This document shows positions 1 to 64,000 of a DNA stretch of 64,000 nucleotides, in pieces. Made by a program: the position numbers and the translations under genes. Each line of letters starts with the position of its first letter. Position 1 is the first letter of the stretch. The notes below the pieces were generated by a model. That model worked only from the letters and a program-made list of their open reading frames with translations, was not told the DNA's origin and did not search any database. Origin of the DNA: Rhodobacteraceae bacterium LNNU 3342. Lineage in GTDB: Bacteria > Pseudomonadota > Alphaproteobacteria > Rhodobacterales > Rhodobacteraceae. Where the stretch lies: NCBI GenBank assembly GCA_008711135.1, contig VUAW01000007.1:62001-126000 (forward strand), written 5' to 3'.

Positions 1-235
1 CGCGTTCCGTCAGCCGGCGCATCCGGCCCTGAAGGCTGTCGTCGGTCGCATCCTCCAGCCCCGCCGTGTCGATCACGGTAAAGCGCAGGTCGCCCAAGCG
101 CGCCGCGCCTTCGCGCAGGTCACGGGTTACGCCCGGCTGGTCATCGACCAGCGCAAGCTTCTTGCCCACAAGGCGGTTGAACAGGGTCGACTTGCCCACA
201 TTGGGGCGCCCGACTATGGCAAGAGTAAAGCTCAT
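1..235 (-). CDS. der: Ribosome biogenesis GTPase Der (EngA), N-terminal part
   Basis: Der is a double-domain GTPase that acts in 50S ribosome assembly in the cytoplasm. Only the first 78 residues are in the window; the gene continues beyond base 1. The first GTPase domain is clear: the P-loop GRPNVGKST lies at residues 9-17, the switch region PGVTRD at 34-39 and the DTAG motif at 56-59. The ATG at 233-235 gives the usual Der N-terminus. It is the last visible gene of a minus-strand run LysM protein, ABC exporter, YfgM-like, BamB, Der; the yfgM-bamB-der order is widely conserved. The second GTPase domain and KH-like domain are outside the window. Confidence 0.93.
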
Positions 236-280
236 CACGCCCTCCGAGGCTCAAGGGGCGGCCTTTACACCGCTTTCGCG

Positions 281-1588
281 TCAGCGGAAAGCGTGAAGCT
301 GTCCGTTCCGCCCGACGATATACATGGTTTGGTTCACGACCACGGGAAGAGCCGCGGCGCCGCCGGGAATTTCCTGTTCCGACAGAAGGCCGCCATTCAC
401 CACGTCGAAGGACCGCAGCACCCCGTCGTTCGAGGCCAGCCAAATCCGCCCGCCCGCCAGAACGGGGCCATAGTGGGCGACGATCTCGTTTCGCCGCGCC
501 TCACGTTCCGTCAGGAAGTAGGGAAGGCTGACGGCAAAGATCCGTTCGCCCGTGGCCGCGTCAAGGCGGACCAGCTGCCCTTCGTCGCTCACAAGGAACA
601 GCGAGCCGCCCGCGGGCCACACCGGGCCATAAGCACCTTCGCGCGCCGACCAGATCGTGTCGCCGGTGTTCAGGTCCACGGCCATTACCCGCCCCGAGGC
701 GTTGCCCACATAGACCGTGCTGCCATCCACCACCGGATCGCCGGTAATGTCGGTCACACCCGCCCAGGCCCGGCCGGGACGGCGGCCGGCGACGGTGGTG
801 CCCCACATGCGCGTGCCGCTGTTGCGCAGGACGCCCACAAGCTCCCCGCTCGAATAAGGCAGGATGGCAAGCCGGTCCGTCACCGCCGGTGCGGGACCGC
901 CCACAAGGGCCGAGGCCGTCGGCGTACCCGAAAGCTGCCAGCGTTCGCGCCCGTTCGCGGCGTCTAGCGCCCAAGCCGTGCTGTCATCAGCCACTACGTA
1001 GACGGTGCCGTCCGCGAAGGTGGGCGCCGCAGTCACGGGCGCGGCAAAGCGCTGCGTCCAGATCTCGCCCCCCGTGGCGGGGTCAAGCGCCACAAGCCGG
1101 CCATACCCGGTCGTGACGTAAAGCCGTCCGTCCCCATAGGCCAGCGCCCCGCCCGAGGCCCGGCCCGACCGTTCCGCCGCAGGCGTCAGGTCGCGGGACC
1201 AGAGCGTGGTGCCGTCAACGCCCGTCGCCGTCACCGTGGCCCGCGCATCAAGCGTGAACACGCGCCCGCCCGCGACCACGGGATCAGCGGTAATGCGGTA
1301 CTGCCGTCCCTCTCCGGTTCCGATCGGTGCCGACCAGACTCGCTGCGGGGTTGTTGAAAATGCCGGGTGCGTCAGGCGGTGGGTGGCGCTGCCGCCCCGC
1401 TGGGGCCATTCGGCGTGGTTGACCTCGGCTGGCAGGCTGATCGGGCGGACCTGGTTGATGTCCGGCGCCTGGAAGACCTGCCCGTCGCGCAGGGGCAGAC
1501 GCTCGCCCGGCAGGACCGTCTCCGGCTCGGTGCAGGCGGCCAGCGTGCCCAGCGCGGCCAGAACGCCAAAGGTGTGGATCAGCTTCAC
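281..1588 (-). CDS. bamB: Outer membrane assembly lipoprotein BamB (PQQ-like beta-propeller)
   Basis: BamB is the beta-propeller lipoprotein of the BAM complex that inserts outer membrane beta-barrel proteins; it works on the periplasmic side of the outer membrane. The 435-residue product has a lipoprotein signal with lipobox LAAC and the acylated Cys at residue 19, then repeated propeller blades recognisable as W-G/DA-G/L-ALD-type repeats (for example VALDPATGGEIWTQRF and VMAVDLNTGDTIWSA). The start is GTG at 1586-1588, preceded by an AGGAAGG-like ribosome site. It lies between the YfgM-like gene (46 bases upstream) and der (45 bases downstream), the classical context. The length is slightly above enterobacterial BamB, as is normal in alphaproteobacteria. 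Confidence 0.9.
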   Translation of the reverse strand: MKLIHTFGVLAALGTLAACTEPETVLPGERLPLRDGQVFQAPDINQVRPISLPAEVNHAEWPQRGGSATHRLTHPAFSTTPQRVWSAPIGTGEGRQYRITADPVVAGGRVFTLDARATVTATGVDGTTLWSRDLTPAAERSGRASGGALAYGDGRLYVTTGYGRLVALDPATGGEIWTQRFAAPVTAAPTFADGTVYVVADDSTAWALDAANGRERWQLSGTPTASALVGGPAPAVTDRLAILPYSSGELVGVLRNSGTRMWGTTVAGRRPGRAWAGVTDITGDPVVDGSTVYVGNASGRVMAVDLNTGDTIWSAREGAYGPVWPAGGSLFLVSDEGQLVRLDAATGERIFAVSLPYFLTEREARRNEIVAHYGPVLAGGRIWLASNDGVLRSFDVVNGGLLSEQEIPGGAAALPVVVNQTMYIVGRNGQLHAFR

Positions 1589-1634
1589 TGCCTGTCCCTT
1601 CCTGTTTGCCGGCCGGGCCGGATTCCCGCGGATC

Positions 1635-2291
1635 TCAGCCCGCCGTTTCGGGCGCTTCGCCCAGAACCACCATCATCTGCGTCGCGCGGCGGCGCAAGTT
1701 CGGCGTGGTGCCCGGTTCGTCCAGAAGCTCGCGCAGAAGCGCGACAGCCTGGTCTTCGTTACCGCTTTCGACCCGCAGCAGCGCAAGCTGTTCAAGCGCC
1801 AGCGGGCGGAACGGCTGCCCCGCCTGGGCAAGGCTTTGCAGCGCGGCCTCGCGTTCCTCGACCGGCAGGTCGCTGCCGCCCAGCACGACGCGCTTGAGCA
1901 TGGCAAGCTGCCGATAGCTGGCGGGCAGCGCCGCATCGTCGGCCACCGCCTGCAGCGCGGCCATGGCGGCGTCACGATCGCCCGCGGCCACTGCCTCGGA
2001 GGCAGCAAGAAGGTTCAGAACCCCTGCCTGCGCACCGCTGGCCGGGATGTCCCGCAGGCTTTCGCCGCGGGCTTCGGGCGTTTCGTGCATCATCGCGGCA
2101 AGGACCGAATCCCCAAAGGCCTGGGCTGCGGCGCGGTTCTGCGCCTTTTGCCATTCGGACCAGGCGGCATAACCGACCAGCGCCAGCACAAGCAGGACCG
2201 CGATCCAGCCGTAGCGGCGCATGTAGCTGAACAGGCGCTCGCGGCGGACCTCTTCCGTCACCTCATCGATGAAACTTTCAGAATTGCTCAC
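1635..2291 (-). CDS. YfgM-like membrane-anchored TPR protein
   Basis: This 218-residue protein has a short cytoplasmic N-terminus, one membrane segment at about residues 29-46 (WIAVLLVLALVGYAAW) and an Ala/Leu-rich helical region with TPR-like repeats (LNLLAASEAVAAGDRDAAMA, LEQLALLRVESGNEDQAVAL). That is the architecture of the YfgM family (TPR_21), which in enterobacteria associates with the SecYEG translocon and periplasmic chaperones. The start is GTG at 2289-2291 with GGAGG nine bases upstream. Its place directly before bamB and der supports the assignment. The function in alphaproteobacteria is inferred from family and synteny only. Confidence 0.8.
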   Translation of the reverse strand: MSNSESFIDEVTEEVRRERLFSYMRRYGWIAVLLVLALVGYAAWSEWQKAQNRAAAQAFGDSVLAAMMHETPEARGESLRDIPASGAQAGVLNLLAASEAVAAGDRDAAMAALQAVADDAALPASYRQLAMLKRVVLGGSDLPVEEREAALQSLAQAGQPFRPLALEQLALLRVESGNEDQAVALLRELLDEPGTTPNLRRRATQMMVVLGEAPETAG

Positions 2292-2357
2292 GCCTGCCTC
2301 CGCTTCAGTCGGCTATGTCTTACACACAAGCCCGGCGGATTGCCAAGCCCTGCGCCC

Positions 2358-4166
2358 TCAGCCCTCGACCGCCTGCCGCATCCACATGGCGGCATAGCGC
2401 CCACCATCGGCAAGAAGCTCCTCGTGCCGGCCCTGTTCGACGATGCGCCCATCCTCCAGCACGACGATCAGGTCGGCATCGACCACCGTGGACAGGCGGT
2501 GCGCGATCATCAGCACGGTCCGCCCCTCGCCCATCAGGCGCAGGCTGGCCTGGATGTCGCGCTCCGTTCCGGTGTCGAGTGCGCTGGTGGCCTCGTCCAG
2601 GAGCAGGATCGGCGGGTCCTTGAGCAGCGTGCGCGCAATGCCCACCCGCTGCTTTTCTCCGCCTGAAAGCTTCAGCCCGCGTTCGCCCACCTTTGTGTCA
2701 TATCCTTCAGGAAGCGAGAGGATGAAGTCATGGATGCGCGCCGCGCGGGCCGCGGCCTCTACCTGCGCCTGGGTTGCGCCTTCTAGGCCATAGGCGATGT
2801 TGTAGCGGATCGTGTCGTTGAACAGCACCGTGTCCTGCGGCACCACGCCGATGGCCGCGTGCAGGCTGTCCTGCGTGACCGTCCGCACGTCCTGCCCGTC
2901 GATCAGCAAGGCCCCGCCGGTCACGTCATAGAACCGGAACAAGAGCCGCCCGATCGTGGACTTGCCCGCTCCGGACGGCCCGACGATTGCCACCCGTGCC
3001 CCCGCGGGAACGGTCAGCGTGATCCCCTTCAGGATCGGGCGCGCGGCGTCATAGCCGAAGTGGACATCCTTGAACCGGAGCTCTCCGCCCGTCACCTGAA
3101 GCGGGCGGGCGCCGGGGGCGTCCCGAACCTCGGCCGGCTGGTCGAGAAGGGTAAACATTTCCCCCATGTCCACCAGCGCCTGCCGGATTTCCCGGTAGAC
3201 CGTGCCAAGGAAGTTCAGCGGCATGGTGATCTGGATCATGTAGGCGTTGACCATCACGAAGTCGCCCACCGTCAGGTCCCCCCGCTGCACGCCCACCGCG
3301 GCCATCACCATGACGACCACCAGCCCCCCGGTGATCAGGAACGACTGGCCGAAGTTGAGAAACGCCAATGAATAGTTCGTGCGGATCGCGGCGTATTCGT
3401 ACTTTTCCATCGCGCTGTCATAGCGGGCAGCCTCGCGCCCCTCGGCCCCGAAGTACTTGACGGTTTCAAAGTTCAGCAGGCTGTCGATGGCCTTCTGGTT
3501 CGCGTCGGTATCCTGTTCGTTCATGATCCGGCGGATCTTGACTCGCCACTCAGTGACCTGAAGCGTGAACCAGACGTAAAGCGTGATCGTCGCCAGCACC
3601 ACGACCAGGTACCACACGTCAAACAGCCAGAAGAGCACGACCGCGATCAGCAGCAGTTCCAGGACCAGCGGACCGATGGAAAACAGCAGGAAGCGCAGCA
3701 GGAAGTCGACGCCCTTCACCCCCCGCTCGATGATCCGGGACAGGCCGCCGGTTTTTCGCGTGATGTGATAGCGGAGCGACAGGCGGTGGATATGGGTAAA
3801 GGTTTCCAGCGCAATCCGCCGCAGCGCGCGCTGGCCCACGGGCACGAAGATCACGTCGCGAAGCTGCTGGAACCCCACGTTCATCAGCCGCGCCAAGCCA
3901 TAGGCCAGCGTCAGGCCCACTGCGCCGATGGCCAGCATCCAGGCCTCGCCCTCGCCCGCCAGCGCATCGACTGCAGTCTTGAAGAACAGGGGCGTCGATA
4001 CCGCGATCAGCTTGGCCAGCAGCAGTGCTGCCAGTGCCCAAATAATGCGCTGCCGCGCCCCCCGGTCGCCCTTGGGCCAAAGGTAGGGCGCCACCCGCGC
4101 CAGCACGCGGCGGGCGGAATGGCGGTCGTCGGTAGGAATGATTTCAGGGGTCGTGGCGCGGCGCAT
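2358..4166 (-). CDS. ABC exporter, Atm1/HMT family, fused membrane and ATPase domains
   Basis: This is a 602-residue half-transporter with about six N-terminal membrane helices (residues 40-330) and a C-terminal ATPase. The nucleotide-binding motifs are intact: Walker A GPSGAGKST near residue 395, signature LSGGEKQR near 498, Walker B ILLLDEATSALD near 518 and an H-loop in MIAHRLST. The N-terminal pattern APYLWPKGD and the TFTHIHRLSLRYHITRKTGG stretch are typical of Atm1/ABCB7-like exporters, which move glutathione-based sulfur or metal species from the cytoplasm. It sits between the LysM gene and yfgM. The exact substrate cannot be read from sequence. Confidence 0.87.
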   Translation of the reverse strand: MRRATTPEIIPTDDRHSARRVLARVAPYLWPKGDRGARQRIIWALAALLLAKLIAVSTPLFFKTAVDALAGEGEAWMLAIGAVGLTLAYGLARLMNVGFQQLRDVIFVPVGQRALRRIALETFTHIHRLSLRYHITRKTGGLSRIIERGVKGVDFLLRFLLFSIGPLVLELLLIAVVLFWLFDVWYLVVVLATITLYVWFTLQVTEWRVKIRRIMNEQDTDANQKAIDSLLNFETVKYFGAEGREAARYDSAMEKYEYAAIRTNYSLAFLNFGQSFLITGGLVVVMVMAAVGVQRGDLTVGDFVMVNAYMIQITMPLNFLGTVYREIRQALVDMGEMFTLLDQPAEVRDAPGARPLQVTGGELRFKDVHFGYDAARPILKGITLTVPAGARVAIVGPSGAGKSTIGRLLFRFYDVTGGALLIDGQDVRTVTQDSLHAAIGVVPQDTVLFNDTIRYNIAYGLEGATQAQVEAAARAARIHDFILSLPEGYDTKVGERGLKLSGGEKQRVGIARTLLKDPPILLLDEATSALDTGTERDIQASLRLMGEGRTVLMIAHRLSTVVDADLIVVLEDGRIVEQGRHEELLADGGRYAAMWMRQAVEG

Positions 4167-4238
4167 CGGGGCTCTCTTGCTGGACGGCGCACCCTAATGC
4201 GGGCCGCGGCGGAAGGCCAGCGGCGGCACCTGCCCCGG

Positions 4239-5261
4239 CTATTCCGGCATGGAAAACACCTGCCCCGGATAGATCAGGTCCGGATTGCGGATCAGGTCGC
4301 GGTTGGCCTCGTACACGCGGACGTAGTGGGTGCCCTCGCCATAGCGGGCCTGCGCGATGCTCCACAGGGTGAACCCCGGTTGCACCGTGACAGCGCGGAC
4401 CGCGACACCTTCCTCTGGGGTATCCGGCGCGGCCTGGGCCAGCAGCTCCGCATCCTCACGCTGGAAGGGCGTTTCGAACCGAGAAACGACCTGGCCTTCG
4501 GCGTCAAGCTCATCGACGCGGAGGGTGTAGCGTCCGCCTTCCACGTCCTCCAGCACCGTCGACCAGCCGCCGTCGGGCTGGACAGGGACAGTGATGGCTT
4601 CGGCATTGTCGAGGTAAAGCCGCACATGCCCCTGCGTCGTGGCGCGGCCTTCGAGGCGAACCTCGCCCGCCTCACCATAGGTGATCGTGTCGATGACGAC
4701 GTTTTCGGCGGGCTCAGTCGCCAGCCGCCGCACACCGCTGTCATCTGCCAGCAGCACGGGCGGCGCCGGATCGGCGGGCGCCTCCAGCGGCGCAGGTGGC
4801 CGCGGCGCGAGGATGATGGACTGTTCGCTTTCCAGCGCCTCTCCGGGACCCGCCTGCATCAGAGTAAGGACCTGAGGCCCCTGGGCCGGGGGCAGATCCA
4901 CAAAGGCCACGAAGTCGCCTTGGGCGCCGGTTGTGACGCGGGCGACCTCTTGCCCGTCGACCAATACGGTCACCTCTGTCCCCGGGGCGGCGGTTCCGGC
5001 GACAAGGGTCGCGCCTTCGGGATCATGGCGGACGGTATCGAAGCGGGGCGGCGCCGGTGCCGTGGCCTGCGGCGCGGTGGCTGGCTGCGGGGCGGCGGCC
5101 ATTACGGGTAGCCGCGTTTGCGGGGCGGGCTGCGGCGGGCGGGCAAGACCATACCAGATCGCGATCGCGATCACCGCGATGCCGCCGCCCGCAAGGGCCG
5201 AACCCACCAGCAGCGGCAAGCCCTTGCCCTTCGTCGCGCTGCGTTCCGCTTCCTCTGCCAT
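4239..5261 (-). CDS. Membrane-anchored LysM domain protein
   Basis: The 340-residue product has a cytoplasmic start, one membrane helix at about residues 17-36 (LVGSALAGGGIAVIAIAIWY), a Pro/Ala-rich linker, two Ig-like stretches and a C-terminal LysM domain (VQPGFTLWSIAQARYGEG to YPGQVFSMPE). LysM binds peptidoglycan, so this is probably an inner-membrane protein that contacts the wall. I chose ATG 5259-5261 because GGAAGG lies 10 bases upstream and the signal anchor then sits at the N-terminus; a longer in-frame start at 5387 would cover the divergent LOG gene start. It begins the minus-strand run that ends at der. Its precise role is unknown. Confidence 0.75.
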   Translation of the reverse strand: MAEEAERSATKGKGLPLLVGSALAGGGIAVIAIAIWYGLARPPQPAPQTRLPVMAAAPQPATAPQATAPAPPRFDTVRHDPEGATLVAGTAAPGTEVTVLVDGQEVARVTTGAQGDFVAFVDLPPAQGPQVLTLMQAGPGEALESEQSIILAPRPPAPLEAPADPAPPVLLADDSGVRRLATEPAENVVIDTITYGEAGEVRLEGRATTQGHVRLYLDNAEAITVPVQPDGGWSTVLEDVEGGRYTLRVDELDAEGQVVSRFETPFQREDAELLAQAAPDTPEEGVAVRAVTVQPGFTLWSIAQARYGEGTHYVRVYEANRDLIRNPDLIYPGQVFSMPE

Positions 5262-5373
5262 TTCACCAATGCCTTCCCATCCACCCGGCACAATTTCGCC
5301 GAGCGCCTTGAGCCTTTTCAGAAGGGCCGATAACAGACGACAACGCAACCGAAATCGCAGCAGGACACCCTTC

Positions 5374-5955
5374 ATGCGCAGCGACACTGCACCGACCCAT
5401 TCGATCTGCGTCTATTGCGGGTCCCGCAACGGCGCCAATCCGGCCTTCCGCTCCGCCGCGCTGGAACTTGGCGAATGCTTTGCCCGGGAAAACTGGCGGC
5501 TCGTCTATGGCGCAGGCGACGTTGGCCTGATGGGGGAAGTCGCCCGCGCCGCCCAGGCCGCCGGCGGCAAGACCTTTGGCGTGATCCCCACCCACCTGCT
5601 GGACCGGGAAAAGGGCAAGCGCGACCTGTCGCGGCTGGTCATTACCGAGAACATGCACGAACGGAAGAAGGTCATGTTCATGAATTCTGACGCGATCGTG
5701 GTGCTGCCCGGCGGCGCCGGCACGCTGGATGAATTCTTCGAGGTGCTGACCTGGCGCCAGATCGGCCTGCATGACAAGCCCATCTTCCTGCTGAACACCG
5801 ACAACTACTGGACACCGCTGACCCAGCTGATCGACCACGTGATATCGGGCGGCTTTGCCGAACCCAGTCTGCGCGCCGCCGTGGGGCTGGTCCCGGACGT
5901 TCCGGCGCTGGCCACTGCCCTGCAGGTCGCACTGGCCGCGCGGGTGCCGGCATGA
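5374..5955 (+). CDS. LOG family protein (TIGR00730, cytokinin-riboside monophosphate phosphoribohydrolase type)
   Basis: LOG proteins cleave nucleoside 5'-monophosphates to base plus ribose 5-phosphate; some activate cytokinins. This 193-residue Rossmann-fold protein begins ICVYCGSRNGANP and contains the hallmark PGGAGTLDE motif (near residues 112-120), the upstream MHERKK motif and TWRQIG, the normal LOG set. ATG 5374 is chosen because the protein then starts just before the first beta strand, as in other members; longer in-frame starts would overlap the divergent LysM gene. The stop overlaps the start of the P450 gene by ATGA, so the two are translationally coupled. Substrate is not determined. 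Confidence 0.88.
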   Translation: MRSDTAPTHSICVYCGSRNGANPAFRSAALELGECFARENWRLVYGAGDVGLMGEVARAAQAAGGKTFGVIPTHLLDREKGKRDLSRLVITENMHERKKVMFMNSDAIVVLPGGAGTLDEFFEVLTWRQIGLHDKPIFLLNTDNYWTPLTQLIDHVISGGFAEPSLRAAVGLVPDVPALATALQVALAARVPA

Positions 5956-7133
5956 AGCAAATCTCCCAGTCCGTCACCGATCCTGCCTTTGTCCAGAACC
6001 CCTATGCCTTCTATGACCGGGCGCGGGCGCTGGGGCCCATCGTGCATTGGGACGCTTATGGCATGCCCTGCGCGTTCAGCCATGCGGCGGTGAACCAGAT
6101 CCTCCGCGACCGCCGCTTTGGCCGGGAAGAGCCCGAGGAACTGCGCAGCCCAGTGGCCGCCCGGCTTGCCCCGTTCTATGCGGTCGAGGCCCATTCGATG
6201 CTGGAGCTTGAACCGCCCCGCCATACCCGCCTGCGCGGGCTGGTGCTGCGGGCCTTCACCTCGCGCCGGATCGCTGCGCTTGGGCCAGAGATCGAGGCAC
6301 TGAGCCATCAGCTTGTGGATGGGCTGCCGCAGGAATTCGACCTGCTGCCCGCCTTCGCGCAGAAACTGCCGGTCATCATCATCGCCCGCCTGTTGGGCGT
6401 GCCGGAGGAGATGTCGGACGATCTGCTGCGCTGGTCGAATGCGATGGTCCGGATGTACACCCCCGGCCGCACCGCTGAGGCCGAGACCGCCGCCGTCGCC
6501 GCAACCGAAAGCTTTGTCGCCTTCCTGCGGTCTTACGTGGAGGCGCGGAGGAGCCAGCCGGCCGACGACCTGATCACCCACCTGATCGCCGCCGAGGAAG
6601 ACGGCGAGAGGCTGACGACGGACGAGCTCATCTCGACCTGCATCCTGCTGCTGAATGCGGGGCATGAGGCGACGGTGCATTCGCTGGGTATCGCCGTCAA
6701 GACGCTGCTGGAAACCGGGACTGATCCCGAATGGCTCGCGCCTGACCGGGTCGAGGATACGGTGGAGGAATGCCTGCGCTATGACCCGCCGCTGCACATG
6801 TTCCAGCGGATCGCTTATGAGGATGTCGAGGTGATGGGCCACAGCTTCCGGCGCGGTGATCGTGTTGCCTGCCTGCTGGGGGCGGCGAACCGGGACCCGG
6901 AGGCGTGGGAGGCGCCCCATGTCTTTGACCCGGCCAGGCCGCGCAAGACCAACCTGGCCTTCGGCAGCGGGTTGCACTTCTGCGTCGGCGCGCCGCTTGC
7001 GCGGCTGGAACTTCAGCTTGCCCTGCCCGTCCTGTTCGCCCGCCTTCCCGGCCTGAGACTGGCCGCGCCGCCACAATTCGCCGACATCTTCCATTTCCAC
7101 GGTCTTGAGGCGCTGCATCTGACTCGGGACTGA
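5952..7133 (+). CDS. Cytochrome P450
   Basis: A soluble bacterial class I-type P450 of 393 residues. The heme-binding loop FGSGLHFCVGAPLAR carries the Cys thiolate, the I-helix oxygen-binding motif is AGHEAT, and the K-helix ExxR motif is in EECLRYDPPLHMFQR; the C-helix region EPPRHTRLRGL is also typical. It would need an electron-donating ferredoxin and reductase; none is adjacent, though fpr (12519) and fdxA (56568) are in this window. It overlaps the LOG gene by four bases, implying one transcript and a linked function. The substrate cannot be predicted. Transcription probably ends in the palindrome that follows. Confidence 0.93.
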   Translation: MKQISQSVTDPAFVQNPYAFYDRARALGPIVHWDAYGMPCAFSHAAVNQILRDRRFGREEPEELRSPVAARLAPFYAVEAHSMLELEPPRHTRLRGLVLRAFTSRRIAALGPEIEALSHQLVDGLPQEFDLLPAFAQKLPVIIIARLLGVPEEMSDDLLRWSNAMVRMYTPGRTAEAETAAVAATESFVAFLRSYVEARRSQPADDLITHLIAAEEDGERLTTDELISTCILLLNAGHEATVHSLGIAVKTLLETGTDPEWLAPDRVEDTVEECLRYDPPLHMFQRIAYEDVEVMGHSFRRGDRVACLLGAANRDPEAWEAPHVFDPARPRKTNLAFGSGLHFCVGAPLARLELQLALPVLFARLPGLRLAAPPQFADIFHFHGLEALHLTRD

Positions 7134-7135
7134 AC

Positions 7136-7304
7136 GCGCCGCCGCAGGCGGCGCCCGGCCCAACGGTATGAGGCGCGTCAGCGTCGAAGACGGGCGGGAG
7201 TGCCCCGTTCTTGGTCACGCGGCTGAAAGGGCCGCTCCCGCCCGTCTTCGACAGGGGCTATGCCCCCGTCTCATCCCGTTAGGCCGGGCGCCGCTGCGCG
7301 GCGC
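7136..7304. repeat. Large two-armed palindromic element between convergent genes
   Basis: An outer inverted repeat pairs about 7148-7172 (starting GGCGGCGCCCGGCC) with 7270-7294, with only about two mismatches over 25 bases. An inner perfect 18-base inverted repeat pairs 7183-7200 (GTCGAAGACGGGCGGGAG) with 7235-7252. The element fills the whole gap between the convergent P450 and Lrp genes, so it can act as a bidirectional transcription stop although it lacks a strong T run. I saw no second copy in this window. It resembles REP/BIME-type mobile palindromes, but that class assignment is inference. Confidence 0.75.
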
Positions 7305-7306
7305 GG

Positions 7307-7768
7307 TCAGACGGGCAGCAGCGTGGTAGACTTGATCTCTTCCATAGAAAGAAGCGCCGTCACGTTGAAGATCCGCACCTCGGAAATCAGCGCTTGATAG
7401 AAGGTGTCATAGGCGCGGGCATTAGGCACCCGCACCTTCAGGATATAGTCGATTTCCCCGGCAAGGCGGTGCGCCTCCAGAACCTCGGGCCGCGCCCGCA
7501 GCGTGGCGAGGAACTTCTGCTGCCATTCGGCTTCATGCTCGCTCGTACGGATCAGGACAAAGAAGCAGGCGTCCAATCCCAGCGCCTCTGGGTCAAGGAT
7601 GAAGGTCTGCCGCCCGATCACCCCCGCCTCACGCAGCTTGCGGATGCGATTCCAGACCGGGGTCTTGGAGGAACCTACCTTGCGGGCGATCTCGTCCAGC
7701 GACTGGCCTGCATCTTCCTGCAGTTCCGCCAGAATTTTCCGATCCATGTCATCAAGCCGGACAGCCAT
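7307..7768 (-). CDS. Lrp/AsnC family transcriptional regulator
   Basis: This 153-residue protein has the standard Lrp layout: an N-terminal helix-turn-helix (LDDMDRKILAELQEDAGQS, then SSKTPVWNRIRKLREAGVI with the recognition helix near residues 33-48) and a C-terminal RAM/AsnC ligand-binding domain (VLEAHRLAGEIDYILKVRVP). Members bind amino acids and form octamers. It is transcribed divergently from the sulfur assimilation operon, across a 126-base gap holding several dyads, so it probably senses cysteine or a related amino acid and controls that operon and itself. The effector is inferred from context only. Confidence 0.9.
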   Translation of the reverse strand: MAVRLDDMDRKILAELQEDAGQSLDEIARKVGSSKTPVWNRIRKLREAGVIGRQTFILDPEALGLDACFFVLIRTSEHEAEWQQKFLATLRARPEVLEAHRLAGEIDYILKVRVPNARAYDTFYQALISEVRIFNVTALLSMEEIKSTTLLPV

Positions 7769-7830
7769 CCCGATCTATTCCCGATTTCGAAACGCCGGTT
7801 CTTCCCTCCGGTTCATACGAAACAAACGTC

Positions 7831-7881
7831 CTTATCCGCAAGGGGATATAGCGAAATCAGGGGAAAATATCCTAAATTAGG
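7831..7881. promoter_or_regulatory. Candidate Lrp-type operator in the Lrp-cysG intergenic region
   Basis: The AT-rich divergent region holds repeated TATCC/GGATA half-sites: CTTATCC at 7831-7837, GGATAT at 7844-7849 and ATATCC at 7867-7872, followed by the near-palindrome CCTAAATTAGG at 7871-7881. The half-sites pair as inverted repeats over 10 to 30 bases. Lrp-family regulators usually bind such spaced dyads upstream of the divergent gene. No experimental support; the assignment is positional. Confidence 0.4.
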
Positions 7882-7894
7882 CGGAACCAGCCAG

Positions 7895-9304
7895 ATGCCT
7901 TTGGGTTCGCACCGCATGAAGCACTTCCCGATCTTTCTCAACGTCGAGGGCCGCCGCATTGTTGTGACGGGCGGCGGCGATGCAGCGATTGCCAAGCTTC
8001 GTCTGTTGTTCAAGACCGAGGCGGAGATTGTCGTTTATGCAGCCGATCCCGCGCCGGAGGTTCTGGCCTGGGCCAAGGCCGGTCGGCTGACCCTGCACCA
8101 GCGTCCGCTTGCCGCGGGCGATGCACGGGGCGCGGCTCTTGTCTATGGCGCGGCCGAGGATGCGGCCGAGGATGCCCGTGTCGCGCGGATCGCGCGGGAC
8201 GAAGACGCGCTGATCAACATCGTCGACAACCTGCACGACAGCGCCTTCATCACCCCGGCGATCGTAGACCGTGACCCGGTGATCGTTGCCATCGGAACCG
8301 AGGGCGCGGCGCCGGTGCTGGCCCGCAAGATCAAGGCCGATCTGGAAGAGCGTCTCTCCCCCGTTCTGGGCACGCTGACCCGCATCGGCAAGGCATTCCG
8401 CCATGCTGCCGACGTGTTGCCCATGGGGCGCAAGCGCCGCGACTTCTGGGCCGCCTATTACGACCGCGAAGGCCCTCGCGCCTTTGCCGAGGGTGGCAAG
8501 TCCGCGCTCCGACCGACGCTGGAGCGGCTTTTGGACCGCCATCTGAACGATGCCGATCGCGAAGGCCACGTGGCCATCGTCGGCGCGGGCCCCGGCGATC
8601 CGGAGCTTCTGACCCTGAAGGCCCGCCGCCTGCTGGACGAGGCCGACGTGGTGATCCACGACGGACTGGTCACGCCCGAGATACTTGAGCTTGCCCGTCG
8701 CGAGGCGACCCTGATCTCGGTGGCCAAGGAAGGTTTCGGCCCCTCGACGCCACAGGAAGAAATCAACCGCCTGATCGTGGAGCACGGGCTTGCGGGTGTG
8801 CAGGTCGTGCGGCTCAAGGGCGGCGATCCGGGCGTCTTTGGCCGACTGGACGAAGAGATCGAGGCGCTGGAGGCCGCGGGCGTGTCCTGGTCACTGGTGC
8901 CGGGGCTCACCTCGGGCGCGGTGGCTGCCGCTGCCGTGGGTCAGGGCCTGACGAAGCGTGGCCGCAATGCCTCGGTCCGGATCCTGACGGGCCATGACAT
9001 GAAGGGCTTTGCCGATCACGACTGGCGCAGCCTTGCCCAGGACGGAGAAGTTGCCGCGATCTACATGGGCAAGAAATCCGCCCGCTTTATCCAAGGGCGC
9101 CTGCTGATGCATGGCGCCGCACCCGAAACACCGGTGACGATCGTCGAAAATGTCTCTCGTCCCGATCAACGTGTCCTTCCGGCGACCCTTGCCACGCTAC
9201 CGCAGGCTGTGGCAGATGTCCCCGGTCCGGCAATCCTGCTTTACGGCCTCGCGCCTCGTGCGGTGGCCCAGTCCATTGATAATTTGAAAGAGGCCGCACA
9301 ATGA
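7895..9304 (+). CDS. cysG: Siroheme synthase (precorrin-2 dehydrogenase/ferrochelatase and uroporphyrinogen-III methyltransferase)
   Basis: CysG makes siroheme from uroporphyrinogen III, the cofactor of sulfite reductase encoded two genes downstream. The N-terminal NAD-binding half (NVEGRRIVVTGGGDAAIAKL) carries dehydrogenase/ferrochelatase function; the C-terminal methyltransferase begins near residue 225 with VAIVGAGPGDPELLTLKA and has the SAM site motif VVRLKGGDPGVFGR. The total is 469 residues, the full fused length. I use ATG 7895 because AGGCGGA lies about nine bases upstream; ATG 7916 (MKHFPIF), the usual N-terminus of relatives, has no clear ribosome site and is the alternative. Its end overlaps the next gene by ATGA. 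Confidence 0.93.
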   Translation: MPLGSHRMKHFPIFLNVEGRRIVVTGGGDAAIAKLRLLFKTEAEIVVYAADPAPEVLAWAKAGRLTLHQRPLAAGDARGAALVYGAAEDAAEDARVARIARDEDALINIVDNLHDSAFITPAIVDRDPVIVAIGTEGAAPVLARKIKADLEERLSPVLGTLTRIGKAFRHAADVLPMGRKRRDFWAAYYDREGPRAFAEGGKSALRPTLERLLDRHLNDADREGHVAIVGAGPGDPELLTLKARRLLDEADVVIHDGLVTPEILELARREATLISVAKEGFGPSTPQEEINRLIVEHGLAGVQVVRLKGGDPGVFGRLDEEIEALEAAGVSWSLVPGLTSGAVAAAAVGQGLTKRGRNASVRILTGHDMKGFADHDWRSLAQDGEVAAIYMGKKSARFIQGRLLMHGAAPETPVTIVENVSRPDQRVLPATLATLPQAVADVPGPAILLYGLAPRAVAQSIDNLKEAAQ

Positions 9305-9606
9305 GCCGTCGTTTTACCCCCAAAGTCGTCACCGCCAACGCGCTGCTTGAAGGCGACGTGGTCTACCTGACCGAGGATGACCGCTGGACCCGCCACCACC
9401 ATGAGGCGGAGCTGATCGATGACGAGGCTCATGCCACGCTGCGGCTTCTGCATGCGCAGAGCCAGCCGCACCTGGTTGTTGGTCCCTATCTTGCCGATGC
9501 CGTGGCAGGCGCCAACGGCCCCGAGCCCACCCACTTCCGCGAGGTCTTCCGCACCCGCGGCCCCTCGAACTATCCGCACGGCAAGCAGGCCGAGGCCGCC
9601 CGCTGA
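9301..9606 (+). CDS. DUF2849 domain protein of the sulfite reductase operon
   Basis: A 101-residue, soluble, acidic and His-rich protein (RWTRHHHEAELIDDEAHATL in the middle, PHGKQAEAAR at the end). It matches the DUF2849 family, which is found almost only in alphaproteobacteria directly between cysG and the sulfite reductase gene. It overlaps cysG by four bases and lies 17 bases before cysI, so it is made with both. There is no membrane segment, no cysteine and no known catalytic motif. It may be a small assembly or binding partner of the reductase, but the role is unknown. Confidence 0.85.
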   Translation: MSRRFTPKVVTANALLEGDVVYLTEDDRWTRHHHEAELIDDEAHATLRLLHAQSQPHLVVGPYLADAVAGANGPEPTHFREVFRTRGPSNYPHGKQAEAAR

Positions 9607-9623
9607 GCGAGGAGAAGAGCCAG

Positions 9624-11294
9624 ATGTACAGCTACAACGACTTTGACGACGCATTCGTGCGCGCGCGTGTTGCGCAGTTCACGCAGCAGGTGGAACGCCG
9701 CATCGACGGCAGCCTGACCGAGGACGAATTCCGTCCCCTGCGCCTGATGAACGGGCTGTACCTGCAGCTTCACGCCTACATGCTGCGGGTGGCGATCCCC
9801 TATGGGACGCTGGACAGCGCCAAGATGCGCCAGCTCGCCTATATCGCGGAACGCTGGGACAAGGGCTATGGCCACTTCACCACCCGGCAGAACATCCAGT
9901 ACAACTGGCCGAAGCTTCCCGACGTGCCCGCGATCCTGAACGCGCTGGCCGATGTGGGGATGCATGCGATCCAGACCTCGGGCAACTGCGTCCGTAACGT
10001 GACCGCCGACCACTTCGCCGGCGCCGCCGCGGACGAAATCGCCGACCCGCGCCCGGTGGCCGAACTTCTGCGCCAGTGGTCCACCGACCACCCGGAATTC
10101 CAGTTCCTGCCGCGCAAGTTCAAGATCGCCATCACCGGCAGCCCGAACGACCGCGCCGTGACCAAGGCCCATGACATCGGGCTGCGGATGGTGCGCAATG
10201 ACAAGGGCGAGCCCGGGTTCGAGGTCATCGTGGGCGGCGGGCTTGGCCGGACACCCATGATCGGCAAGGTGGTGCGGGAGTTCCTGCCCAAGGCCGACCT
10301 GCTGCCCTACGTCGAGGCGATCCTGAGCGTCTACAACTCGTTCGGGCGGCGCGACAACAAGTACAAGGCCCGCATCAAGATCACCGTGCACGAAACCGGG
10401 CTGGACAAGATCCGCGAGATGGTCGAGGCGCGCTTTGCCGAGATCCGTCCGCAGTTCACCGGCGTCGACCAGGCCCTGCTGGAGGAGATCGAGGCAGCCT
10501 TTGCCCCGCCGCAGTTCCGCAACGCGCCCGTGGATGCCTATGAGGACTTCTACAAGGCCGACCCGGTGTTCCGCGCCTGGGCCGACACCAACCTGACGCA
10601 GCACCGCAACGACAGCTATGCGATCGTGACCATCAGCCTCAAGGCGCATGGCGCGACGCCCGGCGACGCGACGGCGGAACAGATGCGCGTGATGGCGGAC
10701 CTGGCGGAACGCTACGGCCACGATGAACTGCGCATCAGCCACGAGCAGAACGTGATCCTGCCGCATGTCCACAAGTCGGACCTGCCGGCGGTTCATGCCG
10801 AACTGTCCAAGGTCGGACTTGCCACGGCGAACGTCGGGCTGATTTCCGACATCATCGCCTGCCCCGGCATGGACTACTGCGCGCTGGCGACGGCACGTTC
10901 GATCCCCGTGGCGCAGCAGATCGCGGAACGGTTCAACGAGTTGAAGCTCGAGCATGACATCGGGCCGCTGAAGCTCAAGATCTCGGGCTGCATCAACGCC
11001 TGCGGGCACCACCATGTGGGTCATATCGGCATCCTCGGGCTGGATCGCGCCGGCGTGGAAAACTACCAGATCACGCTGGGCGGTGACGGCACCGAAACCG
11101 CCGCTGTCGGTGAACGTGCCGGTCCGGGCTTTGCCTATGACGAGATCGTCCCCGCCATCGAGCGCCTTGTCGGCGCCTATCTGGAACATCGCGAAGGCCG
11201 CGAGGAAACCTTCCTCGAAGCCTACCGCCGGCTGGGCCCTGCGCCCTTCAAGGCGGCGCTTTACCCCGACGAGGCCGAACAGGATGCCGCGTGA
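9624..11294 (+). CDS. cysI: Sulfite reductase (nitrite/sulfite reductase hemoprotein)
   Basis: This enzyme reduces sulfite to sulfide by six electrons with siroheme coupled to a [4Fe-4S] cluster. The four cluster ligands are present in the expected C-x5-C and C-x3-C spacing at Cys413, Cys419, Cys456 and Cys460 (CPGMDYC and GCINACGHH). The N-terminal ferrodoxin-like half contains HFTTRQNIQYNWPKL, the siroheme-side motif. The length of 556 residues fits the ferredoxin-dependent type; no CysJ flavoprotein is nearby, while fpr lies in the operon. ATG 9624 has GAGGAGAAGAG just upstream. The last 11 bases overlap cysH. Confidence 0.93.
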   Translation: MYSYNDFDDAFVRARVAQFTQQVERRIDGSLTEDEFRPLRLMNGLYLQLHAYMLRVAIPYGTLDSAKMRQLAYIAERWDKGYGHFTTRQNIQYNWPKLPDVPAILNALADVGMHAIQTSGNCVRNVTADHFAGAAADEIADPRPVAELLRQWSTDHPEFQFLPRKFKIAITGSPNDRAVTKAHDIGLRMVRNDKGEPGFEVIVGGGLGRTPMIGKVVREFLPKADLLPYVEAILSVYNSFGRRDNKYKARIKITVHETGLDKIREMVEARFAEIRPQFTGVDQALLEEIEAAFAPPQFRNAPVDAYEDFYKADPVFRAWADTNLTQHRNDSYAIVTISLKAHGATPGDATAEQMRVMADLAERYGHDELRISHEQNVILPHVHKSDLPAVHAELSKVGLATANVGLISDIIACPGMDYCALATARSIPVAQQIAERFNELKLEHDIGPLKLKISGCINACGHHHVGHIGILGLDRAGVENYQITLGGDGTETAAVGERAGPGFAYDEIVPAIERLVGAYLEHREGREETFLEAYRRLGPAPFKAALYPDEAEQDAA

Positions 11295-12045
11295 TACATC
11301 GCTCGCACCGGTCGCCGACCGGGTGGCTGACCTCAACGAACGCTATCGCCACCACGGGGCGATAGCAGTTCTGGAACACGCGCTGAAGGACCCACAGGTG
11401 GGCCGGATCGCGCTGGTTTCGTCCTTCGGGGCGGAATCGGTGGTGCTTTTGCACATGATCTCGATCATGGCACCGTCGACGCCGGTGCTGTTCATCGATA
11501 CGGAAATGCTGTTTCCGGAAACGATCGCCTATCAGTCGGACGTGGCTCACAAGCTCGGGCTGACGGACATCCGCACGATCCGGCCGAACCGGACGATGAT
11601 CGCCGCTCGAGATCCCGAAGGTCTGCTGCACCAGACCGATCCGGACGCCTGCTGCGCCTTTCGCAAGACGGAACCGCTGGAACGCGCGCTGGGCGATTTC
11701 GATGCCTGGATCACGGGCCGCAAGCGCTTTCAGGGCCAGACGCGCCAGACCCTTGAATTCTTCGAGGCGGAGGGCGATCTGCGCATCAAGGTCAACCCGC
11801 TCGCCCACTGGACGCGGGACGACCTGCAGGACTATATCATCAACAACCGCCTGCCCCGGCATCCGCTGGTGGCGAAAGGTTACCCCTCTATCGGCTGCGC
11901 GCCTTGCACCAGCCCTGTCAAGGACGGCGAAGACCCGCGTGCGGGCCGCTGGCGCGGACAGGAAAAGGAAGAGTGCGGCATCCACTTCATTAACGGCAAG
12001 GTCGTCCGCGGCCCCCTGCCCCGAAACCTTCAGGAGAACGCATGA
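11284..12045 (+). CDS. cysH: Adenylyl-sulfate reductase, assimilatory [4Fe-4S] type
   Basis: CysH reduces activated sulfate to sulfite using thioredoxin or glutathione. The 253-residue protein contains the paired cysteines Cys123-Cys124 (DACCAFRK) and the Cys205-x2-Cys208 pair (GCAPCTS), which ligate a [4Fe-4S] cluster and mark the type that uses adenosine 5'-phosphosulfate rather than PAPS. The catalytic Cys231 is in ECGIHF. The phosphosulfate-binding part has LVSSFGAESVVLLHM. ATG 11284 lies inside the end of cysI, and a longer upstream frame would cover cysI, so it is rejected. The stop overlaps the DUF934 start by ATGA. Confidence 0.93.
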   Translation: MPRDTSLAPVADRVADLNERYRHHGAIAVLEHALKDPQVGRIALVSSFGAESVVLLHMISIMAPSTPVLFIDTEMLFPETIAYQSDVAHKLGLTDIRTIRPNRTMIAARDPEGLLHQTDPDACCAFRKTEPLERALGDFDAWITGRKRFQGQTRQTLEFFEAEGDLRIKVNPLAHWTRDDLQDYIINNRLPRHPLVAKGYPSIGCAPCTSPVKDGEDPRAGRWRGQEKEECGIHFINGKVVRGPLPRNLQENA

Positions 12046-12473
12046 GCGTGATCGTCACCGATGAGGGCTTCCGGCCGGACGACTGGACCGGGGGCTTCGC
12101 CTCTCTTGATGAACTGGCCCCCGGCCAGGCGCTGAACGTGGCGGCGGATACCGATCCGGAAGCGCTGCGCGGGCGGCTTGACGGGATCGAGTTGATCCGG
12201 ATCGAATTCCCCAGCTTCTCGAACGGGCGCGGCCTTACCATTGGCCGCTGGCTGCGGACGATGGGCTTCACGGGCCGCCTGCGGGCTGCTGGTCACGTTC
12301 TGGCCGACCAATATGCGATGACCCGCCGCGTCGGCTTTGACGAGGTGGAAATCAGCGAAGACCTCGCCGCCCGCCAGCCCGAGGATCAATGGCAGTTCCG
12401 CGCCGACTGGCGCGCCCATGACTATCAGTCGCGGCTTCGCGGCGATGCGTCCCCCTTCCCGCGCAACGCCTGA
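12042..12473 (+). CDS. DUF934 domain protein of the sulfur assimilation operon
   Basis: This 143-residue soluble protein belongs to the DUF934 family, which is conserved next to cysH/cysI in many proteobacteria. Recognisable stretches are FPSFSNGRGLTIGRWLRTMG and LADQYAMTRRVGFDEVEI. It overlaps cysH by four bases and is followed after 45 bases by fpr. There are no cysteines of cluster type and no membrane segment. The context points to a role in sulfate reduction, perhaps as a carrier or assembly protein for the reductases; no function has been recognised from sequence. Confidence 0.87.
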   Translation: MSVIVTDEGFRPDDWTGGFASLDELAPGQALNVAADTDPEALRGRLDGIELIRIEFPSFSNGRGLTIGRWLRTMGFTGRLRAAGHVLADQYAMTRRVGFDEVEISEDLAARQPEDQWQFRADWRAHDYQSRLRGDASPFPRNA

Positions 12474-12518
12474 GCCAACGAACGAACCCGAACAAAAGGA
12501 CGGGGCACCGGCCCCGGA

Positions 12519-13331
12519 ATGGACATGAACGACCAGACCCCAGTCACCCCCGCGGTAAAGACCCTGCCCGATGCGCAGACGGTGACCGCTGTCCGTCACT
12601 GGACGGATGATCTCTTTTCCTTCCGCGTCTCGCGCCCCCAGACCCTGCGCTTCCGCTCGGGTGAGTTCGTGATGATCGGCCTCTTGAAGGACGACGGCAA
12701 GCCGCTGCTGCGCGCCTACTCCATCGCCTCGCCCTCTTGGGACGATGAACTGGAGTTCTACTCGATCAAGGTGCAGGACGGTCCGCTGACCAGCCGCCTT
12801 CAGCACATCCAGCCGGGTGAGCAGATCATCCTGCGCCCGAAACCCGTGGGCACGCTGGTTCTTGACGCGCTGCTGCCGGGCAAGCGGCTGTGGCTGTTCG
12901 CCACCGGCACCGGCATCGCGCCTTTCGCCAGCCTGATCCGCGACCCTGAAACCTACGAACGGTATGATGAGATCATCCTGACCCATACCTGCCGGGAAGT
13001 TGCCGCGCTGGATTATGGCCGTGAACTGGTCGAGGAAACCCTGAACCACGAGTTCATCGGCGAGGAAGCCCGCGCCAAGCTGCGCTACTTCCCCACCACG
13101 ACCCGTGAGGAAAGCGCGCAGATGGGCCGGATCACCGACCTGATGCGTTCGGGGGAAGTGTTCGAAAAGCTAGGCATCCCGCCAATCAACGCGGAAACCG
13201 ACCGCGGCATGGTCTGTGGCTCGCTCGCCTTCAACATGGAGATCAAGGAGATCCTTGAAGGCTTTGGCCTGCGGGAAGGCGCCAACTCGGACCCTGCCGA
13301 ATACGTGGTGGAAAAGGCCTTCGTCGGCTGA
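12519..13331 (+). CDS. fpr: Ferredoxin-NADP reductase
   Basis: A 270-residue FAD enzyme that moves electrons between NADPH and ferredoxin. The FAD-binding RAYSIASPSWDDELEFY motif and the NADP-binding region GTLVLDALLPGKRLWLFATG with GTGIAPFASLIRDPETY are typical of the bacterial FPR family, and it ends in the usual short aromatic/Gly tail (KAFVG). It closes the sulfur operon and can feed electrons to CysI through a ferredoxin. ATG 12519 (MDMNDQ) is used; ATG 12525 is a possible alternative. A strong terminator follows. Confidence 0.92.
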   Translation: MDMNDQTPVTPAVKTLPDAQTVTAVRHWTDDLFSFRVSRPQTLRFRSGEFVMIGLLKDDGKPLLRAYSIASPSWDDELEFYSIKVQDGPLTSRLQHIQPGEQIILRPKPVGTLVLDALLPGKRLWLFATGTGIAPFASLIRDPETYERYDEIILTHTCREVAALDYGRELVEETLNHEFIGEEARAKLRYFPTTTREESAQMGRITDLMRSGEVFEKLGIPPINAETDRGMVCGSLAFNMEIKEILEGFGLREGANSDPAEYVVEKAFVG

Positions 13332-13353
13332 CCTGTCCGAACGTCGTGAAATG

Positions 13354-13388
13354 AAAATGCCGCGGGTGATCCCCGCGGCATTTTTTAT
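13354..13388. terminator. Rho-independent terminator, bidirectional
   Basis: A nine-base stem TGCCGCGGG (13358-13366) pairs with CCCGCGGCA (13372-13380) around a five-base loop, flanked by AAAA on the left and TTTTTT (13381-13386) on the right. It ends the cys operon on the plus strand and can also end the Ala-rich gene transcribed from the right. Confidence 0.9.
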
Positions 13389-13397
13389 CGTAGGTGT

Positions 13398-14024
13398 TTA
13401 TTGCCCCAGCGCGCGCCGCAGCTGATCCAGCACGGCCTGCGTTGCCTCGGGATTGCCCTGCGCCTGTTCAAGCGCGGTGCGCAGCGAGTCGCGCAGCATC
13501 GACGGAAGCGGTGCCGCCTCGATCCGGGCGCGAATCTCGTCTTGCGTCAGGTCGGCGACGTTCCACGACAGCGTGGTGTTGCCCTCGGCCGCTTCGGCCG
13601 CTTCGGCTGCAGCATTGGCGGCCTCATCGGCGGCCTCTTCGGCACTTTCGGCAGCGGCCGCGGCGGTGTCGGCGGCACCGCCCACGGCGCGAACGGCCGA
13701 ATCGATGGCCTGAGCGGCGGCGTCGGCGGCAGCGTCGGCAGCGCCAGCGGCAGCCTCTGCGGCAGCTGAAGCCTCGGCTTCAGCCTCGGCCTCGGCGGCG
13801 GCGGCGGCGGCCTCTGCTTCGGCCTGCGCCTGCGCGGCAGCTTCTTCGGCCGCGGCGGCGGCTTCCTCGGCGGCCTGCGCCTCGGCCTCGGCGGCAGCCT
13901 GGGCTTCGGCTTGCGCTTGGATTGCGGCTTCCTCGGCCCGGCGTTGTTCGCGCGCGTCAACGACGTAATAGGCCCCGGCGCCAATGACGACCAGCACGGC
14001 CAAGGCCCCTACGATCCTGTTCAT
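13398..14024 (-). CDS. Ala/Glu-rich membrane-anchored coiled-coil protein of unknown function
   Basis: The 208-residue product starts with one membrane helix (residues 3-22, [20 protein letters not shown]) and continues with about 120 residues that are almost only Ala, Glu, Gln and Asp. This should form a long charged helix or coiled coil on the outer face of the inner membrane. The C-terminal 60 residues have normal composition ([20 protein letters not shown] and [20 protein letters not shown]) and look like a small folded helical domain. Relatives exist in Rhodobacteraceae as hypothetical proteins. It stands alone, convergent with fpr and divergent from infC. No function can be assigned. 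Confidence 0.7.
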
Positions 14025-14180
14025 GTCAGATCAACTCCTGCCTCGATGTCTGTGGTTGGCGCCTCATATGCCAGAAAGCCCCGGCCAAGGAAAGCGCACG
14101 CAACCTGCAGCGGAATGCGCCAGAACCGGGTTGAAATGCACCGCCGGCAAGGCTATTTTGCGCGCCACGGATCAACACTA

Positions 14181-14198
14181 GAAGGATTAAGTGCCATA
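14181..14198 (+). promoter_or_regulatory. infC ribosome site and ATA start codon
   Basis: GAAGGA at 14181-14186 lies nine bases before ATA at 14196-14198. No ATG, GTG or TTG in this frame lies near enough to give a complete IF-3, and the GTG at 14191 is in another frame that stops at once. In Escherichia coli infC starts with AUU and is repressed by its own product, which rejects such codons; the ATA here suggests the same control. Confidence 0.8.
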
Positions 14199-14735
14199 GC
14201 CCGTAGACCTCACAATGCCCCGCCGCAGCGCGATACTGGTCCTCGTATCAACGATCGCATTCGCGCCCCCGAAATCCGGCTGATCGGGGCTGATGGCGAA
14301 AACGTGGGGGTTGTCACCCCGGCGCGGGCTCTTGCCATGGCTGAAGAGGCCGGACTTGATCTGGTTGAGATTTCTCCCAATGCCGAGCCGCCCGTCTGCA
14401 AGATCATGGACTTCGGCAAGTTCAAGTTTGAACAGCAGAAGCGCGAGGCTGAAGCTCGGAAAAAGCAGAAGATCATCGAGGTCAAGGAGATCAAGTTCCG
14501 TCCTGGAACCGATACTCATGACTACGAGGTCAAGATGCGTTCGGTCTTCAAGTTTCTGGAAGGCGGAGACAAGGTGAAGGTGACGCTGCGCTTCCGGGGC
14601 CGGGAGATGGCGCACCAGCAGCTTGGAATGGAGCTTCTGAACCGCGTGGCCCGCGATGTTGCCGACGTGGGCAAGATCGAAAATATGCCCAAGCTTGAAG
14701 GGCGGCAGATGGTCATGATGATCGGCCCCAAGTAA
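14196..14735 (+). CDS. infC: Translation initiation factor IF-3
   Basis: IF-3 binds the 30S subunit and checks start-codon/initiator tRNA pairing. From the ATA at 14196 the product is 179 residues. It shows the N-domain [19 protein letters not shown], the linker [20 protein letters not shown] and the C-domain [20 protein letters not shown], all characteristic. Longer frames starting upstream at ATG 13911 have no homologous N-terminus and cross the promoter region of the divergent gene, and the first internal ATG would remove most of the N-domain. A terminator follows 21 bases after the stop; the gene is monocistronic here, without rpmI-rplT next to it. Confidence 0.95.
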
Positions 14736-14756
14736 GCCTCGTTCACGCCATATCGG

Positions 14757-14786
14757 GGCCGGTCAGCATCGCTGTCCGGCCTTTTT
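14757..14786 (+). terminator. Rho-independent terminator of infC
   Basis: GGCCGG (14757-14762) pairs with CCGGCC (14776-14781), and the inner CAGC/GCTG extends the stem past one T-T mismatch; the loop is ATC. TTTTT follows at 14782-14786, only a few bases before the end of the convergent gene. Confidence 0.88.
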
Positions 14787-14792
14787 CATGTG

Positions 14793-15788
14793 CTAGTAGC
14801 GCCCCGCCTCTTCCGCGAGGATTTCGGCAAAGCAGGAGTCTGTTTCCGCGGCGCGAGCAAACATCGCCGGGCGCATCCGGATCGAGGCCCCCAGAAGGAC
14901 GCGCCGCAGCAGCGCCGCCTGCCCTCGCGGGCTTTGCACGAAGCTTTCGGTCGGAATCAACGCCTCGGCTGGAGTGCCCAGTACCATCACCTGCGACGGA
15001 TCCCCCAGCGCACGGGCTGCGGCCAGCGCGCAGGAAGGCGCCGTTTCGGTGCAGCGCAGATCGCAAAGCGCCGCGATGGGCCGTGCCTCGGGCGCGGTCA
15101 TCAGCCAGCGGGCATAATCCGCGGCCGGCACATCCTGCCCCATCATCGCGCGTTGCGGATCGCCGGGCCCAAGGGCCAAGAACTCATCTGTCAGGCGCGG
15201 AAGGTGATCCGGGCGGCCCGCCCATTCGCGCCAGATGAAATAGCGCAGCCCGTCGGGATAGGCCGGATCCTCGGCCAGATCCGCAAAGCCTGTCCGCGCC
15301 CGCCCGGCAAGCGTCACCGCCGCCGCACGTCCGGCCCGCGGCTCGCCCAACTGGGCGAAGGAGCGCAGAACGCCAAAGGATGCATCGGTCTTCCAAAGCG
15401 ACTGCCAGGTCTCCGCAAGTGGCGAGGCCTTGGCCGCCTTGTGGATCCAGCTTTGGCCGGAAAGGCCGCCCTGGTCGCGCATCATCGTCACGCGCTGTTC
15501 CCGCGGGAGCGAGGAGAGCCACGGCCCTTGAAGCTCAGGCGATTTGTCGATCAGCGCCAGAAGGATCTGGGCGGCGGTGTTACCCTTTTCTGCCAGCACA
15601 TCCAGCGCGGGCAAGGCACTTTCCTCATCATCGGCAAGCCAGTGGTCGAGCGCGGTTCGAAAGGCGGGATCCTCGGCCCCTGAAACTTGCTGTGGCGCGG
15701 GCGTAGCGGCCTGGGCGGTATCTTGTGACCGGAGCGGGCTCACCGCCCCAAGAAAAAACACCAGAACCAGGCCCGCAACGCGGATCAT
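14793..15788 (-). CDS. Secreted helical-repeat protein of unknown function
   Basis: The 331-residue product from ATG 15788 has a Sec signal peptide (MIRVAGLVLVFFLGAVSPL, cleavage near residue 21). The mature part is Ala/Leu-rich and helical, and the stretch ALPALDVLAEKGNTAAQILL looks like a Sel1/TPR-type repeat. There are several Cys in the last third (LCDLRCTETAPSCALAAARA), possibly as disulfides, which agrees with export. A start at 15803 adds five residues before the hydrophobic core and is less likely. It is preceded by an AT-rich promoter region and is convergent with infC. I do not recognise a function. Confidence 0.7.
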   Translation of the reverse strand: MIRVAGLVLVFFLGAVSPLRSQDTAQAATPAPQQVSGAEDPAFRTALDHWLADDEESALPALDVLAEKGNTAAQILLALIDKSPELQGPWLSSLPREQRVTMMRDQGGLSGQSWIHKAAKASPLAETWQSLWKTDASFGVLRSFAQLGEPRAGRAAAVTLAGRARTGFADLAEDPAYPDGLRYFIWREWAGRPDHLPRLTDEFLALGPGDPQRAMMGQDVPAADYARWLMTAPEARPIAALCDLRCTETAPSCALAAARALGDPSQVMVLGTPAEALIPTESFVQSPRGQAALLRRVLLGASIRMRPAMFARAAETDSCFAEILAEEAGRY

Positions 15789-15984
15789 CCAAACCTCCGT
15801 CAAAGCGCGGGAACGCCCGCCATGTCAGCCAATGCCAGTCCGGCGGTCCCGCTGTGTGTCCGGACATGCGCGTTAACCTATCGCGCGACTTCGTCTTTGT
15901 CACCGTATGAATATGGTTTCTTAATCCTGACTAAACCTCAAGGAATAATTGAACAAAACACTGAAATAGTTATGGTATTTTCCC
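15789..15984. other. AT-rich intergenic region
   Basis: This 196-base gap lies upstream of the secreted protein gene and downstream of the molybdopterin-binding gene. The part 15900-15984 is strikingly AT-rich for this genome and should hold the promoter of the gene to its left. I see no coding frame, RNA or clear terminator in it. Confidence 0.5.
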
Positions 15985-16992
15985 TTAAACGTTTCGTCTG
16001 TCGCGCGGCTGCGGCCGTGACGGGATTTCCTTGAGCAGCCCGCCTACGCCCATTGCGGCGATGTCGGCGTCACCCAGCGTCAGGCCGCAGGCCAACCTCT
16101 CCAGCACCCAGTCAGCCCCGTTGAGCGCTGGGGAACGGGCGCAACCTGGCAGCCCGATCACCGGCCGCCCCTCCAGTGCACCGTGAAACAGCAGGTTGCC
16201 GGGGTCGACCGGCATCCCGAATCGCGCCACCTGCCCGCCTGCCGCCCGCAGCGCCTCCGGCCCGGTGTCCTGCAGATCCGAGGTTGCCGATCCGGTCAAC
16301 ATCAGGAGCATCTCCCCCTTCAGCGCCCGCAGTGCTTCGGCCATCGGGGCCGCCTCATGCGGGACGATCCGGCAATCAGCCAGCGTCATCCCCAGCGGGT
16401 GCAGCCGCCCCTCGATCACGCGGCGGGCCTTGTCGTTCAGGCGTGCGGGCTGATCCGGCACCTCGGTCAGCAGCAGCCCTGCAGTCGCACGCTGCACCGG
16501 TCCCACCCGGAGGGCGCCTTCCAGCCCTTCGGCCGCACGCAGCAGGGCATCGCCGCCAACGGCATAGGCGATGATCTTGACCGTCCCCACCAGCGTTCCC
16601 GGCAACACCCGCGCAAAGGGCGGCAGCGTCGCAAGGGTGATCGCCGGGTCCACTGCGTTAAGCTTGTGGATGCGCGCCGCCTCCAGCAGCGTGATGCCGG
16701 GCACGGCGGCATGCAGGTTGACCCGCCCGGTGAAGGGCGCGCTGATCCGCAGCCCCGCCGCCACCGGATCGGGCACCAGCGCCGCCGCCAGCTGGGCCGC
16801 GGCGGCGTTTTCCGTGACATCGCCCGGCTCTGGCCGCGCCACCGTCACCTCATGGACACCTTCCGCTGCCAGCGCGGCAAGATCCTGCGGGGCAAGCACC
16901 TGCCCCTTCGGGATCTTGCGCCCGCCTGCGTGCTGTGAGTGCGCAAGGATCATCCCCAGCGCCGCCCCAACCGGAACCGGGCCGAACTTCAT
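15985..16992 (-). CDS. Molybdopterin-binding protein (MoeA/MoaB-like domain)
   Basis: The 335-residue soluble protein contains a molybdopterin-binding MoCF-type domain in its second half; the stretch MLLMLTGSATSDLQDTGPEA corresponds to the conserved glycine/aspartate loop of that fold. The N-terminal part (GMILAHSQHAGGRKIPKGQV) is like the first domain of MoeA-like proteins found beside molybdenum hydroxylase genes. It overlaps the XdhC gene by ATGA, so it probably acts in cofactor modification or insertion for a xanthine- or CO-dehydrogenase-like enzyme. No such enzyme gene lies in this window. The exact step is not known. Confidence 0.75.
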   Translation of the reverse strand: MKFGPVPVGAALGMILAHSQHAGGRKIPKGQVLAPQDLAALAAEGVHEVTVARPEPGDVTENAAAAQLAAALVPDPVAAGLRISAPFTGRVNLHAAVPGITLLEAARIHKLNAVDPAITLATLPPFARVLPGTLVGTVKIIAYAVGGDALLRAAEGLEGALRVGPVQRATAGLLLTEVPDQPARLNDKARRVIEGRLHPLGMTLADCRIVPHEAAPMAEALRALKGEMLLMLTGSATSDLQDTGPEALRAAGGQVARFGMPVDPGNLLFHGALEGRPVIGLPGCARSPALNGADWVLERLACGLTLGDADIAAMGVGGLLKEIPSRPQPRDRRNV

Positions 16993-17957
16993 CCCCGCCT
17001 CAGGCGCTGGGTGATTTCTGCCATGATCGCCACCGCGATCTCGGCAGGATTACGGGCGCCGATGTCGAGCCCGACCGGCGCGTGGATGCGGGCAATTTCA
17101 TCGGCGCTAAACCCCTCCTCTTGCAACCGCGCTACGCGTTTGGCGTGGGTCCGGGTGGACCCGAGAGCGCCGACATAGAACGCCTGCGACCGCAGCGCCA
17201 CGCGCAGCGCGGGATCGTCAAGCTTCGGGTCATGGGTCAGCGTCACGACGGCAGTACGGCTGTCGGGCGGCGCGGCCAGCAGGGCCTCATCGGGCCAAAG
17301 GTCGGACAGATCCTCTCCGGGAAAACGTTCGGGTGCGGCGAACGCCGTGCGTGGGTCGATGATCACCGGGTCATAGCCCGCCAGCCGGGCGATCGTCACC
17401 AGTGGCTGCGCGATATGCACCGCCCCTACGATCACCAGCCGCAGGGGCGGGTTGTGGATGCCGATGAACCATTCCCCTTCGACCCCGGACTGGTCGCTGC
17501 GCATCCGGCTGGCGATCGCTTGGCCCAGCGCCGGATCATCCGCCGTGGCAAGCCGACACTCACCGGACACTAGATTCACGAGATGGGCCACCGGACGTCG
17601 CGCCGCGCGGGCCTCTACCAGCGCGGCCAGATGCGCCTCGGGCATAATCGTCCCGACGGGTTCAAGCAGCACGCGGATGGTTCCGCCACAGGCCAGCCCA
17701 ACGGCAAAGGCATCGGCGTCACTTACGCCATAGGTCAGAAGCCGGGCCTCACTACCGGCCAGCGCCTCGGCCACCACGGCACCTTCGACGCAGCCGCCGG
17801 AAACGGAACCCATCATGTCGCCGCCCCCGCTGACAACCAGCTGGCTACCGGCAACGCGGGGGGCGCTGCCCCAGGTTTCAACGACAGTGGCAAGTGTGGC
17901 GCCGCGACCGGCGCGGTGCCACTCCAGCGCGATCTCGGGCATTTGGTCGTGGTGCAT
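16989..17957 (-). CDS. XdhC/CoxF family molybdenum hydroxylase maturation protein
   Basis: XdhC proteins bind the molybdenum cofactor, help its sulfuration and insert it into xanthine-dehydrogenase-type enzymes. The 322-residue protein has the N-terminal XdhC/CoxI domain (TLATVVETWGSAPRVAGSQL, SVSGGCVEGAVVAEAL) and the C-terminal Rossmann domain (LVIVGAVHIAQPLVTIARLA, IDPRTAFAAPERFPG, YVGALGSTRTHAKR). The final ARNPAEIAVAIMAEI is also typical. It overlaps the preceding molybdopterin-binding gene and is followed upstream by an OmpA-like gene and the CoxE/CoxD pair. The target enzyme is not in the window. Confidence 0.88.
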   Translation of the reverse strand: MHHDQMPEIALEWHRAGRGATLATVVETWGSAPRVAGSQLVVSGGGDMMGSVSGGCVEGAVVAEALAGSEARLLTYGVSDADAFAVGLACGGTIRVLLEPVGTIMPEAHLAALVEARAARRPVAHLVNLVSGECRLATADDPALGQAIASRMRSDQSGVEGEWFIGIHNPPLRLVIVGAVHIAQPLVTIARLAGYDPVIIDPRTAFAAPERFPGEDLSDLWPDEALLAAPPDSRTAVVTLTHDPKLDDPALRVALRSQAFYVGALGSTRTHAKRVARLQEEGFSADEIARIHAPVGLDIGARNPAEIAVAIMAEITQRLRRG

Positions 17958-18048
17958 GGCTCCTCCTGCGGCGGCAGTATGGCAAGGCCCGCCCCGCCGC
18001 GCCAGAGGAGAAGAAGGTGCCGCGGGCCTGCGACCCGCGGCAACAGCG

Positions 18049-20316
18049 TCAGTTGATCAGCCAGGTGATCCGGCGCACGGCCACGCGGCGGTTGGCGGGT
18101 TCGGCCTCTTGCGTCGCAACCTTGAGGAAGCGTTCGCCATAGCCCTGGACCACCATGTTTTCAGGCGGCACGCCGAAATACTCCGTCAGCGCCAGCGCCA
18201 CCGACTCTGCCCGACGGTCCGAAAGGGCAAGGTTGTAGCTTGCGCTCCCGACGGCATCGGTGTGGCCCTCTATCAGGAAGATCTCACGCGGGTTCTCGGC
18301 GATCATCTCCTGCATCAGGCGCCCGATCTGGACCAGCTTGCGCGCCTCGGTGTTCCGCACCACGCTCGAGGCAGTTTCGAAGGTGATCGGCTCGGTCGTG
18401 ATCTCGGGTGCGAGTTCGCGGAGCTCACGCGTCTCGCGCACTTGGCGCAGGGTAAAGGTGCGGCCCAGATCCTGCGCTTCGGCCTCGGCCAGAAGGCTGC
18501 GGAGCATGGCGGTGTCGGTGCGTTCGGTCACACGAACCTCGCCGATCTGGGGCGGCGGCAGGACGGTGACATCCACCGGCTCCACCGGACGGAGGTCGTC
18601 GATCAGCTGCACGCTCGTCCCGTCCGGCTCGCGCCGTTCACGCCAGAGCACCCGGCCAGTGGCGTCACGCACAGTGATGATCGAGGAGCCGTCCGTCCGC
18701 TCCAGGATCGTGCGGGTGGAGCCGTCGGCATAGCGTTCGGTCCGCTCGGTGTTGCCCGGCTGGCGGATCAGCGCGTTGTCGTCCTTCCAGATGGCCAGAT
18801 CGCCCTGGCCCCGGTCCACCACGACGCGGTCGCCCGAATTCGCGACAACCCGGTTGTTGCCGACCAGCATGCCCACGCCCACCGCGCCCAGCGCCAGAAG
18901 CCCAGCCTGTTCAAGCCGGCTGAGGCCGCGGCGCTCCTGCTCCTGCTGCGGGCTGGTGACGATGCGGGTGTCAAAGTCCTCGGTGCTGGAGCGGCTGTTT
19001 TCCTCCGTCACCTGCTGTTCGACGACATCCTCGGGCGCGGGGGCTTCAGCGGCCTGATCCGCCTGTTCGCCCTGCTGCTGGCCCAGCACCGCAAGCGCTG
19101 CTGCCGCCGCAGCGCCAAGCGCCGTCGCCGGGGCACCTTGGCCCTCGGCAGCGGCATCGGTATCGGCGGCGGGTTCGGCGGGCGTGTCGGCCTGCAGGCC
19201 CAGCGCGCGGTTCAGCGTTTCCACTGCCCCTGCGACTTCGGGATCTTCAAGCAGGCGCTGGATGCGGGCTTCGTCCTCGGCCGTAAGTTCCGGCGTGGGT
19301 TCGGGGGTGTTCTCGACGACTTCGGCGGGGCCTTCGGTGACCTCGGGAGCCTCGGTGCCTTCGGGCAGGTTCTGAAGATCTTCAGCGGCCTGATCCGGCT
19401 GTGCTTGGGTCGCGGCCGGCGCTTGGGCGCCATCGGCGGGGGCCGGCGTCACAGGCGCAGCGCCTTCACCCTGAGCAGGGTCTGCGGCGGGTGCCCCGGC
19501 GCTGTCAGGGGCTGCGTCGCCAGTGGCCGCAGGGGCCTGAGGCGCGGCGTCACCTGCCGCAGGTGCGTCGGGTCCTGCATCCGCAGGGGCGGCTGCATCT
19601 GGCGCAGCCGCATCCGGAGCTGCCGCGTCGGGTGCTTCCGCGTCGGGTGCAGCCGCGTCGGGAGCTGTTTCATCGGGAGTGGCCGGTTCAGGGGCTGCAC
19701 CACCGGGTGCCGCTGCATCGGGAGTTGCCGCATCCGGGGCCCCTTCCGCATCAGGCGCCCCTTGGGGCGCCTGCGTTGCTTCAGGACCGGGACCGGCCTC
19801 CGTTGTCGGAGGCGGGATCTCCGGCCCCGGCGCCGGGGGCTCTGGCGCTTCGGGGGTGGGCTGGGGGATTTCAGGAACGTCGGGCTGCGGGATATCCGGC
19901 GACGGCGGCGTCTCGGGTTCGGGCGTGGGGACTGGGGGAACCTCAGGAGGGGTTTCGGTGGGAATGTCGGGGGTGCCCGGCTCCTGCGCGGTCGCTGCGC
20001 CCTCGGCGCCCGCTTCGGTCTCCGTGGCCCCTGCAGCGCCGGCCTCGGTAGCCGACTGTTCGTTCAGTAGTGCGTCGCAGCCCTCGATCGCCGGGTCTTC
20101 GATGCAAAGCTCCAGATCGCGAAGGGTTTCTTCGCAGTTTTCGCCATCGGGGTTGGCCATGCAGAACTGCACGCGGCCCTGGCCGTTCGCGTCATCGGCG
20201 GTCTGGCCGTTTCCCACCGCCTGACCGACGGCCACTGTTGGCTGAAGCAGCGATAGCGACAGCGTCAGTGCCGTCGTGGCGCGGAATGTCGTTGTCGAGA
20301 ATAACGAACGGGTCAT
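18049..20316 (-). CDS. OmpA family protein with long Ala/Pro/Asp-rich region
   Basis: The 755-residue product starts at ATG 20316 with a GGGAG ribosome site and a signal peptide (LTLSLSLLQPTVAVGQA). A short Cys-containing segment follows, then about 300 residues of low-complexity Pro/Ala/Glu/Asp sequence, then a folded middle (STRTILERTDGSSIITVRDA), and a C-terminal OmpA-like peptidoglycan-binding domain (FLIEGHTDAVGSASYNLALS, SDRRAESVALALTEYFGV). A hydrophobic stretch LEQAGLLALGAVGVGMLVG lies in the middle. It probably anchors the outer membrane or an envelope complex to peptidoglycan. It sits between xdhC and the coxE-like gene but is unlikely to share their function. Confidence 0.85.
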   Translation of the reverse strand: MTRSLFSTTTFRATTALTLSLSLLQPTVAVGQAVGNGQTADDANGQGRVQFCMANPDGENCEETLRDLELCIEDPAIEGCDALLNEQSATEAGAAGATETEAGAEGAATAQEPGTPDIPTETPPEVPPVPTPEPETPPSPDIPQPDVPEIPQPTPEAPEPPAPGPEIPPPTTEAGPGPEATQAPQGAPDAEGAPDAATPDAAAPGGAAPEPATPDETAPDAAAPDAEAPDAAAPDAAAPDAAAPADAGPDAPAAGDAAPQAPAATGDAAPDSAGAPAADPAQGEGAAPVTPAPADGAQAPAATQAQPDQAAEDLQNLPEGTEAPEVTEGPAEVVENTPEPTPELTAEDEARIQRLLEDPEVAGAVETLNRALGLQADTPAEPAADTDAAAEGQGAPATALGAAAAAALAVLGQQQGEQADQAAEAPAPEDVVEQQVTEENSRSSTEDFDTRIVTSPQQEQERRGLSRLEQAGLLALGAVGVGMLVGNNRVVANSGDRVVVDRGQGDLAIWKDDNALIRQPGNTERTERYADGSTRTILERTDGSSIITVRDATGRVLWRERREPDGTSVQLIDDLRPVEPVDVTVLPPPQIGEVRVTERTDTAMLRSLLAEAEAQDLGRTFTLRQVRETRELRELAPEITTEPITFETASSVVRNTEARKLVQIGRLMQEMIAENPREIFLIEGHTDAVGSASYNLALSDRRAESVALALTEYFGVPPENMVVQGYGERFLKVATQEAEPANRRVAVRRITWLIN
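19561..19740. repeat. Degenerate DNA repeats encoding DAAAP-type motifs
   Basis: Within the OmpA-like gene, 15- to 18-base units encode repeated PDAAAPDAEAPDAAAP-type peptides on the minus strand. The units are similar but not identical. They give a flexible, acidic spacer and are a likely site of length variation between strains. Confidence 0.7.
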
Positions 20317-20414
20317 CTGGAAACTCCCTTTGTAGCCCCCGCCGATGCGGTGTAGCGATACAAGACAATCCTTGCCCAACGCCCAGAACTTCATCAGGTT
20401 TCAGGGATTTCCAT

Positions 20415-21659
20415 TCAATACTTGCTCACGGCTGCGTCAGCCGTCAGCAGCCGGTTTTTTTCCCCCGCGTCCTGGGGATCGCGCAGGGCGGCGGCCAAGC
20501 CTTCAAGCGCTGCAATGTTGTGGCCGGCGCGAAAGCTGTCCACATGCGGCAGCATGGCGCGGACCCCTGCCGCCCGTGGGGCGAAGGCCTCCCACCGCAA
20601 AAGGGGGTTGAGCCAGATCACCCGCCGCGCCGACAGCCGGAGCCGCTGCATTTCCCGCGCAAGCGCCTCCGGGTCGCCACGATCAAGCCCGTCGGTGATC
20701 AGAAGGACCACCGCCCCCTGCCCCATGACCCGGCGCGACCAGTCGCGGTTGAAGGCCCGCAGGCTTTCCCCGATCCGGGTGCCGCCCGACCAGTCCGGTG
20801 CCTCTGCCCCGGCGCGGGCCAGCGCGGCATCCACGTCGCGGCCGCGCAGGTGCCGGGTGATGTTCGTCAGCCGCGTGCCAAAGGTAAAGGCATGGACCCT
20901 CGCCCAGCCCTGCCCCCGCTGGTTTGCCACCGCGTGGATGAAATGCAGCACCGCGCGGGAATAGGACGACATGCTGCCGGAAATGTCGCAGAGCACGATC
21001 AGTTTCGGCCAGCGTTCGCGCCTCTCGCGGCGGGCGGGGGCGGAAAGCTCGCCGCCCTGGCGCAGCGCATCGCGCAGGCTGCGGCGCCAGTCGGGCATGT
21101 GGCCCCTGTTGCTGGCCATGGTCCGGCGCTGGGCCATCGGCGGCACCGGGAGTTGAAGCTCGGCCAGCATCCGGCGCGCCTCGGCCATCTCGGCGCTGGT
21201 CATCTGTTCGAAATCGAGCCGGCGGAGCTTTTCCCGGGCCGAGGCTGTTTCGCTGGCGTCGATGGTAAGGTCGGGGTCGGGCGTGGGTGGGGGAAGGTCG
21301 GGCGGCCGGTCTAGCAGCGCCTCTGCCGCGCGGCGCTCGCCGGGTTGGGGCGGGCGCTCCTCGGCCGCACCACGGACGGAGGGAAGCAGCAGCGACATCA
21401 TGTGTTCTTCAAGCCGGGGGTCACGCCAGTAAAGCCGGAAGACCTGGGCGAACACCTCGCGGTGTTCAGGACGGGATACGAAACAGGCGTGCAGGATCCA
21501 GAAGAAATCCGTCCGCGCCGTGAAGCCGGCAACCTCGACCGCGCGCACCGCGTCGATCACCCGCCCTGACCCGATCGGCAGCCCCGCCCGCCGCAACGCG
21601 CGGGCGAAATGCACGATGTTCACGGGCATCATCCCGCGGGCGGGATCGGCGCGGCTCAT
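20415..21659 (-). CDS. VWA domain protein, CoxE-like
   Basis: CoxE-type proteins work with a MoxR ATPase in maturing the active site of carbon monoxide dehydrogenase and related enzymes. The 414-residue protein has an N-terminal helical part (NIVHFARALRRAGLPIGSGR) and a C-terminal von Willebrand A domain with an intact metal site: DISGSMSSYSRA near residue 223, SGGTRIGESL and LLITDGLDRGDPEALAREM. ATG 21659 overlaps the stop of the upstream ATPase gene by ATGA, which fixes the start. It matches the coxDE pair, but no coxMSL structural genes are present. Confidence 0.87.
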   Translation of the reverse strand: MSRADPARGMMPVNIVHFARALRRAGLPIGSGRVIDAVRAVEVAGFTARTDFFWILHACFVSRPEHREVFAQVFRLYWRDPRLEEHMMSLLLPSVRGAAEERPPQPGERRAAEALLDRPPDLPPPTPDPDLTIDASETASAREKLRRLDFEQMTSAEMAEARRMLAELQLPVPPMAQRRTMASNRGHMPDWRRSLRDALRQGGELSAPARRERRERWPKLIVLCDISGSMSSYSRAVLHFIHAVANQRGQGWARVHAFTFGTRLTNITRHLRGRDVDAALARAGAEAPDWSGGTRIGESLRAFNRDWSRRVMGQGAVVLLITDGLDRGDPEALAREMQRLRLSARRVIWLNPLLRWEAFAPRAAGVRAMLPHVDSFRAGHNIAALEGLAAALRDPQDAGEKNRLLTADAAVSKY

Positions 21660-22567
21660 CCCGCAGGGGCCAAGTTGCGGCGGATCTCCTCCAACAGGCG
21701 CCGCGTTTCGGAGGTTTGAAGTTGCTGAATATCGTCCTGGTACTTCAGGATCGCGCCCAGCGTGTCGCCAATGACCTCGGGCGACAGCGCGATCACATCC
21801 AGCGCCAGCAGGCATCGCGCCCAGTCAATGGTTTCGGCCACGCCCGGCTTCTTGAACAGATCCTCGTGCCGAAGCCGCTGGACGAAGGCCACTATTTCTT
21901 GCGTCAGGGCCTCGGGCGCGCCAGGGATGCGGGCGTGCAGGATCTCGATCTCCCGGTCAAACGTCGGGTAATCGACCCAGTGATACAGGCAGCGCCGCTT
22001 GAGCGCGTCATGAACCTCTCGAGTACGGTTGGAGGTCAGGATGACGATGGGCGGTTCGGGCGCACGGATGGTGCCCAGTTCGGGGATCGTCACCTGGAAG
22101 TCCGACAGGGCCTCCAGCAGGAAGGCCTCGAACGGTTCGTCCGTTCGGTCGATTTCATCGATCAGCAGCACGGGCGGACCGCCTTCCTGCGGGCGCATCG
22201 CCTCCAGCAGCGGGCGGGGCGACAGGTAGGCTTCGGAAAACAACTCGTCGGTCAGGGCGTCGCGGTTGGTAGCGCCTGTCGCCTCGGCCGTACGGATGGC
22301 GATCATCTGCCGGGCAAAGTTCCATTCATAGACCGCCGCCGCCGCATCCAGCCCCTCATAGCACTGCAGCCGGATCAGGCGGCGGCCCAGCGCGGCGGCA
22401 AGGGCCTTGGCGATTTCCGTCTTGCCGGTGCCGGCCTCGCCTTCCAGGAACAGCGGCCGGCCCAGCCGCAGCGCCAGAAACACCACCGTGCCCAGCGCCC
22501 GTCCGCAGACATAGTTCTGCGCCCCGAGCATTCGCTGCACGTCGTCTATGGATGCGATCGCCTCCAT
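21656..22567 (-). CDS. MoxR family AAA+ ATPase, CoxD-like
   Basis: A 303-residue AAA+ ATPase. Walker A is GEAGTGKTE (residues 43-51), Walker B is VLLIDEIDRTDEPFEAFLLE, sensor 1 is ILTSNRTREVHDALKRR, and the YEGLDAAAAVYEWNF segment is diagnostic of the CoxD branch. ATG 22567 is preceded by GGGAGG, which fixes the start; the longer frame has no ribosome site. It is coupled to the VWA gene by ATGA. In carboxydotrophs CoxD helps build the Cu-S-Mo centre; here it may serve another molybdenum hydroxylase encoded elsewhere. Confidence 0.88.
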   Translation of the reverse strand: MEAIASIDDVQRMLGAQNYVCGRALGTVVFLALRLGRPLFLEGEAGTGKTEIAKALAAALGRRLIRLQCYEGLDAAAAVYEWNFARQMIAIRTAEATGATNRDALTDELFSEAYLSPRPLLEAMRPQEGGPPVLLIDEIDRTDEPFEAFLLEALSDFQVTIPELGTIRAPEPPIVILTSNRTREVHDALKRRCLYHWVDYPTFDREIEILHARIPGAPEALTQEIVAFVQRLRHEDLFKKPGVAETIDWARCLLALDVIALSPEVIGDTLGAILKYQDDIQQLQTSETRRLLEEIRRNLAPAG

Positions 22568-22677
22568 GCCCCCTCCCGCTGCTTTTCCACATGCTGCACG
22601 AGACGCCCCGCCGGTCAAGCCCGCGGAACATCGCCAGAGGCCAGAGGTTGACCCAGAGGCGGCGGGAAAGGAATGCG

Positions 22678-23214
22678 ATGCCCGAGGAGCTCCTTGAAGG
22701 TGCGGTGGCCCTGCTGGGCTTGGACGAGGATGATCTGGGCGCGCATCACATGGCCATTCGGGCCGTTGTCGTCTTCATCTTTGCCATCTTCGTAGTGCGG
22801 ATCGGGGAAAAGCGCTTCATCGGCAAGAACACCGCCTTTGACGTGATCCTGGGGGTGATGCTCGGATCGGTGATCAGCCGCGCGATCACCGGTCAGTCGC
22901 CGTTCTTTCCCACGCTCGTGGCGGCGGTCGTGCTGGTGGGCCTGCACTGGATCTTTGCCCGGCTTTCGTTCAGCGCCGGATGGATCGGCACGCTGATCAA
23001 GGGCAGCCCGCGGGTGCTGATCCGCGATGGCAAGATCGACTGGGACGCCATGCGCCGCAGTCACCTGAGCGAGAACGACCTGCTGAGCGCCCTGCGCCTG
23101 CGCGAGGGGATGGAGGACTGGTCCGAGGTCAAGGAGGCCCGGCTGGAACGCAACGGCGAGATCAGCGTGATCCGCCGCCCTCCGGAAGACCACCCTCGCG
23201 CTTCAGAAAACTGA
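22678..23214 (+). CDS. DUF421 domain membrane protein (YetF/YcaP type)
   Basis: The 178-residue product has two to three membrane helices in the N-terminal half ([20 protein letters not shown] and [20 protein letters not shown]) and a C-terminal cytoplasmic DUF421 domain ([40 protein letters not shown]). The [20 protein letters not shown] segment is highly typical. ATG 22678 follows GGGAAAGGAATGCG. The end overlaps the convergent ureG gene by 53 bases in different frames. The family has no settled function; some members affect spore or envelope properties. Confidence 0.85.
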
Positions 23215-23791
23215 CGATTTGATCGACACCCTTGCCTTGGCGCAGACTTGCCATGACGAAGGGCCGCTGCCCCCGCGCGGCGGCGGCGTCGCTTTCCAGC
23301 AGATCGGGGTCCACGCCCACATGGGGGGCAAGATCGACCTTGTTGATGACCAGAAGGTCGGACCGCGTCACCCCCGGCCCCTTTTTCCGGGGAATGTCCT
23401 GCCCTGCCGCCGTGTCGATGACATAGATCGCAAGGTCTGCAAGTTCCGGGCTGAAGGTGGCCGCCAGGTTGTCCCCGCCGGATTCGATCAGGATGACGTC
23501 CAGATCCGGAAATGCGCTGCGCAGGTCGGCCACGGCAGCAAGGTTGATGCTCGCGTCCTCGCGGATCGCTGTGTGGGGGCAACCGCCGGTTTCCACCCCC
23601 CGGATGCGTTCCAGCGGCAGCGCCTGCGCCCGCATCAGGTATTCGGCATCCTCGCGCGTGTAGATGTCGTTGGTGATGACCGCCACTGAATAGCTGTCCC
23701 GAAGCGCCCGGCAGAGCTGTTCCGTCAGCGTCGTCTTGCCGGCGCCGACGGGGCCGCCGATGCCGACCCGCAGGGGTCCGTTCATGCTCAT
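23162..23791 (-). CDS. ureG: Urease accessory GTPase UreG
   Basis: UreG is the GTPase that drives nickel delivery to urease together with UreD, UreF and UreE. The 209-residue protein has the P-loop [11 protein letters not shown] (Lys19), the metal-binding CPH motif in [18 protein letters not shown], and the G-domain motifs [17 protein letters not shown] and [12 protein letters not shown]. Its ATG overlaps the ureF stop. It is the last gene of the locus; its end overlaps the convergent DUF421 gene by 53 bases, so a terminator must lie inside that neighbour if there is one. Confidence 0.96.
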
Positions 23792-24423
23792 GTCCTGAAG
23801 ATCCTTACTTCCATGGTTTCGTGGCGCATCGCGGCAAGATCGCCGCGCATCGCGCCGCCGCCCAGATCGTCGATGCTTGCCGCCGCGGCCTCATCCGCCA
23901 AGGCGCTGATGCAAGGATGCAGGCCGGCCAGCACCTTCTGCCCCTCGGTCTGGCCAAGGGGGATGAACCGCACCCCCGCCTGCACGAGGTTGGAGGCGAA
24001 GGCATGGAGATAGAGCGACACCACCGTCACCGGCGCAAGACCAAGGGCGCGCGCGGCAGCGCCCAGCGCCACCGGATAGGGCATCGGCGGCCAGTCATCC
24101 CCAGTCAGCCGATTGGTGACGGCAAGGAAGGCACGGCCCTGTTCCATGCTTTCCACCAGCCGTTCGCGCGACGCCGCCAGGGCCTGCGCCAGTGCGGCAA
24201 GGGCCGGAATGTCCGCCCCTTCAGCCAGGCACTGCGCGATCAGGATCGCGTCATTGCGCCCAGCGCCAAAGCGCAGCGTCTCCTCGATCCACGGCGCAAG
24301 CGTGGGGGCATCCCGCAGTTCGCCCGCCGCGATGGCCCATTCCAACCCATGGGAATAGGCAAAGCCACCCACCGGAAAGGCAGGGGAAAGCCATTGCACA
24401 AGCGTCAGAAGCGGGTCGGCCAA
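23788..24423 (-). CDS. ureF: Urease accessory protein UreF
   Basis: UreF is the scaffold that links UreD-urease to UreG and acts on GTP hydrolysis timing. The 211-residue protein has the conserved N-terminus [20 protein letters not shown], the middle [19 protein letters not shown] and a C-terminal [18 protein letters not shown] segment, all typical of UreF. It starts three bases after ureE and overlaps ureG by ATGA, so the three accessory genes are a tight unit. Confidence 0.94.
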
Positions 24424-24426
24424 GGT

Positions 24427-24966
24427 TTAGTCTTCGCCATCCTCTTCAGAAAGATGGTGATGAAAGGCATGGTGCTGCACGTGGTGGTGATGCCCGTGGT
24501 CATGGTCATGCCCGTGATCGTGGCCCATGGTGCGACCGTGACCATAAGCGCCGCCTTCAGGGCGGAAGGGGGCGGTGACCTCGGCCACCTCTGCCCCCAA
24601 GCGGCGCAGCATGTCGGCCAGAACATGATCCTGCCGGATCAGCAGGCGGTCATTTTCGACCTGGCAAGGGGTGTGGCGGTTGCCGATATGCCATGCCAGC
24701 CGCGCGAGCGAGGGACCCGTCACCTGTAGCAGCGGTTCCTCGGCGGCAACCACCTCGATCAGGCGGCCGTCAGAAAGCTCAAGCGCGTCGCCATGGGAAA
24801 GGTTCGTGGTTTCCGGCAGGTCCACCATGAAGCTGTCGCCGTGCACGGTGGTCAGCCGCTTGCGGCGCAGGAAGCGTTCGTCATAGCCCAGCACCACCTG
24901 GTCGGCGGCGTCGACCCAGCTTCCGGCAAGGCGCACCATCTGCGCGGTAGGGTCGGTGTTCGTCAT
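24427..24966 (-). CDS. ureE: Urease accessory protein UreE with His-rich tail
   Basis: UreE is the nickel chaperone that hands nickel to the UreDFG complex. The 179-residue protein has an N-terminal peptide-binding domain (LGYDERFLRRKRLTTVHGDS) and the metal-binding domain (LARLAWHIGNRHTPCQVEND), and ends in a strongly His-rich tail (GHDHGHDHDHGHHHHVQHHA) that should store several nickel ions. It starts at ATG 24966 and lies in front of ureF. It is separated from ureC by about 670 bases holding a gene on the other strand, so ureEFG need their own promoter in 24967-25106. Confidence 0.94.
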   Translation of the reverse strand: MTNTDPTAQMVRLAGSWVDAADQVVLGYDERFLRRKRLTTVHGDSFMVDLPETTNLSHGDALELSDGRLIEVVAAEEPLLQVTGPSLARLAWHIGNRHTPCQVENDRLLIRQDHVLADMLRRLGAEVAEVTAPFRPEGGAYGHGRTMGHDHGHDHDHGHHHHVQHHAFHHHLSEEDGED

Positions 24967-25106
24967 GCTGGCCTCCGTCGTTGTCTGTTGATCTTACGGC
25001 TTGTTTCCGCCGATGCAACCCGGACGCGGCCTGCCCTTAGCGGAACATTAACCGAACGGTGGCAGGGTTGGCCTTATTCAGATTCGACGCGCGAAAGGAG
25101 TGGCAA

Positions 25107-25385
25107 ATGGACCTTCGTCAGGCGGTAGAGGAACTCGCCGATGTGCAGGCGGAACTGGCGCGTCTGCGGGCCCGCCAGGCCGAGCTGGAGGAGATGTTCC
25201 TGTCCGGCCCCGCCCGGGTGGAAGGTCCCTGCCATATCGTCGAGGTCGAGGAGATCCGCTGCAACCTGTTCGATCGCGCCCGCCTGCCCGAGGAGGTGCT
25301 GACCAACCCTTCCTACTATCGCGTCAGCCACCGCAAAGAGATCGTGGTCACGCCCCGGTCCCTGCAGCGGATGGGGCATGCCTGA
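25107..25385 (+). CDS. Small coiled-coil protein of unknown function inside the urease locus
   Basis: The 92-residue product from ATG 25107 has a perfect AAAGGAG ribosome site six bases upstream, which decides this start over a longer frame beginning at 25059. Residues 1-32 form a strongly predicted amphipathic coiled coil (LRQAVEELADVQAELARLRA). The rest is a mixed domain (VEGPCHIVEVEEIRCNLFDR, NPSYYRVSHRKEIVVTPRSL) with two Cys. There is no signal peptide or membrane helix. It is transcribed against the urease genes, between ureC and ureE. I do not recognise the family; its strong ribosome site makes it a real gene. Confidence 0.65.
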   Translation: MDLRQAVEELADVQAELARLRARQAELEEMFLSGPARVEGPCHIVEVEEIRCNLFDRARLPEEVLTNPSYYRVSHRKEIVVTPRSLQRMGHA

Positions 25386-25637
25386 AGAAGCAAGGTCGAA
25401 CCAGCCTGCGGAACCCGCCCGCAGCAGATGACCAAAAGGGGCTGTGTCACCTCTGAGACCATTGCTGTAAAAGAGCGGGGATCCAGAGCGAGCGACCCCT
25501 TCGGCACCGAACCGGCCGTCGCCTGAATTTCGGCGGATGTCGGGCCAGCAGTAACCCGCCGCGATGACAGCCGCCCTTAACGCAGTTGTCAATTCGAAGT
25601 GCCACTGCCCCCTAACGAATGACTTCGGTTACTGCGG
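25386..25637. other. Intergenic stretch between the 92-residue gene and ureC
   Basis: These 252 bases contain a short hairpin (CTGCGG at 25406-25411 with CCGCAG at 25419-25424) that may terminate the plus-strand gene, and otherwise no frame with a ribosome site or recognisable product. Base composition is a little lower in GC than the neighbours. It could be the remains of a lost gene, but I see no match I can defend. Confidence 0.4.
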
Positions 25638-27347
25638 CTAGAACAGGAAATACCGCTGCGCCAGGGGAAGCTCCCGCGCCGGTTCGCAGGTCAGAAGCTC
25701 TCCGTCCGCGCGCACTTCGTAGGTTTCGGGATTGACCTCGATTCGGGGCATCGCGTCGTTCAGGCGCATGTCGCGCTTGCCGATCCCGCGGGTGCCACTG
25801 ACGGCGACAAGGTCCTTGGCCAGCCCAAGCTGTGCACCTACCCCGGCTTCGACCGCGCCACCCGACGCGAAGATCACCGCCGACCTTTCCACCGACCGGC
25901 CCATCGCGCCGAACATCGGTCGGGAATAAACCGGCTGCGGCGTCGGGATAGAGGCGTTCGGATCGCCCATCTGCGCCATGGCGATGGTCCCGCCCACCAG
26001 AACCATGTCGGGCTTTACGCCGAAGAACGCCGGCGACCAGAGCACCAGGTCCGCGCGCTTGCCTTCCTCGATAGAACCGATGTGCCGGGAGATTCCGTGC
26101 GCGACGGCAGGATTGATCGTGTATTTCGCGATGTAGCGGCGAACCCGAAAGTTGTCGTTGTCGCCGGTTTCCTCGGCCAGGCGGCCGCGCTGCTGCTTCA
26201 TCTTGTGGGCGGTCTGCCAGGTGCGGATGATCACCTCGCCCACCCGCCCCATTGCCTGGCTGTCGGACGAGATAATCGAGAACGCGCCCATGTCGTGCAG
26301 GATATCTTCGGCTGCGATGGTCTCGCGCCGGATGCGGCTTTCGGCAAAGGCCACATCCTCGGGGATCGACTTGTCGAGGTGGTGACAGACCATGAGCATG
26401 TCGAGATGCTCTTCAATCGTGTTCACCGTGTAAGGCATCGTCGGGTTCGTCGAGCTTGGGATGACGTTCGGATGGCTGACGACCTTGATGATGTCGGGGG
26501 CATGTCCGCCGCCCGCGCCTTCGGTATGGAAGGCGTGGATGGTGCGGTCGCCGATGGCGGCCAGCGTGTTTTCGACAAAGCCGGATTCGTTCAGCGTGTC
26601 GGTGTGGATCATCACCTGCACGTCCAGATCATCGGCCACGGACAGGCAGCAGTCGATGGCGCCGGGGGTGGTGCCCCAGTCCTCGTGCAGTTTCAGGGCG
26701 CAGACGCCGGCCTGCACCTGTTCGACCAGCGCGGGCGGAAGGCTCGCGTTGCCCTTGCCCGACAGGCCGACGTTCACCGGCACCGCATCCAGCGCCTGCA
26801 TCATCCGCCCGATGTGCCAAGGCCCCGGCGTGCAGGTGGTGGCGAGCGTGCCATGCGCTGGGCCTGTTCCGCCGCCCAGCATCGTCGTGATGCCGGAATG
26901 CAGCGCATCATCGACCTGTTGCGGGCAAATGAAGTGAATATGCGCGTCGAACCCGCCGGCGGTCAGGATGCGCCCCTCGCCCGCGATGATTTCAGTCCCC
27001 GGGCCGACGACGATGTTGACCGCCGGCTGAGTGTCCGGATTGCCCGCCTTGCCGATCCGTTCGATCCGCCCGTCACGCAGGCCCACATCTGCTTTGTAGA
27101 TGCCGGTATGGTCCAGGATCAGCGCGTTGGTGATGACCGTGTCCATCGCACCTTCGGCCCGGGTTGCCTGCGATTGGCCCATCCCGTCGCGGATGACCTT
27201 GCCGCCGCCGAACTTGACCTCTTCGCCATAGGTGGTCAGGTCGCGCTCCACCTCGATGATGAGGTCGGTGTCGGCCAGCCGCAGCCTGTCGCCGGTCGTG
27301 GGGCCATACATGTCCGCATAGGCGGCGCGGGAAATCCTTGCGGGCAT
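25638..27347 (-). CDS. ureC: Urease subunit alpha
   Basis: UreC is the catalytic subunit that hydrolyses urea to ammonia and carbamate at a dinuclear nickel site. The 569-residue protein has full length and the conserved ligands: the [10 protein letters not shown] pair of His near residues 133-135, the carbamylated Lys in ALKLHEDWG near residue 218, the following [12 protein letters not shown], and the mobile flap [13 protein letters not shown] near 318. The N-terminal [20 protein letters not shown] is diagnostic. It follows the 111-residue hypothetical gene after nine bases and is the last gene of the structural block. Confidence 0.97.
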
Positions 27348-27356
27348 TCGATCCTC

Positions 27357-27692
27357 TTACTTGCGGGGCTTCGGCGGTGTCAGGGACAGCGGCCCCGCCT
27401 TGGTCAGCCGCGCGACATTGGCGGTGGTCTTGCGCCGCAGCGGCTTGATGATGGCCTGCGTCACAAGATCGGGCCGGTCGCCCCGGGCGTGGGCCAGCAT
27501 GCCGGCCCGCGCGGCATGGGCAAAGGCCGCCTGCTTTTCCGCCACCATGCGCAGATTTTCACCGGGGGGAGAGGTCCACATCCCCATCGCGCCAAGGCAG
27601 CGCAGAGCGATGACGGCCTGGGCCTCTGCCATGAGGCTCCAGACGGCGAAGCCAGCCCGCCAGAGGTCGATCGGTGTCGCAACGCCCTTCAT
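27357..27692 (-). CDS. Small helical protein encoded between ureB and ureC
   Basis: The 111-residue protein is mainly helical with a hydrophobic Ala/Leu/Met-rich centre ([40 protein letters not shown]) and a basic C-terminus ([20 protein letters not shown]). Its pattern resembles phasin-like helical proteins, and similar proteins in Rhodobacteraceae have been labelled antifreeze proteins, which is probably only a composition effect. It overlaps ureB by ATGA and lies nine bases before ureC, so it is co-translated with the structural subunits. The role is unknown; it might help folding or nickel loading. Confidence 0.7.
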
Positions 27693-27994
27693 AGCGGCCC
27701 CATCACGGCTTGGTTGAATCCGAACACCCGCCGCGCCCCTTGCAGGGGGACCAGCGTAACTTCGCGCGTCTGGCCGGGTTCGAACCGGACGGCGGTGCCT
27801 GCCGGGATGTCGAGCCGCCAGCCGCGGGCTGCATCCCGGTCGAACGAAAGGCCCGTATTGGTTTCGGCGAAATGATAGTGGCTTCCGACCTGAACCGGAC
27901 GATCGCCGGTGTTGGATACAGAAAGCACCCGCACCTCTTGCCCGTCGTTCAGGATGATGTCGCCGTCGGCTGGGAAGACCTCGCCGGGGATCAT
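27689..27994 (-). CDS. ureB: Urease subunit beta
   Basis: UreB is the second structural subunit of the urease trimer. The 101-residue protein starts at ATG 27994 ([18 protein letters not shown], the canonical N-terminus) and contains [20 protein letters not shown] and the C-terminal [15 protein letters not shown]. Its start overlaps the stop of a short upstream frame by ATGA, and its end overlaps the 111-residue gene by ATGA, so it is translated as part of a continuous coupled series. A longer frame reaching into ureA has no ribosome site or homology and is rejected. Confidence 0.96.
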
Positions 27995-28098
27995 CGGCGC
28001 GGTTCCCGGACGCGGACCGGAATGGGAATCGGCTGGGGCGCCGGGGCTGCGATACTGTCGATCAGGTCGATCAGCCGGGTCAAAATCCTGTGGAGCAT
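27991..28098 (-). CDS. Candidate 35-residue small protein between ureA and ureB
   Basis: ATG at 28096-28098 is preceded by AAAGGA eight to nine bases upstream, only 12 bases after the ureA stop. The frame encodes 35 residues: a hydrophobic/amphipathic start ([20 protein letters not shown]) and a Pro-rich tail ([14 protein letters not shown]). Its TGA overlaps the ATG of ureB as ATGA, the same coupling used elsewhere in this operon. This suggests a real translated small gene or a leader that controls UreB synthesis. No family is recognised, so confidence is moderate. Confidence 0.5.
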
Positions 28099-28110
28099 GG
28101 GCAGATCCTT

Positions 28111-28413
28111 TCAGCGGATCGGGTGGTGGACCGTGACAAGCTTGGTGCCGTCGGGGAACGTCGCCTCGACCTGCACGTCGTGGATCATCTCGGCGATGCC
28201 GGGCATGCACTGGTCGGCGCGCACGACATGGGCGCCGGTTTCCATGAGGTCAGCGACGGTGCGGCCGTCGCGGGCGCCCTCAACCACGAAATCGGTGATG
28301 AGCGCGATGGCTTCGGGGTGGTTGAGCTTGACGCCTCGTTCAAGACGATTGCGCGCGACCATGGCTGCAACGCTGACCAGAAGCTTGTCCCTTTCGCGCG
28401 GCGTCAGGTTCAT
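28111..28413 (-). CDS. ureA: Urease subunit gamma
   Basis: UreA is the smallest structural subunit of urease. The 100-residue protein begins [20 protein letters not shown] and contains [20 protein letters not shown] and [20 protein letters not shown], all highly conserved. It lies 12 bases after ureD and before the candidate 35-residue frame. Length and sequence are normal for an unfused bacterial gamma subunit. Confidence 0.97.
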
Positions 28414-28425
28414 TCGGTTCCTTTC

Positions 28426-29241
28426 CTAGATCTGCCAGACACGCGGCAAGGGCCGCCCGTCCCGCAGCACAAGCAATACCTGCGCCACAGCCCGTTTCAA
28501 GGGCAAGCTGTCCGGCGCCATCAGCCGCACCACGCAGCGCCCGGCCCAGGCCGAGGCCGCGGCCTCGATCCCTTCGGGCAGCGCGGCGCGGACTGGGGCC
28601 AGCGCATCCTCGGCCCCCGGGGCGGCGAGGACAATCGTGGCCAGCGCGCGTTGGGTTCCCGTGGTTGCCGCACGGCCCAGCGCCGCGCCCGTCAGCCGCA
28701 GCGGTTCGACCAGCAGCGGCTGACCGTCGCGTCGGATTTCCCGCCAGTCCGTCAGCGTCAAGCTTTGCAGCGTCTCGCCCATCGCGGCGCGGCCCAGAAC
28801 GATCATTTCTGCCATCAGGAAGGTGGCGTCGCCGGTCAGATCGGCAATGGTGCGGCGGCAGAGGCTGCTGCGGTCGAAAAGGATGGTCTCCTGCGGCAAC
28901 CAGTCGAGCCGCCCGCCCTGCCCGACGCGAAAATCTACCCGAAGCTCTGCCCGTCCTGCGGCGCTGGCATAGGCGCGTTCCGCCGTCTGCGTCGTAGCCA
29001 CCGCCGTGGCACCGGGTCCAAGGTCAAGACCAAAGCTCAGCCGGTCGCCGCCGGTCAGCCCGCCAGAGGTATTGAGGAACACGACCTCTGGCACCGGGCC
29101 ATGGCTGCGCGGCAGAATCACCTTGGCCGAACCGACCTGCCGCAGCGTGCCTAACCGCACCCGCCCCTGCTGAAGCGACAGGCTTGCAAACCCCTCGCCC
29201 CGGCTGCGCTGGAGCATTCCTGTTACGCTGCCATCCGGCAT
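28426..29241 (-). CDS. ureD: Urease accessory protein UreD
   Basis: UreD (UreH) binds apo-urease and forms the nickel channel with UreF and UreG. The 271-residue protein has the family motifs LPRSHGPVPEVVFLNTSGGL with TGGDRLSFGLDLG, the ATTQTAERAYAS segment and WLPQETILFDRSSLCRRTIA. I chose ATG 29241 (MPDGSVTGMLQ) because it gives the usual length; an in-frame start at 29373 adds 44 residues without family resemblance. It is the first gene of the urease structural operon; the promoter must lie in 29242-29468, shared with the divergent secreted-protein gene. No urea transporter genes are next to it. Confidence 0.93.
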   Translation of the reverse strand: MPDGSVTGMLQRSRGEGFASLSLQQGRVRLGTLRQVGSAKVILPRSHGPVPEVVFLNTSGGLTGGDRLSFGLDLGPGATAVATTQTAERAYASAAGRAELRVDFRVGQGGRLDWLPQETILFDRSSLCRRTIADLTGDATFLMAEMIVLGRAAMGETLQSLTLTDWREIRRDGQPLLVEPLRLTGAALGRAATTGTQRALATIVLAAPGAEDALAPVRAALPEGIEAAASAWAGRCVVRLMAPDSLPLKRAVAQVLLVLRDGRPLPRVWQI

Positions 29242-29468
29242 ACCTGTCCCCGCGATCAACGGCTCCGAGCTTATACTGCGCCTTCCGCCGCGCCAAGGGT
29301 GGGCCCCGGGGGAACCAAGGCATGCGCTGGCGGGTTTCCCATCGAACGGGCGAACCGCCTGAAAAAGCGGCACGGTGCGAACATCCGGTGGCAGGTTTTC
29401 GCGCGCCTTTGGCCACAGGTTGTGACGGCCGCACCCCTGCGCTAGGTCGCGCCCGGAGGAATGACACG

Positions 29469-30134
29469 ATGAGGAAAGAGATCCCGATGACTTGCCTGCC
29501 GCGCCTTGCAGCCCTTGCTGTGCTTCTTTCGACGGCCAGCCCGGCGCTGGCCCAGCAGGATCCCTCGACAGGATTTCCGCTTCCGCCGGGGACTGAAGGC
29601 GGCGGGACGGCCGTGCAGGGCGAAATGGGCATCGGCGGCAGGGGCGAAGGCACCAGCGGCGAAGGCGTCATGACGGAACCCGGGCAAGAGACTGGGCAGC
29701 AGGATCAGCAGCCGCAGCCAGCTCCGCAGCAGGCCCAGCCACAGGCGCAGGGCGGCGACCTGAGCGAGGCCGCCACCGATCCCGGACTTGCCTCCGAAGG
29801 CGGGCTGGAGCGGCCGGAGGGCAGCGTCGGCGACTGGCTGCCCCCCGCAATCGAGTTCCCCGAGGATATGCAGGTGGTGATTGACAGCGCGGTCGGGTCC
29901 TCTACCCGGTTGCTTCAGTTTTCAACCCGCGAGGATGCCGAGGCTCTGATCGCCCGCTGGCGCGACGCCCTGCGGCAGACAGGCTGGCAGGTCGATCCCT
30001 CGCCCGAGATGATAGAAAACCAGCAGATCCTGTTTTCAGGCCCCGGGATCGGCAGCGCGCAGGTGATCATCATTCCGTCGCAATCCGACGGGGCGCAGGT
30101 GATCCAGATCGACGCGTCGCTGAACCTCGAATAG
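29469..30134 (+). CDS. Secreted protein of unknown function with Gln/Pro-rich linker
   Basis: The 221-residue product has a Sec signal peptide (CLPRLAALAVLLSTASPALA, cleavage after ALAQ), about 80 residues of Gly/Gln/Pro-rich linker and a C-terminal domain of about 90 residues (FPEDMQVVIDSAVGSSTRLL, FSTREDAEALIARWRDALRQ, GWQVDPSPEMIENQQILFSG). The final part alternates strand and helix and looks like a small ferredoxin-like sensor or binding fold. ATG 29469 has GGAGGA eight bases upstream; ATG 29487 is possible. Located between ureD (divergent) and pyrC. No function recognised. Confidence 0.7.
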   Translation: MRKEIPMTCLPRLAALAVLLSTASPALAQQDPSTGFPLPPGTEGGGTAVQGEMGIGGRGEGTSGEGVMTEPGQETGQQDQQPQPAPQQAQPQAQGGDLSEAATDPGLASEGGLERPEGSVGDWLPPAIEFPEDMQVVIDSAVGSSTRLLQFSTREDAEALIARWRDALRQTGWQVDPSPEMIENQQILFSGPGIGSAQVIIIPSQSDGAQVIQIDASLNLE

Positions 30135-30189
30135 ACCCCTCGCCATCGCGGGCCAAACGGTGTAACGGGGCCCGAAACGCGAGGGGATC

Positions 30190-31227
30190 ATGACTAAACT
30201 CACCATTCGCCGCCCGGACGACTGGCATCTGCATCTGCGCGACGGGGCGATGCTTCAGGGCATCCTGCCGGAAACCGCCCGCCATTTCGCCCGCGCGATC
30301 ATCATGCCGAACCTCGTGCCGCCGGTGGTGACGGGCGAACAGGCCGCCGCCTATCGCGACCGCATCCTTGCCGCCCTGCCCGAAGGCGCGGTCTTCGAGC
30401 CGCTGATGACCCTGTACCTGACCGAAGATACCGACCCCGCCGATGTTGCGGCGGCGGCGGAATCCGGCCTTGTGAAGGCGGTGAAGCTTTATCCCGCAGG
30501 CGCCACGACCAATTCCCATTCCGGGGTGCGCGACTTCGACAACGTGCGCCCGGTGCTGGAGAAGATGGCGGAGATCGGCCTGCCGCTTTGCCTGCATGGC
30601 GAGGTGACGGACAGCGACGTCGACATCTTTGACCGCGAGGCCGTGTTCATCGACCGCGTGCTGGACCCGATCCGCCGTGCGACGCCGGGGCTGCGGGTGG
30701 TGATGGAACATATCACCACATCGGACGCGGTGGCCTATGCCCGATCGGCGGGCGATGACTTGGGTGCCACCATCACCACGCATCACCTGGTCATCAACCG
30801 CAACCATATCCTCGTGGGCGGGATCAAGCCGCATTACTACTGCCTGCCAGTGGCCAAGCGCGAAACCCATCGCCTTGCACTGCGCGAAGCGGCAACCAGC
30901 GGCGAGGCGCGCTTCTTCCTTGGCACGGATTCCGCCCCGCATATCGATGCGCTGAAGGAACACGCCTGCGGCTGCGCGGGCTGCTTTACCGCGACGAACA
31001 CCATGTCGATCCTAGCCGAGGTGTTCGAACAGGAAGGCGTTCTGGACCGGCTGGAAGGGTTCGCCTCGCTCCACGGTCCGGCCTTCTACCGCCTGCCGGT
31101 GAACGAGGGCACGCTGACCCTGACAAAGGGCGAGCCGGTCTCCTACCCTGAGAAAATCCTGACAGGCGCCGGCCCTGTGACGGTCTTTGACCCCGGCTTC
31201 CCCCTGCACTGGCACGTGAGCAATTGA
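30190..31227 (+). CDS. pyrC: Dihydroorotase (class II, PyrC type)
   Basis: PyrC closes carbamoyl aspartate to dihydroorotate in pyrimidine synthesis. The 345-residue enzyme has the zinc-binding start [16 protein letters not shown], the carbamylated Lys segment [15 protein letters not shown], the metal His in [11 protein letters not shown] and in [12 protein letters not shown], and [10 protein letters not shown] near the C-terminus. This is the Escherichia coli-like class, different from the PyrC2 form fused or next to pyrB. It lies 10 bases before pyrE, so the two are an operon. Confidence 0.96.
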
Positions 31228-31237
31228 GAGGCATCCG

Positions 31238-31912
31238 ATGATCCCCACCTCCTTCCCCGACAAGGCCGAGATGGCGCGGCTGACCGCACGGATGCTGCTG
31301 GAAATCAAGGCGGTGCATTTCAACGCCGAAGAGCCGTTCATCTTCGCCTCCGGCCTGCCCTCGCCGGTTTATATCGACTGCCGGAAGCTGATCTCCTATC
31401 CGCGCATCCGGTCCACGCTGATGGACTTCCTGACCTGCACCGTGCTGCGCGATGCGGGGTTTGAGGCGTTCGACAACATCGCGGGCGGCGAAACCGCGGG
31501 CATTCCCTTTGCCGCGCTGGTCGCCGAACGGATGGGCCTGCCCATGACCTACGTGCGGAAAAAGCCGAAAGGTTACGGCCGCAATGCCCGGATTGAGGGT
31601 GCGATGACTGAAGGCCAACGCGTTCTGCTGGTCGAGGATCTGACCACCGACGGCGGGTCGAAACTGTCCTTCGTCGACGCGATTCGGGAAACCGGCGCGA
31701 CCTGCGGCCATACCGCGGTGATCTTCTACTACGGGATCTTTCCCGAAACGATCAAGACGCTGGGCGACCACGGGGTGCAGCTGCACCACCTCTGCACCTG
31801 GTGGGACGTTCTAGCCGAGGCCAAGGCCTCTGGCGCCTTCGACGAGCGCACGATGAACGAAGTCGAATCCTTCCTGACGGCGCCGCAAGTGTGGCGCGAT
31901 GCACGCACCTGA
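31238..31912 (+). CDS. pyrE: Orotate phosphoribosyltransferase
   Basis: PyrE converts orotate and PRPP to orotidine 5'-phosphate. The 224-residue protein contains [20 protein letters not shown] (the orotate-side start), the [19 protein letters not shown] catalytic loop and the PRPP-binding motif [20 protein letters not shown]. The N-terminus and length fit the type I alphaproteobacterial form. It follows pyrC in the same operon. Confidence 0.95.
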
Positions 31913-32041
31913 TCCCTACGCGGCGGCGGCGATTGACCCGCCCCTGCCGCACGCTCACAATGTTCCGATCCCGGCGCAAGCCGATTGAACCGCGCGGCCC
32001 GATGGGCAATAAGCCGGGGCTCGGACCAGAAGGGGTTGGAC

Positions 32042-33535
32042 ATGAACGACGTCGCAGCGATCCGGAGCGCGCAACCGGCAGATACCGGTGAAGGCCTCCC
32101 GCATAACATCGAGGCGGAACAGCAGCTTCTGGGCTCGATCCTCACGAACAACGACGTTTATGACCGGATTGCCGCGATCATCCGGGCCGACCATTTCTTT
32201 GAACCGGTCCACAAGCGAATCTTCGAAATTGCAGCCGCGCGAATCCAGAAGAACGCCCTTGCCTCGCCAGTAACGCTGAAGGCCTTCTTGGAAGACGACC
32301 CCGGGCTGAAGGAACTGGGCGGCCCGGCCTATCTGGCCCGTCTGGCCGGGGCAGCGATTTCCGCCTATGCGGCGCGCGATTACGCACAGATGATTTACGA
32401 TCTGGCCGTGCGGCGCGAGCTGATCGCGCTGGGCCGTGACATTGCCGCCAAGGCCGGACGTGTCGATGTGACCTCAGAGCCGCGCGAACAGATCGTCGAG
32501 GCGGAACAGCGGCTTTACAAGCTGGGCGAACAGGGCCACGCGGAAAAGGGCTTCCAGTCCTTCCTGAAGGCAGTGACGGACGCCGTGAACGTGGCCAACG
32601 CGGCCTATCAGCGGGACGGCGGGCTTGCGGGGGTATCGACCGGGCTGGTCGATCTCGACAAGAAGCTAGGCGGGTTGCACCGGTCGGACCTTCTGATTCT
32701 CGCCGGTCGTCCGTCGATGGGTAAGACCTCGCTTGCGACCAACATCGCCTTCAACGTCGCCAAGGCGTACAAGAAAGGCCGCCTGCCCGATGGTACCGAA
32801 GGCACGGTTCAAGGTGGCATTGTCGGTTTCTACAGCCTTGAGATGTCTGCCGAACAGCTTGCCGCGCGGATCCTGTCCGAAGCCGCGGAAGTGCCAAGCG
32901 AGCAGATCCGCCGCGGCGACATGACCGAGGCCGAATTCCGCAGATTCGTGGAAGCTGCCAAGGCGCTCGAATCCTGCCCGCTTTACATCGACGATACGCC
33001 GGCCCTACCGATCAGCCAGCTTGCCGCCCGTGCGCGGCGGCTGAAGCGGACGCATGGGCTGGACGTGCTGATGATCGACTACCTTCAGCTGGTCCGTCCC
33101 GCCACCGCCAAGGACAGCCGCGTGAACGAGGTGTCAGAGATCACGCAGGGCCTGAAGGCTATCGCGAAAGAGCTTGATATTCCTGTGATCGCCCTGTCGC
33201 AGTTGTCGCGTCAGGTGGAAAACCGCGAGGACAAGCGGCCCCAGCTTTCGGACCTGCGCGAATCCGGCTCGATCGAGCAGGATGCCGACGTGGTGATGTT
33301 CGTCTACCGGGACGAATACTACAAGGAGCGGGAAAAACCCGGCGAGGATAACCTTGAGGCCATGGCCAAGTGGCAGGAAACCATGGAGCGCGTGCACGGC
33401 AAGGCCGAGGTCATCATCGGCAAGCAGCGTCACGGCCCCATCGGCACCGTGGAACTGAGCTTCGAGGGCCGCTTCACCCGCTTCGGCAACCTTGTGAAGC
33501 CTTGGCAGCAGGGTGCGAATCCCGGCGAATACTGA
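32042..33535 (+). CDS. dnaB: Replicative DNA helicase DnaB
   Basis: DnaB is the hexameric 5'-3' helicase at the replication fork. The 497-residue protein has the N-terminal primase-binding domain ([20 protein letters not shown]), the linker, and the RecA-like C-domain with Walker [13 protein letters not shown] near residue 222, Walker [13 protein letters not shown], and the motif [20 protein letters not shown] ending in [23 protein letters not shown] 32042 gives the usual start; a frame opening at 31985 is only an extension. It precedes alr by 46 bases. Confidence 0.96.
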
Positions 33536-33581
33536 TCGCTTTCCGCTTGACCCCTGCGGTCGGGCGGAGGACACACCTGCC

Positions 33582-34631
33582 ATGGCAAGCGGAACACTTC
33601 ATATCGACCTTGGCGCGATCGCCGCGAACTGGCGCGCGCTGGATGCGGCATCGGGCCCTGGAACCCAGACAGGGGCGGTGGTAAAAGCGGATGCCTATGG
33701 CCTTGGTGCGGGGACTGTCGCCCGGGCCTTGGCCGATGCGGGCGCCCGGCGCTTCTTCGTGGCGCAGGCAGAGGAAGGCGTCGCGGTGCGCAAGGCCCTT
33801 GGCGCCGGCCCGCAGATCAGCGTATTTTCCGGTCACATGGATGGGGACACGCCGCTGATTGCGGAACATGATCTGACGCCGATGCTGAATTCGGTCGATC
33901 AGCTTTCCCGCCATCTTGAGGCCCTACCTGACCAGCCCTTTGGCATCCAGCTTGATACCGGGATGAACCGGCTGGGGATGGAACGCGCCGAATGGGCCGC
34001 GGTGGCGGAGATCGCCCTGTCGCGCAAGCCGGTCCTGCTGATGAGCCACCTCGCCTGCGCGGATGAGCCCGATCACCCGGCCAACGCCCGCCAACTCGCG
34101 GAATTCCATGCGCTGACCGACGGGACGAACGTGCCCCGGTCGCTGTCGGCGACGGGTGGCATCCTGCTGGGGCCTGACTATCATTTCGACCTGACACGGC
34201 CAGGGGTGGGCCTTTATGGCGGCCTGCCGTTCGAAAACGCCCTGGAGGCCGTGCGCCTGTCGCTTCCGGTGGTGCAGACGCGGACGGTCGAACCGGGTGA
34301 AGGCGTCGGCTATGGCTGCAGTTGGGTCGCAGAGCGCACGTCGTTGGTTGCCACTGTTTCAGGTGGTTACGCCGACGGGCTGCACCGCGCGCTCAGCAAC
34401 AAGATCGATCTTTGGGCCGGTGACGTGCCCTGCCCGGTGGTGGGCCGGGTGTCGATGGACCTGATCACGGTGGATGTCACCGACCTGCCAGAGGTGCCGC
34501 CCGCGCTCGACGTCCTTGGCCCGCATCAGGGCGTCGATGCCGTGGCAGAGGCGGCAGGCACCATCGGGTATGAGATCCTGACCTCACTCGGCCCGCGTTA
34601 CGCCCGCCGCTATGCCGGGGGCCGGGGCTGA
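33582..34631 (+). CDS. alr: Alanine racemase
   Basis: Alr makes D-alanine for peptidoglycan with pyridoxal phosphate. In the 349-residue protein the cofactor Lys is Lys35 in [12 protein letters not shown]; the second catalytic region is [20 protein letters not shown] with GGYADGLHR, and [16 protein letters not shown] is the C-terminal signature. ATG 33582 fits the family start ([16 protein letters not shown]). It is between dnaB and a small membrane protein gene; the next gene starts 17 bases after its stop. Confidence 0.93.
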
Positions 34632-34648
34632 GCCTGCGCCGTCCCCGC

Positions 34649-35089
34649 GTGCCCTGGTGGCTGGCGGGGCTGAACCTGGCGCTGCTGCTGGCCTATCCGG
34701 TTGCATGGTTCCAGCCGATGCTGACGCTGCGCCTGTTCCGCTGGGGATCGGAAACGACCGTGTCGGTCATCACCGGACTTCAGTCGCTTTGGGGGCAGGA
34801 CGCGATGCTGGCGCTGCTGGTGACCTGCCTTGCGGTGCTGGCGCCCTATCTCAAGACGCTGGGACTTGCGCTGGTGCATTTCCGGCTCGCCTCGCCCCGC
34901 ATTTCGCCCATGCTTTACTGGCTGGGTAAGCTGGCCATGGCTGACGTTTTCCTTGTGGCCGTCTACATCATGGTGCTGCGGGGCCTCGGGCTGGGACATG
35001 TGGCGACGCAGCCGGGGCTTTACCTGTTCACGGGCTGCATCCTGCTGTCGCTTCTGCTATCAGCCCTGACTGAGAGACGAGGAGCCTGA
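34649..35089 (+). CDS. Paraquat-inducible protein A-like membrane protein
   Basis: The 146-residue product has four membrane helices (LAGLNLALLLAYPVAWFQPM, DAMLALLVTCLAVLAPYLKT, KLAMADVFLVAVYIMVLRGL, LFTGCILLSLLLSALTERRG). The pattern with a Pro-x-Leu after the first helix and the MADVFLVA segment is like one half of PqiA. PqiA works with MCE proteins in lipid transport, but no MCE gene is present here. The start is probably GTG 34649; CTG/TTG codons nearer the alr stop cannot be excluded. Its TGA overlaps the radA ATG by one base. Confidence 0.72.
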   Translation: MPWWLAGLNLALLLAYPVAWFQPMLTLRLFRWGSETTVSVITGLQSLWGQDAMLALLVTCLAVLAPYLKTLGLALVHFRLASPRISPMLYWLGKLAMADVFLVAVYIMVLRGLGLGHVATQPGLYLFTGCILLSLLLSALTERRGA

Positions 35090-36444
35090 TGGCAAAGACG
35101 AACTTCACCTGCACCGCCTGTGGGGCCGTCCACAAGAAGTGGGCGGGCCGCTGTGACGCCTGCGGCGCGTGGAACACGATCATCGAAGAGGCGCCGCTGT
35201 CCGCCGGGTCGAAGAGCCTTGGGGCGCAGCGGGGGCGGACCGTGCCGCTTGCCGACCTTTCGACCGAGGAAGCGCCGCCACCCCGCACCACCTCCGGGAT
35301 GGAGGAGCTTGACCGTGTGCTGGGCGGCGGGCTGGTTCCCGCTTCGGCCATACTGGTGGGCGGCGATCCGGGGATTGGGAAATCGACGCTGCTGTTGCAA
35401 GCGGCAGCGAGCTTTGCCCGCGCGGGGCTGAAATGCATCTATGTATCGGGCGAGGAAGCAAGCGCGCAGGTCCGGATGCGGGCACAGCGGCTGGGGCTGG
35501 CCGATGCGCCGGTGCAACTGGCCGCCGAAACCAACCTGCGCGACATCCTGACCACGCTGGACGCCGAAAGGCCGCAACTGGCCATCATCGATTCGATCCA
35601 GACCATGTGGGCCGACCACGTCGAAAGCGCGCCGGGATCGGTTTCGCAGGTGCGGCAGGCCGCCCATGAACTGGTGACGTTTGCCAAGCGTCGTGGTGTT
35701 TCCGTTATCCTTGTCGGCCATGTCACCAAGGAAGGTCAGATCGCCGGACCGCGCGTGGTCGAACACATGGTGGACACGGTGCTCTATTTCGAGGGCGAGC
35801 GCGGCCACCAGTTCCGCATCCTGCGCGCGGTCAAGAACCGCTTTGGCCCTGCGGATGAGATCGGCGTGTTCGAGATGACCGGCGGCGGGCTGTCGCAGGT
35901 CACGAACCCCTCGGCCCTGTTCCTGTCGGAACGCGACGAGCCGCAGCCGGGGTCGGTCGTCTTTGCCGGCATCGAAGGCACGCGCCCGGTGTTGGTCGAG
36001 TTCCAGGCGCTGGTGGCGCCCTCGCCTCTTGGCACGCCGCGCCGGACGGTCGTAGGCTGGGACGGCGGGCGGCTCGCCATGATCCTCGCGGTGCTGGAAT
36101 CCCGCTGCGGCATCCCCTTTTCCGGGCTGGACGTTTACCTGAACGTGGCGGGCGGCCTGCGCATCAACGAACCCGCCGCCGACCTGGCCGTGGCTGCTGC
36201 GCTGCTTTCGGCAAGAGAGGACATGGCGCTTCCGGCCGACACTGTGGTCTTCGGGGAAATATCCCTATCGGGGGCATTGCGCCCGGTGGGGCAGACCGAA
36301 AACAGGTTGAAAGAGGCGCAAAAACTTGGTTTCACCCAAGCCATCGTTCCCCGTCGCAGCAAGATCGTCGGGGAGAACGGGTTGTCGATGCGCGAAATGC
36401 CGGATCTGACGACCTTTGTTGGCGACATGTTCGGCGCAGGCTAA
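35089..36444 (+). CDS. radA: DNA repair protein RadA
   Basis: RadA (Sms) is a RecA-like ATPase that helps branch migration in recombinational repair. The 451-residue protein has the N-terminal zinc finger with Cys8, Cys11, Cys22 and Cys25 (CTACGAVHKKWAGRCDAC), Walker A GGDPGIGKSTLL near residue 92, the RadA-specific KNRFG motif (AVKNRFGPADEIGVFEM) and the C-terminal Lon-protease-like domain (LDVYLNVAGGLRINEPAADL). Its start overlaps the preceding stop (TGATG), so it is coupled to the PqiA-like gene. cvpA follows after 24 bases. Confidence 0.95.
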   Translation: MAKTNFTCTACGAVHKKWAGRCDACGAWNTIIEEAPLSAGSKSLGAQRGRTVPLADLSTEEAPPPRTTSGMEELDRVLGGGLVPASAILVGGDPGIGKSTLLLQAAASFARAGLKCIYVSGEEASAQVRMRAQRLGLADAPVQLAAETNLRDILTTLDAERPQLAIIDSIQTMWADHVESAPGSVSQVRQAAHELVTFAKRRGVSVILVGHVTKEGQIAGPRVVEHMVDTVLYFEGERGHQFRILRAVKNRFGPADEIGVFEMTGGGLSQVTNPSALFLSERDEPQPGSVVFAGIEGTRPVLVEFQALVAPSPLGTPRRTVVGWDGGRLAMILAVLESRCGIPFSGLDVYLNVAGGLRINEPAADLAVAAALLSAREDMALPADTVVFGEISLSGALRPVGQTENRLKEAQKLGFTQAIVPRRSKIVGENGLSMREMPDLTTFVGDMFGAG

Positions 36445-36468
36445 CGCCACCGGCAAGGAGAAGATCGC

Positions 36469-37023
36469 ATGGACGGTTTCACCATCATTGACGGCATCGT
36501 TGCAGCCGTCATCGTGGTTTCGGCAATTCTTGCCTATTCGCGTGGCTTTGTCCGCGAAGTGATGGCGATCGCGGGCTGGGTCATCGCCGCGATCCTGGCC
36601 TTCATGTTCGCGCCTGCCGCCGAACCGCTGGTGCGCGAGATCCCCGGCCTTGGCCGTTTCCTTGGCGACAGCTGCGAGCTGAGCATGATCGCGGCCTTTG
36701 CGGCCGTCTTTGCCGTGGCGCTGGTGCTGGCGTCGCTCTTCACGCCGCTGTTTTCCTCGGCGATCCAGCGGTCGGCGCTGGGGGGCATCGACCAGGGCTT
36801 TGGCTTCCTGTTCGGGGTCGCGCGGGGGATGCTGCTGGTCGCGGTGGCGCTCCTGGTCTATGACCGCGCCATGTCGCAGGCTGAAATCGCCGCGGTGGAC
36901 AACAGCCAGAGCGCGCGGATCTTCGCAAACTTCCAGTCAAACCTTGATCAGAGCATCCCCGACGATGCGCCAAGCTGGATCGTTACGCGGTATGAGCAGC
37001 TGATGGGCAATTGCACCCTTTGA
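36469..37023 (+). CDS. cvpA: CvpA family membrane protein
   Basis: CvpA-like proteins are small inner-membrane proteins, first found as needed for colicin V production and purF-linked. The 184-residue protein has four membrane helices (GIVAAVIVVSAILAYSRGFV, AIAGWVIAAILAFMFAPAAE, MIAAFAAVFAVALVLASLFT, FLFGVARGMLLVAVALLVYD) and the typical GGIDQGFGFLFG motif. ATG 36469 has AAGGAGAAG upstream. The cvpA-purF neighbourhood is conserved in many proteobacteria, as here. Molecular activity is unknown. Confidence 0.9.
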   Translation: MDGFTIIDGIVAAVIVVSAILAYSRGFVREVMAIAGWVIAAILAFMFAPAAEPLVREIPGLGRFLGDSCELSMIAAFAAVFAVALVLASLFTPLFSSAIQRSALGGIDQGFGFLFGVARGMLLVAVALLVYDRAMSQAEIAAVDNSQSARIFANFQSNLDQSIPDDAPSWIVTRYEQLMGNCTL

Positions 37024-37138
37024 GCAGCCGGTCACGCGCAAGTGCATGACACCTTTGCAACGGGGGTGGGTGACACCGCCCCTGTTAGTCACTACATGGG
37101 GCCTGCCAGCCCCCTTATGGATTCGGAGGACGGACGCG

Positions 37139-38614
37139 ATGCGTCAACTGCCAGCCCAACCGTTCCGCAGCCACCCTTTCGACGATGACAAGCTGAAAGA
37201 GGAATGCGGCGTTTTTGGCGTGATCGGCGTCACGGATGCCGCGAACTTTGTCGCGCTCGGGATGCATGCGCTCCAGCACCGAGGGCAAGAGGCGGGCGGT
37301 ATCGTCGCCCATGACCCGGTTGAGGGCTTCAACTCGGCGCGCCGCTTTGGCTATGTCCGCGACAACTTCACCAAGGCGAGCCTGATGGAGACCCTGCCGG
37401 GCCCCATCGCAATTGGCCACGTCCGCTATTCCACCGCCGGGTCCAAGGGTAGTACCGCAATCCGCGACGTGCAGCCCTTCTTTGGCGAATTCTCCATGGG
37501 CGGCTGCGCTATCGCCCATAACGGCAACCTGACCAATGCGGGCGCCCTGCGCCGGGAACTTATCGAGCGTGGCTCGATCTTCCAGTCTTCCTCGGACAGT
37601 GAGTGCATCATCCACCTGATGGCGCGGTCGATCCAGACCAACATCCCGGAACGGATGAAGGACGCGCTGCGCCGGGTCGAGGGCGCGTTTTCCGTGGTCG
37701 CCATGACCCGAACCAAGCTGATCGGCGTGCGCGACCCGCTGGGCGTGCGCCCGCTGGTTCTGGGCCGCGTTGGCGAGGGCTGGGCGCTTTCGTCGGAAAC
37801 CTGCGGTCTTGACATCATCGGGGCCGAGTTCATCCGCGAGATCCAGCCCGGCGAAATGGTCGTGATCGACGCGAATGGCGTCGAAAGCTTCCGCCCGTTC
37901 GAGCAGCGCAAGTCGCGCTTCTGCATCTTTGAACATGTCTACTTCTCGCGCCCGGACTCGATCCTGGGCGGCCGTTCGGTCTATGAGACCCGCCGCCAGA
38001 TCGGCGTGGAACTGGCCAAGGAAGCGCCGGTAGAGGCCGACCTGGTGTGTCCGGTGCCGGATAGCGGTACGCCCGCGGCCATCGGTTTTTCCCAGCAGTC
38101 CGGCATCCCGTTTGCGATGGGGATCATCCGCAACCAGTATATGGGCCGAACCTTCATCGAGCCGACCGAACAGATCCGCAACATGGGCGTGCGGCTCAAG
38201 CTGAACGTGAACCGCGGCCTGATCAAGGGCAAGCGGGTCATTCTGGTTGATGACTCGGTGGTGCGTGGCACGACCTCAATCAAGATCCGCGAGATGATCC
38301 TGGACGCAGGCGCGGCAGAGGTGCACTTCCGCATCGCTTCGCCGCCCACAGCGTGGCCTTGCTTCTATGGCGTCGATACGCCGGACCGCGGCAAATTGCT
38401 CGCCTCGACCATGAGCGAGGAAGAGATGCGCGACTTCATCGGGGTGGACAGCCTGAAGTTCATCTCTCTCGACGGGCTGTACCGCGCGGCGGGCGAGGCC
38501 GAGGGCCGCAACAACGCCAGCCCGCAGTATTGCGACGCCTGCTTCTCGGGTGAATATCCGATCGCGCCTGCCGACATGATCGACAAGGGGTTCCAAGTCA
38601 AAGCCGCTGAATGA
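37139..38614 (+). CDS. purF: Amidophosphoribosyltransferase
   Basis: PurF starts purine synthesis by transferring glutamine ammonia to PRPP. In the 491-residue protein the N-terminal nucleophile is Cys23 in EECGVFGVIG, so a 22-residue propeptide should be removed. The PRPP motif is VILVDDSVVRGTTSIKI, and the C-terminal YCDACFSGEYP carries Cys ligands typical of the [4Fe-4S]-containing Bacillus-like class. ATG 37139 follows GGAGGACGGACGCG; longer frames upstream lack a ribosome site. The stop overlaps the DUF1284 gene by ATGA. Confidence 0.96.
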   Translation: MRQLPAQPFRSHPFDDDKLKEECGVFGVIGVTDAANFVALGMHALQHRGQEAGGIVAHDPVEGFNSARRFGYVRDNFTKASLMETLPGPIAIGHVRYSTAGSKGSTAIRDVQPFFGEFSMGGCAIAHNGNLTNAGALRRELIERGSIFQSSSDSECIIHLMARSIQTNIPERMKDALRRVEGAFSVVAMTRTKLIGVRDPLGVRPLVLGRVGEGWALSSETCGLDIIGAEFIREIQPGEMVVIDANGVESFRPFEQRKSRFCIFEHVYFSRPDSILGGRSVYETRRQIGVELAKEAPVEADLVCPVPDSGTPAAIGFSQQSGIPFAMGIIRNQYMGRTFIEPTEQIRNMGVRLKLNVNRGLIKGKRVILVDDSVVRGTTSIKIREMILDAGAAEVHFRIASPPTAWPCFYGVDTPDRGKLLASTMSEEEMRDFIGVDSLKFISLDGLYRAAGEAEGRNNASPQYCDACFSGEYPIAPADMIDKGFQVKAAE

Positions 38615-39015
38615 TCCGCTTTCGGCCGCATCACTTCCTGTGTTCGCTGGGGTTCGAGGGGAAGGGATATTCCCCTGACTTCACCACCAACATGGAAGCC
38701 ATCGTGATGGGCCGTCTGCGGGCCGAACAGGGCGCGGCGGCAGTGATCGAGGTGGTGGGTCAGGCTGACAGCCTTTGCGCGCCCTGCCCCCACCGCAGGG
38801 GTGAAGGCTGCCGGCAGCAGGCAAAGATCGACGCGCTGGATGCGGCCCATGCCGCAGCGCTGGGGCTTGCGCCGGGCGACCGGCTGACCTGGGGGGAGGC
38901 GCTGGAGCGGATGCGCTGCCTGGTTCCTGACGATCTGGCGCAGATCTGTGCCGGCTGTTCCTGGCATGATGCGGGGATGTGCAGCGCGGCCCTTTCGCGG
39001 CTTTTGCAGGAATAG
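38611..39015 (+). CDS. DUF1284 Cys-rich protein
   Basis: The 134-residue soluble protein begins MIRFRPHHFLCSLGFEGKG and has nine or so Cys in clusters: LCAPCPHRRGEGC in the middle and ICAGCSWHDAGMCSAAL near the end. This is the DUF1284 family, suspected to bind an iron-sulfur cluster or other metal. It is translated directly from the end of purF (ATGA) and closed by a terminator, so it may be linked to PurF, itself an iron-sulfur protein, or simply share the transcript. No function is established. Confidence 0.82.
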   Translation: MIRFRPHHFLCSLGFEGKGYSPDFTTNMEAIVMGRLRAEQGAAAVIEVVGQADSLCAPCPHRRGEGCRQQAKIDALDAAHAAALGLAPGDRLTWGEALERMRCLVPDDLAQICAGCSWHDAGMCSAALSRLLQE

Positions 39016-39022
39016 GAATGAA

Positions 39023-39047
39023 AAACGCCGCCCCTAGGGCGGCGTTT
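39023..39047. terminator. Rho-independent terminator, bidirectional
   Basis: A perfect 11-base stem AAACGCCGCCC (39023-39033) pairs with GGGCGGCGTTT (39037-39047) around the loop CTA. AAAAA lies before it and TTT at its end, so it can stop the purF transcript and the convergent bioY transcript. Confidence 0.88.
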
Positions 39048-39069
39048 GCATTTGGTGGAATGGCTGCGC

Positions 39070-39636
39070 TTAGCGCTCCAGCGCCTTCCAGCTGCCGGTC
39101 ACCATCAGCGCGGCGATTGCGGCCTTGACCACGGCGCCCAGCAGGAACGGCAGAACGGCGGCAGCGAGTGCCCCCGAAAGCGTCAGCGGCGTCACCGCCC
39201 AGAGCCATGCCGCACCCGGAACGAACAGCGCCATTGCCGGCACGAAAGCGGCGATGAACAGCCGGCCAAAGCCGCGGTTCAGCCCCTTTTCCACCATCAG
39301 ACCGGTTGCCCATGCCATCGCGACAAAGCCCAGCAGGAAGCCCGCGGTCGGCCCCATCAGGTGATGCGCACCACCTGCGCCGCCGGCAAAGACCGGAAGG
39401 CCCATCGCGCCCTCGATCAGATAGGCAACCACGGTCGCCGCGGCCAGACGCGCGCCATAGGTCAGCCCGATGACCGAAATCGCGAGCGTCTGCAGCGTCA
39501 TCGGAACGGGAATCATGGGCACGCTGACCTGCGCCGAAAGGCCCAGGACCAGCGAGCCGCCCAGAACCAGCAGGGCCTGCGTCAGGATGGTGTTCTGTCC
39601 GCCAAGCGCGGCGGTAAGCGTCGTGGATCGGTTCAA
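39070..39636 (-). CDS. bioY: Biotin transporter BioY
   Basis: BioY is the substrate-binding membrane component of an ECF-type biotin transporter. The 188-residue protein has about six membrane helices and the family motifs VSVPMIPVPMTLQTLAISVI, GARLAAATVVAYLIEGAMGL with GLPVFAGG, and GPTAGFLLGFVAMAWATGLM. No bioM or bioN gene is next to it, so it may use a shared module or work alone, as proposed for solitary BioY proteins. I looked for a BioR-type TTATCTATAA operator in the 108-base upstream gap and did not see one. Confidence 0.93.
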   Translation of the reverse strand: MNRSTTLTAALGGQNTILTQALLVLGGSLVLGLSAQVSVPMIPVPMTLQTLAISVIGLTYGARLAAATVVAYLIEGAMGLPVFAGGAGGAHHLMGPTAGFLLGFVAMAWATGLMVEKGLNRGFGRLFIAAFVPAMALFVPGAAWLWAVTPLTLSGALAAAVLPFLLGAVVKAAIAALMVTGSWKALER

Positions 39637-39744
39637 GGCGAAGCCCTCCGTTTGTAATCCTCTCGTCGGTTATTTCGCGGCCCATGCCTGCTGTCAATGT
39701 CGCAGCCCTTGCCCCCCGCGCAGGCAAATGAGATAGGAAGCGCC

Positions 39745-40404
39745 ATGAACAGGTCCGATACCCAATCCATCGCGCTGGTCACCGGCGCATCCCGCGGCCT
39801 TGGCGCCGCCCTGGCCGAGGCTTTGGCCGCCCGTGGCTGGCATGTGGTGGCCGTCGCGCGCACCGTGGGCGCGCTGGAAGAGCTTGACGACCGGATCAAG
39901 GCCGTGGGCGGCAGCGCCACGCTTGCCCCCATGGACGTGACGAACGAGGACGCGATGCGCCACCTCTGTCGGTCGATCCATGACCGCTGGGGCAAGGCGG
40001 ATCTTTGGGCGCATACTGCGATCCATGCGCCGCCGCTTTCGCCGGCCGGACATGTCGATGCCAAGGATCTGGACAAGTCGATCGCGACCAACCTTCGCGC
40101 GACCGGCATCCTGATCCCGATGGTCGAACCGCTGCTGCGGGCAAGCAGCAATGGCACCGCGCTGTTCTTTGACGACCCGCGCGGAGGCGAAAAGTTCTTT
40201 GGCGCCTATGGCGCCACCAAGGCCGGGCAGATGGCGCTGGTGCGCAGCTGGCAGCAGGAAAACCGGAAAACCGGCCCGCGCGTGGAAATCGCGACGCCTG
40301 CGCCGATGCCCACCGCGACCCGTGCGCGCTTCTTCCCCGGTGAGGATCGCGCCCCCCTTGCCGCGCCGATGGCCGAGGCAGAGCGTATCCTCGCCACGAT
40401 CTGA
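39745..40404 (+). CDS. Short-chain dehydrogenase/reductase family protein
   Basis: A Rossmann-fold protein of 219 residues with the NAD(P) loop VTGASRGLGAALAEA and the catalytic YGATKAG (Tyr-x3-Lys). The usual catalytic Ser strand reads NGTALFFDDPRGGEKFFGAY, so the normal Ser is not clear. ATG 39745 (MNRSDTQS) has GGAAG six bases upstream and is preferred over 39697. It is divergent from bioY and 57 bases before surE. Substrate unknown. Confidence 0.8.
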   Translation: MNRSDTQSIALVTGASRGLGAALAEALAARGWHVVAVARTVGALEELDDRIKAVGGSATLAPMDVTNEDAMRHLCRSIHDRWGKADLWAHTAIHAPPLSPAGHVDAKDLDKSIATNLRATGILIPMVEPLLRASSNGTALFFDDPRGGEKFFGAYGATKAGQMALVRSWQQENRKTGPRVEIATPAPMPTATRARFFPGEDRAPLAAPMAEAERILATI

Positions 40405-40461
40405 GTCTTTACGCCCCCGCCCCTTCGCACTAAAGCAAGGGGCGGAAAAAGGGGACGGATC

Positions 40462-41247
40462 ATGCGCATTCTCATCACCAACGACGACGGCATCAACGCG
40501 CCGGGCCTGGAGGTGCTGACCGAAATCGCACATGAACTCGCCGGTCCCGATGGCGAGGTCTGGACCTGCGCACCCGCTTTTGAACAGTCGGGCGTGGGCC
40601 ATGCGATCAGCTATACCCACCCGATGATGATTGCCCGCCTCGCCCCCCGCCGCTTTGCCGCCGAGGGCAGCCCCGCCGACTGCGTTCTGGCCGGGCTTTA
40701 CGACGTGCTGGAGGGGGCGCGGCCCGACCTGGTGCTTTCGGGGGTGAACCGGGGCAACAACTCGGCGGAAAACGTCCTTTACTCCGGTACCGTCGGCGGC
40801 GCGATGGAGGCTGCGCTGCAGGGCCTACCGGCGATTGCGCTGTCGCAATACATGGGGCCTGCCACCCTGGATCTGGCCGATCCGTTCGAATCCGCCCGCG
40901 TCCACGGCACCCGTGTCATCCGTGACCTGCTCGAACGCGGGATCTGGGACCGGGGCGACTATCGCCTGTTCTACAACGTGAACTTCCCCCCTGTGGGCGC
41001 GGCGGCGACCAAGGGCGTCAAGGTCGCGCCGCAGGGCTATCGCAAGGACACGTTCTTTGGGGTGGAGCCGCATATCTCACCGTCCGGGCGCAAGTTTCTC
41101 TGGATCAAGGGCGGGCCGCAGCACATGCCGACCGCGCCGGGGACCGACGCGGCGGTGAACCTTGACGGCTACATCTCGGTCACGCCGCTACGGGCGGACC
41201 TGACCGCGCATGACGTGCTCTCGGATTTGGAAACCCGTCTTTCATGA
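40462..41247 (+). CDS. surE: 5'/3'-nucleotidase SurE
   Basis: SurE is a metal-dependent nucleotidase and exopolyphosphatase of stationary-phase survival. The 261-residue protein begins [20 protein letters not shown] (metal ligands Asp8 and Asp9) and has [12 protein letters not shown], the [20 protein letters not shown] motif with metal-binding Asn, and [17 protein letters not shown]. It overlaps pcm by ATGA; surE-pcm-nlpD is a conserved order. Confidence 0.96.
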
Positions 41248-41885
41248 GCGATCACGACGAGCGGATCATGCGCTTTCTCTACGCGCTCCGCTCGCGCGGG
41301 GTCACGGATGCTCGGGTCCTGATGGCGATGGAACGGATCGACCGCGGCGCCTTTGTCCGCGGCCTGTTCGCCGAACGCGCGTATGAAGACATGCCCCTCC
41401 CCATCGCCTGTGGCCAGACGATCAGCCAGCCCTCGGTCGTGGGGCTGATGACGCAGGCGCTGCAGCTCAGCCCTCGTGACAAGGTGCTGGAGATCGGGAC
41501 CGGTTCGGGCTACCAAGCGGCGATCCTGTCGCTGCTGGCGCGGCGGGTCTACACGGTGGACCGGCACCGCCGCCTTGTGCGTGAGGCGGTCGAGCTTTTC
41601 AACACGCTGGGCCTGGCCAACATCACCGCGCTGACCGCCGATGGCAGCTTTGGCCTGCCCGAACAGGCGCCCTTTGACCGGATCATCGTCACTGCCGCGG
41701 CCGAAGATCCGCCGGGTCCCCTGCTGAACCAGCTTCGCGTGGGCGGCATCATGGTCGTGCCTGTCGGGCAGTCGGATACGGTGCAGAGCCTGATAAAGGT
41801 GACCAAGACCGAAGACGGGCTGGACTATGAGGAATTGCGGCCGGTGCGTTTCGTGCCGCTGCTTGAAGGTTTGGGGCAGGAATGA
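41244..41885 (+). CDS. pcm: Protein-L-isoaspartate O-methyltransferase
   Basis: Pcm repairs isoaspartyl damage in proteins with S-adenosylmethionine. The 213-residue protein has the start [20 protein letters not shown], the substrate-site [20 protein letters not shown], the SAM motif [16 protein letters not shown] and the post-motif [15 protein letters not shown]. It overlaps surE by four bases and precedes the NlpD-like gene by 134 bases. Confidence 0.95.
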
Positions 41886-42019
41886 CCTTTGCTGCGGCGC
41901 GGAACTGGACAGGGCCGTGATCCTGCGGCAAAACTGGCCCTGCCCGCGCGCCGGGCGGTTGCCAGTTGCCGCCCAGCGGTCAAAGCCCTCCGGGGCCTGT
42001 AAGAGTTGAAGGATAAGCC

Positions 42020-43219
42020 ATGCCGTTCCGCCTGCGTCTTCCGGTTCTTGTTGCCGCCTCTGCCCTTGCGCTTGCCGCCTGCGACGGCTCCGGACAGTGG
42101 ACAGGTCCGCGCGACTGGGATCTTCGTGCGCCGGGGGCGGGGCTGAACACCTCAGACGCGGCGACGCAGGCGACGCTTGCGCGCCCGCAGCCTGACGCGC
42201 GCGGGGTGATCAGCTATCCTACCTATCAGGTTGCAATCGCGGCGCCGGGGGACACGGTCGCCACGGTCGCAGCACGCATCGGGATCCCGGCGGACGAACT
42301 TGCCCGCCACAACGGCCTGCCCGCAGACCTTGTGCTGCGCCAGGACGAGGTTCTGGTCCTGCCCCGGCAGGTGCCCACTGCGACGGCACCGGCCAGCACG
42401 GGCACGGGCACGGGCACGGGGCTGTCCACTGAGGCGATCGACATCACCACCCTTGCCGGCAGCGCAATCGACCGCGCTTCGGACTCCTCTGCGCCGCAGC
42501 CCGCGGCCGCGCCGGCCCCTTTGCCCGCCACAGGGCCAGAGCCGGTGCGCCATCAGGTGCGCCGTGGCGAAACCGCCTATTCCATCGCGCGGTCCTACAA
42601 CGTCACGCCAAAGGCACTTGGTGAATGGAACGGGCTGGGCCCCGATATGGTCGTGCGTGAGGGACAGTATCTGCTGATCCCGGTGGCGGATCAGGCTACC
42701 CGACAAACCGCTGCGGCAGCCCCGGTCACCACTACCGCGCCGGGCCAAGGGTCCACCACGCCGGTGCCTCCCAGCGCCGCGACGCCCCTGCCCGAACCGG
42801 CAGCCGCAACGCCCCCTGCGGCGCCAGCCTCGCCCGATCTGGGATCGCAGCGCACGGCGGCCTCTGCCAATGCCCGATTTGCCATGCCGGTCACCGGGCA
42901 GATCATTCGTGGCTATGAACCCAAGCGCAACGAAGGGATCGACATCGGCGCTCCTGCCGGGACAACCGTGGTGGCCGCCGCGGCGGGCACAGTGGCAGCT
43001 ATCACCCGCGACACTGATCAGGTGCCGATCCTTGTCATTCGCCACAGCGGCAACCTGATGACCGTCTATGCCAACGTGGACAATATTGCTGTTGAACGGA
43101 ACGAAACCGTGACCCGTGGCCAGCCCATCGCCTCGGTCCGCGCGGGCAGCCCGTCCTTCCTGCATTTTGAGGTTCGCGACGGGTTCGACAGCGTGGATCC
43201 GATGCCCTACCTCCAGTAG
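42020..43219 (+). CDS. nlpD: NlpD-like LysM/M23-domain lipoprotein
   Basis: A 399-residue envelope lipoprotein with lipobox LAAC (acylated Cys21), two LysM repeats (about residues 67-115, TYQVAIAAPGDTVATVAARI, and 176-218, VRRGETAYSIARSYNVTPKA), a Pro/Thr-rich linker and a C-terminal M23 domain (about 290-399). The M23 zinc site looks degenerate: the motif that usually contains the first His reads RNEGIDIGAPAGT, and the HxH motif reads SFLHFEVRDG with only one His. That matches NlpD-type proteins, which activate amidases rather than cut peptidoglycan. It lies after pcm, the conserved place for nlpD. Confidence 0.88.
   Translation: MPFRLRLPVLVAASALALAACDGSGQWTGPRDWDLRAPGAGLNTSDAATQATLARPQPDARGVISYPTYQVAIAAPGDTVATVAARIGIPADELARHNGLPADLVLRQDEVLVLPRQVPTATAPASTGTGTGTGLSTEAIDITTLAGSAIDRASDSSAPQPAAAPAPLPATGPEPVRHQVRRGETAYSIARSYNVTPKALGEWNGLGPDMVVREGQYLLIPVADQATRQTAAAAPVTTTAPGQGSTTPVPPSAATPLPEPAAATPPAAPASPDLGSQRTAASANARFAMPVTGQIIRGYEPKRNEGIDIGAPAGTTVVAAAAGTVAAITRDTDQVPILVIRHSGNLMTVYANVDNIAVERNETVTRGQPIASVRAGSPSFLHFEVRDGFDSVDPMPYLQ
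42397..42420. repeat. Hexanucleotide tandem repeat in nlpD
   Basis: Four perfect copies of CACGGG lie at 42397-42402, 42403-42408, 42409-42414 and 42415-42420. They encode an alternating Gly-Thr stretch in the linker between the LysM repeats. Unit changes keep the reading frame. Confidence 0.85.
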
Positions 43220-43231
43220 GGCATCAGATCC
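43195..43231. terminator. Hairpin spanning the convergent ends of nlpD and the DUF815 gene
   Basis: GATGCCCTAC (43201-43210) pairs perfectly with GTAGGGCATC (43216-43225) over a five-base loop, and GGATC (43195-43199) pairs with GATCC (43227-43231) outside it. Both stop codons are in the hairpin. There is no T run, so it may act as a pause or RNA-stabilising structure rather than a classical terminator. Confidence 0.6.
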
Positions 43232-44060
43232 GGACGCCGTGTCGTCCTGCAAGATCGGTGAAGAACTGCCATGCCACGCGGCCCGAACGAGCCCCGCGCG
43301 TGGCTTGCCACTCGATCGCCTCTGCCCGCAGCTGATCTTCGGGCAGGTGCAGATCGTGGGCCGCGCAGTAGCCGCGGATCATTTCCAGATATTCGTCCTG
43401 GCTGCAGGGGTGGAAGCCCAGCCACAGACCGAACCTATCCGACAGCGAGACCTTCTCCTCCACCGCCTCGGCCGGGTTGATCGCGCTTGACCGTTCATTC
43501 TCGATCATGTCGCGGGGCATCAGGTGGCGGCGGTTCGAAGTGGCGTAGAACAGCACGTTGTCGGGCCGCCCCTCGATCCCGCCATCAAGAACGGCCTTGA
43601 GCGACTTGTAATGCTGGTCGTCGTGGCTGAACGACAGGTCGTCGCAGAACAGCACGAACCGGGCATCTGCCCGCCGCAGGTGGTTCAGCAGCCGGCTGAC
43701 GCTGGGCAGATCCTCGCGCTGCATTTCCACGATCTTGAGCGGAAGGCCACGCCGCAGAACTTCGGCATGCACGGCCTTTACCAGACTCGACTTGCCCATG
43801 CCGCGCGCGCCCCACAACAGGGCGTTGTTCGCCGGCAGGCCCTGCGCAAACCGCAGGGTGTTTTCCAGCAGCGTGTCCCGCGCCCGGTTCACACCGATCA
43901 GCAGCGACAGGTCGACATGCGCGACCTTTTCCACCGGGTCGAGCCGTTCAGGCCCAAGATGCCACACAAAGGCATCGGCCGAAAAATCCGGCGCCGGCAG
44001 CGGCGCGGGACTCAACCGTTCCAGCGCCTCGGCGATCCGGCGCAAGGTATCGTCACTCAT
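43224..44060 (-). CDS. DUF815 family P-loop ATPase
   Basis: The 278-residue AAA-like protein has a P-loop GARGMGKSSLVKAV and Walker B FVLFCDDLSFSHDDQHYKSL, then LKAVLDGGIEGRPDNVLFYA and TSNRRHLMPRDMIENER. It matches DUF815, a conserved proteobacterial family without known role. It overlaps tatC by ATGA and so is translated with the Tat translocase genes. It has no membrane segment and probably acts in the cytoplasm, perhaps in quality control or substrate handling; that is inference from neighbours. Confidence 0.88.
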   Translation of the reverse strand: MSDDTLRRIAEALERLSPAPLPAPDFSADAFVWHLGPERLDPVEKVAHVDLSLLIGVNRARDTLLENTLRFAQGLPANNALLWGARGMGKSSLVKAVHAEVLRRGLPLKIVEMQREDLPSVSRLLNHLRRADARFVLFCDDLSFSHDDQHYKSLKAVLDGGIEGRPDNVLFYATSNRRHLMPRDMIENERSSAINPAEAVEEKVSLSDRFGLWLGFHPCSQDEYLEMIRGYCAAHDLHLPEDQLRAEAIEWQATRGARSGRVAWQFFTDLAGRHGVRI

Positions 44061-44926
44061 GCATCGGCCTCGTCGTCGTCCAGCAGGCCTTGGGCGCGAA
44101 GATCGGCGTTCCGCTTCTTCTCAACCCGGCGGACGAGCAGGATCGAAATCTCGTAAAGGCCGTAGACCACCACGAACAGGATCACCTGAGAGATCACGTC
44201 CGGCGGCGTGACAACAGCTGCCAGCACCAGGATCCCCACCACCGCGTATCGCCGCGTATCAGCGAGCCCGCGGGCGGAAACCAGCCCCGCCTTACCCATC
44301 AGCGTCAGCAGCACCGGCAACTGGAAGCACAGCCCGAAGGCAAAGATGAACTTGAGCGACAGATCGAGCGATTCCCGCACCGATCCAAGAAACACAGTCG
44401 ACAGTTCCTGCGAGGCCGGAGTTTCGGCCACGGTTCCCACCTCGCCCCCGGTCAGAATCGTTGCCAGCGCCGGGATCGCGTCCGAGAATCCGATGAAGAA
44501 GTTCATCGCCATCGGCGTGACGACGTAATGGGCAAACGCCGCGCCCATCAGGAACAGCAACGGCGAGGAGATGATGAACGGCAGGAACGCGTTCTTTTCC
44601 GATTTGTACAGACCCGGCGCCACGAACCTCCAAAGCTGATGCGCGATCACCGGAAACGCCAGCGCGAAGCCGCCGATGAACGAGATCCGTACAAGGACGA
44701 AGAATTTTTCCTGCGGCGCGGTGAAGATCAGGCGGGGGTCTTCGCCACGGGCGCGCAGGACCTCTGCAATCGGCTCTGACAGGAACTGCAGAAGCGGTTC
44801 GGCCACGATGAAGCACAGGATCATCCCCACCGCGAAGGCAAGGATCGATCGAATCAAACGGGTCCTCAGCTCGGCCAAGTGCTCGATTAGGGGCGCGCTC
44901 GTGTCGTCGATGTCGTCGCCCTTCAT
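44057..44926 (-). CDS. tatC: Sec-independent protein translocase TatC
   Basis: TatC is the twin-arginine signal receptor in the inner membrane. The 289-residue protein has six helices and the conserved segments PLIEHLAELRTRLIRSILAF and FTAPQEKFFVLVRISFIGGF, FPVIAHQLWRFVAPGLYKSE, and KFIFAFGLCFQLPVLLTLMG. A longer periplasmic loop (ILTGGEVGTVAETPASQELS) is present, as in other Rhodobacterales. It overlaps tatB and the DUF815 gene by ATGA. Confidence 0.97.
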   Translation of the reverse strand: MKGDDIDDTSAPLIEHLAELRTRLIRSILAFAVGMILCFIVAEPLLQFLSEPIAEVLRARGEDPRLIFTAPQEKFFVLVRISFIGGFALAFPVIAHQLWRFVAPGLYKSEKNAFLPFIISSPLLFLMGAAFAHYVVTPMAMNFFIGFSDAIPALATILTGGEVGTVAETPASQELSTVFLGSVRESLDLSLKFIFAFGLCFQLPVLLTLMGKAGLVSARGLADTRRYAVVGILVLAAVVTPPDVISQVILFVVVYGLYEISILLVRRVEKKRNADLRAQGLLDDDEADA

Positions 44927-45390
44927 GAATCACCCTTTGCTTCGCCGCTGGCGGGGGGCTGTACCGCGGCCTCGGCACGTTTGGCGGCCTGGTCGGCGGC
45001 CAACTTGGCCGTGGCAGCGGCCGTATCGTTCTTGGGGGCGGCAGCGGTTTTGGGCGCGGCAGGACCGGCATCGCGCTTGCCCGGGGCGTCCGGGTCCTTG
45101 GGCCAGGTGCGTGAGGGATCGGCCTTGCGCAGGTCCTTGACGGCGTCGTCGATACTGTCGAGCCCCATCGCCTTGCCCGATGTCATGTTCCGAAGGTCGC
45201 GCGTCACCTCGCGCACCCCGGCCTGGTCGGCAGCGTCGTCCATGGCGCGCTGGAACTCACGCGCCATGCCCCGCATCTTTCCGGTGATCTGGCCTAGCTT
45301 GCGAAACATGATCGGCAGGTCCTTGGGCCCCACCACGATCAACGCCACGATTCCGATGACCAGAAGCTCGGTCCAGCCAATGTCCAGCAT
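44923..45390 (-). CDS. tatB: Sec-independent protein translocase TatB
   Basis: TatB is the one-helix partner of TatC. The 155-residue protein starts MLDIGWTELLVIGIVALIVV with GPKDLPIMFRKLGQITGKMR, typical of TatB, followed by an amphipathic helix and an Ala/Lys-rich tail (APKTAAAPKNDTAAATAKLA). It overlaps tatC by ATGA and follows tatA by 42 bases. All three Tat subunits are therefore made here. Confidence 0.95.
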   Translation of the reverse strand: MLDIGWTELLVIGIVALIVVGPKDLPIMFRKLGQITGKMRGMAREFQRAMDDAADQAGVREVTRDLRNMTSGKAMGLDSIDDAVKDLRKADPSRTWPKDPDAPGKRDAGPAAPKTAAAPKNDTAAATAKLAADQAAKRAEAAVQPPASGEAKGDS

Positions 45391-45432
45391 GGAGGTCTAT
45401 CCTTCAGCGGCCCAGCGGGCCTAGGGCCGGTA

Positions 45433-45657
45433 TCAGACCTTGTCCTTGCCGGTTTGCGCATCGACATGGGGCGTGACATCGCGTGCCGTTTCCAGGCTGC
45501 GGTCGTCATCTTCGTTCGCATCCTTCACGCCTTTCTTGAAGGCGGTGATGCCCTTGCCGACCTCGCCCATCAGGCTGCTGATCTTGCCGCGCCCGAACAG
45601 CACAAGCACGACAACCGCAATCAGGAGAAGGCCGGGAAGACCGATATTGTTGAGCAT
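45433..45657 (-). CDS. tatA: Sec-independent protein translocase TatA
   Basis: TatA oligomers form the translocation path. The 74-residue protein has one N-terminal helix (GLPGLLLIAVVVLVLFGRGK), the FGRGKISSLMGEVGKGITAF hinge and amphipathic helix, and a short acidic tail. It is the first tat gene; upstream on the minus strand TTGATC and TAAATG are separated by 16 bases (45715-45742), a possible promoter. The ABC ATPase gene ends just before this. Confidence 0.95.
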   Translation of the reverse strand: MLNNIGLPGLLLIAVVVLVLFGRGKISSLMGEVGKGITAFKKGVKDANEDDDRSLETARDVTPHVDAQTGKDKV

Positions 45658-45747
45658 GGGGTTACTCCCTTACGCCGCCCACGACTGACAGGCGGTCTTG
45701 TCAATTCACACCCACATTTATTGGGAACCGGGACAGGATCAAAGCCC

Positions 45748-46860
45748 TTATCCTTCACTTTTGCGGGTTTTTGACTCTGCCCCCGCGTAGGAGGGGAAAA
45801 CGAAGCAGCGGTCGCGTCGAAGCATCAGCCAGAGCGGCGTTCCCGCGCGCGGCAGAAAGACGCCGGGAACCGTGGCCCGCAGGATCGATCCGTCGAAGTC
45901 CATCCGGAATTCGACAAGGCTTTCGCGGCCCATGTAGCGGGCGCGGATCACGCTTCCCCGTGCGGCCTGCCCGTCCTGCGCGGTGGGATTCGGGCCCCGG
46001 CCAGCGCGGTCGAAGTCGATCTTGAGGTGCTGGGGCCGGATGATGATGTCGACCTGCGTCGCATCCGGAAGGCCGGGGGTCAGGAATTCGCCGAACGGGG
46101 TGTCCGTCAGCGCGCCGTGGACGCAGCCCTGGATCACGTTGATGTCGGAAAAGAACGCCGCCGCAGCCCGGTCAACCGGGTTGTTATAGATGTTGTAGGG
46201 CGCCCCCTGCTGGACGATCCGCCCCTTGCGCATCAGGGCGATTTCATCCGCCATGCGCATTGCCTCGTCAGGTTCGTGGGTGACCAGCAGCACCGCCGTC
46301 CCCGCCTCCTTGAGAACGTCGAGCGTGGCATCACGAATGTCGTCGCGCAGCCGTTCGTCAAGGCCGGAGAACGGTTCGTCCATCAGCATGACCCGCGGAC
46401 GTGGCGCAAGCGCCCGCGCCAGTGCGACGCGCTGCTGTTCCCCGCCTGAAAGTTCGTGGGGATACTTGTTGCCAAAGGTGGGCAGGTTCACCCGCTCCAG
46501 CAACTCGCCCACCCGGCGGATCTTTTCCTGGCGGGTGCCGGTCAGGCCAAAGGCCACGTTTTCCGCCACGCTCAGGTGCGGGAACAGGGCGAAGTCCTGG
46601 AACATGAGGCCAACGCCCCGGCTTTCAGCCGGAACATGGTGCACATCATCGGACAGAACCGTACCATCCACCAGCACCGCGCCTGCATCTTGCCGGTCTA
46701 CCCCGGCCACGATCCGCAGCGTCGTGGACTTGCCGCAGCCCGACGGGCCCAGCAGGCAGGTCACCTGCCCCGGCGCGACCGTCAGTGAAACGTCATCCAC
46801 CACCGTCGTCCCGCCGAACCGGCGGGACAGGTTTCGTAATTCAAGCCGTGGAACCTCCAC
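45748..46860 (-). CDS. ABC transporter ATP-binding protein, FbpC type
   Basis: The 370-residue ATPase is of the importer class for iron(III), polyamine or similar substrates. Motifs: Walker A GPSGCGKSTTL, Q-loop FQDFALFPHLSVAENVAFGL, signature LSGGEQQRVALARAL, Walker B MLMDEPFSGLDERLR, and a C-terminal TOBE-like domain (VRARYMGRESLVEF-like, residues 300-360). The start is GTG 46858-46860 with GGGAG seven bases upstream; a longer frame up to 46965 would overlap the SDR gene. No permease or binding protein gene is adjacent. It follows the SDR gene by 17 bases. Confidence 0.85.
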   Translation of the reverse strand: MEVPRLELRNLSRRFGGTTVVDDVSLTVAPGQVTCLLGPSGCGKSTTLRIVAGVDRQDAGAVLVDGTVLSDDVHHVPAESRGVGLMFQDFALFPHLSVAENVAFGLTGTRQEKIRRVGELLERVNLPTFGNKYPHELSGGEQQRVALARALAPRPRVMLMDEPFSGLDERLRDDIRDATLDVLKEAGTAVLLVTHEPDEAMRMADEIALMRKGRIVQQGAPYNIYNNPVDRAAAAFFSDINVIQGCVHGALTDTPFGEFLTPGLPDATQVDIIIRPQHLKIDFDRAGRGPNPTAQDGQAARGSVIRARYMGRESLVEFRMDFDGSILRATVPGVFLPRAGTPLWLMLRRDRCFVFPSYAGAESKTRKSEG

Positions 46861-46877
46861 GCGATACTCCCGGGCCG

Positions 46878-47657
46878 TCAAAGCGTCGTGTTGGTCGCGC
46901 CGCCATCCAGAAGGATGTTCTGCCCTACGATGAAGCCAGCGTGTTGCGAACAGAGGAAGGCGCACATCGCCCCGAATTCCGCCGCCGTTCCGTAACGCCG
47001 AACGGGAATCGTCGCTTCACGGCGGGCGCGCGCCTCGTCCAAGGCGATCCCTTCGGACTGGGCTACGCCGTTGTCGAGCGAAATGGCGCGATCGGTGGCA
47101 TGGATGCCAGGCAGCATGTTGTTGATCGTCACGCCGCTGTGCGCAACCTGCCGCGAAGTGCCCGCGACATAGCCGGTCAGCCCGGCCCGGGCGGAGTTTG
47201 ACAGCCCAAGAACCGGGATCGGCGACTTCACTGATTGCGAGGTGATGTTGACGACACGACCCCAGCCCCGCTCCATCATTCCGGGCAGGCAGGCCTTCAT
47301 CAGCGCGATCGGGGTCAGCATGTTGGCGTCCAGGGCACGGATGAAATCATCGCGGTCCCAGTCGCTCCACATGCCCGGGGGCGGGCCGCCGGCGTTGGTC
47401 ACAAGGATGTCAAGCGTGCCTGCCGCCTCCAGCACCTGGGCGCGGCCGGCTTCGGTGGTGATGTCAGCGGCGATAGCAGTCACCTCGACCCCATGGCGGG
47501 CGCGGATCGCTTCGGCGGCCTCTTGCAGGGGACCTTCGCTGCGGGCGTTCATCACCAGGTTTACGCCTGCTTCGGCCAGCGCCTCGGCGCAGCCGCGCCC
47601 CAGCCCCTTGCTCGATGCGCAGACGAGAGCGCGCTTGCCGCGAATTCCAAGATCCAT
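46878..47657 (-). CDS. SDR family protein with altered catalytic residues
   Basis: The 259-residue Rossmann protein has the NAD(P) region RALVCASSKGLGRGCAEALA and ILVTNAGGPPPGMW. The catalytic part reads VVNITSQSVKSPIPVLGLSN followed by SARAGLTG: the Tyr-x3-Lys pair of normal SDRs is replaced by Ser/Asn-x-Ala-Arg, as known for a BKR-like subfamily. The C-terminus QHAGFIVGQNILLDGGATNT is normal. It begins at ATG 47657 with a good ribosome site and is in an operon with the ABC ATPase. Its reaction cannot be predicted. Confidence 0.85.
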   Translation of the reverse strand: MDLGIRGKRALVCASSKGLGRGCAEALAEAGVNLVMNARSEGPLQEAAEAIRARHGVEVTAIAADITTEAGRAQVLEAAGTLDILVTNAGGPPPGMWSDWDRDDFIRALDANMLTPIALMKACLPGMMERGWGRVVNITSQSVKSPIPVLGLSNSARAGLTGYVAGTSRQVAHSGVTINNMLPGIHATDRAISLDNGVAQSEGIALDEARARREATIPVRRYGTAAEFGAMCAFLCSQHAGFIVGQNILLDGGATNTTL

Positions 47658-47721
47658 CCGTCCCCTCCATGTTCCGGTCGCCCTTGCCTAGCCCGGACAG
47701 GACCGCTGTGAAAGAGGGGAA

Positions 47722-47752
47722 TAAAAAAGCGCCCGACCTATGGGCCGGGCGC
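47722..47752 (-). terminator. Rho-independent terminator on the minus strand
   Basis: GCGCCCG (47729-47735) pairs with CGGGCGC (47746-47752), with extra internal pairs around a short loop. Read on the minus strand the stem is followed by TTTTTT (complement of 47723-47728). It ends a transcript coming from the right, either the YHS-protein gene or an unannotated RNA in 47753-47893. Confidence 0.82.
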
Positions 47753-47893
47753 CAGTCGCGGAACGAGGGACAGTGAAATGAAACACGAATGTTCCGTACT
47801 CGCGTTTCCTTCACACAAGTTAGGGCACCAGAAGCGAGATTACAGCCCCCGTCGCGAATCTGTGAATAAGTTGAACGCAAGAGGCCTGCGGTT

Positions 47894-48355
47894 TTATTTC
47901 CCGATGAGTGGCCAATTGGCCGCAGCCTGGCTCAGCAACCGCGAATCCGCACGCCAGAGGCTTCGGGCATCCTCGGACATGCTGAGGTAAAGTCGCCCCT
48001 CGTGGATCACCCAAATCTCCGGGTTGCCGGGAACGGCCTGCCCCTGCGCAAGCCCCACGACGCAATAGCCGCCGAACTGGGGGAAGTAGGCCATGGGATT
48101 TGCTTCGAACTGCGCCAAGTTGGCCTGCGACGTGAAAAGCCACGTCGCGCCCCGCCAGCGAAGCGCATGGTCGGCGCTTCCCTTTGCCGCCCGGCCCTCG
48201 GTGAAATAGGCGACAGGATCATACCCTGCGATCGCCACGCCCCCCGGCGCATGGACCGTGCGGTTCTTGGCATCCGCAGCCGTGGCCACGCACGTCACGA
48301 AGGGCAGCGAAAGCGCCATGAAAAGAACCAGAAGGGCGGGACGCAAGAGGGGCAC
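47894..48355 (-). CDS. Secreted YHS domain protein
   Basis: The 153-residue product has a signal peptide (LLVLFMALSLPFVTCVATAA) and a YHS-type domain with the hallmark VAIAGYDPVAYFTEGRAAKG, WRGATWLFTSQANLAQFEAN and YFPQFGGYCVVGLAQG. Such proteins are often found with metal or metal-redox functions in the periplasm, and the conserved Tyr-Asp-Pro and Cys support that general idea. It stands alone between rlmB and the SDR gene. A terminator lies about 140 bases after its stop. Exact function unknown. Confidence 0.82.
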   Translation of the reverse strand: MPLLRPALLVLFMALSLPFVTCVATAADAKNRTVHAPGGVAIAGYDPVAYFTEGRAAKGSADHALRWRGATWLFTSQANLAQFEANPMAYFPQFGGYCVVGLAQGQAVPGNPEIWVIHEGRLYLSMSEDARSLWRADSRLLSQAAANWPLIGK

Positions 48356-48468
48356 GGCGGGGCTCCGATGACAGCTGTGCTAGACAGATGGCCCAAAGCG
48401 CGACGCGGGGGAAGCACCCTCCCGCAAGCGTGAAGCGGCGTCAGCGCAGCGTGCGCAGGCCGCCCCTG

Positions 48469-49251
48469 TCATGCCGGCACCCGCCCGGCCGCATAGAGCG
48501 CGACCGCCGCGGCATTGGAGACGTTGAGCGAACCAAAAGCGCCCGCGAAAGGAATGCGGACAAGGTGATCGCAAAGCTCGCGCGTGCGGTCGCGCAGGCC
48601 CGGCCCCTCTGCGCCCAGCACAAGACCAAGGGGACGCCCGCCCGCCCCGGCCACCGCCGCGTCCAGCGTCAGCTCCGCCTCTCCGTCGAGGCCAAGCAGC
48701 AAGTAGCCCATGTCCTTCAACGCCAGCATCGAATCGCCAAGGTTCTTGACCCGCAGATAGGGCTGGCGTTCCAGCGCGCCGCTCGCGGTCTTGGCCAGCG
48801 CCCCGGTTTCGGGGGCGGAATGACGCGCGGGCGCGATCACGGCACGGGCGCCGAACACCTCGGCCGACCGCAGGATTGCTCCCACGTTATGCGGGTCCGT
48901 CACCCGGTCAAGCAGCACCACCAGCGGCGCGCCCGCGCCCGAAATGGCCAGATCCTCCAGCCTGCCCCATTGCAGCGGGCGGCATTCCAGCGCCGCCCCC
49001 TGATGGACAGAGCCCGCGTCGATCGGCACGTCGAACTTGCGGGGGTCCACGATTTCCGGCGTCATGCCGCTGGCGGCGATGGCATCGGCAAGCTTGTCGG
49101 CAGCATTCTTCGTGACCACCAGCCGCAGCCGGTCGCGCGCCGGATTCGACAGCGCGTCGCGCACTGCATGCAGCCCGAACAGCCAAACGGTTTCCGCAGC
49201 CGCGGCACGTTTGGCGCGTTCCTTATCGATCACCCAGGTCGGTTTTTTCAT
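48469..49251 (-). CDS. rlmB: 23S rRNA 2'-O-methyltransferase RlmB (TrmH/SpoU family)
   Basis: The 260-residue enzyme has an N-terminal substrate-binding part (WLFGLHAVRDALSNPARDRL) and the SPOUT methyltransferase domain with VLLDRVTDPHNVGAILRSAE, VLGAEGPGLRDRTRELCDHL and IPFAGAFGSLNVSNAAAVAL. These are the motifs of RlmB, which methylates G2251 of 23S rRNA. A related tRNA methyltransferase cannot be fully excluded. It is divergent from the tRNA-Tyr gene, which fits a translation theme. Confidence 0.9.
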   Translation of the reverse strand: MKKPTWVIDKERAKRAAAAETVWLFGLHAVRDALSNPARDRLRLVVTKNAADKLADAIAASGMTPEIVDPRKFDVPIDAGSVHQGAALECRPLQWGRLEDLAISGAGAPLVVLLDRVTDPHNVGAILRSAEVFGARAVIAPARHSAPETGALAKTASGALERQPYLRVKNLGDSMLALKDMGYLLLGLDGEAELTLDAAVAGAGGRPLGLVLGAEGPGLRDRTRELCDHLVRIPFAGAFGSLNVSNAAAVALYAAGRVPA

Positions 49252-49342
49252 CTTGTCCCCGTATTCATCGTTAAAGAATGGAACCTGCCCGCGACACGCG
49301 CAAGCTGTTTCACCCTGATGCTGCTTGGTGCCGATTTTCGTC

Positions 49343-49371
49343 TTGACGGGGTCACGGGGCTTCGGTAATCA
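49343..49371 (+). promoter_or_regulatory. Sigma-70 promoter of tRNA-Tyr
   Basis: TTGACG at 49343-49348 and TAATCA at 49366-49371 are separated by exactly 17 bases, close to consensus. The -10 box ends 12 bases before the mature tRNA, so the leader is only a few bases long. Confidence 0.8.
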
Positions 49372-49383
49372 CCCGCCAGCGTC

Positions 49384-49467
49384 GGGCGACGTGCTGCAAG
49401 GTGCGGCAGCGGACTGTAACTCCGCCGGGGAGACCCATGCCTGGTTCGATTCCAGGGTCGCCCACCA
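49384..49467 (+). tRNA. tRNA-Tyr(GTA)
   Basis: The 84-base gene folds as a type II tRNA. The acceptor stem GGGCGAC (49384-49390) pairs with GTCGCCC (49457-49463), and the ACCA end is encoded. The anticodon arm is GCGGA-CTGTAAC-TCCGC with anticodon GTA, and the T arm is CCTGG-TTCGATT-CCAGG. The D arm has GCTGC/GCGGC with a short loop AAGGT, and the variable region is 14 bases with a small GGG/CCC stem, as expected for bacterial tRNA-Tyr. A near-consensus promoter precedes it. Confidence 0.95.
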
Positions 49468-49484
49468 CTCCCCTCAAAGTGGTG
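49463..49484 (+). terminator. Hairpin directly after tRNA-Tyr
   Basis: CACCACT (49463-49469) pairs with AGTGGTG (49478-49484) over an eight-base loop. The left arm includes the CCA end of the tRNA. The T run after it is poor, so it is only a possible terminator or processing signal. Confidence 0.4.
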
Positions 49485-49587
49485 TTCATATGGGCTGCAG
49501 GTCCATTTTGCGTCTTTTTCTGACGTGAAAACTGCTTATGATCGCGCGCATATCTGAGTGCATTTTCATAACCAGGGACATTGGTAA

Positions 49588-50574
49588 ATGGCGGGTCAGC
49601 CCTTCAACATCTTCATCATCGGCCAAAGCGGCCGCCTTCAGTATGAAGCGGTGATGTTCGCAGCCTCACTGCAACGGACCGATCCTGACCTGAACGCCCG
49701 CCTTTACATCGGCGAACCGGCGCCCGGCCGGCTTTGGGACGGGGACCCGCGCATCAGTGGCGATGCCCGCGCCCTGCTGCAGGAGCTTGGCGCGACATTC
49801 GTGGAGTTCGAGGCCAAGCAATTCGGCAAGAATTACCCTCAGGGCAACAAGATCGAGGGGCTCCGCGCCCTGCCCAAGGGCGAGCCCTTCATCGTCTTTG
49901 ACACCGACACGCTGATCACAGGGCCGCTGTCCTCGATCCCGTTCAACTTTGCCCGCCCCACAGCCTCGATGCGGCGTGAAGGGAGCTGGCCAGTGCCCGA
50001 GCTTTACGGCCCAGGATATGCCGGCATCTGGAAATCGCTCTATGACCGCTTCGGGCTGGATTTCGACAGTTCGGTCGATCCTGCGCAGCCGGATGAATAC
50101 TGGCGCCGCTATCTTTATTTCAGCGCCAGCTGGTTCCTGCACAGCTGCCCCCACGAATTCGGCGACCGCTTCCTGACCTACGCGCTTGAGATCATCGCCA
50201 ATCCGCCCGAGGAACTGGCCTGCCAGACGCTCTGGCCGTGGCTGGACCAGATCACGCTGCCGCTGGTGATCCATTCGCTGGGTGGCGGCCGTCCGGGGCC
50301 GGAACTTGACGGGCTGGACGGCGACATCAGCTGCCACTATCGCCACCTGCCCCTGCTTTACGCGCAGGAGTCCGACGCGGCGGTGCAGGCGGTTGAAGAC
50401 GTGGCCAACACCCAGCGGTTCAAGAAGGTGTTGCGCGAGTACAAGCCGGTCAAAACGCTGGTCTATCAGGGCAAGGGCCAGAAGATCCGCGCCATGTTCA
50501 ACCGCAACGACCTGCCCCCGCGCGAACAGATGATCCGCAACGCCATCAAGCGCGAAGGACTTTGGGCGCGCTGA
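49588..50574 (+). CDS. Glycosyltransferase-like protein of unknown specificity
   Basis: The 328-residue soluble protein begins FNIFIIGQSGRLQYEAVMFA and has FIVFDTDTLITGPLSSIPF near residues 100-118; the Asp-x-Asp in this place, after a short strand, is like the metal-binding motif of GT-A fold glycosyltransferases. Later stretches (LYGPGYAGIWKSLYDRFGLD, YRRYLYFSASWF-like) fit such enzymes. No membrane segment is seen. It stands alone after the tRNA-Tyr gene and has its own terminator. I do not recognise a named family; the glycosyltransferase idea is inference. Confidence 0.55.
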   Translation: MAGQPFNIFIIGQSGRLQYEAVMFAASLQRTDPDLNARLYIGEPAPGRLWDGDPRISGDARALLQELGATFVEFEAKQFGKNYPQGNKIEGLRALPKGEPFIVFDTDTLITGPLSSIPFNFARPTASMRREGSWPVPELYGPGYAGIWKSLYDRFGLDFDSSVDPAQPDEYWRRYLYFSASWFLHSCPHEFGDRFLTYALEIIANPPEELACQTLWPWLDQITLPLVIHSLGGGRPGPELDGLDGDISCHYRHLPLLYAQESDAAVQAVEDVANTQRFKKVLREYKPVKTLVYQGKGQKIRAMFNRNDLPPREQMIRNAIKREGLWAR

Positions 50575-50580
50575 AACTGT

Positions 50581-50605
50581 AAGGCCGGGCATGCAGCCCG
50601 GCCTT
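50581..50605. terminator. Rho-independent terminator
   Basis: AAGGCCGGG (50581-50589) pairs perfectly with CCCGGCCTT (50597-50605) around CATGCAG. The tail TTGTTCTT follows. It separates the glycosyltransferase-like gene from the convergent SIMPL gene and ends the former. Confidence 0.85.
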
Positions 50606-50610
50606 GTTCT

Positions 50611-51321
50611 TCATTCCCTGGCGATGGCGAAAACGACGGTGACATTGGCGTCCAGCGTCAGTTCCCCGGCGGCGACTGGAACGCCCGAATCCATCGCGGC
50701 CTCCATCCGGTACATCGGCATCGGCGGGCCGAACTGTTCAGGCTCGGCAATGGCGATTACGTCACCAAGGGCGACTCCCGCGGCCTCGGCGTAAAGTTCA
50801 GCCTTGCGGCGGGCATCGGCCACCGCGCGGCGGCGCGCCTCGTCCTTTTGGGGTTCCGGTTCGTTCAGGCCAAAGCTCAGCCCCTGGAAGGTATTGGCGC
50901 CATCCTGCACCACATCGTCCAGCAGGTCGCCCAGTATATCCAGGTCACGTACCCGGACGTTCAGGGTATTCTGCGCGATATAGCCAGTGATCCGGGGGCT
51001 CTCCTGGTGGTTTTCGGGGTGGTGCCAGCGCGGGCTCAGCATCAGACCCGATGTCTGGATGTCGCGCTCCTCGATCCCGGCGGCGGTCAAGCGCTCCAGC
51101 ACCGCGCGGACCTGCTCCGAGGTCTGGCTCATCGCGTCGGCCGCAGTCTCGGCCTCTGCCGTGGCGCCCAGCATCAGGGTCGCCATGTCAGGCGCGACCT
51201 CGACCCGACCCTCGCCCGAAACGCGGATCTGCGGCGGCTCCACCACCTGGGCGGCCAGCGCGCCCGGAAGCATCCCCATCATCACCGCAAGCGCCGGCCC
51301 CGCAAACGCATTCAACCGCAT
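50611..51321 (-). CDS. Secreted SIMPL (DUF541) domain protein
   Basis: The 236-residue product from ATG 51321 has a signal peptide (FAGPALAVMMGMLPGALA) and a SIMPL domain: IRVSGEGRVEVAPDMATLML, SEQVRAVLERLTAAGIEERD, IQTSGLMLSPRW, RVRDLDILGDLLDDVVQDGA and RRKAELYAEAAGVALGDV. AGGAGAGG upstream supports the start, and the longer frame lacks a signal. SIMPL proteins are periplasmic or outer-membrane proteins of unsettled function, some linked to oxidative stress. Confidence 0.87.
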   Translation of the reverse strand: MRLNAFAGPALAVMMGMLPGALAAQVVEPPQIRVSGEGRVEVAPDMATLMLGATAEAETAADAMSQTSEQVRAVLERLTAAGIEERDIQTSGLMLSPRWHHPENHQESPRITGYIAQNTLNVRVRDLDILGDLLDDVVQDGANTFQGLSFGLNEPEPQKDEARRRAVADARRKAELYAEAAGVALGDVIAIAEPEQFGPPMPMYRMEAAMDSGVPVAAGELTLDANVTVVFAIARE

Positions 51322-51513
51322 CGCACATCCTCTCCTGTTGTACACTTCCTTCGCCATCTGGTCCGACCCACAGCCGTTTGCCAAGATCTGCTACAACTTC
51401 ACACGGCTTCGTGCACGCGGGCGCCTGCTTTCCCTCGGCGTTTTCCTGCTGTAGGCTCTGACTGGTCCCGACGGTCCCTTATGGGAACGCCCACCCTGTG
51501 CTAGAGCCGCTGA

Positions 51514-53925
51514 ATGAAACCGACCTTTGCACTGACCCTTTCCCCCGACGGCCTGCGCCTTTCGCATCGCGACCGCCGTGGCTGGCTTCTGGTGGGCGAG
51601 GCCGCCCTGGATGATCCACAGCTTGGCCACCGCCTGAAGGAGCTGAGGCAGACAGCCGAACAACTTGCCCCCGGCGCCGTGACGACGAAACTGGTGCTGC
51701 CGACGGAACTGGTCCTGTTCACGACGCTTGACCTGCCGCCGGGGGAAGAAGATCGCATCCCGCCCGCGCTGGAGGGGCTGACCTACTATGATCCCGCTGA
51801 TCTGGTCTGGGACTGGGTGCCTGAAGACGAGGGTATCCGTCTTGCCGCCGTCGCGCGCGAGTCGCTTGCCGAGGCGGAGAATTTTGCAGAGGAGAACGGC
51901 TTTGCGCCGATCTGCTTTGTCGCCCTGCCCGAAGACGTCGGAAGTTTCGAGGAAGAACCATTTTTCGGGCTGACCACCCACGGCATGTCGCTGGGGCTGG
52001 ACCCGGCGGAGCTTCGCGGGGATGAGCCTGCCTTTGTCGTAGGCCGTGCTGTCATCACCCCTGCGCCCGAACGGCCAGAGGCCGCGCCCGCCGAACCGCC
52101 CAAGACGGCCGAATTCGAAGACATTAACGAAGAGGTCCCCGCCCGCCCCGCCGCCCGCCCCTCGGAAGAGCGGGAGCGGATCGCTGCCGCAGTCCGTCGT
52201 GTACGTCTGGCGCCCGTGCCCGCGCCAGAGCCTGAGCCCGAACGGGTTCCCGTCGCCGAGGATGAAGCTGCCGCCGAGCCCGAACAGCCGCCGCAGGCCG
52301 AACCGGTCGGCATGATCAACTCTCCTCAGATCGCGCTACCCGAGCATGAGCCGGAGCCGGAACCCGTTCCGGAGCCTGCCTTGGTTACTGCGCCAGCGCC
52401 TGCCGTCACGACGCCTCGGCTCCTGGGACCTGCGGGCAGCGCGATCGTCTCTCGTCCCAAGGTCGAGATCGAGCCCCACCCCCGTTCTTTCCAGGATCGG
52501 GCCGACGGGTTCCTTGCGCGCTATTCCCGGATGCCGCGTCCGGGAGGATCGGCGCGCAACGGCATCTTCCTGACCGGGGCCCTGGTTCTTGGCCTGGTAG
52601 GTGTAGGCGTATGGGCAAATTTGCAGCCGGAAGCCCCGTCTGTGGCACAGGAACAGGCCGTCGTCACCGACGCGCCTGCCGCGTCTGAGGATGTGACTGA
52701 ACTGACGCAAGCCCCCGCGCAGGAGCTGCCGCCCCTGCCGCAAGCGATGCCCCTTCCCGACCGGGCACTGCTTGACATCGCCCCCGCACCACAGATCCCA
52801 GCCCAGCCCCCCACCACGACAGAGGTTCAGGCGGTGGTCGCCGCCACCGTCCGCCGGCATGCCGTGGCTTTATTGGACACAGAGGCCGCTGAGGTGCTGA
52901 TCGCCGAGGAAGCAGAGGCGACTTATGAACCCGCGCCCCTCCCCGAGGCGGCCTTGGAGCCGGAGGAAACAGAACCCGAAGGCCAGGTCGACGTCGAAGC
53001 CGCGCCCGAAACCGCGGTTCAGTCAGTCGTACAGCCCCGGCCCAATCCGGCGGCAGCGGCCTGGGATCTTGACGAAGAAGGGGACACGCCCGAAGCGGCA
53101 GAGGCTGCGCAAACCCCTCCGCGCGCGCGACCGCGGGATTTCGTCCCCGCGCCACAGGCCGAGGTGATTCAGGATGCGGTGGCCGGTGTGGTTGCCGAAG
53201 TCGCCGCGCTCGACGCGCCCGAGCCGCCCACTCCAGAGGTTCTGGCCGGGCTTCGCCCCCGCAGCCGCCCGGACCTGCCCGCCACGGCGTTGGCCGAGGA
53301 AAAGGTGCCGGACCCGGCCCCGGCGGTCGAGGCAGCGTTCAGCCTTCTTCCGCGCGCACGGCCCGGTGCGATGGCTGCGCTGGCCGCCGATCTGGAACCC
53401 GAGCTTGAGGCCGAGGCGACCGCTTTTGCCATCGCGGCCTCCCCGGTTCCACTGTTGCGGCCAGAGGTCATTGCTGCCGCGCCCGCACCGACGCCTGCGG
53501 CCGCAGCGCCTGAACCCCCGCCTCCGCCCGCTCCGGTCGTCGCCGCGCGCCCGCCGGTCGATGCCCGTGCTGTGGACGCCGCGCTCGCCGCAGCGCTGGC
53601 CGCCCCTGGGCCGCAGCGGCAGCACCTGGCCGAAGCCGATGATGAGCCAGAATTGACCGCCCCCGCGCCGAACATTCCCACCTCGGCCTCAGTTGCGCAG
53701 CAGGCGACGGTTACCCGGGCCATCAACCTGCGGCAGGACAACCTGATCGGGGTCTATGGGACCTCTGGCAGCCGCCGCGCGCTGGTCCGCGCCTCGAACG
53801 GACGGATGATGCAGCTTCGCGTGGGCGACCGCTATGACGGCGGGCAAGTCGCCGTGATCCATGAACGCGAAGTTCACTACATCAAGAATGGGCGAACTTT
53901 TGCTCTTGCGATGCCGCAGGGCTGA
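51514..53925 (+). CDS. Large membrane protein with GspL/PilM-like N-domain and PilP/GspC-like C-domain
   Basis: The 803-residue protein begins with a domain of about 180 residues (MKPTFALTLSPDGLRLSHRD, KLVLPTELVLFTTLDLPPGE) that resembles the actin-like fold of PilM and GspL. A long Pro/Ala/Glu-rich stretch follows, then one membrane helix near residues 348-368 (NGIFLTGALVLGLVGVGVWA), more low-complexity sequence, and a C-terminal domain at about 728-803 (LIGVYGTSGSRRALVRASNG, RMMQLRVGDRYDGGQVAVIH) that looks like the periplasmic homology region of PilP/GspC. It would therefore link cytoplasm and periplasm. It stands alone; no pilus or secretion genes are next to it. Confidence 0.65.
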   Translation: MKPTFALTLSPDGLRLSHRDRRGWLLVGEAALDDPQLGHRLKELRQTAEQLAPGAVTTKLVLPTELVLFTTLDLPPGEEDRIPPALEGLTYYDPADLVWDWVPEDEGIRLAAVARESLAEAENFAEENGFAPICFVALPEDVGSFEEEPFFGLTTHGMSLGLDPAELRGDEPAFVVGRAVITPAPERPEAAPAEPPKTAEFEDINEEVPARPAARPSEERERIAAAVRRVRLAPVPAPEPEPERVPVAEDEAAAEPEQPPQAEPVGMINSPQIALPEHEPEPEPVPEPALVTAPAPAVTTPRLLGPAGSAIVSRPKVEIEPHPRSFQDRADGFLARYSRMPRPGGSARNGIFLTGALVLGLVGVGVWANLQPEAPSVAQEQAVVTDAPAASEDVTELTQAPAQELPPLPQAMPLPDRALLDIAPAPQIPAQPPTTTEVQAVVAATVRRHAVALLDTEAAEVLIAEEAEATYEPAPLPEAALEPEETEPEGQVDVEAAPETAVQSVVQPRPNPAAAAWDLDEEGDTPEAAEAAQTPPRARPRDFVPAPQAEVIQDAVAGVVAEVAALDAPEPPTPEVLAGLRPRSRPDLPATALAEEKVPDPAPAVEAAFSLLPRARPGAMAALAADLEPELEAEATAFAIAASPVPLLRPEVIAAAPAPTPAAAAPEPPPPPAPVVAARPPVDARAVDAALAAALAAPGPQRQHLAEADDEPELTAPAPNIPTSASVAQQATVTRAINLRQDNLIGVYGTSGSRRALVRASNGRMMQLRVGDRYDGGQVAVIHEREVHYIKNGRTFALAMPQG

Positions 53926-53928
53926 CGC

Positions 53929-54942
53929 CTAGCCGCCAGACACTCCCGCCTCGGCGAAGGTTGCCATGCCGGAATGACAGGCAATAGCTGCCTGCACGAT
54001 ACCGATAGCCAAGGCCGCGCCGCTCCCCTCGCCCAGCCGAAGCCCCAGGTTCAAAAGCGGTGTCTTGCCCAATGCCGCGAGCAGTCTTTCATGCCCTGGT
54101 TCAGCCGAACAATGCCCTGCCAGCGCATGGTCCAGCGCACCGGGTGCCGCGCGTTCCAGCACTGCTGCCGCCGCTGTGCAGATGAACCCGTCCAGCAGCA
54201 CCGGAATCCGCGCTGTCCGCGCCGCGGCGATCGCGCCTGCCATGGCGGCAAGCTCGCGCCCGCCCAGCCGCCGAAGCGCCTCCAGCGGGTCAAGAAGTTG
54301 CCCGCGATGGCAGGAGAGCCCTGCTGCCACCGCCGCCGCCTTGCGCCCCAGCCCGGCATCATCGACGCCCGTGCCACGCCCGACCCAATCTCGTGGGTTG
54401 CCCCCGTAAAGCGCCGTCGCCAGAGCCGCGGCCGATGTCGTATTGCCAATGCCCATTTCCCCCGTCACCAGAAGGTCGGCTTGAGGGTCCACTGCTGCCC
54501 AGCCGGTGCAAAGTGCGTCCAGAAGCTCGCCTTCGCTCATCGCCGGGGCCTCGGTGAAGTCAGCTGTTGGCTGGTCAAGGTTCAGCGCGTGAATGTCGAT
54601 CCTTGCGCCGAATGTTTCGGCAAGCTGATTTATGGCCGCGCCGCCAGTGCGGAAGTTTTCCACCATCTGTGCCGTGACCGCCTGCGGAAAGGCCGATACG
54701 CCCTGCGACGTCACCCCGTGGTTCCCGGCGAAGATGATCACCTGTGGCGCCTTCAGCCGGGGCAGCGGGCCGCGCCAGCCGGCATACCAGATGGCGATAT
54801 CTTCTAGGCGGCCCAGCGCACCCAGAGGCTTGGTCAACATCGCATCGCGCGCCCGCGCCGCTTCGGCTGCGCCTGCATCGGGCTGGGGAAGGCGGGCAAG
54901 CGCCTGCCGGAACTCGGTCAGCGTGGCGAAGGGACGGGTCAT
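53929..54942 (-). CDS. cobT: Nicotinate-nucleotide-dimethylbenzimidazole phosphoribosyltransferase
   Basis: CobT makes alpha-ribazole phosphate, the lower ligand precursor of cobalamin. The 337-residue protein has [80 protein letters not shown] and the C-terminal [20 protein letters not shown] that includes the catalytic Glu. It is divergent from cobS over 68 bases, a natural pair for lower-ligand assembly. No cobalamin riboswitch fits in that gap. Confidence 0.95.
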
Positions 54943-55010
54943 GGCGGCCTCGTTGCGTTGTGCGTGGGCCTTGTTTAACCATCGTCATGGGGAAAGCGAA
55001 GGGGTGCAGG

Positions 55011-55748
55011 ATGGGTGACGCGAACAGGATGGCGCCGGGCGACGTGCTCGCCGCGCTTGGGCTTCTGACACGGCTTCCAGTTCCGGGTCGGCATCGAGCC
55101 GCGGCTTGGGCGTTTCCGCTGGCAGGGCTGGTGGTGGGTGCGATTGCGGCGGTGGTAGCCTCGGTAGCAATGTGGCTGGGGGTGCCGGGGGTCCTGGCGG
55201 CGCTGCTGGCGCTGGTGGTGCAGGCGGTACTGACCGGGGCAATGCACGAAGATGGGCTTGCCGATTGCTGCGACGGGCTCTGGGGCGGCTGGTCGCGGGC
55301 TGCGCGGCTCCGGATCATGAAGGACAGCCACATCGGCACCTATGGCGTGCTGGGACTGGTGCTGGTGGTGCTGCTGCGCTGGTCTGCATTAGCGCTGCTG
55401 TTCGACGCAGGCGCCGTCTGGGGGCCGTTGCTGGCCGCGGCGGTGCTGTCACGTGTCCCGATGGTGGCGCTTATGGCGGGACTGCGCAATGCCCGCGGCA
55501 CGGGGCTGTCGGCGGCGGTGGGACGGGCCGATTGGCCGGCGACGGGGATTGCCGCGTTGATCGCGCTTTTCGTGACGGCAGTCGCAGGTATGCCAGTGTT
55601 CTGGCCTGCCGTCCTGGTACTGCTGGTCACTGTCGCCATCGGCGCGCTGGCAGAGGTCAAGATCGGGGGGCAGACTGGCGACGTTCTTGGCGCGTCCCAG
55701 CAACTGGCAGAGGCGGCGGTGCTGATGTCGCTGGCAGCAGCGATATGA
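55011..55748 (+). CDS. cobS: Adenosylcobinamide-GDP ribazoletransferase (cobalamin synthase)
   Basis: CobS joins adenosylcobinamide-GDP with alpha-ribazole in the membrane. The 245-residue protein has about six membrane helices and the family motifs LTRLPVPGRH, TGAMHEDGLADCCDGLWGGW and RLRIMKDSHIGTYGVLGLVL, ending with IGGQTGDVLGASQQLAEAAV. I use ATG 55011 (MGDANRM); an in-frame ATG at 54987 is possible. It is divergent from cobT and ends in a terminator. Confidence 0.94.
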   Translation: MGDANRMAPGDVLAALGLLTRLPVPGRHRAAAWAFPLAGLVVGAIAAVVASVAMWLGVPGVLAALLALVVQAVLTGAMHEDGLADCCDGLWGGWSRAARLRIMKDSHIGTYGVLGLVLVVLLRWSALALLFDAGAVWGPLLAAAVLSRVPMVALMAGLRNARGTGLSAAVGRADWPATGIAALIALFVTAVAGMPVFWPAVLVLLVTVAIGALAEVKIGGQTGDVLGASQQLAEAAVLMSLAAAI

Positions 55749-55750
55749 AA

Positions 55751-55780
55751 AAACCGCAGCCTTGGGGGCTGCGGTCTTTT
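55751..55780. terminator. Rho-independent terminator, bidirectional
   Basis: ACCGCAGCC (55753-55761) pairs with GGCTGCGGT (55767-55775). CTTTT follows on the plus strand, and AAAAAA before it gives a T run for the minus strand. It ends both cobS and carD. Confidence 0.88.
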
Positions 55781-55796
55781 GCAGGAGTAGATGTGA

Positions 55797-56306
55797 TCAG
55801 GCAGCGCGGGACAGCAGCACGTCGTCTACGGCCTTTTGTGCGCCAGCCTCATCCGTGCCGCTGACGGCAGCGACTTCACGGGTCAGCCGCTCCAGCGCAG
55901 CCTCGTAGAGCTGACGCTCGGAATAGCTCTGCTCGCGCTGGTCGTCCGTGCGGTGCAGGTCGCGCACCACTTCGGCGATCGAGAGCAGGTCGCCCGAGTT
56001 GATCTTTTGCTCGTATTCCTGCGCGCGACGCGACCACATGGCACGCTTGACGCGGGCTTTGCCTTTCAGCGTTTCAAGCGCCTTGCTCACCACATCCGGA
56101 GTGGACAGAGAGCGCATCCCGATTTCCGTCGCCTTGTGCGTCGGCACGCGGAGCGTCATCTTGTCCTTTTCGAACGAGATCACGAAAAGCTCCAGGTGAA
56201 GCCCGGCGATCTCCTGCTCCTCGATCGACATGATCTTGCCTACGCCATGCGCCGGATAGACCACGAAATCGTTGGGGCGAAATTCAGCTTTCTTCGTCTT
56301 GGTCAT
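55797..56306 (-). CDS. carD: CarD family transcription regulator
   Basis: CarD binds the RNA polymerase beta subunit and stabilises open promoter complexes, notably at rRNA promoters. The 169-residue protein has the RNA polymerase-binding N-domain (FRPNDFVVYPAHGVGKIMSI, KMTLRVPTHKATEIGMRSLS) and the helical DNA-binding C-domain (RAMWSRRAQEYEQKINSGDL, IAEVVRDLHRTDDQREQSYS). The gene lies downstream of the ferredoxin gene after 261 bases and has its own promoter region. Conserved in this genomic place in alphaproteobacteria. Confidence 0.94.
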   Translation of the reverse strand: MTKTKKAEFRPNDFVVYPAHGVGKIMSIEEQEIAGLHLELFVISFEKDKMTLRVPTHKATEIGMRSLSTPDVVSKALETLKGKARVKRAMWSRRAQEYEQKINSGDLLSIAEVVRDLHRTDDQREQSYSERQLYEAALERLTREVAAVSGTDEAGAQKAVDDVLLSRAA

Positions 56307-56456
56307 GCAGTCGCTTCCTCACAAGGCCCCCTGGCGCCGCGACAAAAAGAACCGACCGAGAGTCCACGACCCCCGAACCCGGTTCTATGTCCATCGCAAA
56401 TAGTTCTCGCAGTTGGAACTGCAAGGCACGGCAGCAGGTTTCCATATTTGTTTTAT

Positions 56457-56480
56457 GGCATCTATATATCATAAGATGCC
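56457..56480 (-). terminator. Weak hairpin after fdxA
   Basis: GGCATCT (56457-56463) pairs with AGATGCC (56474-56480) around a 10-base AT-rich loop. On the minus strand it is followed by ATAAAACAAAT, so it may weakly stop the fdxA transcript. The 261-base gap that holds it has no gene I can support. Confidence 0.45.
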
Positions 56481-56567
56481 GCCGAATCAAAGCATGCAGA
56501 ATTGCCTCTGCCTTGATCCGACAGTCATTTATCCTGCAGCCAGCGCAACCCGGCTATGCAGACAGCC

Positions 56568-56906
56568 TCAGCCGCCTTCGCCGGGGGCTTCAGAGAAGTA
56601 ACGGTCCAGCTTGCCGGTTTCGCCGTCGCGTTCCTTGGCCTCGGGCAGCGGATCCTTGCGGGTGACGATGACCGGCCAAAGCTCGGAATACTTGCGGTTG
56701 AACTCAACCCAGTTCTCCATATCCGGCTCGGTATCCGGGCGGATCGCGTCAGCGGGACATTCCGGCTCGCATACGCCGCAGTCGATGCATTCATCCGGGT
56801 GGATGACCAGCATGTTCTCGCCTTCGTAGAAGCAATCCACCGGACAGACCTCGACGCAGTCGGTATATTTGCAGGCGATGCAATTATCTGTGACGACGTA
56901 GGTCAT
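56568..56906 (-). CDS. fdxA: Ferredoxin FdxA, 7Fe type
   Basis: The 112-residue protein is a [3Fe-4S][4Fe-4S] ferredoxin. The first cluster motif is [19 protein letters not shown] and the second is [14 protein letters not shown], with Cys at 9, 12, 17, 21, 25 and in the second group. The long C-terminal tail ([20 protein letters not shown]) is typical of FdxA in alphaproteobacteria. It may serve as the electron carrier for enzymes such as the P450 or sulfite reductase in this window. A candidate sigma-70 promoter lies just upstream. Confidence 0.95.
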
Positions 56907-56936
56907 GCGGAGCCTCTCTGTCTGGAACCCGCGCGT

Positions 56937-56965
56937 TAGCTAGACCAGCCGCAGCGATCATTCAA
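56937..56965 (-). promoter_or_regulatory. Candidate promoter of fdxA
   Basis: On the minus strand TTGAAT (complement of 56960-56965) and TAGCTA (complement of 56937-56942) are separated by 17 bases, 31 bases before the fdxA start codon. The spacing is ideal and the boxes moderately close to consensus. Confidence 0.55.
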
Positions 56966-56975
56966 GGCGCTTTAC

Positions 56976-57002
56976 ATCGGAAAGACAACCGGTTTTTCCG
57001 AT
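56976..57002. other. Perfect hairpin between the S4 gene and fdxA
   Basis: ATCGGAAA (56976-56983) pairs with TTTCCGAT (56995-57002); the 11-base loop itself contains AACCGGTT. No T run follows on either strand, so it may be a weak terminator for the S4 gene or a regulator site upstream of the fdxA promoter. Confidence 0.5.
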
Positions 57003-57019
57003 TCTTCCAGCGGCGAATA

Positions 57020-57346
57020 CTATTCCCGAACTTCCGCCGGGGGCAGAACGTCCTGCGCTGGCGGCAGTTCCAGATCCAGGTAAAGTGCCTGCGCCTCGGT
57101 CGCCGGACCGCGGCGCAGGCCGATGTTCAGAACCTGGATAACGCGAACCCGCTCTCCCATCGGGAAGGTCAGTACATCGCCCGGCCCTACCTGGGCCGCG
57201 CTTTTGCTAACCGGCTGCCGGTTGATCCGAACCCGCCCTGAGTCCACGAATCGGGCTGCAAGGCTGCGGGTCTTGAAGAACCGCGCGAACCACAGCCACT
57301 TGTCCAGCCGGATGGTTTCGCGCGGTGCGTCGGCCGCCTTGGCCAA
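57020..57346 (-). CDS. S4 domain RNA-binding protein (HslR-like)
   Basis: The 108-residue protein has an S4 domain from residue 11 on (IRLDKWLWFARFFKTRSLAA, SGRVRINRQPVSKSAAQVGP, GDVLTFPMGERVRVIQVLNI), as in HslR/Hsp15, which binds stalled 50S subunits. The start is a TTG that follows the TAA stop of the helicase gene with no gap and in the same frame; no better start is present. The tail is short and acidic. Its place after the helicase is conserved in alphaproteobacteria. Confidence 0.88.
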   Translation of the reverse strand: MAKAADAPRETIRLDKWLWFARFFKTRSLAARFVDSGRVRINRQPVSKSAAQVGPGDVLTFPMGERVRVIQVLNIGLRRGPATEAQALYLDLELPPAQDVLPPAEVRE

Positions 57347-60196
57347 TTACTTCCGGTCCTTGAGCGCGGCGAGCACCGCGAACGGGTTGTCCGGGTCGAT
57401 CTTTTCCTGCCGGGGCGGGCGGGCGGAATAGGTCTTGGTCCCCTCGGGTTTGCCCTGCGGCTTGCCCTTGCCCTTGGGCTTGCCGGGACGGTCGCCCTTC
57501 GGCCCTTCACGACGGGGCCGGTCACCCTGACCTTCCCGGCGTTCGCCCTGCGCTGCAGGGGCCTCGCCCTGCCCTTCCCGCGCCGGACGGTTGCCGCGCG
57601 GCTGACCACGATCACGGCTCTGGTTGCCACGGGGACGCGGCGCCCAAGTAAAGGTGTAGAACACCTCATTTTCCATTTCGATCGTCGCTTCGGCGGTGCT
57701 CGACGGCTCTGCCGGCGGGGCGGCAGGTTCGGCCGCTGCGGGTTCTGCCGGGGATTCCGCCGCTTCCGCGGGACCTTCGGCTGCAGTCGAAGGCGCCTCG
57801 GCGGCCGGCGGCATCGGCTTGATCTTCGCCCGCTCGCCACGCTCGGCCTTGTAGCCAAGCCCCTGCATGAGGTCAGCAAACTGTTCCAGCGTCATGCCGG
57901 TGATCGACAGCATGTCGGGGGTGGCCTCGAACCCGGCGCGGCTGTCCTTGGCGCGAAGCAGGTCGGCCAGACGTTCCAGCATGTCGATGCGGATCGCCCG
58001 CGCCCCTGCGGGCCGATAGCCGGCAAGGATGTAATGTTCGCGCGGCACGTCCGGCAGGTTCGGGATGGTCACCAACCCTGGGGGCGGGCTTTCCGGGAAC
58101 TCCTGCAAGCCCTGCGCAAGCGACCAAAGCACCAGACGAAGCCGCGTCGGCGCGGGCTTCAGCAGCAGCGGCAGGAAGATCGTGAACTGGCCAAAGCGCA
58201 GCCCGTGCTTGCGCAGCGCGCCGCGGGCGTCCTGATCTAGGTCCTTGACCTCTTGTGCGATCTGTTCACGCGGCAGGACGCCCAGCGACTCCACCATGCG
58301 GAAGGCAAAGCCGCGGGCAAGCCCGGTCAGTGCCTCGTCCTGCTGAAGCTTCAGGAGCGGCTCGAACAGCGCGTTCACCTTGCGGTCGATGAAATGCTGC
58401 AGCCGGCGGCGGACCTTTTCGGCCACGTCCGGCCCGGCTTCCTCGTCCACGAAGGGTTCGACCTGCGGGCGCAGCGGTTCAGGACCAGCGACCAGCTTGC
58501 CCACCGCCTGCGTGCCCCACATCAGGCCGCCCTGTTCGGTGAAGTCGATCTCGGTGTCCGGCGCGTTGTAGAAGCGGTCGGCGCGCAGGTGGAATTCAGG
58601 ACGCAGCGCCTGCAGGCTTGCCTGCCGCAGGGTCCGGGCCTCGTCCGGACTCGCGCTCGTGTCCTGGCGGAAGCGGAACCCTTCCAGCCGGCCGATGAAC
58701 TCGCCCTCTACCGTCACTTCACCCTTGTCGTTCACCTCGGCCACGAGGGTCTCCTTCTGCTTCAACCGCCGCAACAAAACACTCGTCCGCCGGTCAACAA
58801 ATCTTTGCGTCAGACGGGCGTGCAGCGCATCCGACAAGCGGTCTTCTACAGCGCGCGTTTCATTCCGCCAATGGCTTTCGTCATGTGTCCAGCCCTTGCG
58901 TTGCGCGACGTAGGTCCATGTGCGGATATACGCCAGCCGCTTGGACAGCGCATCAATGTCGCCATCGGTGCGGTCGATCCGGGCGATATTGGTCGCCAGC
59001 CAGTCATTCGGCACCGGCGCGCCCTGCCGCAGGAAGCCGAAGATCCGCGCCAGAAGCCCCGCGTGTTCGTTGCTTGAAATGCCACGAAAGTCGGGAATGC
59101 GGCAAACATCCCACAAAAGTCGCACTTCATGACCGGCGCTGACGGTGCCGCGAATCTCCGGCATCTCTGCCAAGGCCTTGAGCGCGAGCACATCGTCAGA
59201 ATCACGCACCCGCGTCAGCCACTCCTGATGGGTCTGCTGTTCCAGCGACGCGATCAGCCGGTCAACGGATCCAAAGGCCAGGTTGGCATTGCGCCACTGC
59301 AACTTGCGCACCGGCTCGAACCGGTGGTTCTCGATCGCGTCGATGACCTCTTCGGACAGGGGGCGGGCCTCTCCGGTCACGCCGAAGGTGCCGTTGTTCA
59401 TGTGCCGCCCCGCGCGTCCCGCGATCTGGGCAAGCTCGTTCGGGATCAGGGGCCGCATCCGCCGCCCGTCGAACTTGACGGTCGAGGAAAACGCCACGTG
59501 GTTGATGTCGAGGTTGAGTCCCATGCCGATGGCATCCGTCGCCACCAGGTAATCCACGTCGCCATTCTGATACAGCGCGACCTGCGCGTTCCGCGTCCGG
59601 GGCGACAGCGCGCCCATCACCACCGCGCAGCCGCCCTTTTGCCGGCGGATAAGTTCAGCGATGGCATAGACGTTTTCGACAGAAAATCCTACGATTGCCG
59701 AACGCGGCGGCATCCGGCTGATCTTTTTAGATCCAGCCCAAGAAAGCTGCGACAGACGCGGACGGCTGACGAATTGCGCACGCGGTTCCAGCGCCGCGAT
59801 CGCGCCGCGCATCGTGTCGGCGCCCAGGAACAGAGTTTCCTGCAACCCGCGCGCGTTCATCAGCCGGTCGGTGAACACATGGCCACGTTCGGGATCGGCG
59901 CAAAGCTGGATTTCGTCCACCGCGACGAAATCCGCGCCGATTTCCAGCGGCATCGCCTCGACCGTGCAGACCCAGTACTGGGTGCGTTCGGGGACGATCC
60001 GCTCTTCCCCAGTAACCAGCGCCACAACGGAGGGGCCGCGCTTTTCCACGATCCGGTCATAAACCTCGCGCGCCAGCAGGCGCAGCGGCAGGCCGATGAC
60101 GCCCGTGCGATGGGCGAGCATCCGTTCAATGGCATGGTGGGTCTTGCCGGTGTTCGTCGGCCCGAGGACCGCTGTGATCCTCGCCTGCTCGCGCAT
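57347..60196 (-). CDS. SUV3-like DEAD/DEAH helicase
   Basis: The 949-residue protein has a helicase core in its first half: Walker A GPTNTGKTHH near residue 12, VDEIQLCADPERGH, the GADTMRGAI segment, and motif V/VI AIGMGLNLDINHVAFSST and ELAQIAGRAGRH. The C-terminal half has a helicase-associated region and a Lys/Gly/Arg-rich tail (KGKGKPQGKPEGTKTYSARP). This is the alphaproteobacterial SUV3/MgpS type, linked to RNA metabolism. ATG 60196 is used; a GTG directly before it is possible. Its TAA is followed at once by the S4 gene. Confidence 0.9.
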   Translation of the reverse strand: MREQARITAVLGPTNTGKTHHAIERMLAHRTGVIGLPLRLLAREVYDRIVEKRGPSVVALVTGEERIVPERTQYWVCTVEAMPLEIGADFVAVDEIQLCADPERGHVFTDRLMNARGLQETLFLGADTMRGAIAALEPRAQFVSRPRLSQLSWAGSKKISRMPPRSAIVGFSVENVYAIAELIRRQKGGCAVVMGALSPRTRNAQVALYQNGDVDYLVATDAIGMGLNLDINHVAFSSTVKFDGRRMRPLIPNELAQIAGRAGRHMNNGTFGVTGEARPLSEEVIDAIENHRFEPVRKLQWRNANLAFGSVDRLIASLEQQTHQEWLTRVRDSDDVLALKALAEMPEIRGTVSAGHEVRLLWDVCRIPDFRGISSNEHAGLLARIFGFLRQGAPVPNDWLATNIARIDRTDGDIDALSKRLAYIRTWTYVAQRKGWTHDESHWRNETRAVEDRLSDALHARLTQRFVDRRTSVLLRRLKQKETLVAEVNDKGEVTVEGEFIGRLEGFRFRQDTSASPDEARTLRQASLQALRPEFHLRADRFYNAPDTEIDFTEQGGLMWGTQAVGKLVAGPEPLRPQVEPFVDEEAGPDVAEKVRRRLQHFIDRKVNALFEPLLKLQQDEALTGLARGFAFRMVESLGVLPREQIAQEVKDLDQDARGALRKHGLRFGQFTIFLPLLLKPAPTRLRLVLWSLAQGLQEFPESPPPGLVTIPNLPDVPREHYILAGYRPAGARAIRIDMLERLADLLRAKDSRAGFEATPDMLSITGMTLEQFADLMQGLGYKAERGERAKIKPMPPAAEAPSTAAEGPAEAAESPAEPAAAEPAAPPAEPSSTAEATIEMENEVFYTFTWAPRPRGNQSRDRGQPRGNRPAREGQGEAPAAQGERREGQGDRPRREGPKGDRPGKPKGKGKPQGKPEGTKTYSARPPRQEKIDPDNPFAVLAALKDRK

Positions 60197-60207
60197 CACG
60201 TTCAGCC

Positions 60208-60759
60208 TTATGTTGCCTGGCCCGCAACCTGGCGTTCGAGCTCTTCGATCGCGGTTTTTACTGCGGGCTGGTGGGGATGTATAGCATGGGCCTGCCGAAA
60301 GGCCGCGAGCGCGCGTTCAGGTGCGTCCAGTTCTTCCATGATGGTGGCAACGCCGGTCAACGCGCCGAAATGCTGCGGGTTCAGCGTCAGGGCTCGCTCA
60401 AGATCCGCAAGTGCCGGCCCATAAAGCCCGCGCTGATAAAGCGCCGTCGCCCGGGCGTGCCAGCCCTCGGCGAAATCGGGCGCGTGATCGGTCAGGGCGG
60501 TCAAATGCTCAATCGCCTCATCAACCGCGCCACGATCCAGCGCGTCACGTCCTCGCTGCAGCAGCAGGTCGGCCGTGGGCGAACCCGACCGGGACCATTC
60601 CGCGATGATCCGACGTTCGATCCGCATCCAATCCTGCTGGTCCGGGCGCTGAAGCTCGGCCAGAAGATCCTCGACCGGCTCAGCCATGCCTCCGCCGGGC
60701 CAGAGCCCGGCGACCGCTGCCGCGACGACAAGATTGAGAATGCGCGTATAACAACCCAT
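60208..60759 (-). CDS. Secreted TPR protein
   Basis: The 183-residue product from ATG 60759 has a signal peptide (ILNLVVAAAVAGLWPGGGMA) and three to four TPR units (LQRGRDALDRGAVDEAIEHL, FAEGWHARATALYQRGLYGP, ALADLERALTLNPQHFGALT, ELDAPERALAAFRQAHAIHP). It should be periplasmic and bind another protein. It precedes the helicase gene by 11 bases, so they may share a transcript although the functions look different. A longer frame up to 61269 covers the SCP2 gene and is rejected. Confidence 0.8.
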   Translation of the reverse strand: MGCYTRILNLVVAAAVAGLWPGGGMAEPVEDLLAELQRPDQQDWMRIERRIIAEWSRSGSPTADLLLQRGRDALDRGAVDEAIEHLTALTDHAPDFAEGWHARATALYQRGLYGPALADLERALTLNPQHFGALTGVATIMEELDAPERALAAFRQAHAIHPHQPAVKTAIEELERQVAGQAT

Positions 60760-60828
60760 AACAGAGAGGAATGTAGCGCAACCGCGCGGAATTACGAGAG
60801 GCCGCGTGGTCAAATCCAAGGAGACAGC

Positions 60829-61119
60829 ATGAGCGACGTGATCCCTTCTGCGGTGGATGCCCTCAACGCCAAACTGGCAGGGCGGGGCTTTGATGGTCTG
60901 GCCAAGTTCGTGATCGAGGACGAAGGCGCGATCATGATCGACGAGGACGGTGCCCGCGCCGGCGACGAAGAGGCCGATGTCACCCTGACGGCCAGCACCG
61001 AAACCTTCCGCGGCATGTTGGAAGGCGACGTCAACCCGACCACCGCCTTCATGTCCGGCAAGCTGAAGGTGGACGGGAACATGGGGCTGGCTATGAAGCT
61101 CGGCTCGATTCTTGGCTAG
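60829..61119 (+). CDS. SCP2 sterol-binding domain protein
   Basis: The 96-residue protein consists of a single SCP2 fold, a small lipid- or acyl-binding domain: VDALNAKLAGRGFDGLAKFV, AIMIDEDGARAGDEEADVTL, FRGMLEGDVNPTTAFMSGKL and DGNMGLAMKLGSIL. ATG 60829 has AAGGAGAC upstream. Its end overlaps the hydrolase start by eight bases. The ligand is unknown; the neighbouring lipase-like enzyme suggests lipid handling. Confidence 0.88.
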   Translation: MSDVIPSAVDALNAKLAGRGFDGLAKFVIEDEGAIMIDEDGARAGDEEADVTLTASTETFRGMLEGDVNPTTAFMSGKLKVDGNMGLAMKLGSILG

Positions 61120-62056
61120 GCTTGCCCCCGCGCCCTTCCACGCGACCCTTGCCGACGGGCCAGAGGAGGTTCGCGCATTGCAGGTGCAAGCTGGTGACGG
61201 CGTACGCCTGCGCTTTGCCCTCTGGCCCGAAGGGGCCAAGGGGCGGGTCCTGATCCTGCCCGGCCGCACGGAATATTGCGAAAAATACGGCCGCGTCGCC
61301 CGTGACCTGCTGGCGCGCGGCTATGGGGCGGTGACGCTCGATTGGCGGGGACAGGGTCTGTCAGAACGGCTGACGCCCGATACGCGGGCGGGGCATGTCA
61401 AAAGTTTTCGGGATTTCCAGAAGGATTTGCAGGCGCTTCTTGAAGCGCTGGACGAACTGGGCGAGGCCCGGCCAAAGGTGATGATCGCCCATTCGATGGG
61501 TGGCTGCATCGGCCTGCGGGCGCTGCTGCGCGGGCTGCGGGTGCGCGCAGTGGCCTTTTCGGCGCCGATGTGGGGCATCCGCATGCGTCCCCATGCACTG
61601 CCCGCGGCCTGGGGGCTTTCGACCGCGGCGCGGCTGATGCGGATCAGCCACCGTTATGTGCCGGGGTCTGGCCCTGACATGTGGCTGCGCAACCAGCTGT
61701 TCGAGGGCAACCTGCTGACCTCTGATCCCGATACTTATGCATGGCTGGTTTCGCATCTGGAGGCAGAGCCCGATCTGGGTCTGGGCGGGCCGACGCTTGG
61801 CTGGCTGAACGCCGCGCTGCGCGAGGTGATGGCCTTGTCGCTGGCGCCCTCGCCCGCCGTGCCGGTGCATGTGGGGCTGGGCACTGATGAAGCGGTGGTT
61901 TCAACCCGGGCGATCCGGCGGCGCATGGCGCGATGGCCAAACGGCACGCTGGTGGAATACCCCGGCGCGCGGCATGAGATCATGATGGAGCGCCCGGAAC
62001 TGCGGAATGCGTTCCTTGATGCCGCAACGGCGCTGTTCGACCGGACAGCGGGCTAA
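61112..62056 (+). CDS. Alpha/beta hydrolase, lysophospholipase (PldB) type
   Basis: The 314-residue enzyme has the oxyanion region VLILPGRTEYCEKYGRVARD, the nucleophile elbow IAHSMGGCIGLRALL (Ala instead of the usual Gly before His-Ser), and a C-terminal catalytic His in YPGARHEIMMERPELRNAFL with the acid in LGTDEAVVS. The RTEYCEKYG start is typical of bacterial PldB-like monoacylglycerol or lysophospholipid hydrolases. The start is TTG 61112, inside the end of the SCP2 gene. Confidence 0.87.
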   Translation: MARLAPAPFHATLADGPEEVRALQVQAGDGVRLRFALWPEGAKGRVLILPGRTEYCEKYGRVARDLLARGYGAVTLDWRGQGLSERLTPDTRAGHVKSFRDFQKDLQALLEALDELGEARPKVMIAHSMGGCIGLRALLRGLRVRAVAFSAPMWGIRMRPHALPAAWGLSTAARLMRISHRYVPGSGPDMWLRNQLFEGNLLTSDPDTYAWLVSHLEAEPDLGLGGPTLGWLNAALREVMALSLAPSPAVPVHVGLGTDEAVVSTRAIRRRMARWPNGTLVEYPGARHEIMMERPELRNAFLDAATALFDRTAG

Positions 62057-62101
62057 CCGCAGCATCTGGTCGCGCAGCACCTCCGCGCTAAGATGCCGGT
62101 A

Positions 62102-63106
62102 ATGGCAGTGCTGACCTTTACCGACATGGGCATCTGGTGTCCGGCAGGCGACTTCTTCATTGATCCTTGGCGTCCGGTCGACCGGGCGCTGATCACCCAT
62201 GGCCATGCCGATCACGCGCGTTCGGGCCATGGGCGGTATCTTGCGACGGAAACTGCCGCGCCCGTCATGCGCCATCGCCTTGGTGACATCAGTCTTTCGA
62301 CGCTGCCTTATGGCGAAGTCCTGCGGATCGGCGATGCGCAGGTATCATTTCACCCGGCCGGACATGTGCCGGGTTCAGCCCAGATCCGGGTCGAGGTGGG
62401 CGGAGAGGTCTGGGTCGTGTCGGGGGACTACAAGCTGCACCACGACCCGCTGTCGGAGCCGTTTGAACCGCTGCGCTGCCATGCCTTTATCAGCGAATGC
62501 ACCTTTGGCCTGCCCGTCTTTCGCTGGACCGATCCGGCCGAGGTGATGTCCTCCATCACCGACTGGTGGGCTGCCAACCGGGCCGAGGGGCGATTTTCGG
62601 TCATCGGCGCCTATGCCTTTGGCAAGGCGCAACGGCTGCTGGCGGGGGTTGGCCCTATCGGCCCGATCCTGACCCACGGCGCTGTAGAGGCCACCAACCG
62701 CGTGATGCGCGACCAAGGCCTGCCCCTGCCCGTCACGGTGCAGGTGACGCCTGACCTGGACCTGAAGGCCCACGCCGGGGCGTTGGTCATCGCACCACCC
62801 TCGGCCCTTGGTGGGCCGTGGATCCGCCGCTTTGGCCCGGCTTCGACCGGGTTCGCCAGCGGCTGGATGGCGTTGCGCGGGGTGCGGCGGCGGCGGGCGG
62901 CCGATCGTGGCTTCGTGATCTCGGACCATGCGGACTGGCAGGGGCTGAACGAGGCGATCCGCGCCACGGGGGCTGAAAAAATCTTTGTCACCCACGGCTA
63001 TACCTCTGTCTTTCGTCGCTGGTTGGCCGAACAGGGCTATGACGCCGAAGTGGTCGCCACGGAATACGAAGGTGAGGCGCTGGAGGCCCCCGAGGTCATC
63101 GAATGA
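62102..63106 (+). CDS. Ligase-associated DNA exonuclease (metallo-beta-lactamase fold)
   Basis: The 334-residue enzyme has the metal-binding HGHADHARSGHGRYL, GHVPGSAQIRVEVGGEVWVV, SGDYKLHHDPLSEPFEPLRC and ISDHADWQGLNEAIRATGAE motifs of the SNM1/beta-CASP-like family that is coupled with an ATP-dependent ligase. It belongs to the bacterial ligase-exonuclease-Lhr helicase-phosphoesterase repair set. ATG 62102 (MAVLTFTDMG) fits relatives; ATG 62093 adds three residues. It overlaps the ligase gene by ATGA. Confidence 0.92.
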   Translation: MAVLTFTDMGIWCPAGDFFIDPWRPVDRALITHGHADHARSGHGRYLATETAAPVMRHRLGDISLSTLPYGEVLRIGDAQVSFHPAGHVPGSAQIRVEVGGEVWVVSGDYKLHHDPLSEPFEPLRCHAFISECTFGLPVFRWTDPAEVMSSITDWWAANRAEGRFSVIGAYAFGKAQRLLAGVGPIGPILTHGAVEATNRVMRDQGLPLPVTVQVTPDLDLKAHAGALVIAPPSALGGPWIRRFGPASTGFASGWMALRGVRRRRAADRGFVISDHADWQGLNEAIRATGAEKIFVTHGYTSVFRRWLAEQGYDAEVVATEYEGEALEAPEVIE

Positions 63107-64000
63107 AACGCTTTGCTGCGCTGTTCACCGCGCTAGACCGTACCACGCGCACCAATGCCAAGGTCGCCGCCCTTGCCGCCTATTTCCGCGAGGCGCCAGA
63201 GGAAGACCGGCTCTGGACCATGGCGCTTCTGTCCGGGCGCCGGCCAAGGCGGGCTGTCAGCGCCACGCAACTGCGGCTTTGGGCGGCGGAACGGGCACGC
63301 ATACCGCTCTGGCTCTTCGAGGAAGCCTATCCGGTGGTGGGCGACCTTGCGGAAACGATTGCGCTGGTCCTGCCGCCGCCCGCGCATGAAACCGACGCGC
63401 CGCTGTCTTACTGGACGCGGCTGCTGCTCGACATCGCCGCCGCGCCAGAACCCGCGCGGAAAGAGGCGATCCTCACAGCGTGGGACCAGTTGGACGAAAC
63501 GGAACGGTTCCTGTTCAACAAGCTGGTCACCGGCGGCTTTCGCATCGGCGTCAGCCAGAAGCTGATGACCCGCGCGCTGGCAGAGGCGACGGGTCAGGAT
63601 GAAGCCGTGCTGGCCCATCGCCTGATGGGCGACTGGGCACCACAGACCACGACCTTCGCCGCGCTGGTGATGGCGAATGATCCGTCCGCTAATCTGTCCA
63701 GACCCTACCCCTTTTGCCTCGCCCATGCGGTCGAAGGCGATCCCGCCGCGCTAGGGCCAGAGGAAGAATGGCTGGCGGAATGGAAATGGGACGGCATCCG
63801 CGCCCAGATCATCCGGCGCGGGGGCGAACATTACCTCTGGTCGCGAGGGGAGGAGCTGATGACCGACCGCTTCCCCGAATTCGCGGCGCTGCGGGATTTC
63901 CTGCCCGATGGCACCGTGATCGACGGCGAGGTTCTGGCTTGGGGCCAGGACAGCCCCCTGCCCTTCGCCGCCCTGCAAAAACGGATCGGGCGCAAGACCG
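63103..64000 (+). CDS. ATP-dependent DNA ligase, N-terminal part
   Basis: The frame from ATG 63103 runs off the window after 299 codons. The N-terminal helical domain (MKRFAALFTALDRTTRTNAK, FNKLVTGGFRIGVSQKLMTR) is followed by the adenylation domain with the active-site Lys228 in EWKWDGIRAQ and the downstream DGEVLAWG motif. It is the partner of the preceding exonuclease, with which it overlaps by four bases. It acts in a DNA repair pathway apart from NAD-dependent LigA; the downstream Lhr-like helicase gene would be expected beyond the window. Confidence 0.94.
   Translation, partial: MKRFAALFTALDRTTRTNAKVAALAAYFREAPEEDRLWTMALLSGRRPRRAVSATQLRLWAAERARIPLWLFEEAYPVVGDLAETIALVLPPPAHETDAPLSYWTRLLLDIAAAPEPARKEAILTAWDQLDETERFLFNKLVTGGFRIGVSQKLMTRALAEATGQDEAVLAHRLMGDWAPQTTTFAALVMANDPSANLSRPYPFCLAHAVEGDPAALGPEEEWLAEWKWDGIRAQIIRRGGEHYLWSRGEELMTDRFPEFAALRDFLPDGTVIDGEVLAWGQDSPLPFAALQKRIGRKT

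Follow-up and report, generated by a model that had tools for sequence, protein, structure and literature searches.

The inner-membrane platform of secretion and pilus machines is usually seen only as the base that links the motor of a pilus or pseudopilus to a secretin. In the type II secretion system (T2SS), GspL (EpsL/PulL/XcpY) starts with a cytoplasmic actin-like domain that is followed by a membrane helix, and this domain binds the N-terminal region of GspE (see the title of PDB entry 4pht). GspC (PulC/OutC) and PilP carry a Pro-rich periplasmic linker and an HR domain, preceded in GspC by a membrane anchor. The N0 domain of a secretin is the binding site for the HR domains of GspC, PilP and GspB, and GspB/OutB, a solo HR-domain protein, anchors the secretin to the membrane and to peptidoglycan (PMC9239104). 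The complex of C, L and M can assemble without the secretin (PMC11981180).

The window (the whole stretch of 64,000 nucleotides that was analyzed, from Rhodobacteraceae bacterium LNNU 3342, hereafter the host) encodes a protein of 803 residues which resembles both GspL and GspC. It shares with GspL the order of a cytoplasmic actin-like domain and a membrane helix, but its cytoplasmic domain is shorter, the periplasmic ferredoxin-like/PilN domain is absent (after the helix there is only a low-complexity linker and the HR domain), and neither gspE, gspM nor other gsp genes lie nearby. It differs from GspC and PilP in having a GspL-like cytoplasmic domain in front, a linker several times longer and no PDZ domain, and in occurring in several genomes that lack a secretin. 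The GspAB fusions offer a precedent for a cytoplasmic module joined to an HR protein, although GspA contributes an AAA+ ATPase on the cytoplasmic side instead of a GspL fold, and GspA/B proteins assemble the secretin (PMC9239104). XpsCLM also forms a platform subcomplex, but consists of three proteins and comes from a complete T2SS (PMC11981180). The closest precedent in spirit would be the cage of the Campylobacterota flagellar motor (FcpMNO/PflD), for which parts of a pilus inner-membrane platform were likewise exapted by another machine; these are, however, unfused and tied to flagella, whereas the family described here persists without FlhA (PMC11870540). A literature search, covering a minority of the subscription journals, revealed no published description of the fusion protein. 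The domains are known; undescribed, as far as our tools reach, are their fusion, its status as a core gene and the finding that it does not depend on any type IV filament machine.

Domain architecture of the fusion protein

The features of the locus are listed in Table 1. The sequence-only reading had described an ORF with the motifs VRASNG and RVGDRYDGG, one membrane helix and Pro/Ala-rich acidic linkers, all of which were recovered from the sequence and by a hydropathy scan. Both motifs lie within the ORF, whose antisense frame is interrupted by stop codons. The scan placed the only membrane segment at residues 350–368, flanked by linkers of approx. 174 residues before and 333 after it, and basic residues preceding the helix suggest a topology with the N terminus inside. 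No secretion, pilus or division genes adjoin the fusion gene in the host. The divergent SIMPL (DUF541) gene is also adjacent in roughly half of the relatives' loci with enough flanking sequence; the two genes may have a common promoter region or a related role in the envelope.

Table 1. Coordinates of the fusion gene, its predicted regions and the neighboring genes in the window
Feature	Coordinates	Strand	Remarks
GspL-GspC fusion gene	51514..53925	+	803 aa, ATG start; orthologues recovered
N-terminal GspL/PilM-like (actin-like fold) cytoplasmic domain	51514..52053	+	residues 1-180, core about 1-155
Cytoplasmic Pro/Ala/acidic linker	52054..52560	+	by composition; location inside suggested by basic residues before the helix
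Single membrane helix	52561..52617	+	hydropathy scan, about residues 350-368
Periplasmic Pro/Ala-rich linker	52618..53727	+	3' end carries the conserved motif P-T-S-A-S-V-A-x-x-A-T
C-terminal GspC/PilP-type HR domain	53728..53922	+	residues 739-803; AF2 model, fold search
SIMPL (DUF541) gene, divergent neighbor	50611..51384	-	Pfam 1.9e-60; often the adjacent upstream gene in relatives
cobT (DBI_PRT), convergent neighbor	53929..54942	-	metabolic; no link to envelope machines

The whole protein gave no match above the cut-offs in Pfam, NCBIfam or the PDB, since its low-complexity linkers swamp the search, and the two domains were therefore analyzed singly. An AF2 model of the 180 N-terminal residues, built from an alignment with 16 relatives, had a pLDDT of 92 and a Foldseek E-value of 1.6e-7 for its GspL/PilM-type match. 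The top solved structures were GspL cytoplasmic domains (1yf5, Z 11.2, rmsd 3.1 over 144; 4pht, Z 11.1), followed by PilM (Z 9.2); FtsA chains were also among the matches (Foldseek E 3.9e-4, Z up to 7.8). By these best matches, the modeled domain is actin-like and nearer to GspL than to PilM. The model of the 65 C-terminal residues exceeded a pLDDT of 90 across most of its core, and aligned with the HR domain of GspC (3oss; Z 10.0, rmsd 1.2 over 59 residues) and with PilP (Z 8.0–9.5), as against Z below 5 for unrelated folds; its Foldseek E-value was only 1e-3. By its best matches, the modeled C-domain has the HR beta-sandwich fold of the GspC/PilP superfamily. The assignments to GspL/PilM and to PilP/GspC that had been proposed from the sequence are in this way upheld by the models. 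Binding to secretin N0 domains, by analogy with other HR domains, can be regarded only as a candidate property of the fusion.

The family models agree weakly yet consistently with these identities. TIGR03021 (pilP_fam) and PF04351 (PilP) match all 18 C-domains tested (best E 4.6e-9 and 3.6e-5, respectively), and T2SSL matches four out of 17 N-domains (best member E 7e-4). The host domains score under the curated cut-offs (24.8 bits against 34.65 for TIGR03021; 10.9 bits against 25.5 for PF05134), so that these matches lend support and not proof. Two results of profile searches against the PDB were discarded: designed TPR proteins, found with the N-domain, where no single stretch exceeded the threshold, and ribosomal protein L2, ranked first for the C-domain, which was set aside in favor of the fold search.

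Distribution of the fusion gene and of the known machines

In 44 full-length relatives, each from a separate genome, the N-domain is followed by the HR domain in one ORF, with HR at its very end and, in 43 of them, a predicted membrane segment between the two. Relatives have domains 32–47% (N) and 27–54% (C) identical to those of the host protein; the linkers, both Pro- and Ala-rich, range from 22 to 535 aa on the cytoplasmic and from 192 to 551 aa on the periplasmic side. A motif, PTxASVAxxAT, recurs just before the HR domain, also in the unfused GspC of one relative (G017, see below). This pattern in the sequences, with two ends kept in dozens of relatives and linkers that vary freely, is far beyond chance and confirms the predicted ORF as real, as well as the fusion of both domains in one gene that had been noticed from the host sequence. 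One relative (G015) has an HR protein without the N-domain, the start of which resembles a signal peptide; this would fit a periplasmic location of the HR domain. In G014 and G073, the N and C parts are split over separate ORFs. We rejected these as unfused ancestors, because gspM is missing; they are probably broken or frame-shifted fusions.

We examined 120 genera of Rhodobacteraceae, using genomes at least 90% complete. The N-domain profile matched 113 and the C-domain profile 119 of them, and the fusion gene is near-universal and single-copy in this family. Joined in one chain, the two ends of the platform are retained among the core genes of a family that is large and important ecologically, even in genomes with neither motor nor secretin. 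Among 289 genomes sampled evenly across the class, clear matches were confined to Rhodobacteraceae; the weaker matches outside the family, where the neighborhoods were read, belonged mostly to regular T2SS operons, and one to a T4bP-like operon. When named genomes were scanned with the HR domain of a more consensus-like relative (that of the host returned nothing), we obtained 80 loci, essentially all from Rhodobacteraceae (Roseovarius, Mameliella, Rhodovulum, Rhodobacter, Tritonibacter and others). One record (L239), titled Enemella evansiae, an actinobacterium, is probably mislabeled, since it contains a version of the locus typical of Rhodobacteraceae.

Many relatives encode a second, HR-only protein of 84–135 residues with no evident signal peptide or membrane helix, which is absent from the host. 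Its gene keeps the same place, close to purF, surE and a gene for a short-chain dehydrogenase (L088:7838-8104, +; L087:7631-7960, +; L093:7465-7758, -; and seven similar loci). These are housekeeping surroundings, and an HR domain in the cytosol, as such a protein might imply, would be odd.

The only secretin, the two T2SSF proteins and the one T2SSE ATPase of the host sit in one Tad-type cluster on contig C12. The host has neither a protein of the GspF type, which has about 400 aa and both domains in a single ORF, nor a GspD-type secretin, and a type IVa/IVb pilus set (PilC/GspF, PilB and a PilQ-type secretin) was not found; the Tad pilus is the only such machine that it has. Within the family, a secretin (PF00263) was detected in 109 of the 120 genomes, mostly in forms of about 480 aa as in Tad, and an occasional interaction with the fusion protein may thus occur. 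Ten secretin-negative genomes also lack PF00482, as does G023, in which the sole secretin gene adjoins an FHIPEP gene (T3SS-like). Both fusion domains were present in 10 of the 11 genomes devoid of a non-T3SS secretin and PF00482 (the exception, G045, is of ambiguous status). Eight of these ten lack PF00437 (the GspE/PilB/CpaF ATPase) as well (G023, G059, G070, G102, G106, G125, G127 and G131). Absence in a draft genome may reflect a gap, but the pattern recurs in complete-looking assemblies (G059 in one contig, G106 in five).

FlhA, chosen as the flagellar marker over FliM (which matched only 22 genomes), was found in 101 of the 120 and missing in 19, and many FlhA-negative genomes, such as G127, G069, G083 and G128, keep the fusion gene. 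G127 lacks the secretin, PF00482, PF00437 and FlhA, and still encodes a typical fusion of 862 aa. Strict co-occurrence with gsp, pil, tad or flagellar genes was not found among the 120 genera, and in none of the loci that were read did tad genes border the fusion gene. The profile comes out in favor of the earlier view of a solitary gene. That it is kept where no T2SS exists suggests that it is probably a stand-alone connector across the envelope. The role of a minimal connector of an unknown machine, as proposed earlier, is something that we infer. Three relatives (G014, G073 and G119) contain a T4bP-like cluster apart from the fusion gene (L184, L185 and L186), with large ORFs resembling R64 PilO, an HR-domain protein, a PilB-like ATPase and a PilC/GspF-like protein.

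Unfused gspL-gspM-gspC sets and the probable origin of the fusion

Two deep-branching relatives (G017 and G068) carry unfused gspL, gspM and gspC genes outside any T2SS operon. In G017, the peptide MEVVNRIKRSTLGFVDRALAP is encoded both in the gspL-like gene with which contig C23 begins and at the end of contig C119, from which we conclude that the contigs join. The order across this join, which depends on the two contig ends with common sequence, is metY, a GspE-like ATPase gene, gspL, gspM and an HR-domain gspC. The ATPase (959 aa) matches T2SSE (3e-32) and MshEN (7e-16) and has the Walker A motif GPSGAGKT, while GspM matches the XpsM family (5.6e-15). G017 contains a Tad cluster, with no GspF-type or GspD-type gene and no T2SS, and the orphan set occupies the locus where the fusion usually lies: metY precedes the fusion gene on its strand in 23 of the 32 loci having enough flank, and it likewise precedes this set. 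In the ATPase (L138:1017-3896, -), the MshEN and ATPase domains are separated by several hundred disordered residues, which is unusually long.

The orphan trio of G068 is located elsewhere than at metY, and this genome also has a Tad cluster and a complete T2SS, the operon of which includes L, M and C genes for that system; the unfused orphan GspL of G068 does carry a PilN domain. In G008, an orphan gspL lies near metY, and a separate T2SS has its own L, M and C. The fusion N-domain profile aligned with the orphan GspLs at an hhalign E-value of 4.9e-19, in contrast to only 0.036 with the T2SS GspLs of G028 and G068, and the fusion HR profile matched the orphan GspCs at 7.5e-18. Descent of the fusion from an orphan gspL-M-C set is therefore strongly supported. 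The likely course is that a platform set split from the T2SS early, near the base of the family, with a later fusion of L to C and the loss of M. In the trees of the two domains, all T2SS GspL rows but one, which is long-branched, group in a clade; two orphan GspL rows join T2SS rows with only moderate support, and the fused rows form no supported clade. The trees are compatible with this descent, but are poorly resolved at depth and leave a single origin of the fusion undecided. The unfused relatives may show intermediate steps in the departure from a secretion system.

Proposed role and alternative readings

We propose, with a probability of roughly 0.6, that the protein is a single-chain inner-membrane tether, derived from the platform of a T2SS and acting outside T2SS, type IV pilus, Tad pilus and flagellum. 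The ancestor would be the T2SS inner-membrane assembly platform, in which the cytoplasmic domain of GspL became joined to that part of GspC which comprises membrane helix, linker and HR domain, with the loss of GspM. Anchored in the inner membrane, the chain may dock a cytosolic client through its actin-like domain, span the periplasm with its long linker and reach a periplasmic or outer-membrane partner through its HR domain. It would operate without secretin, pseudopilus, GspF and GspE, which would set it apart from the four machines named. Since several genomes lack both GspE and the secretin, the two ends must have other partners, at least there, and it is for this reason that we propose a tether coupling a cytosolic client to the outer envelope. 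A wider and more tentative idea, to which we give less than even odds, is that of an undescribed envelope-spanning machine of Rhodobacteraceae with a core envelope function, made from a stripped T2SS platform (E, L, M and C unfused in one relative, one L-C fusion in most) and having no secretin, pseudopilus or GspF. If its partners are found, the family would allow a test of what the platform does alone and would add a second documented case of exaptation to that of the flagellar cage of Campylobacterota.

An N-domain of the PilM/FtsA type could instead ride on cytosolic filaments or polar factors, with the periplasmic arm anchored to peptidoglycan or the outer membrane. Such a cytoskeletal or division scaffold, which we consider unlikely, would agree with the FtsA chains among the fold matches, the near-universal single-copy conservation and the anchoring of GspB/OutB to peptidoglycan (PMC9239104). 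The N-domain, however, fits GspL and PilM clearly better than FtsA and is far shorter (180 residues as compared to over 360), and division genes were not found near the fusion loci. It is quite unlikely, too, that the protein is an accessory of the Tad pilus, with HR bound to the CpaC/RcpA secretin and the N-domain to an inner-membrane or cytoplasmic component of Tad. The confinement of the host's secretin, T2SSF and T2SSE matches to a Tad-type cluster, the Tad-sized secretin of most relatives and the N0 binding known for other HR domains (PMC9239104) favor this role, but at least eight genomes that have no Tad secretin, TadB/C or CpaF retain the full protein, no tad genes lie beside the fusion in the loci read, and the Tad secretin of P. 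aeruginosa has an alignment complex of its own, RcpC (PMC12307814).

A role as a working part of some normal T2SS or type IV pilus whose genes lie elsewhere in the genome, to which the domain types and the T2SS or T4bP-like clusters of some relatives might point, is already contradicted and hardly credible: neither system is present in the host or in many relatives, and the T2SS operons of G068 and G008 hold their own L, M and C besides the orphan gene(s). Strong conservation of two domains in over 110 genera and retention as a single copy would not be expected of a relic that is decaying after the loss of its secretion system and serves no purpose at present, and we find this reading highly improbable in spite of the split ORFs of G014 and G073, the missing N-domain of G015 and the freely drifting linkers. 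Finally, the N-domain might dock the MshEN domain of a family-2 membrane glycosyltransferase in the manner of GspL and the N-terminal region of GspE, and in this way link the synthesis of polysaccharides with the outer envelope. Of the 120 family genomes, 106 encode an MshEN protein, mostly as one ORF of 600–700 aa, and the single ORF scanned for domains is such a glycosyltransferase; it is the only one scanned, four genomes with the fusion gave no MshEN match (G070, G102, G106 and G125) and genetic linkage was not seen, which makes this coupling very unlikely. Compared with these alternatives, the tether derived from a T2SS platform remains our preferred reading. The MshEN ORF of one relative is located at L227:1258-3126 (+), and the host copy (G000) at 249098-249334 of contig C22.
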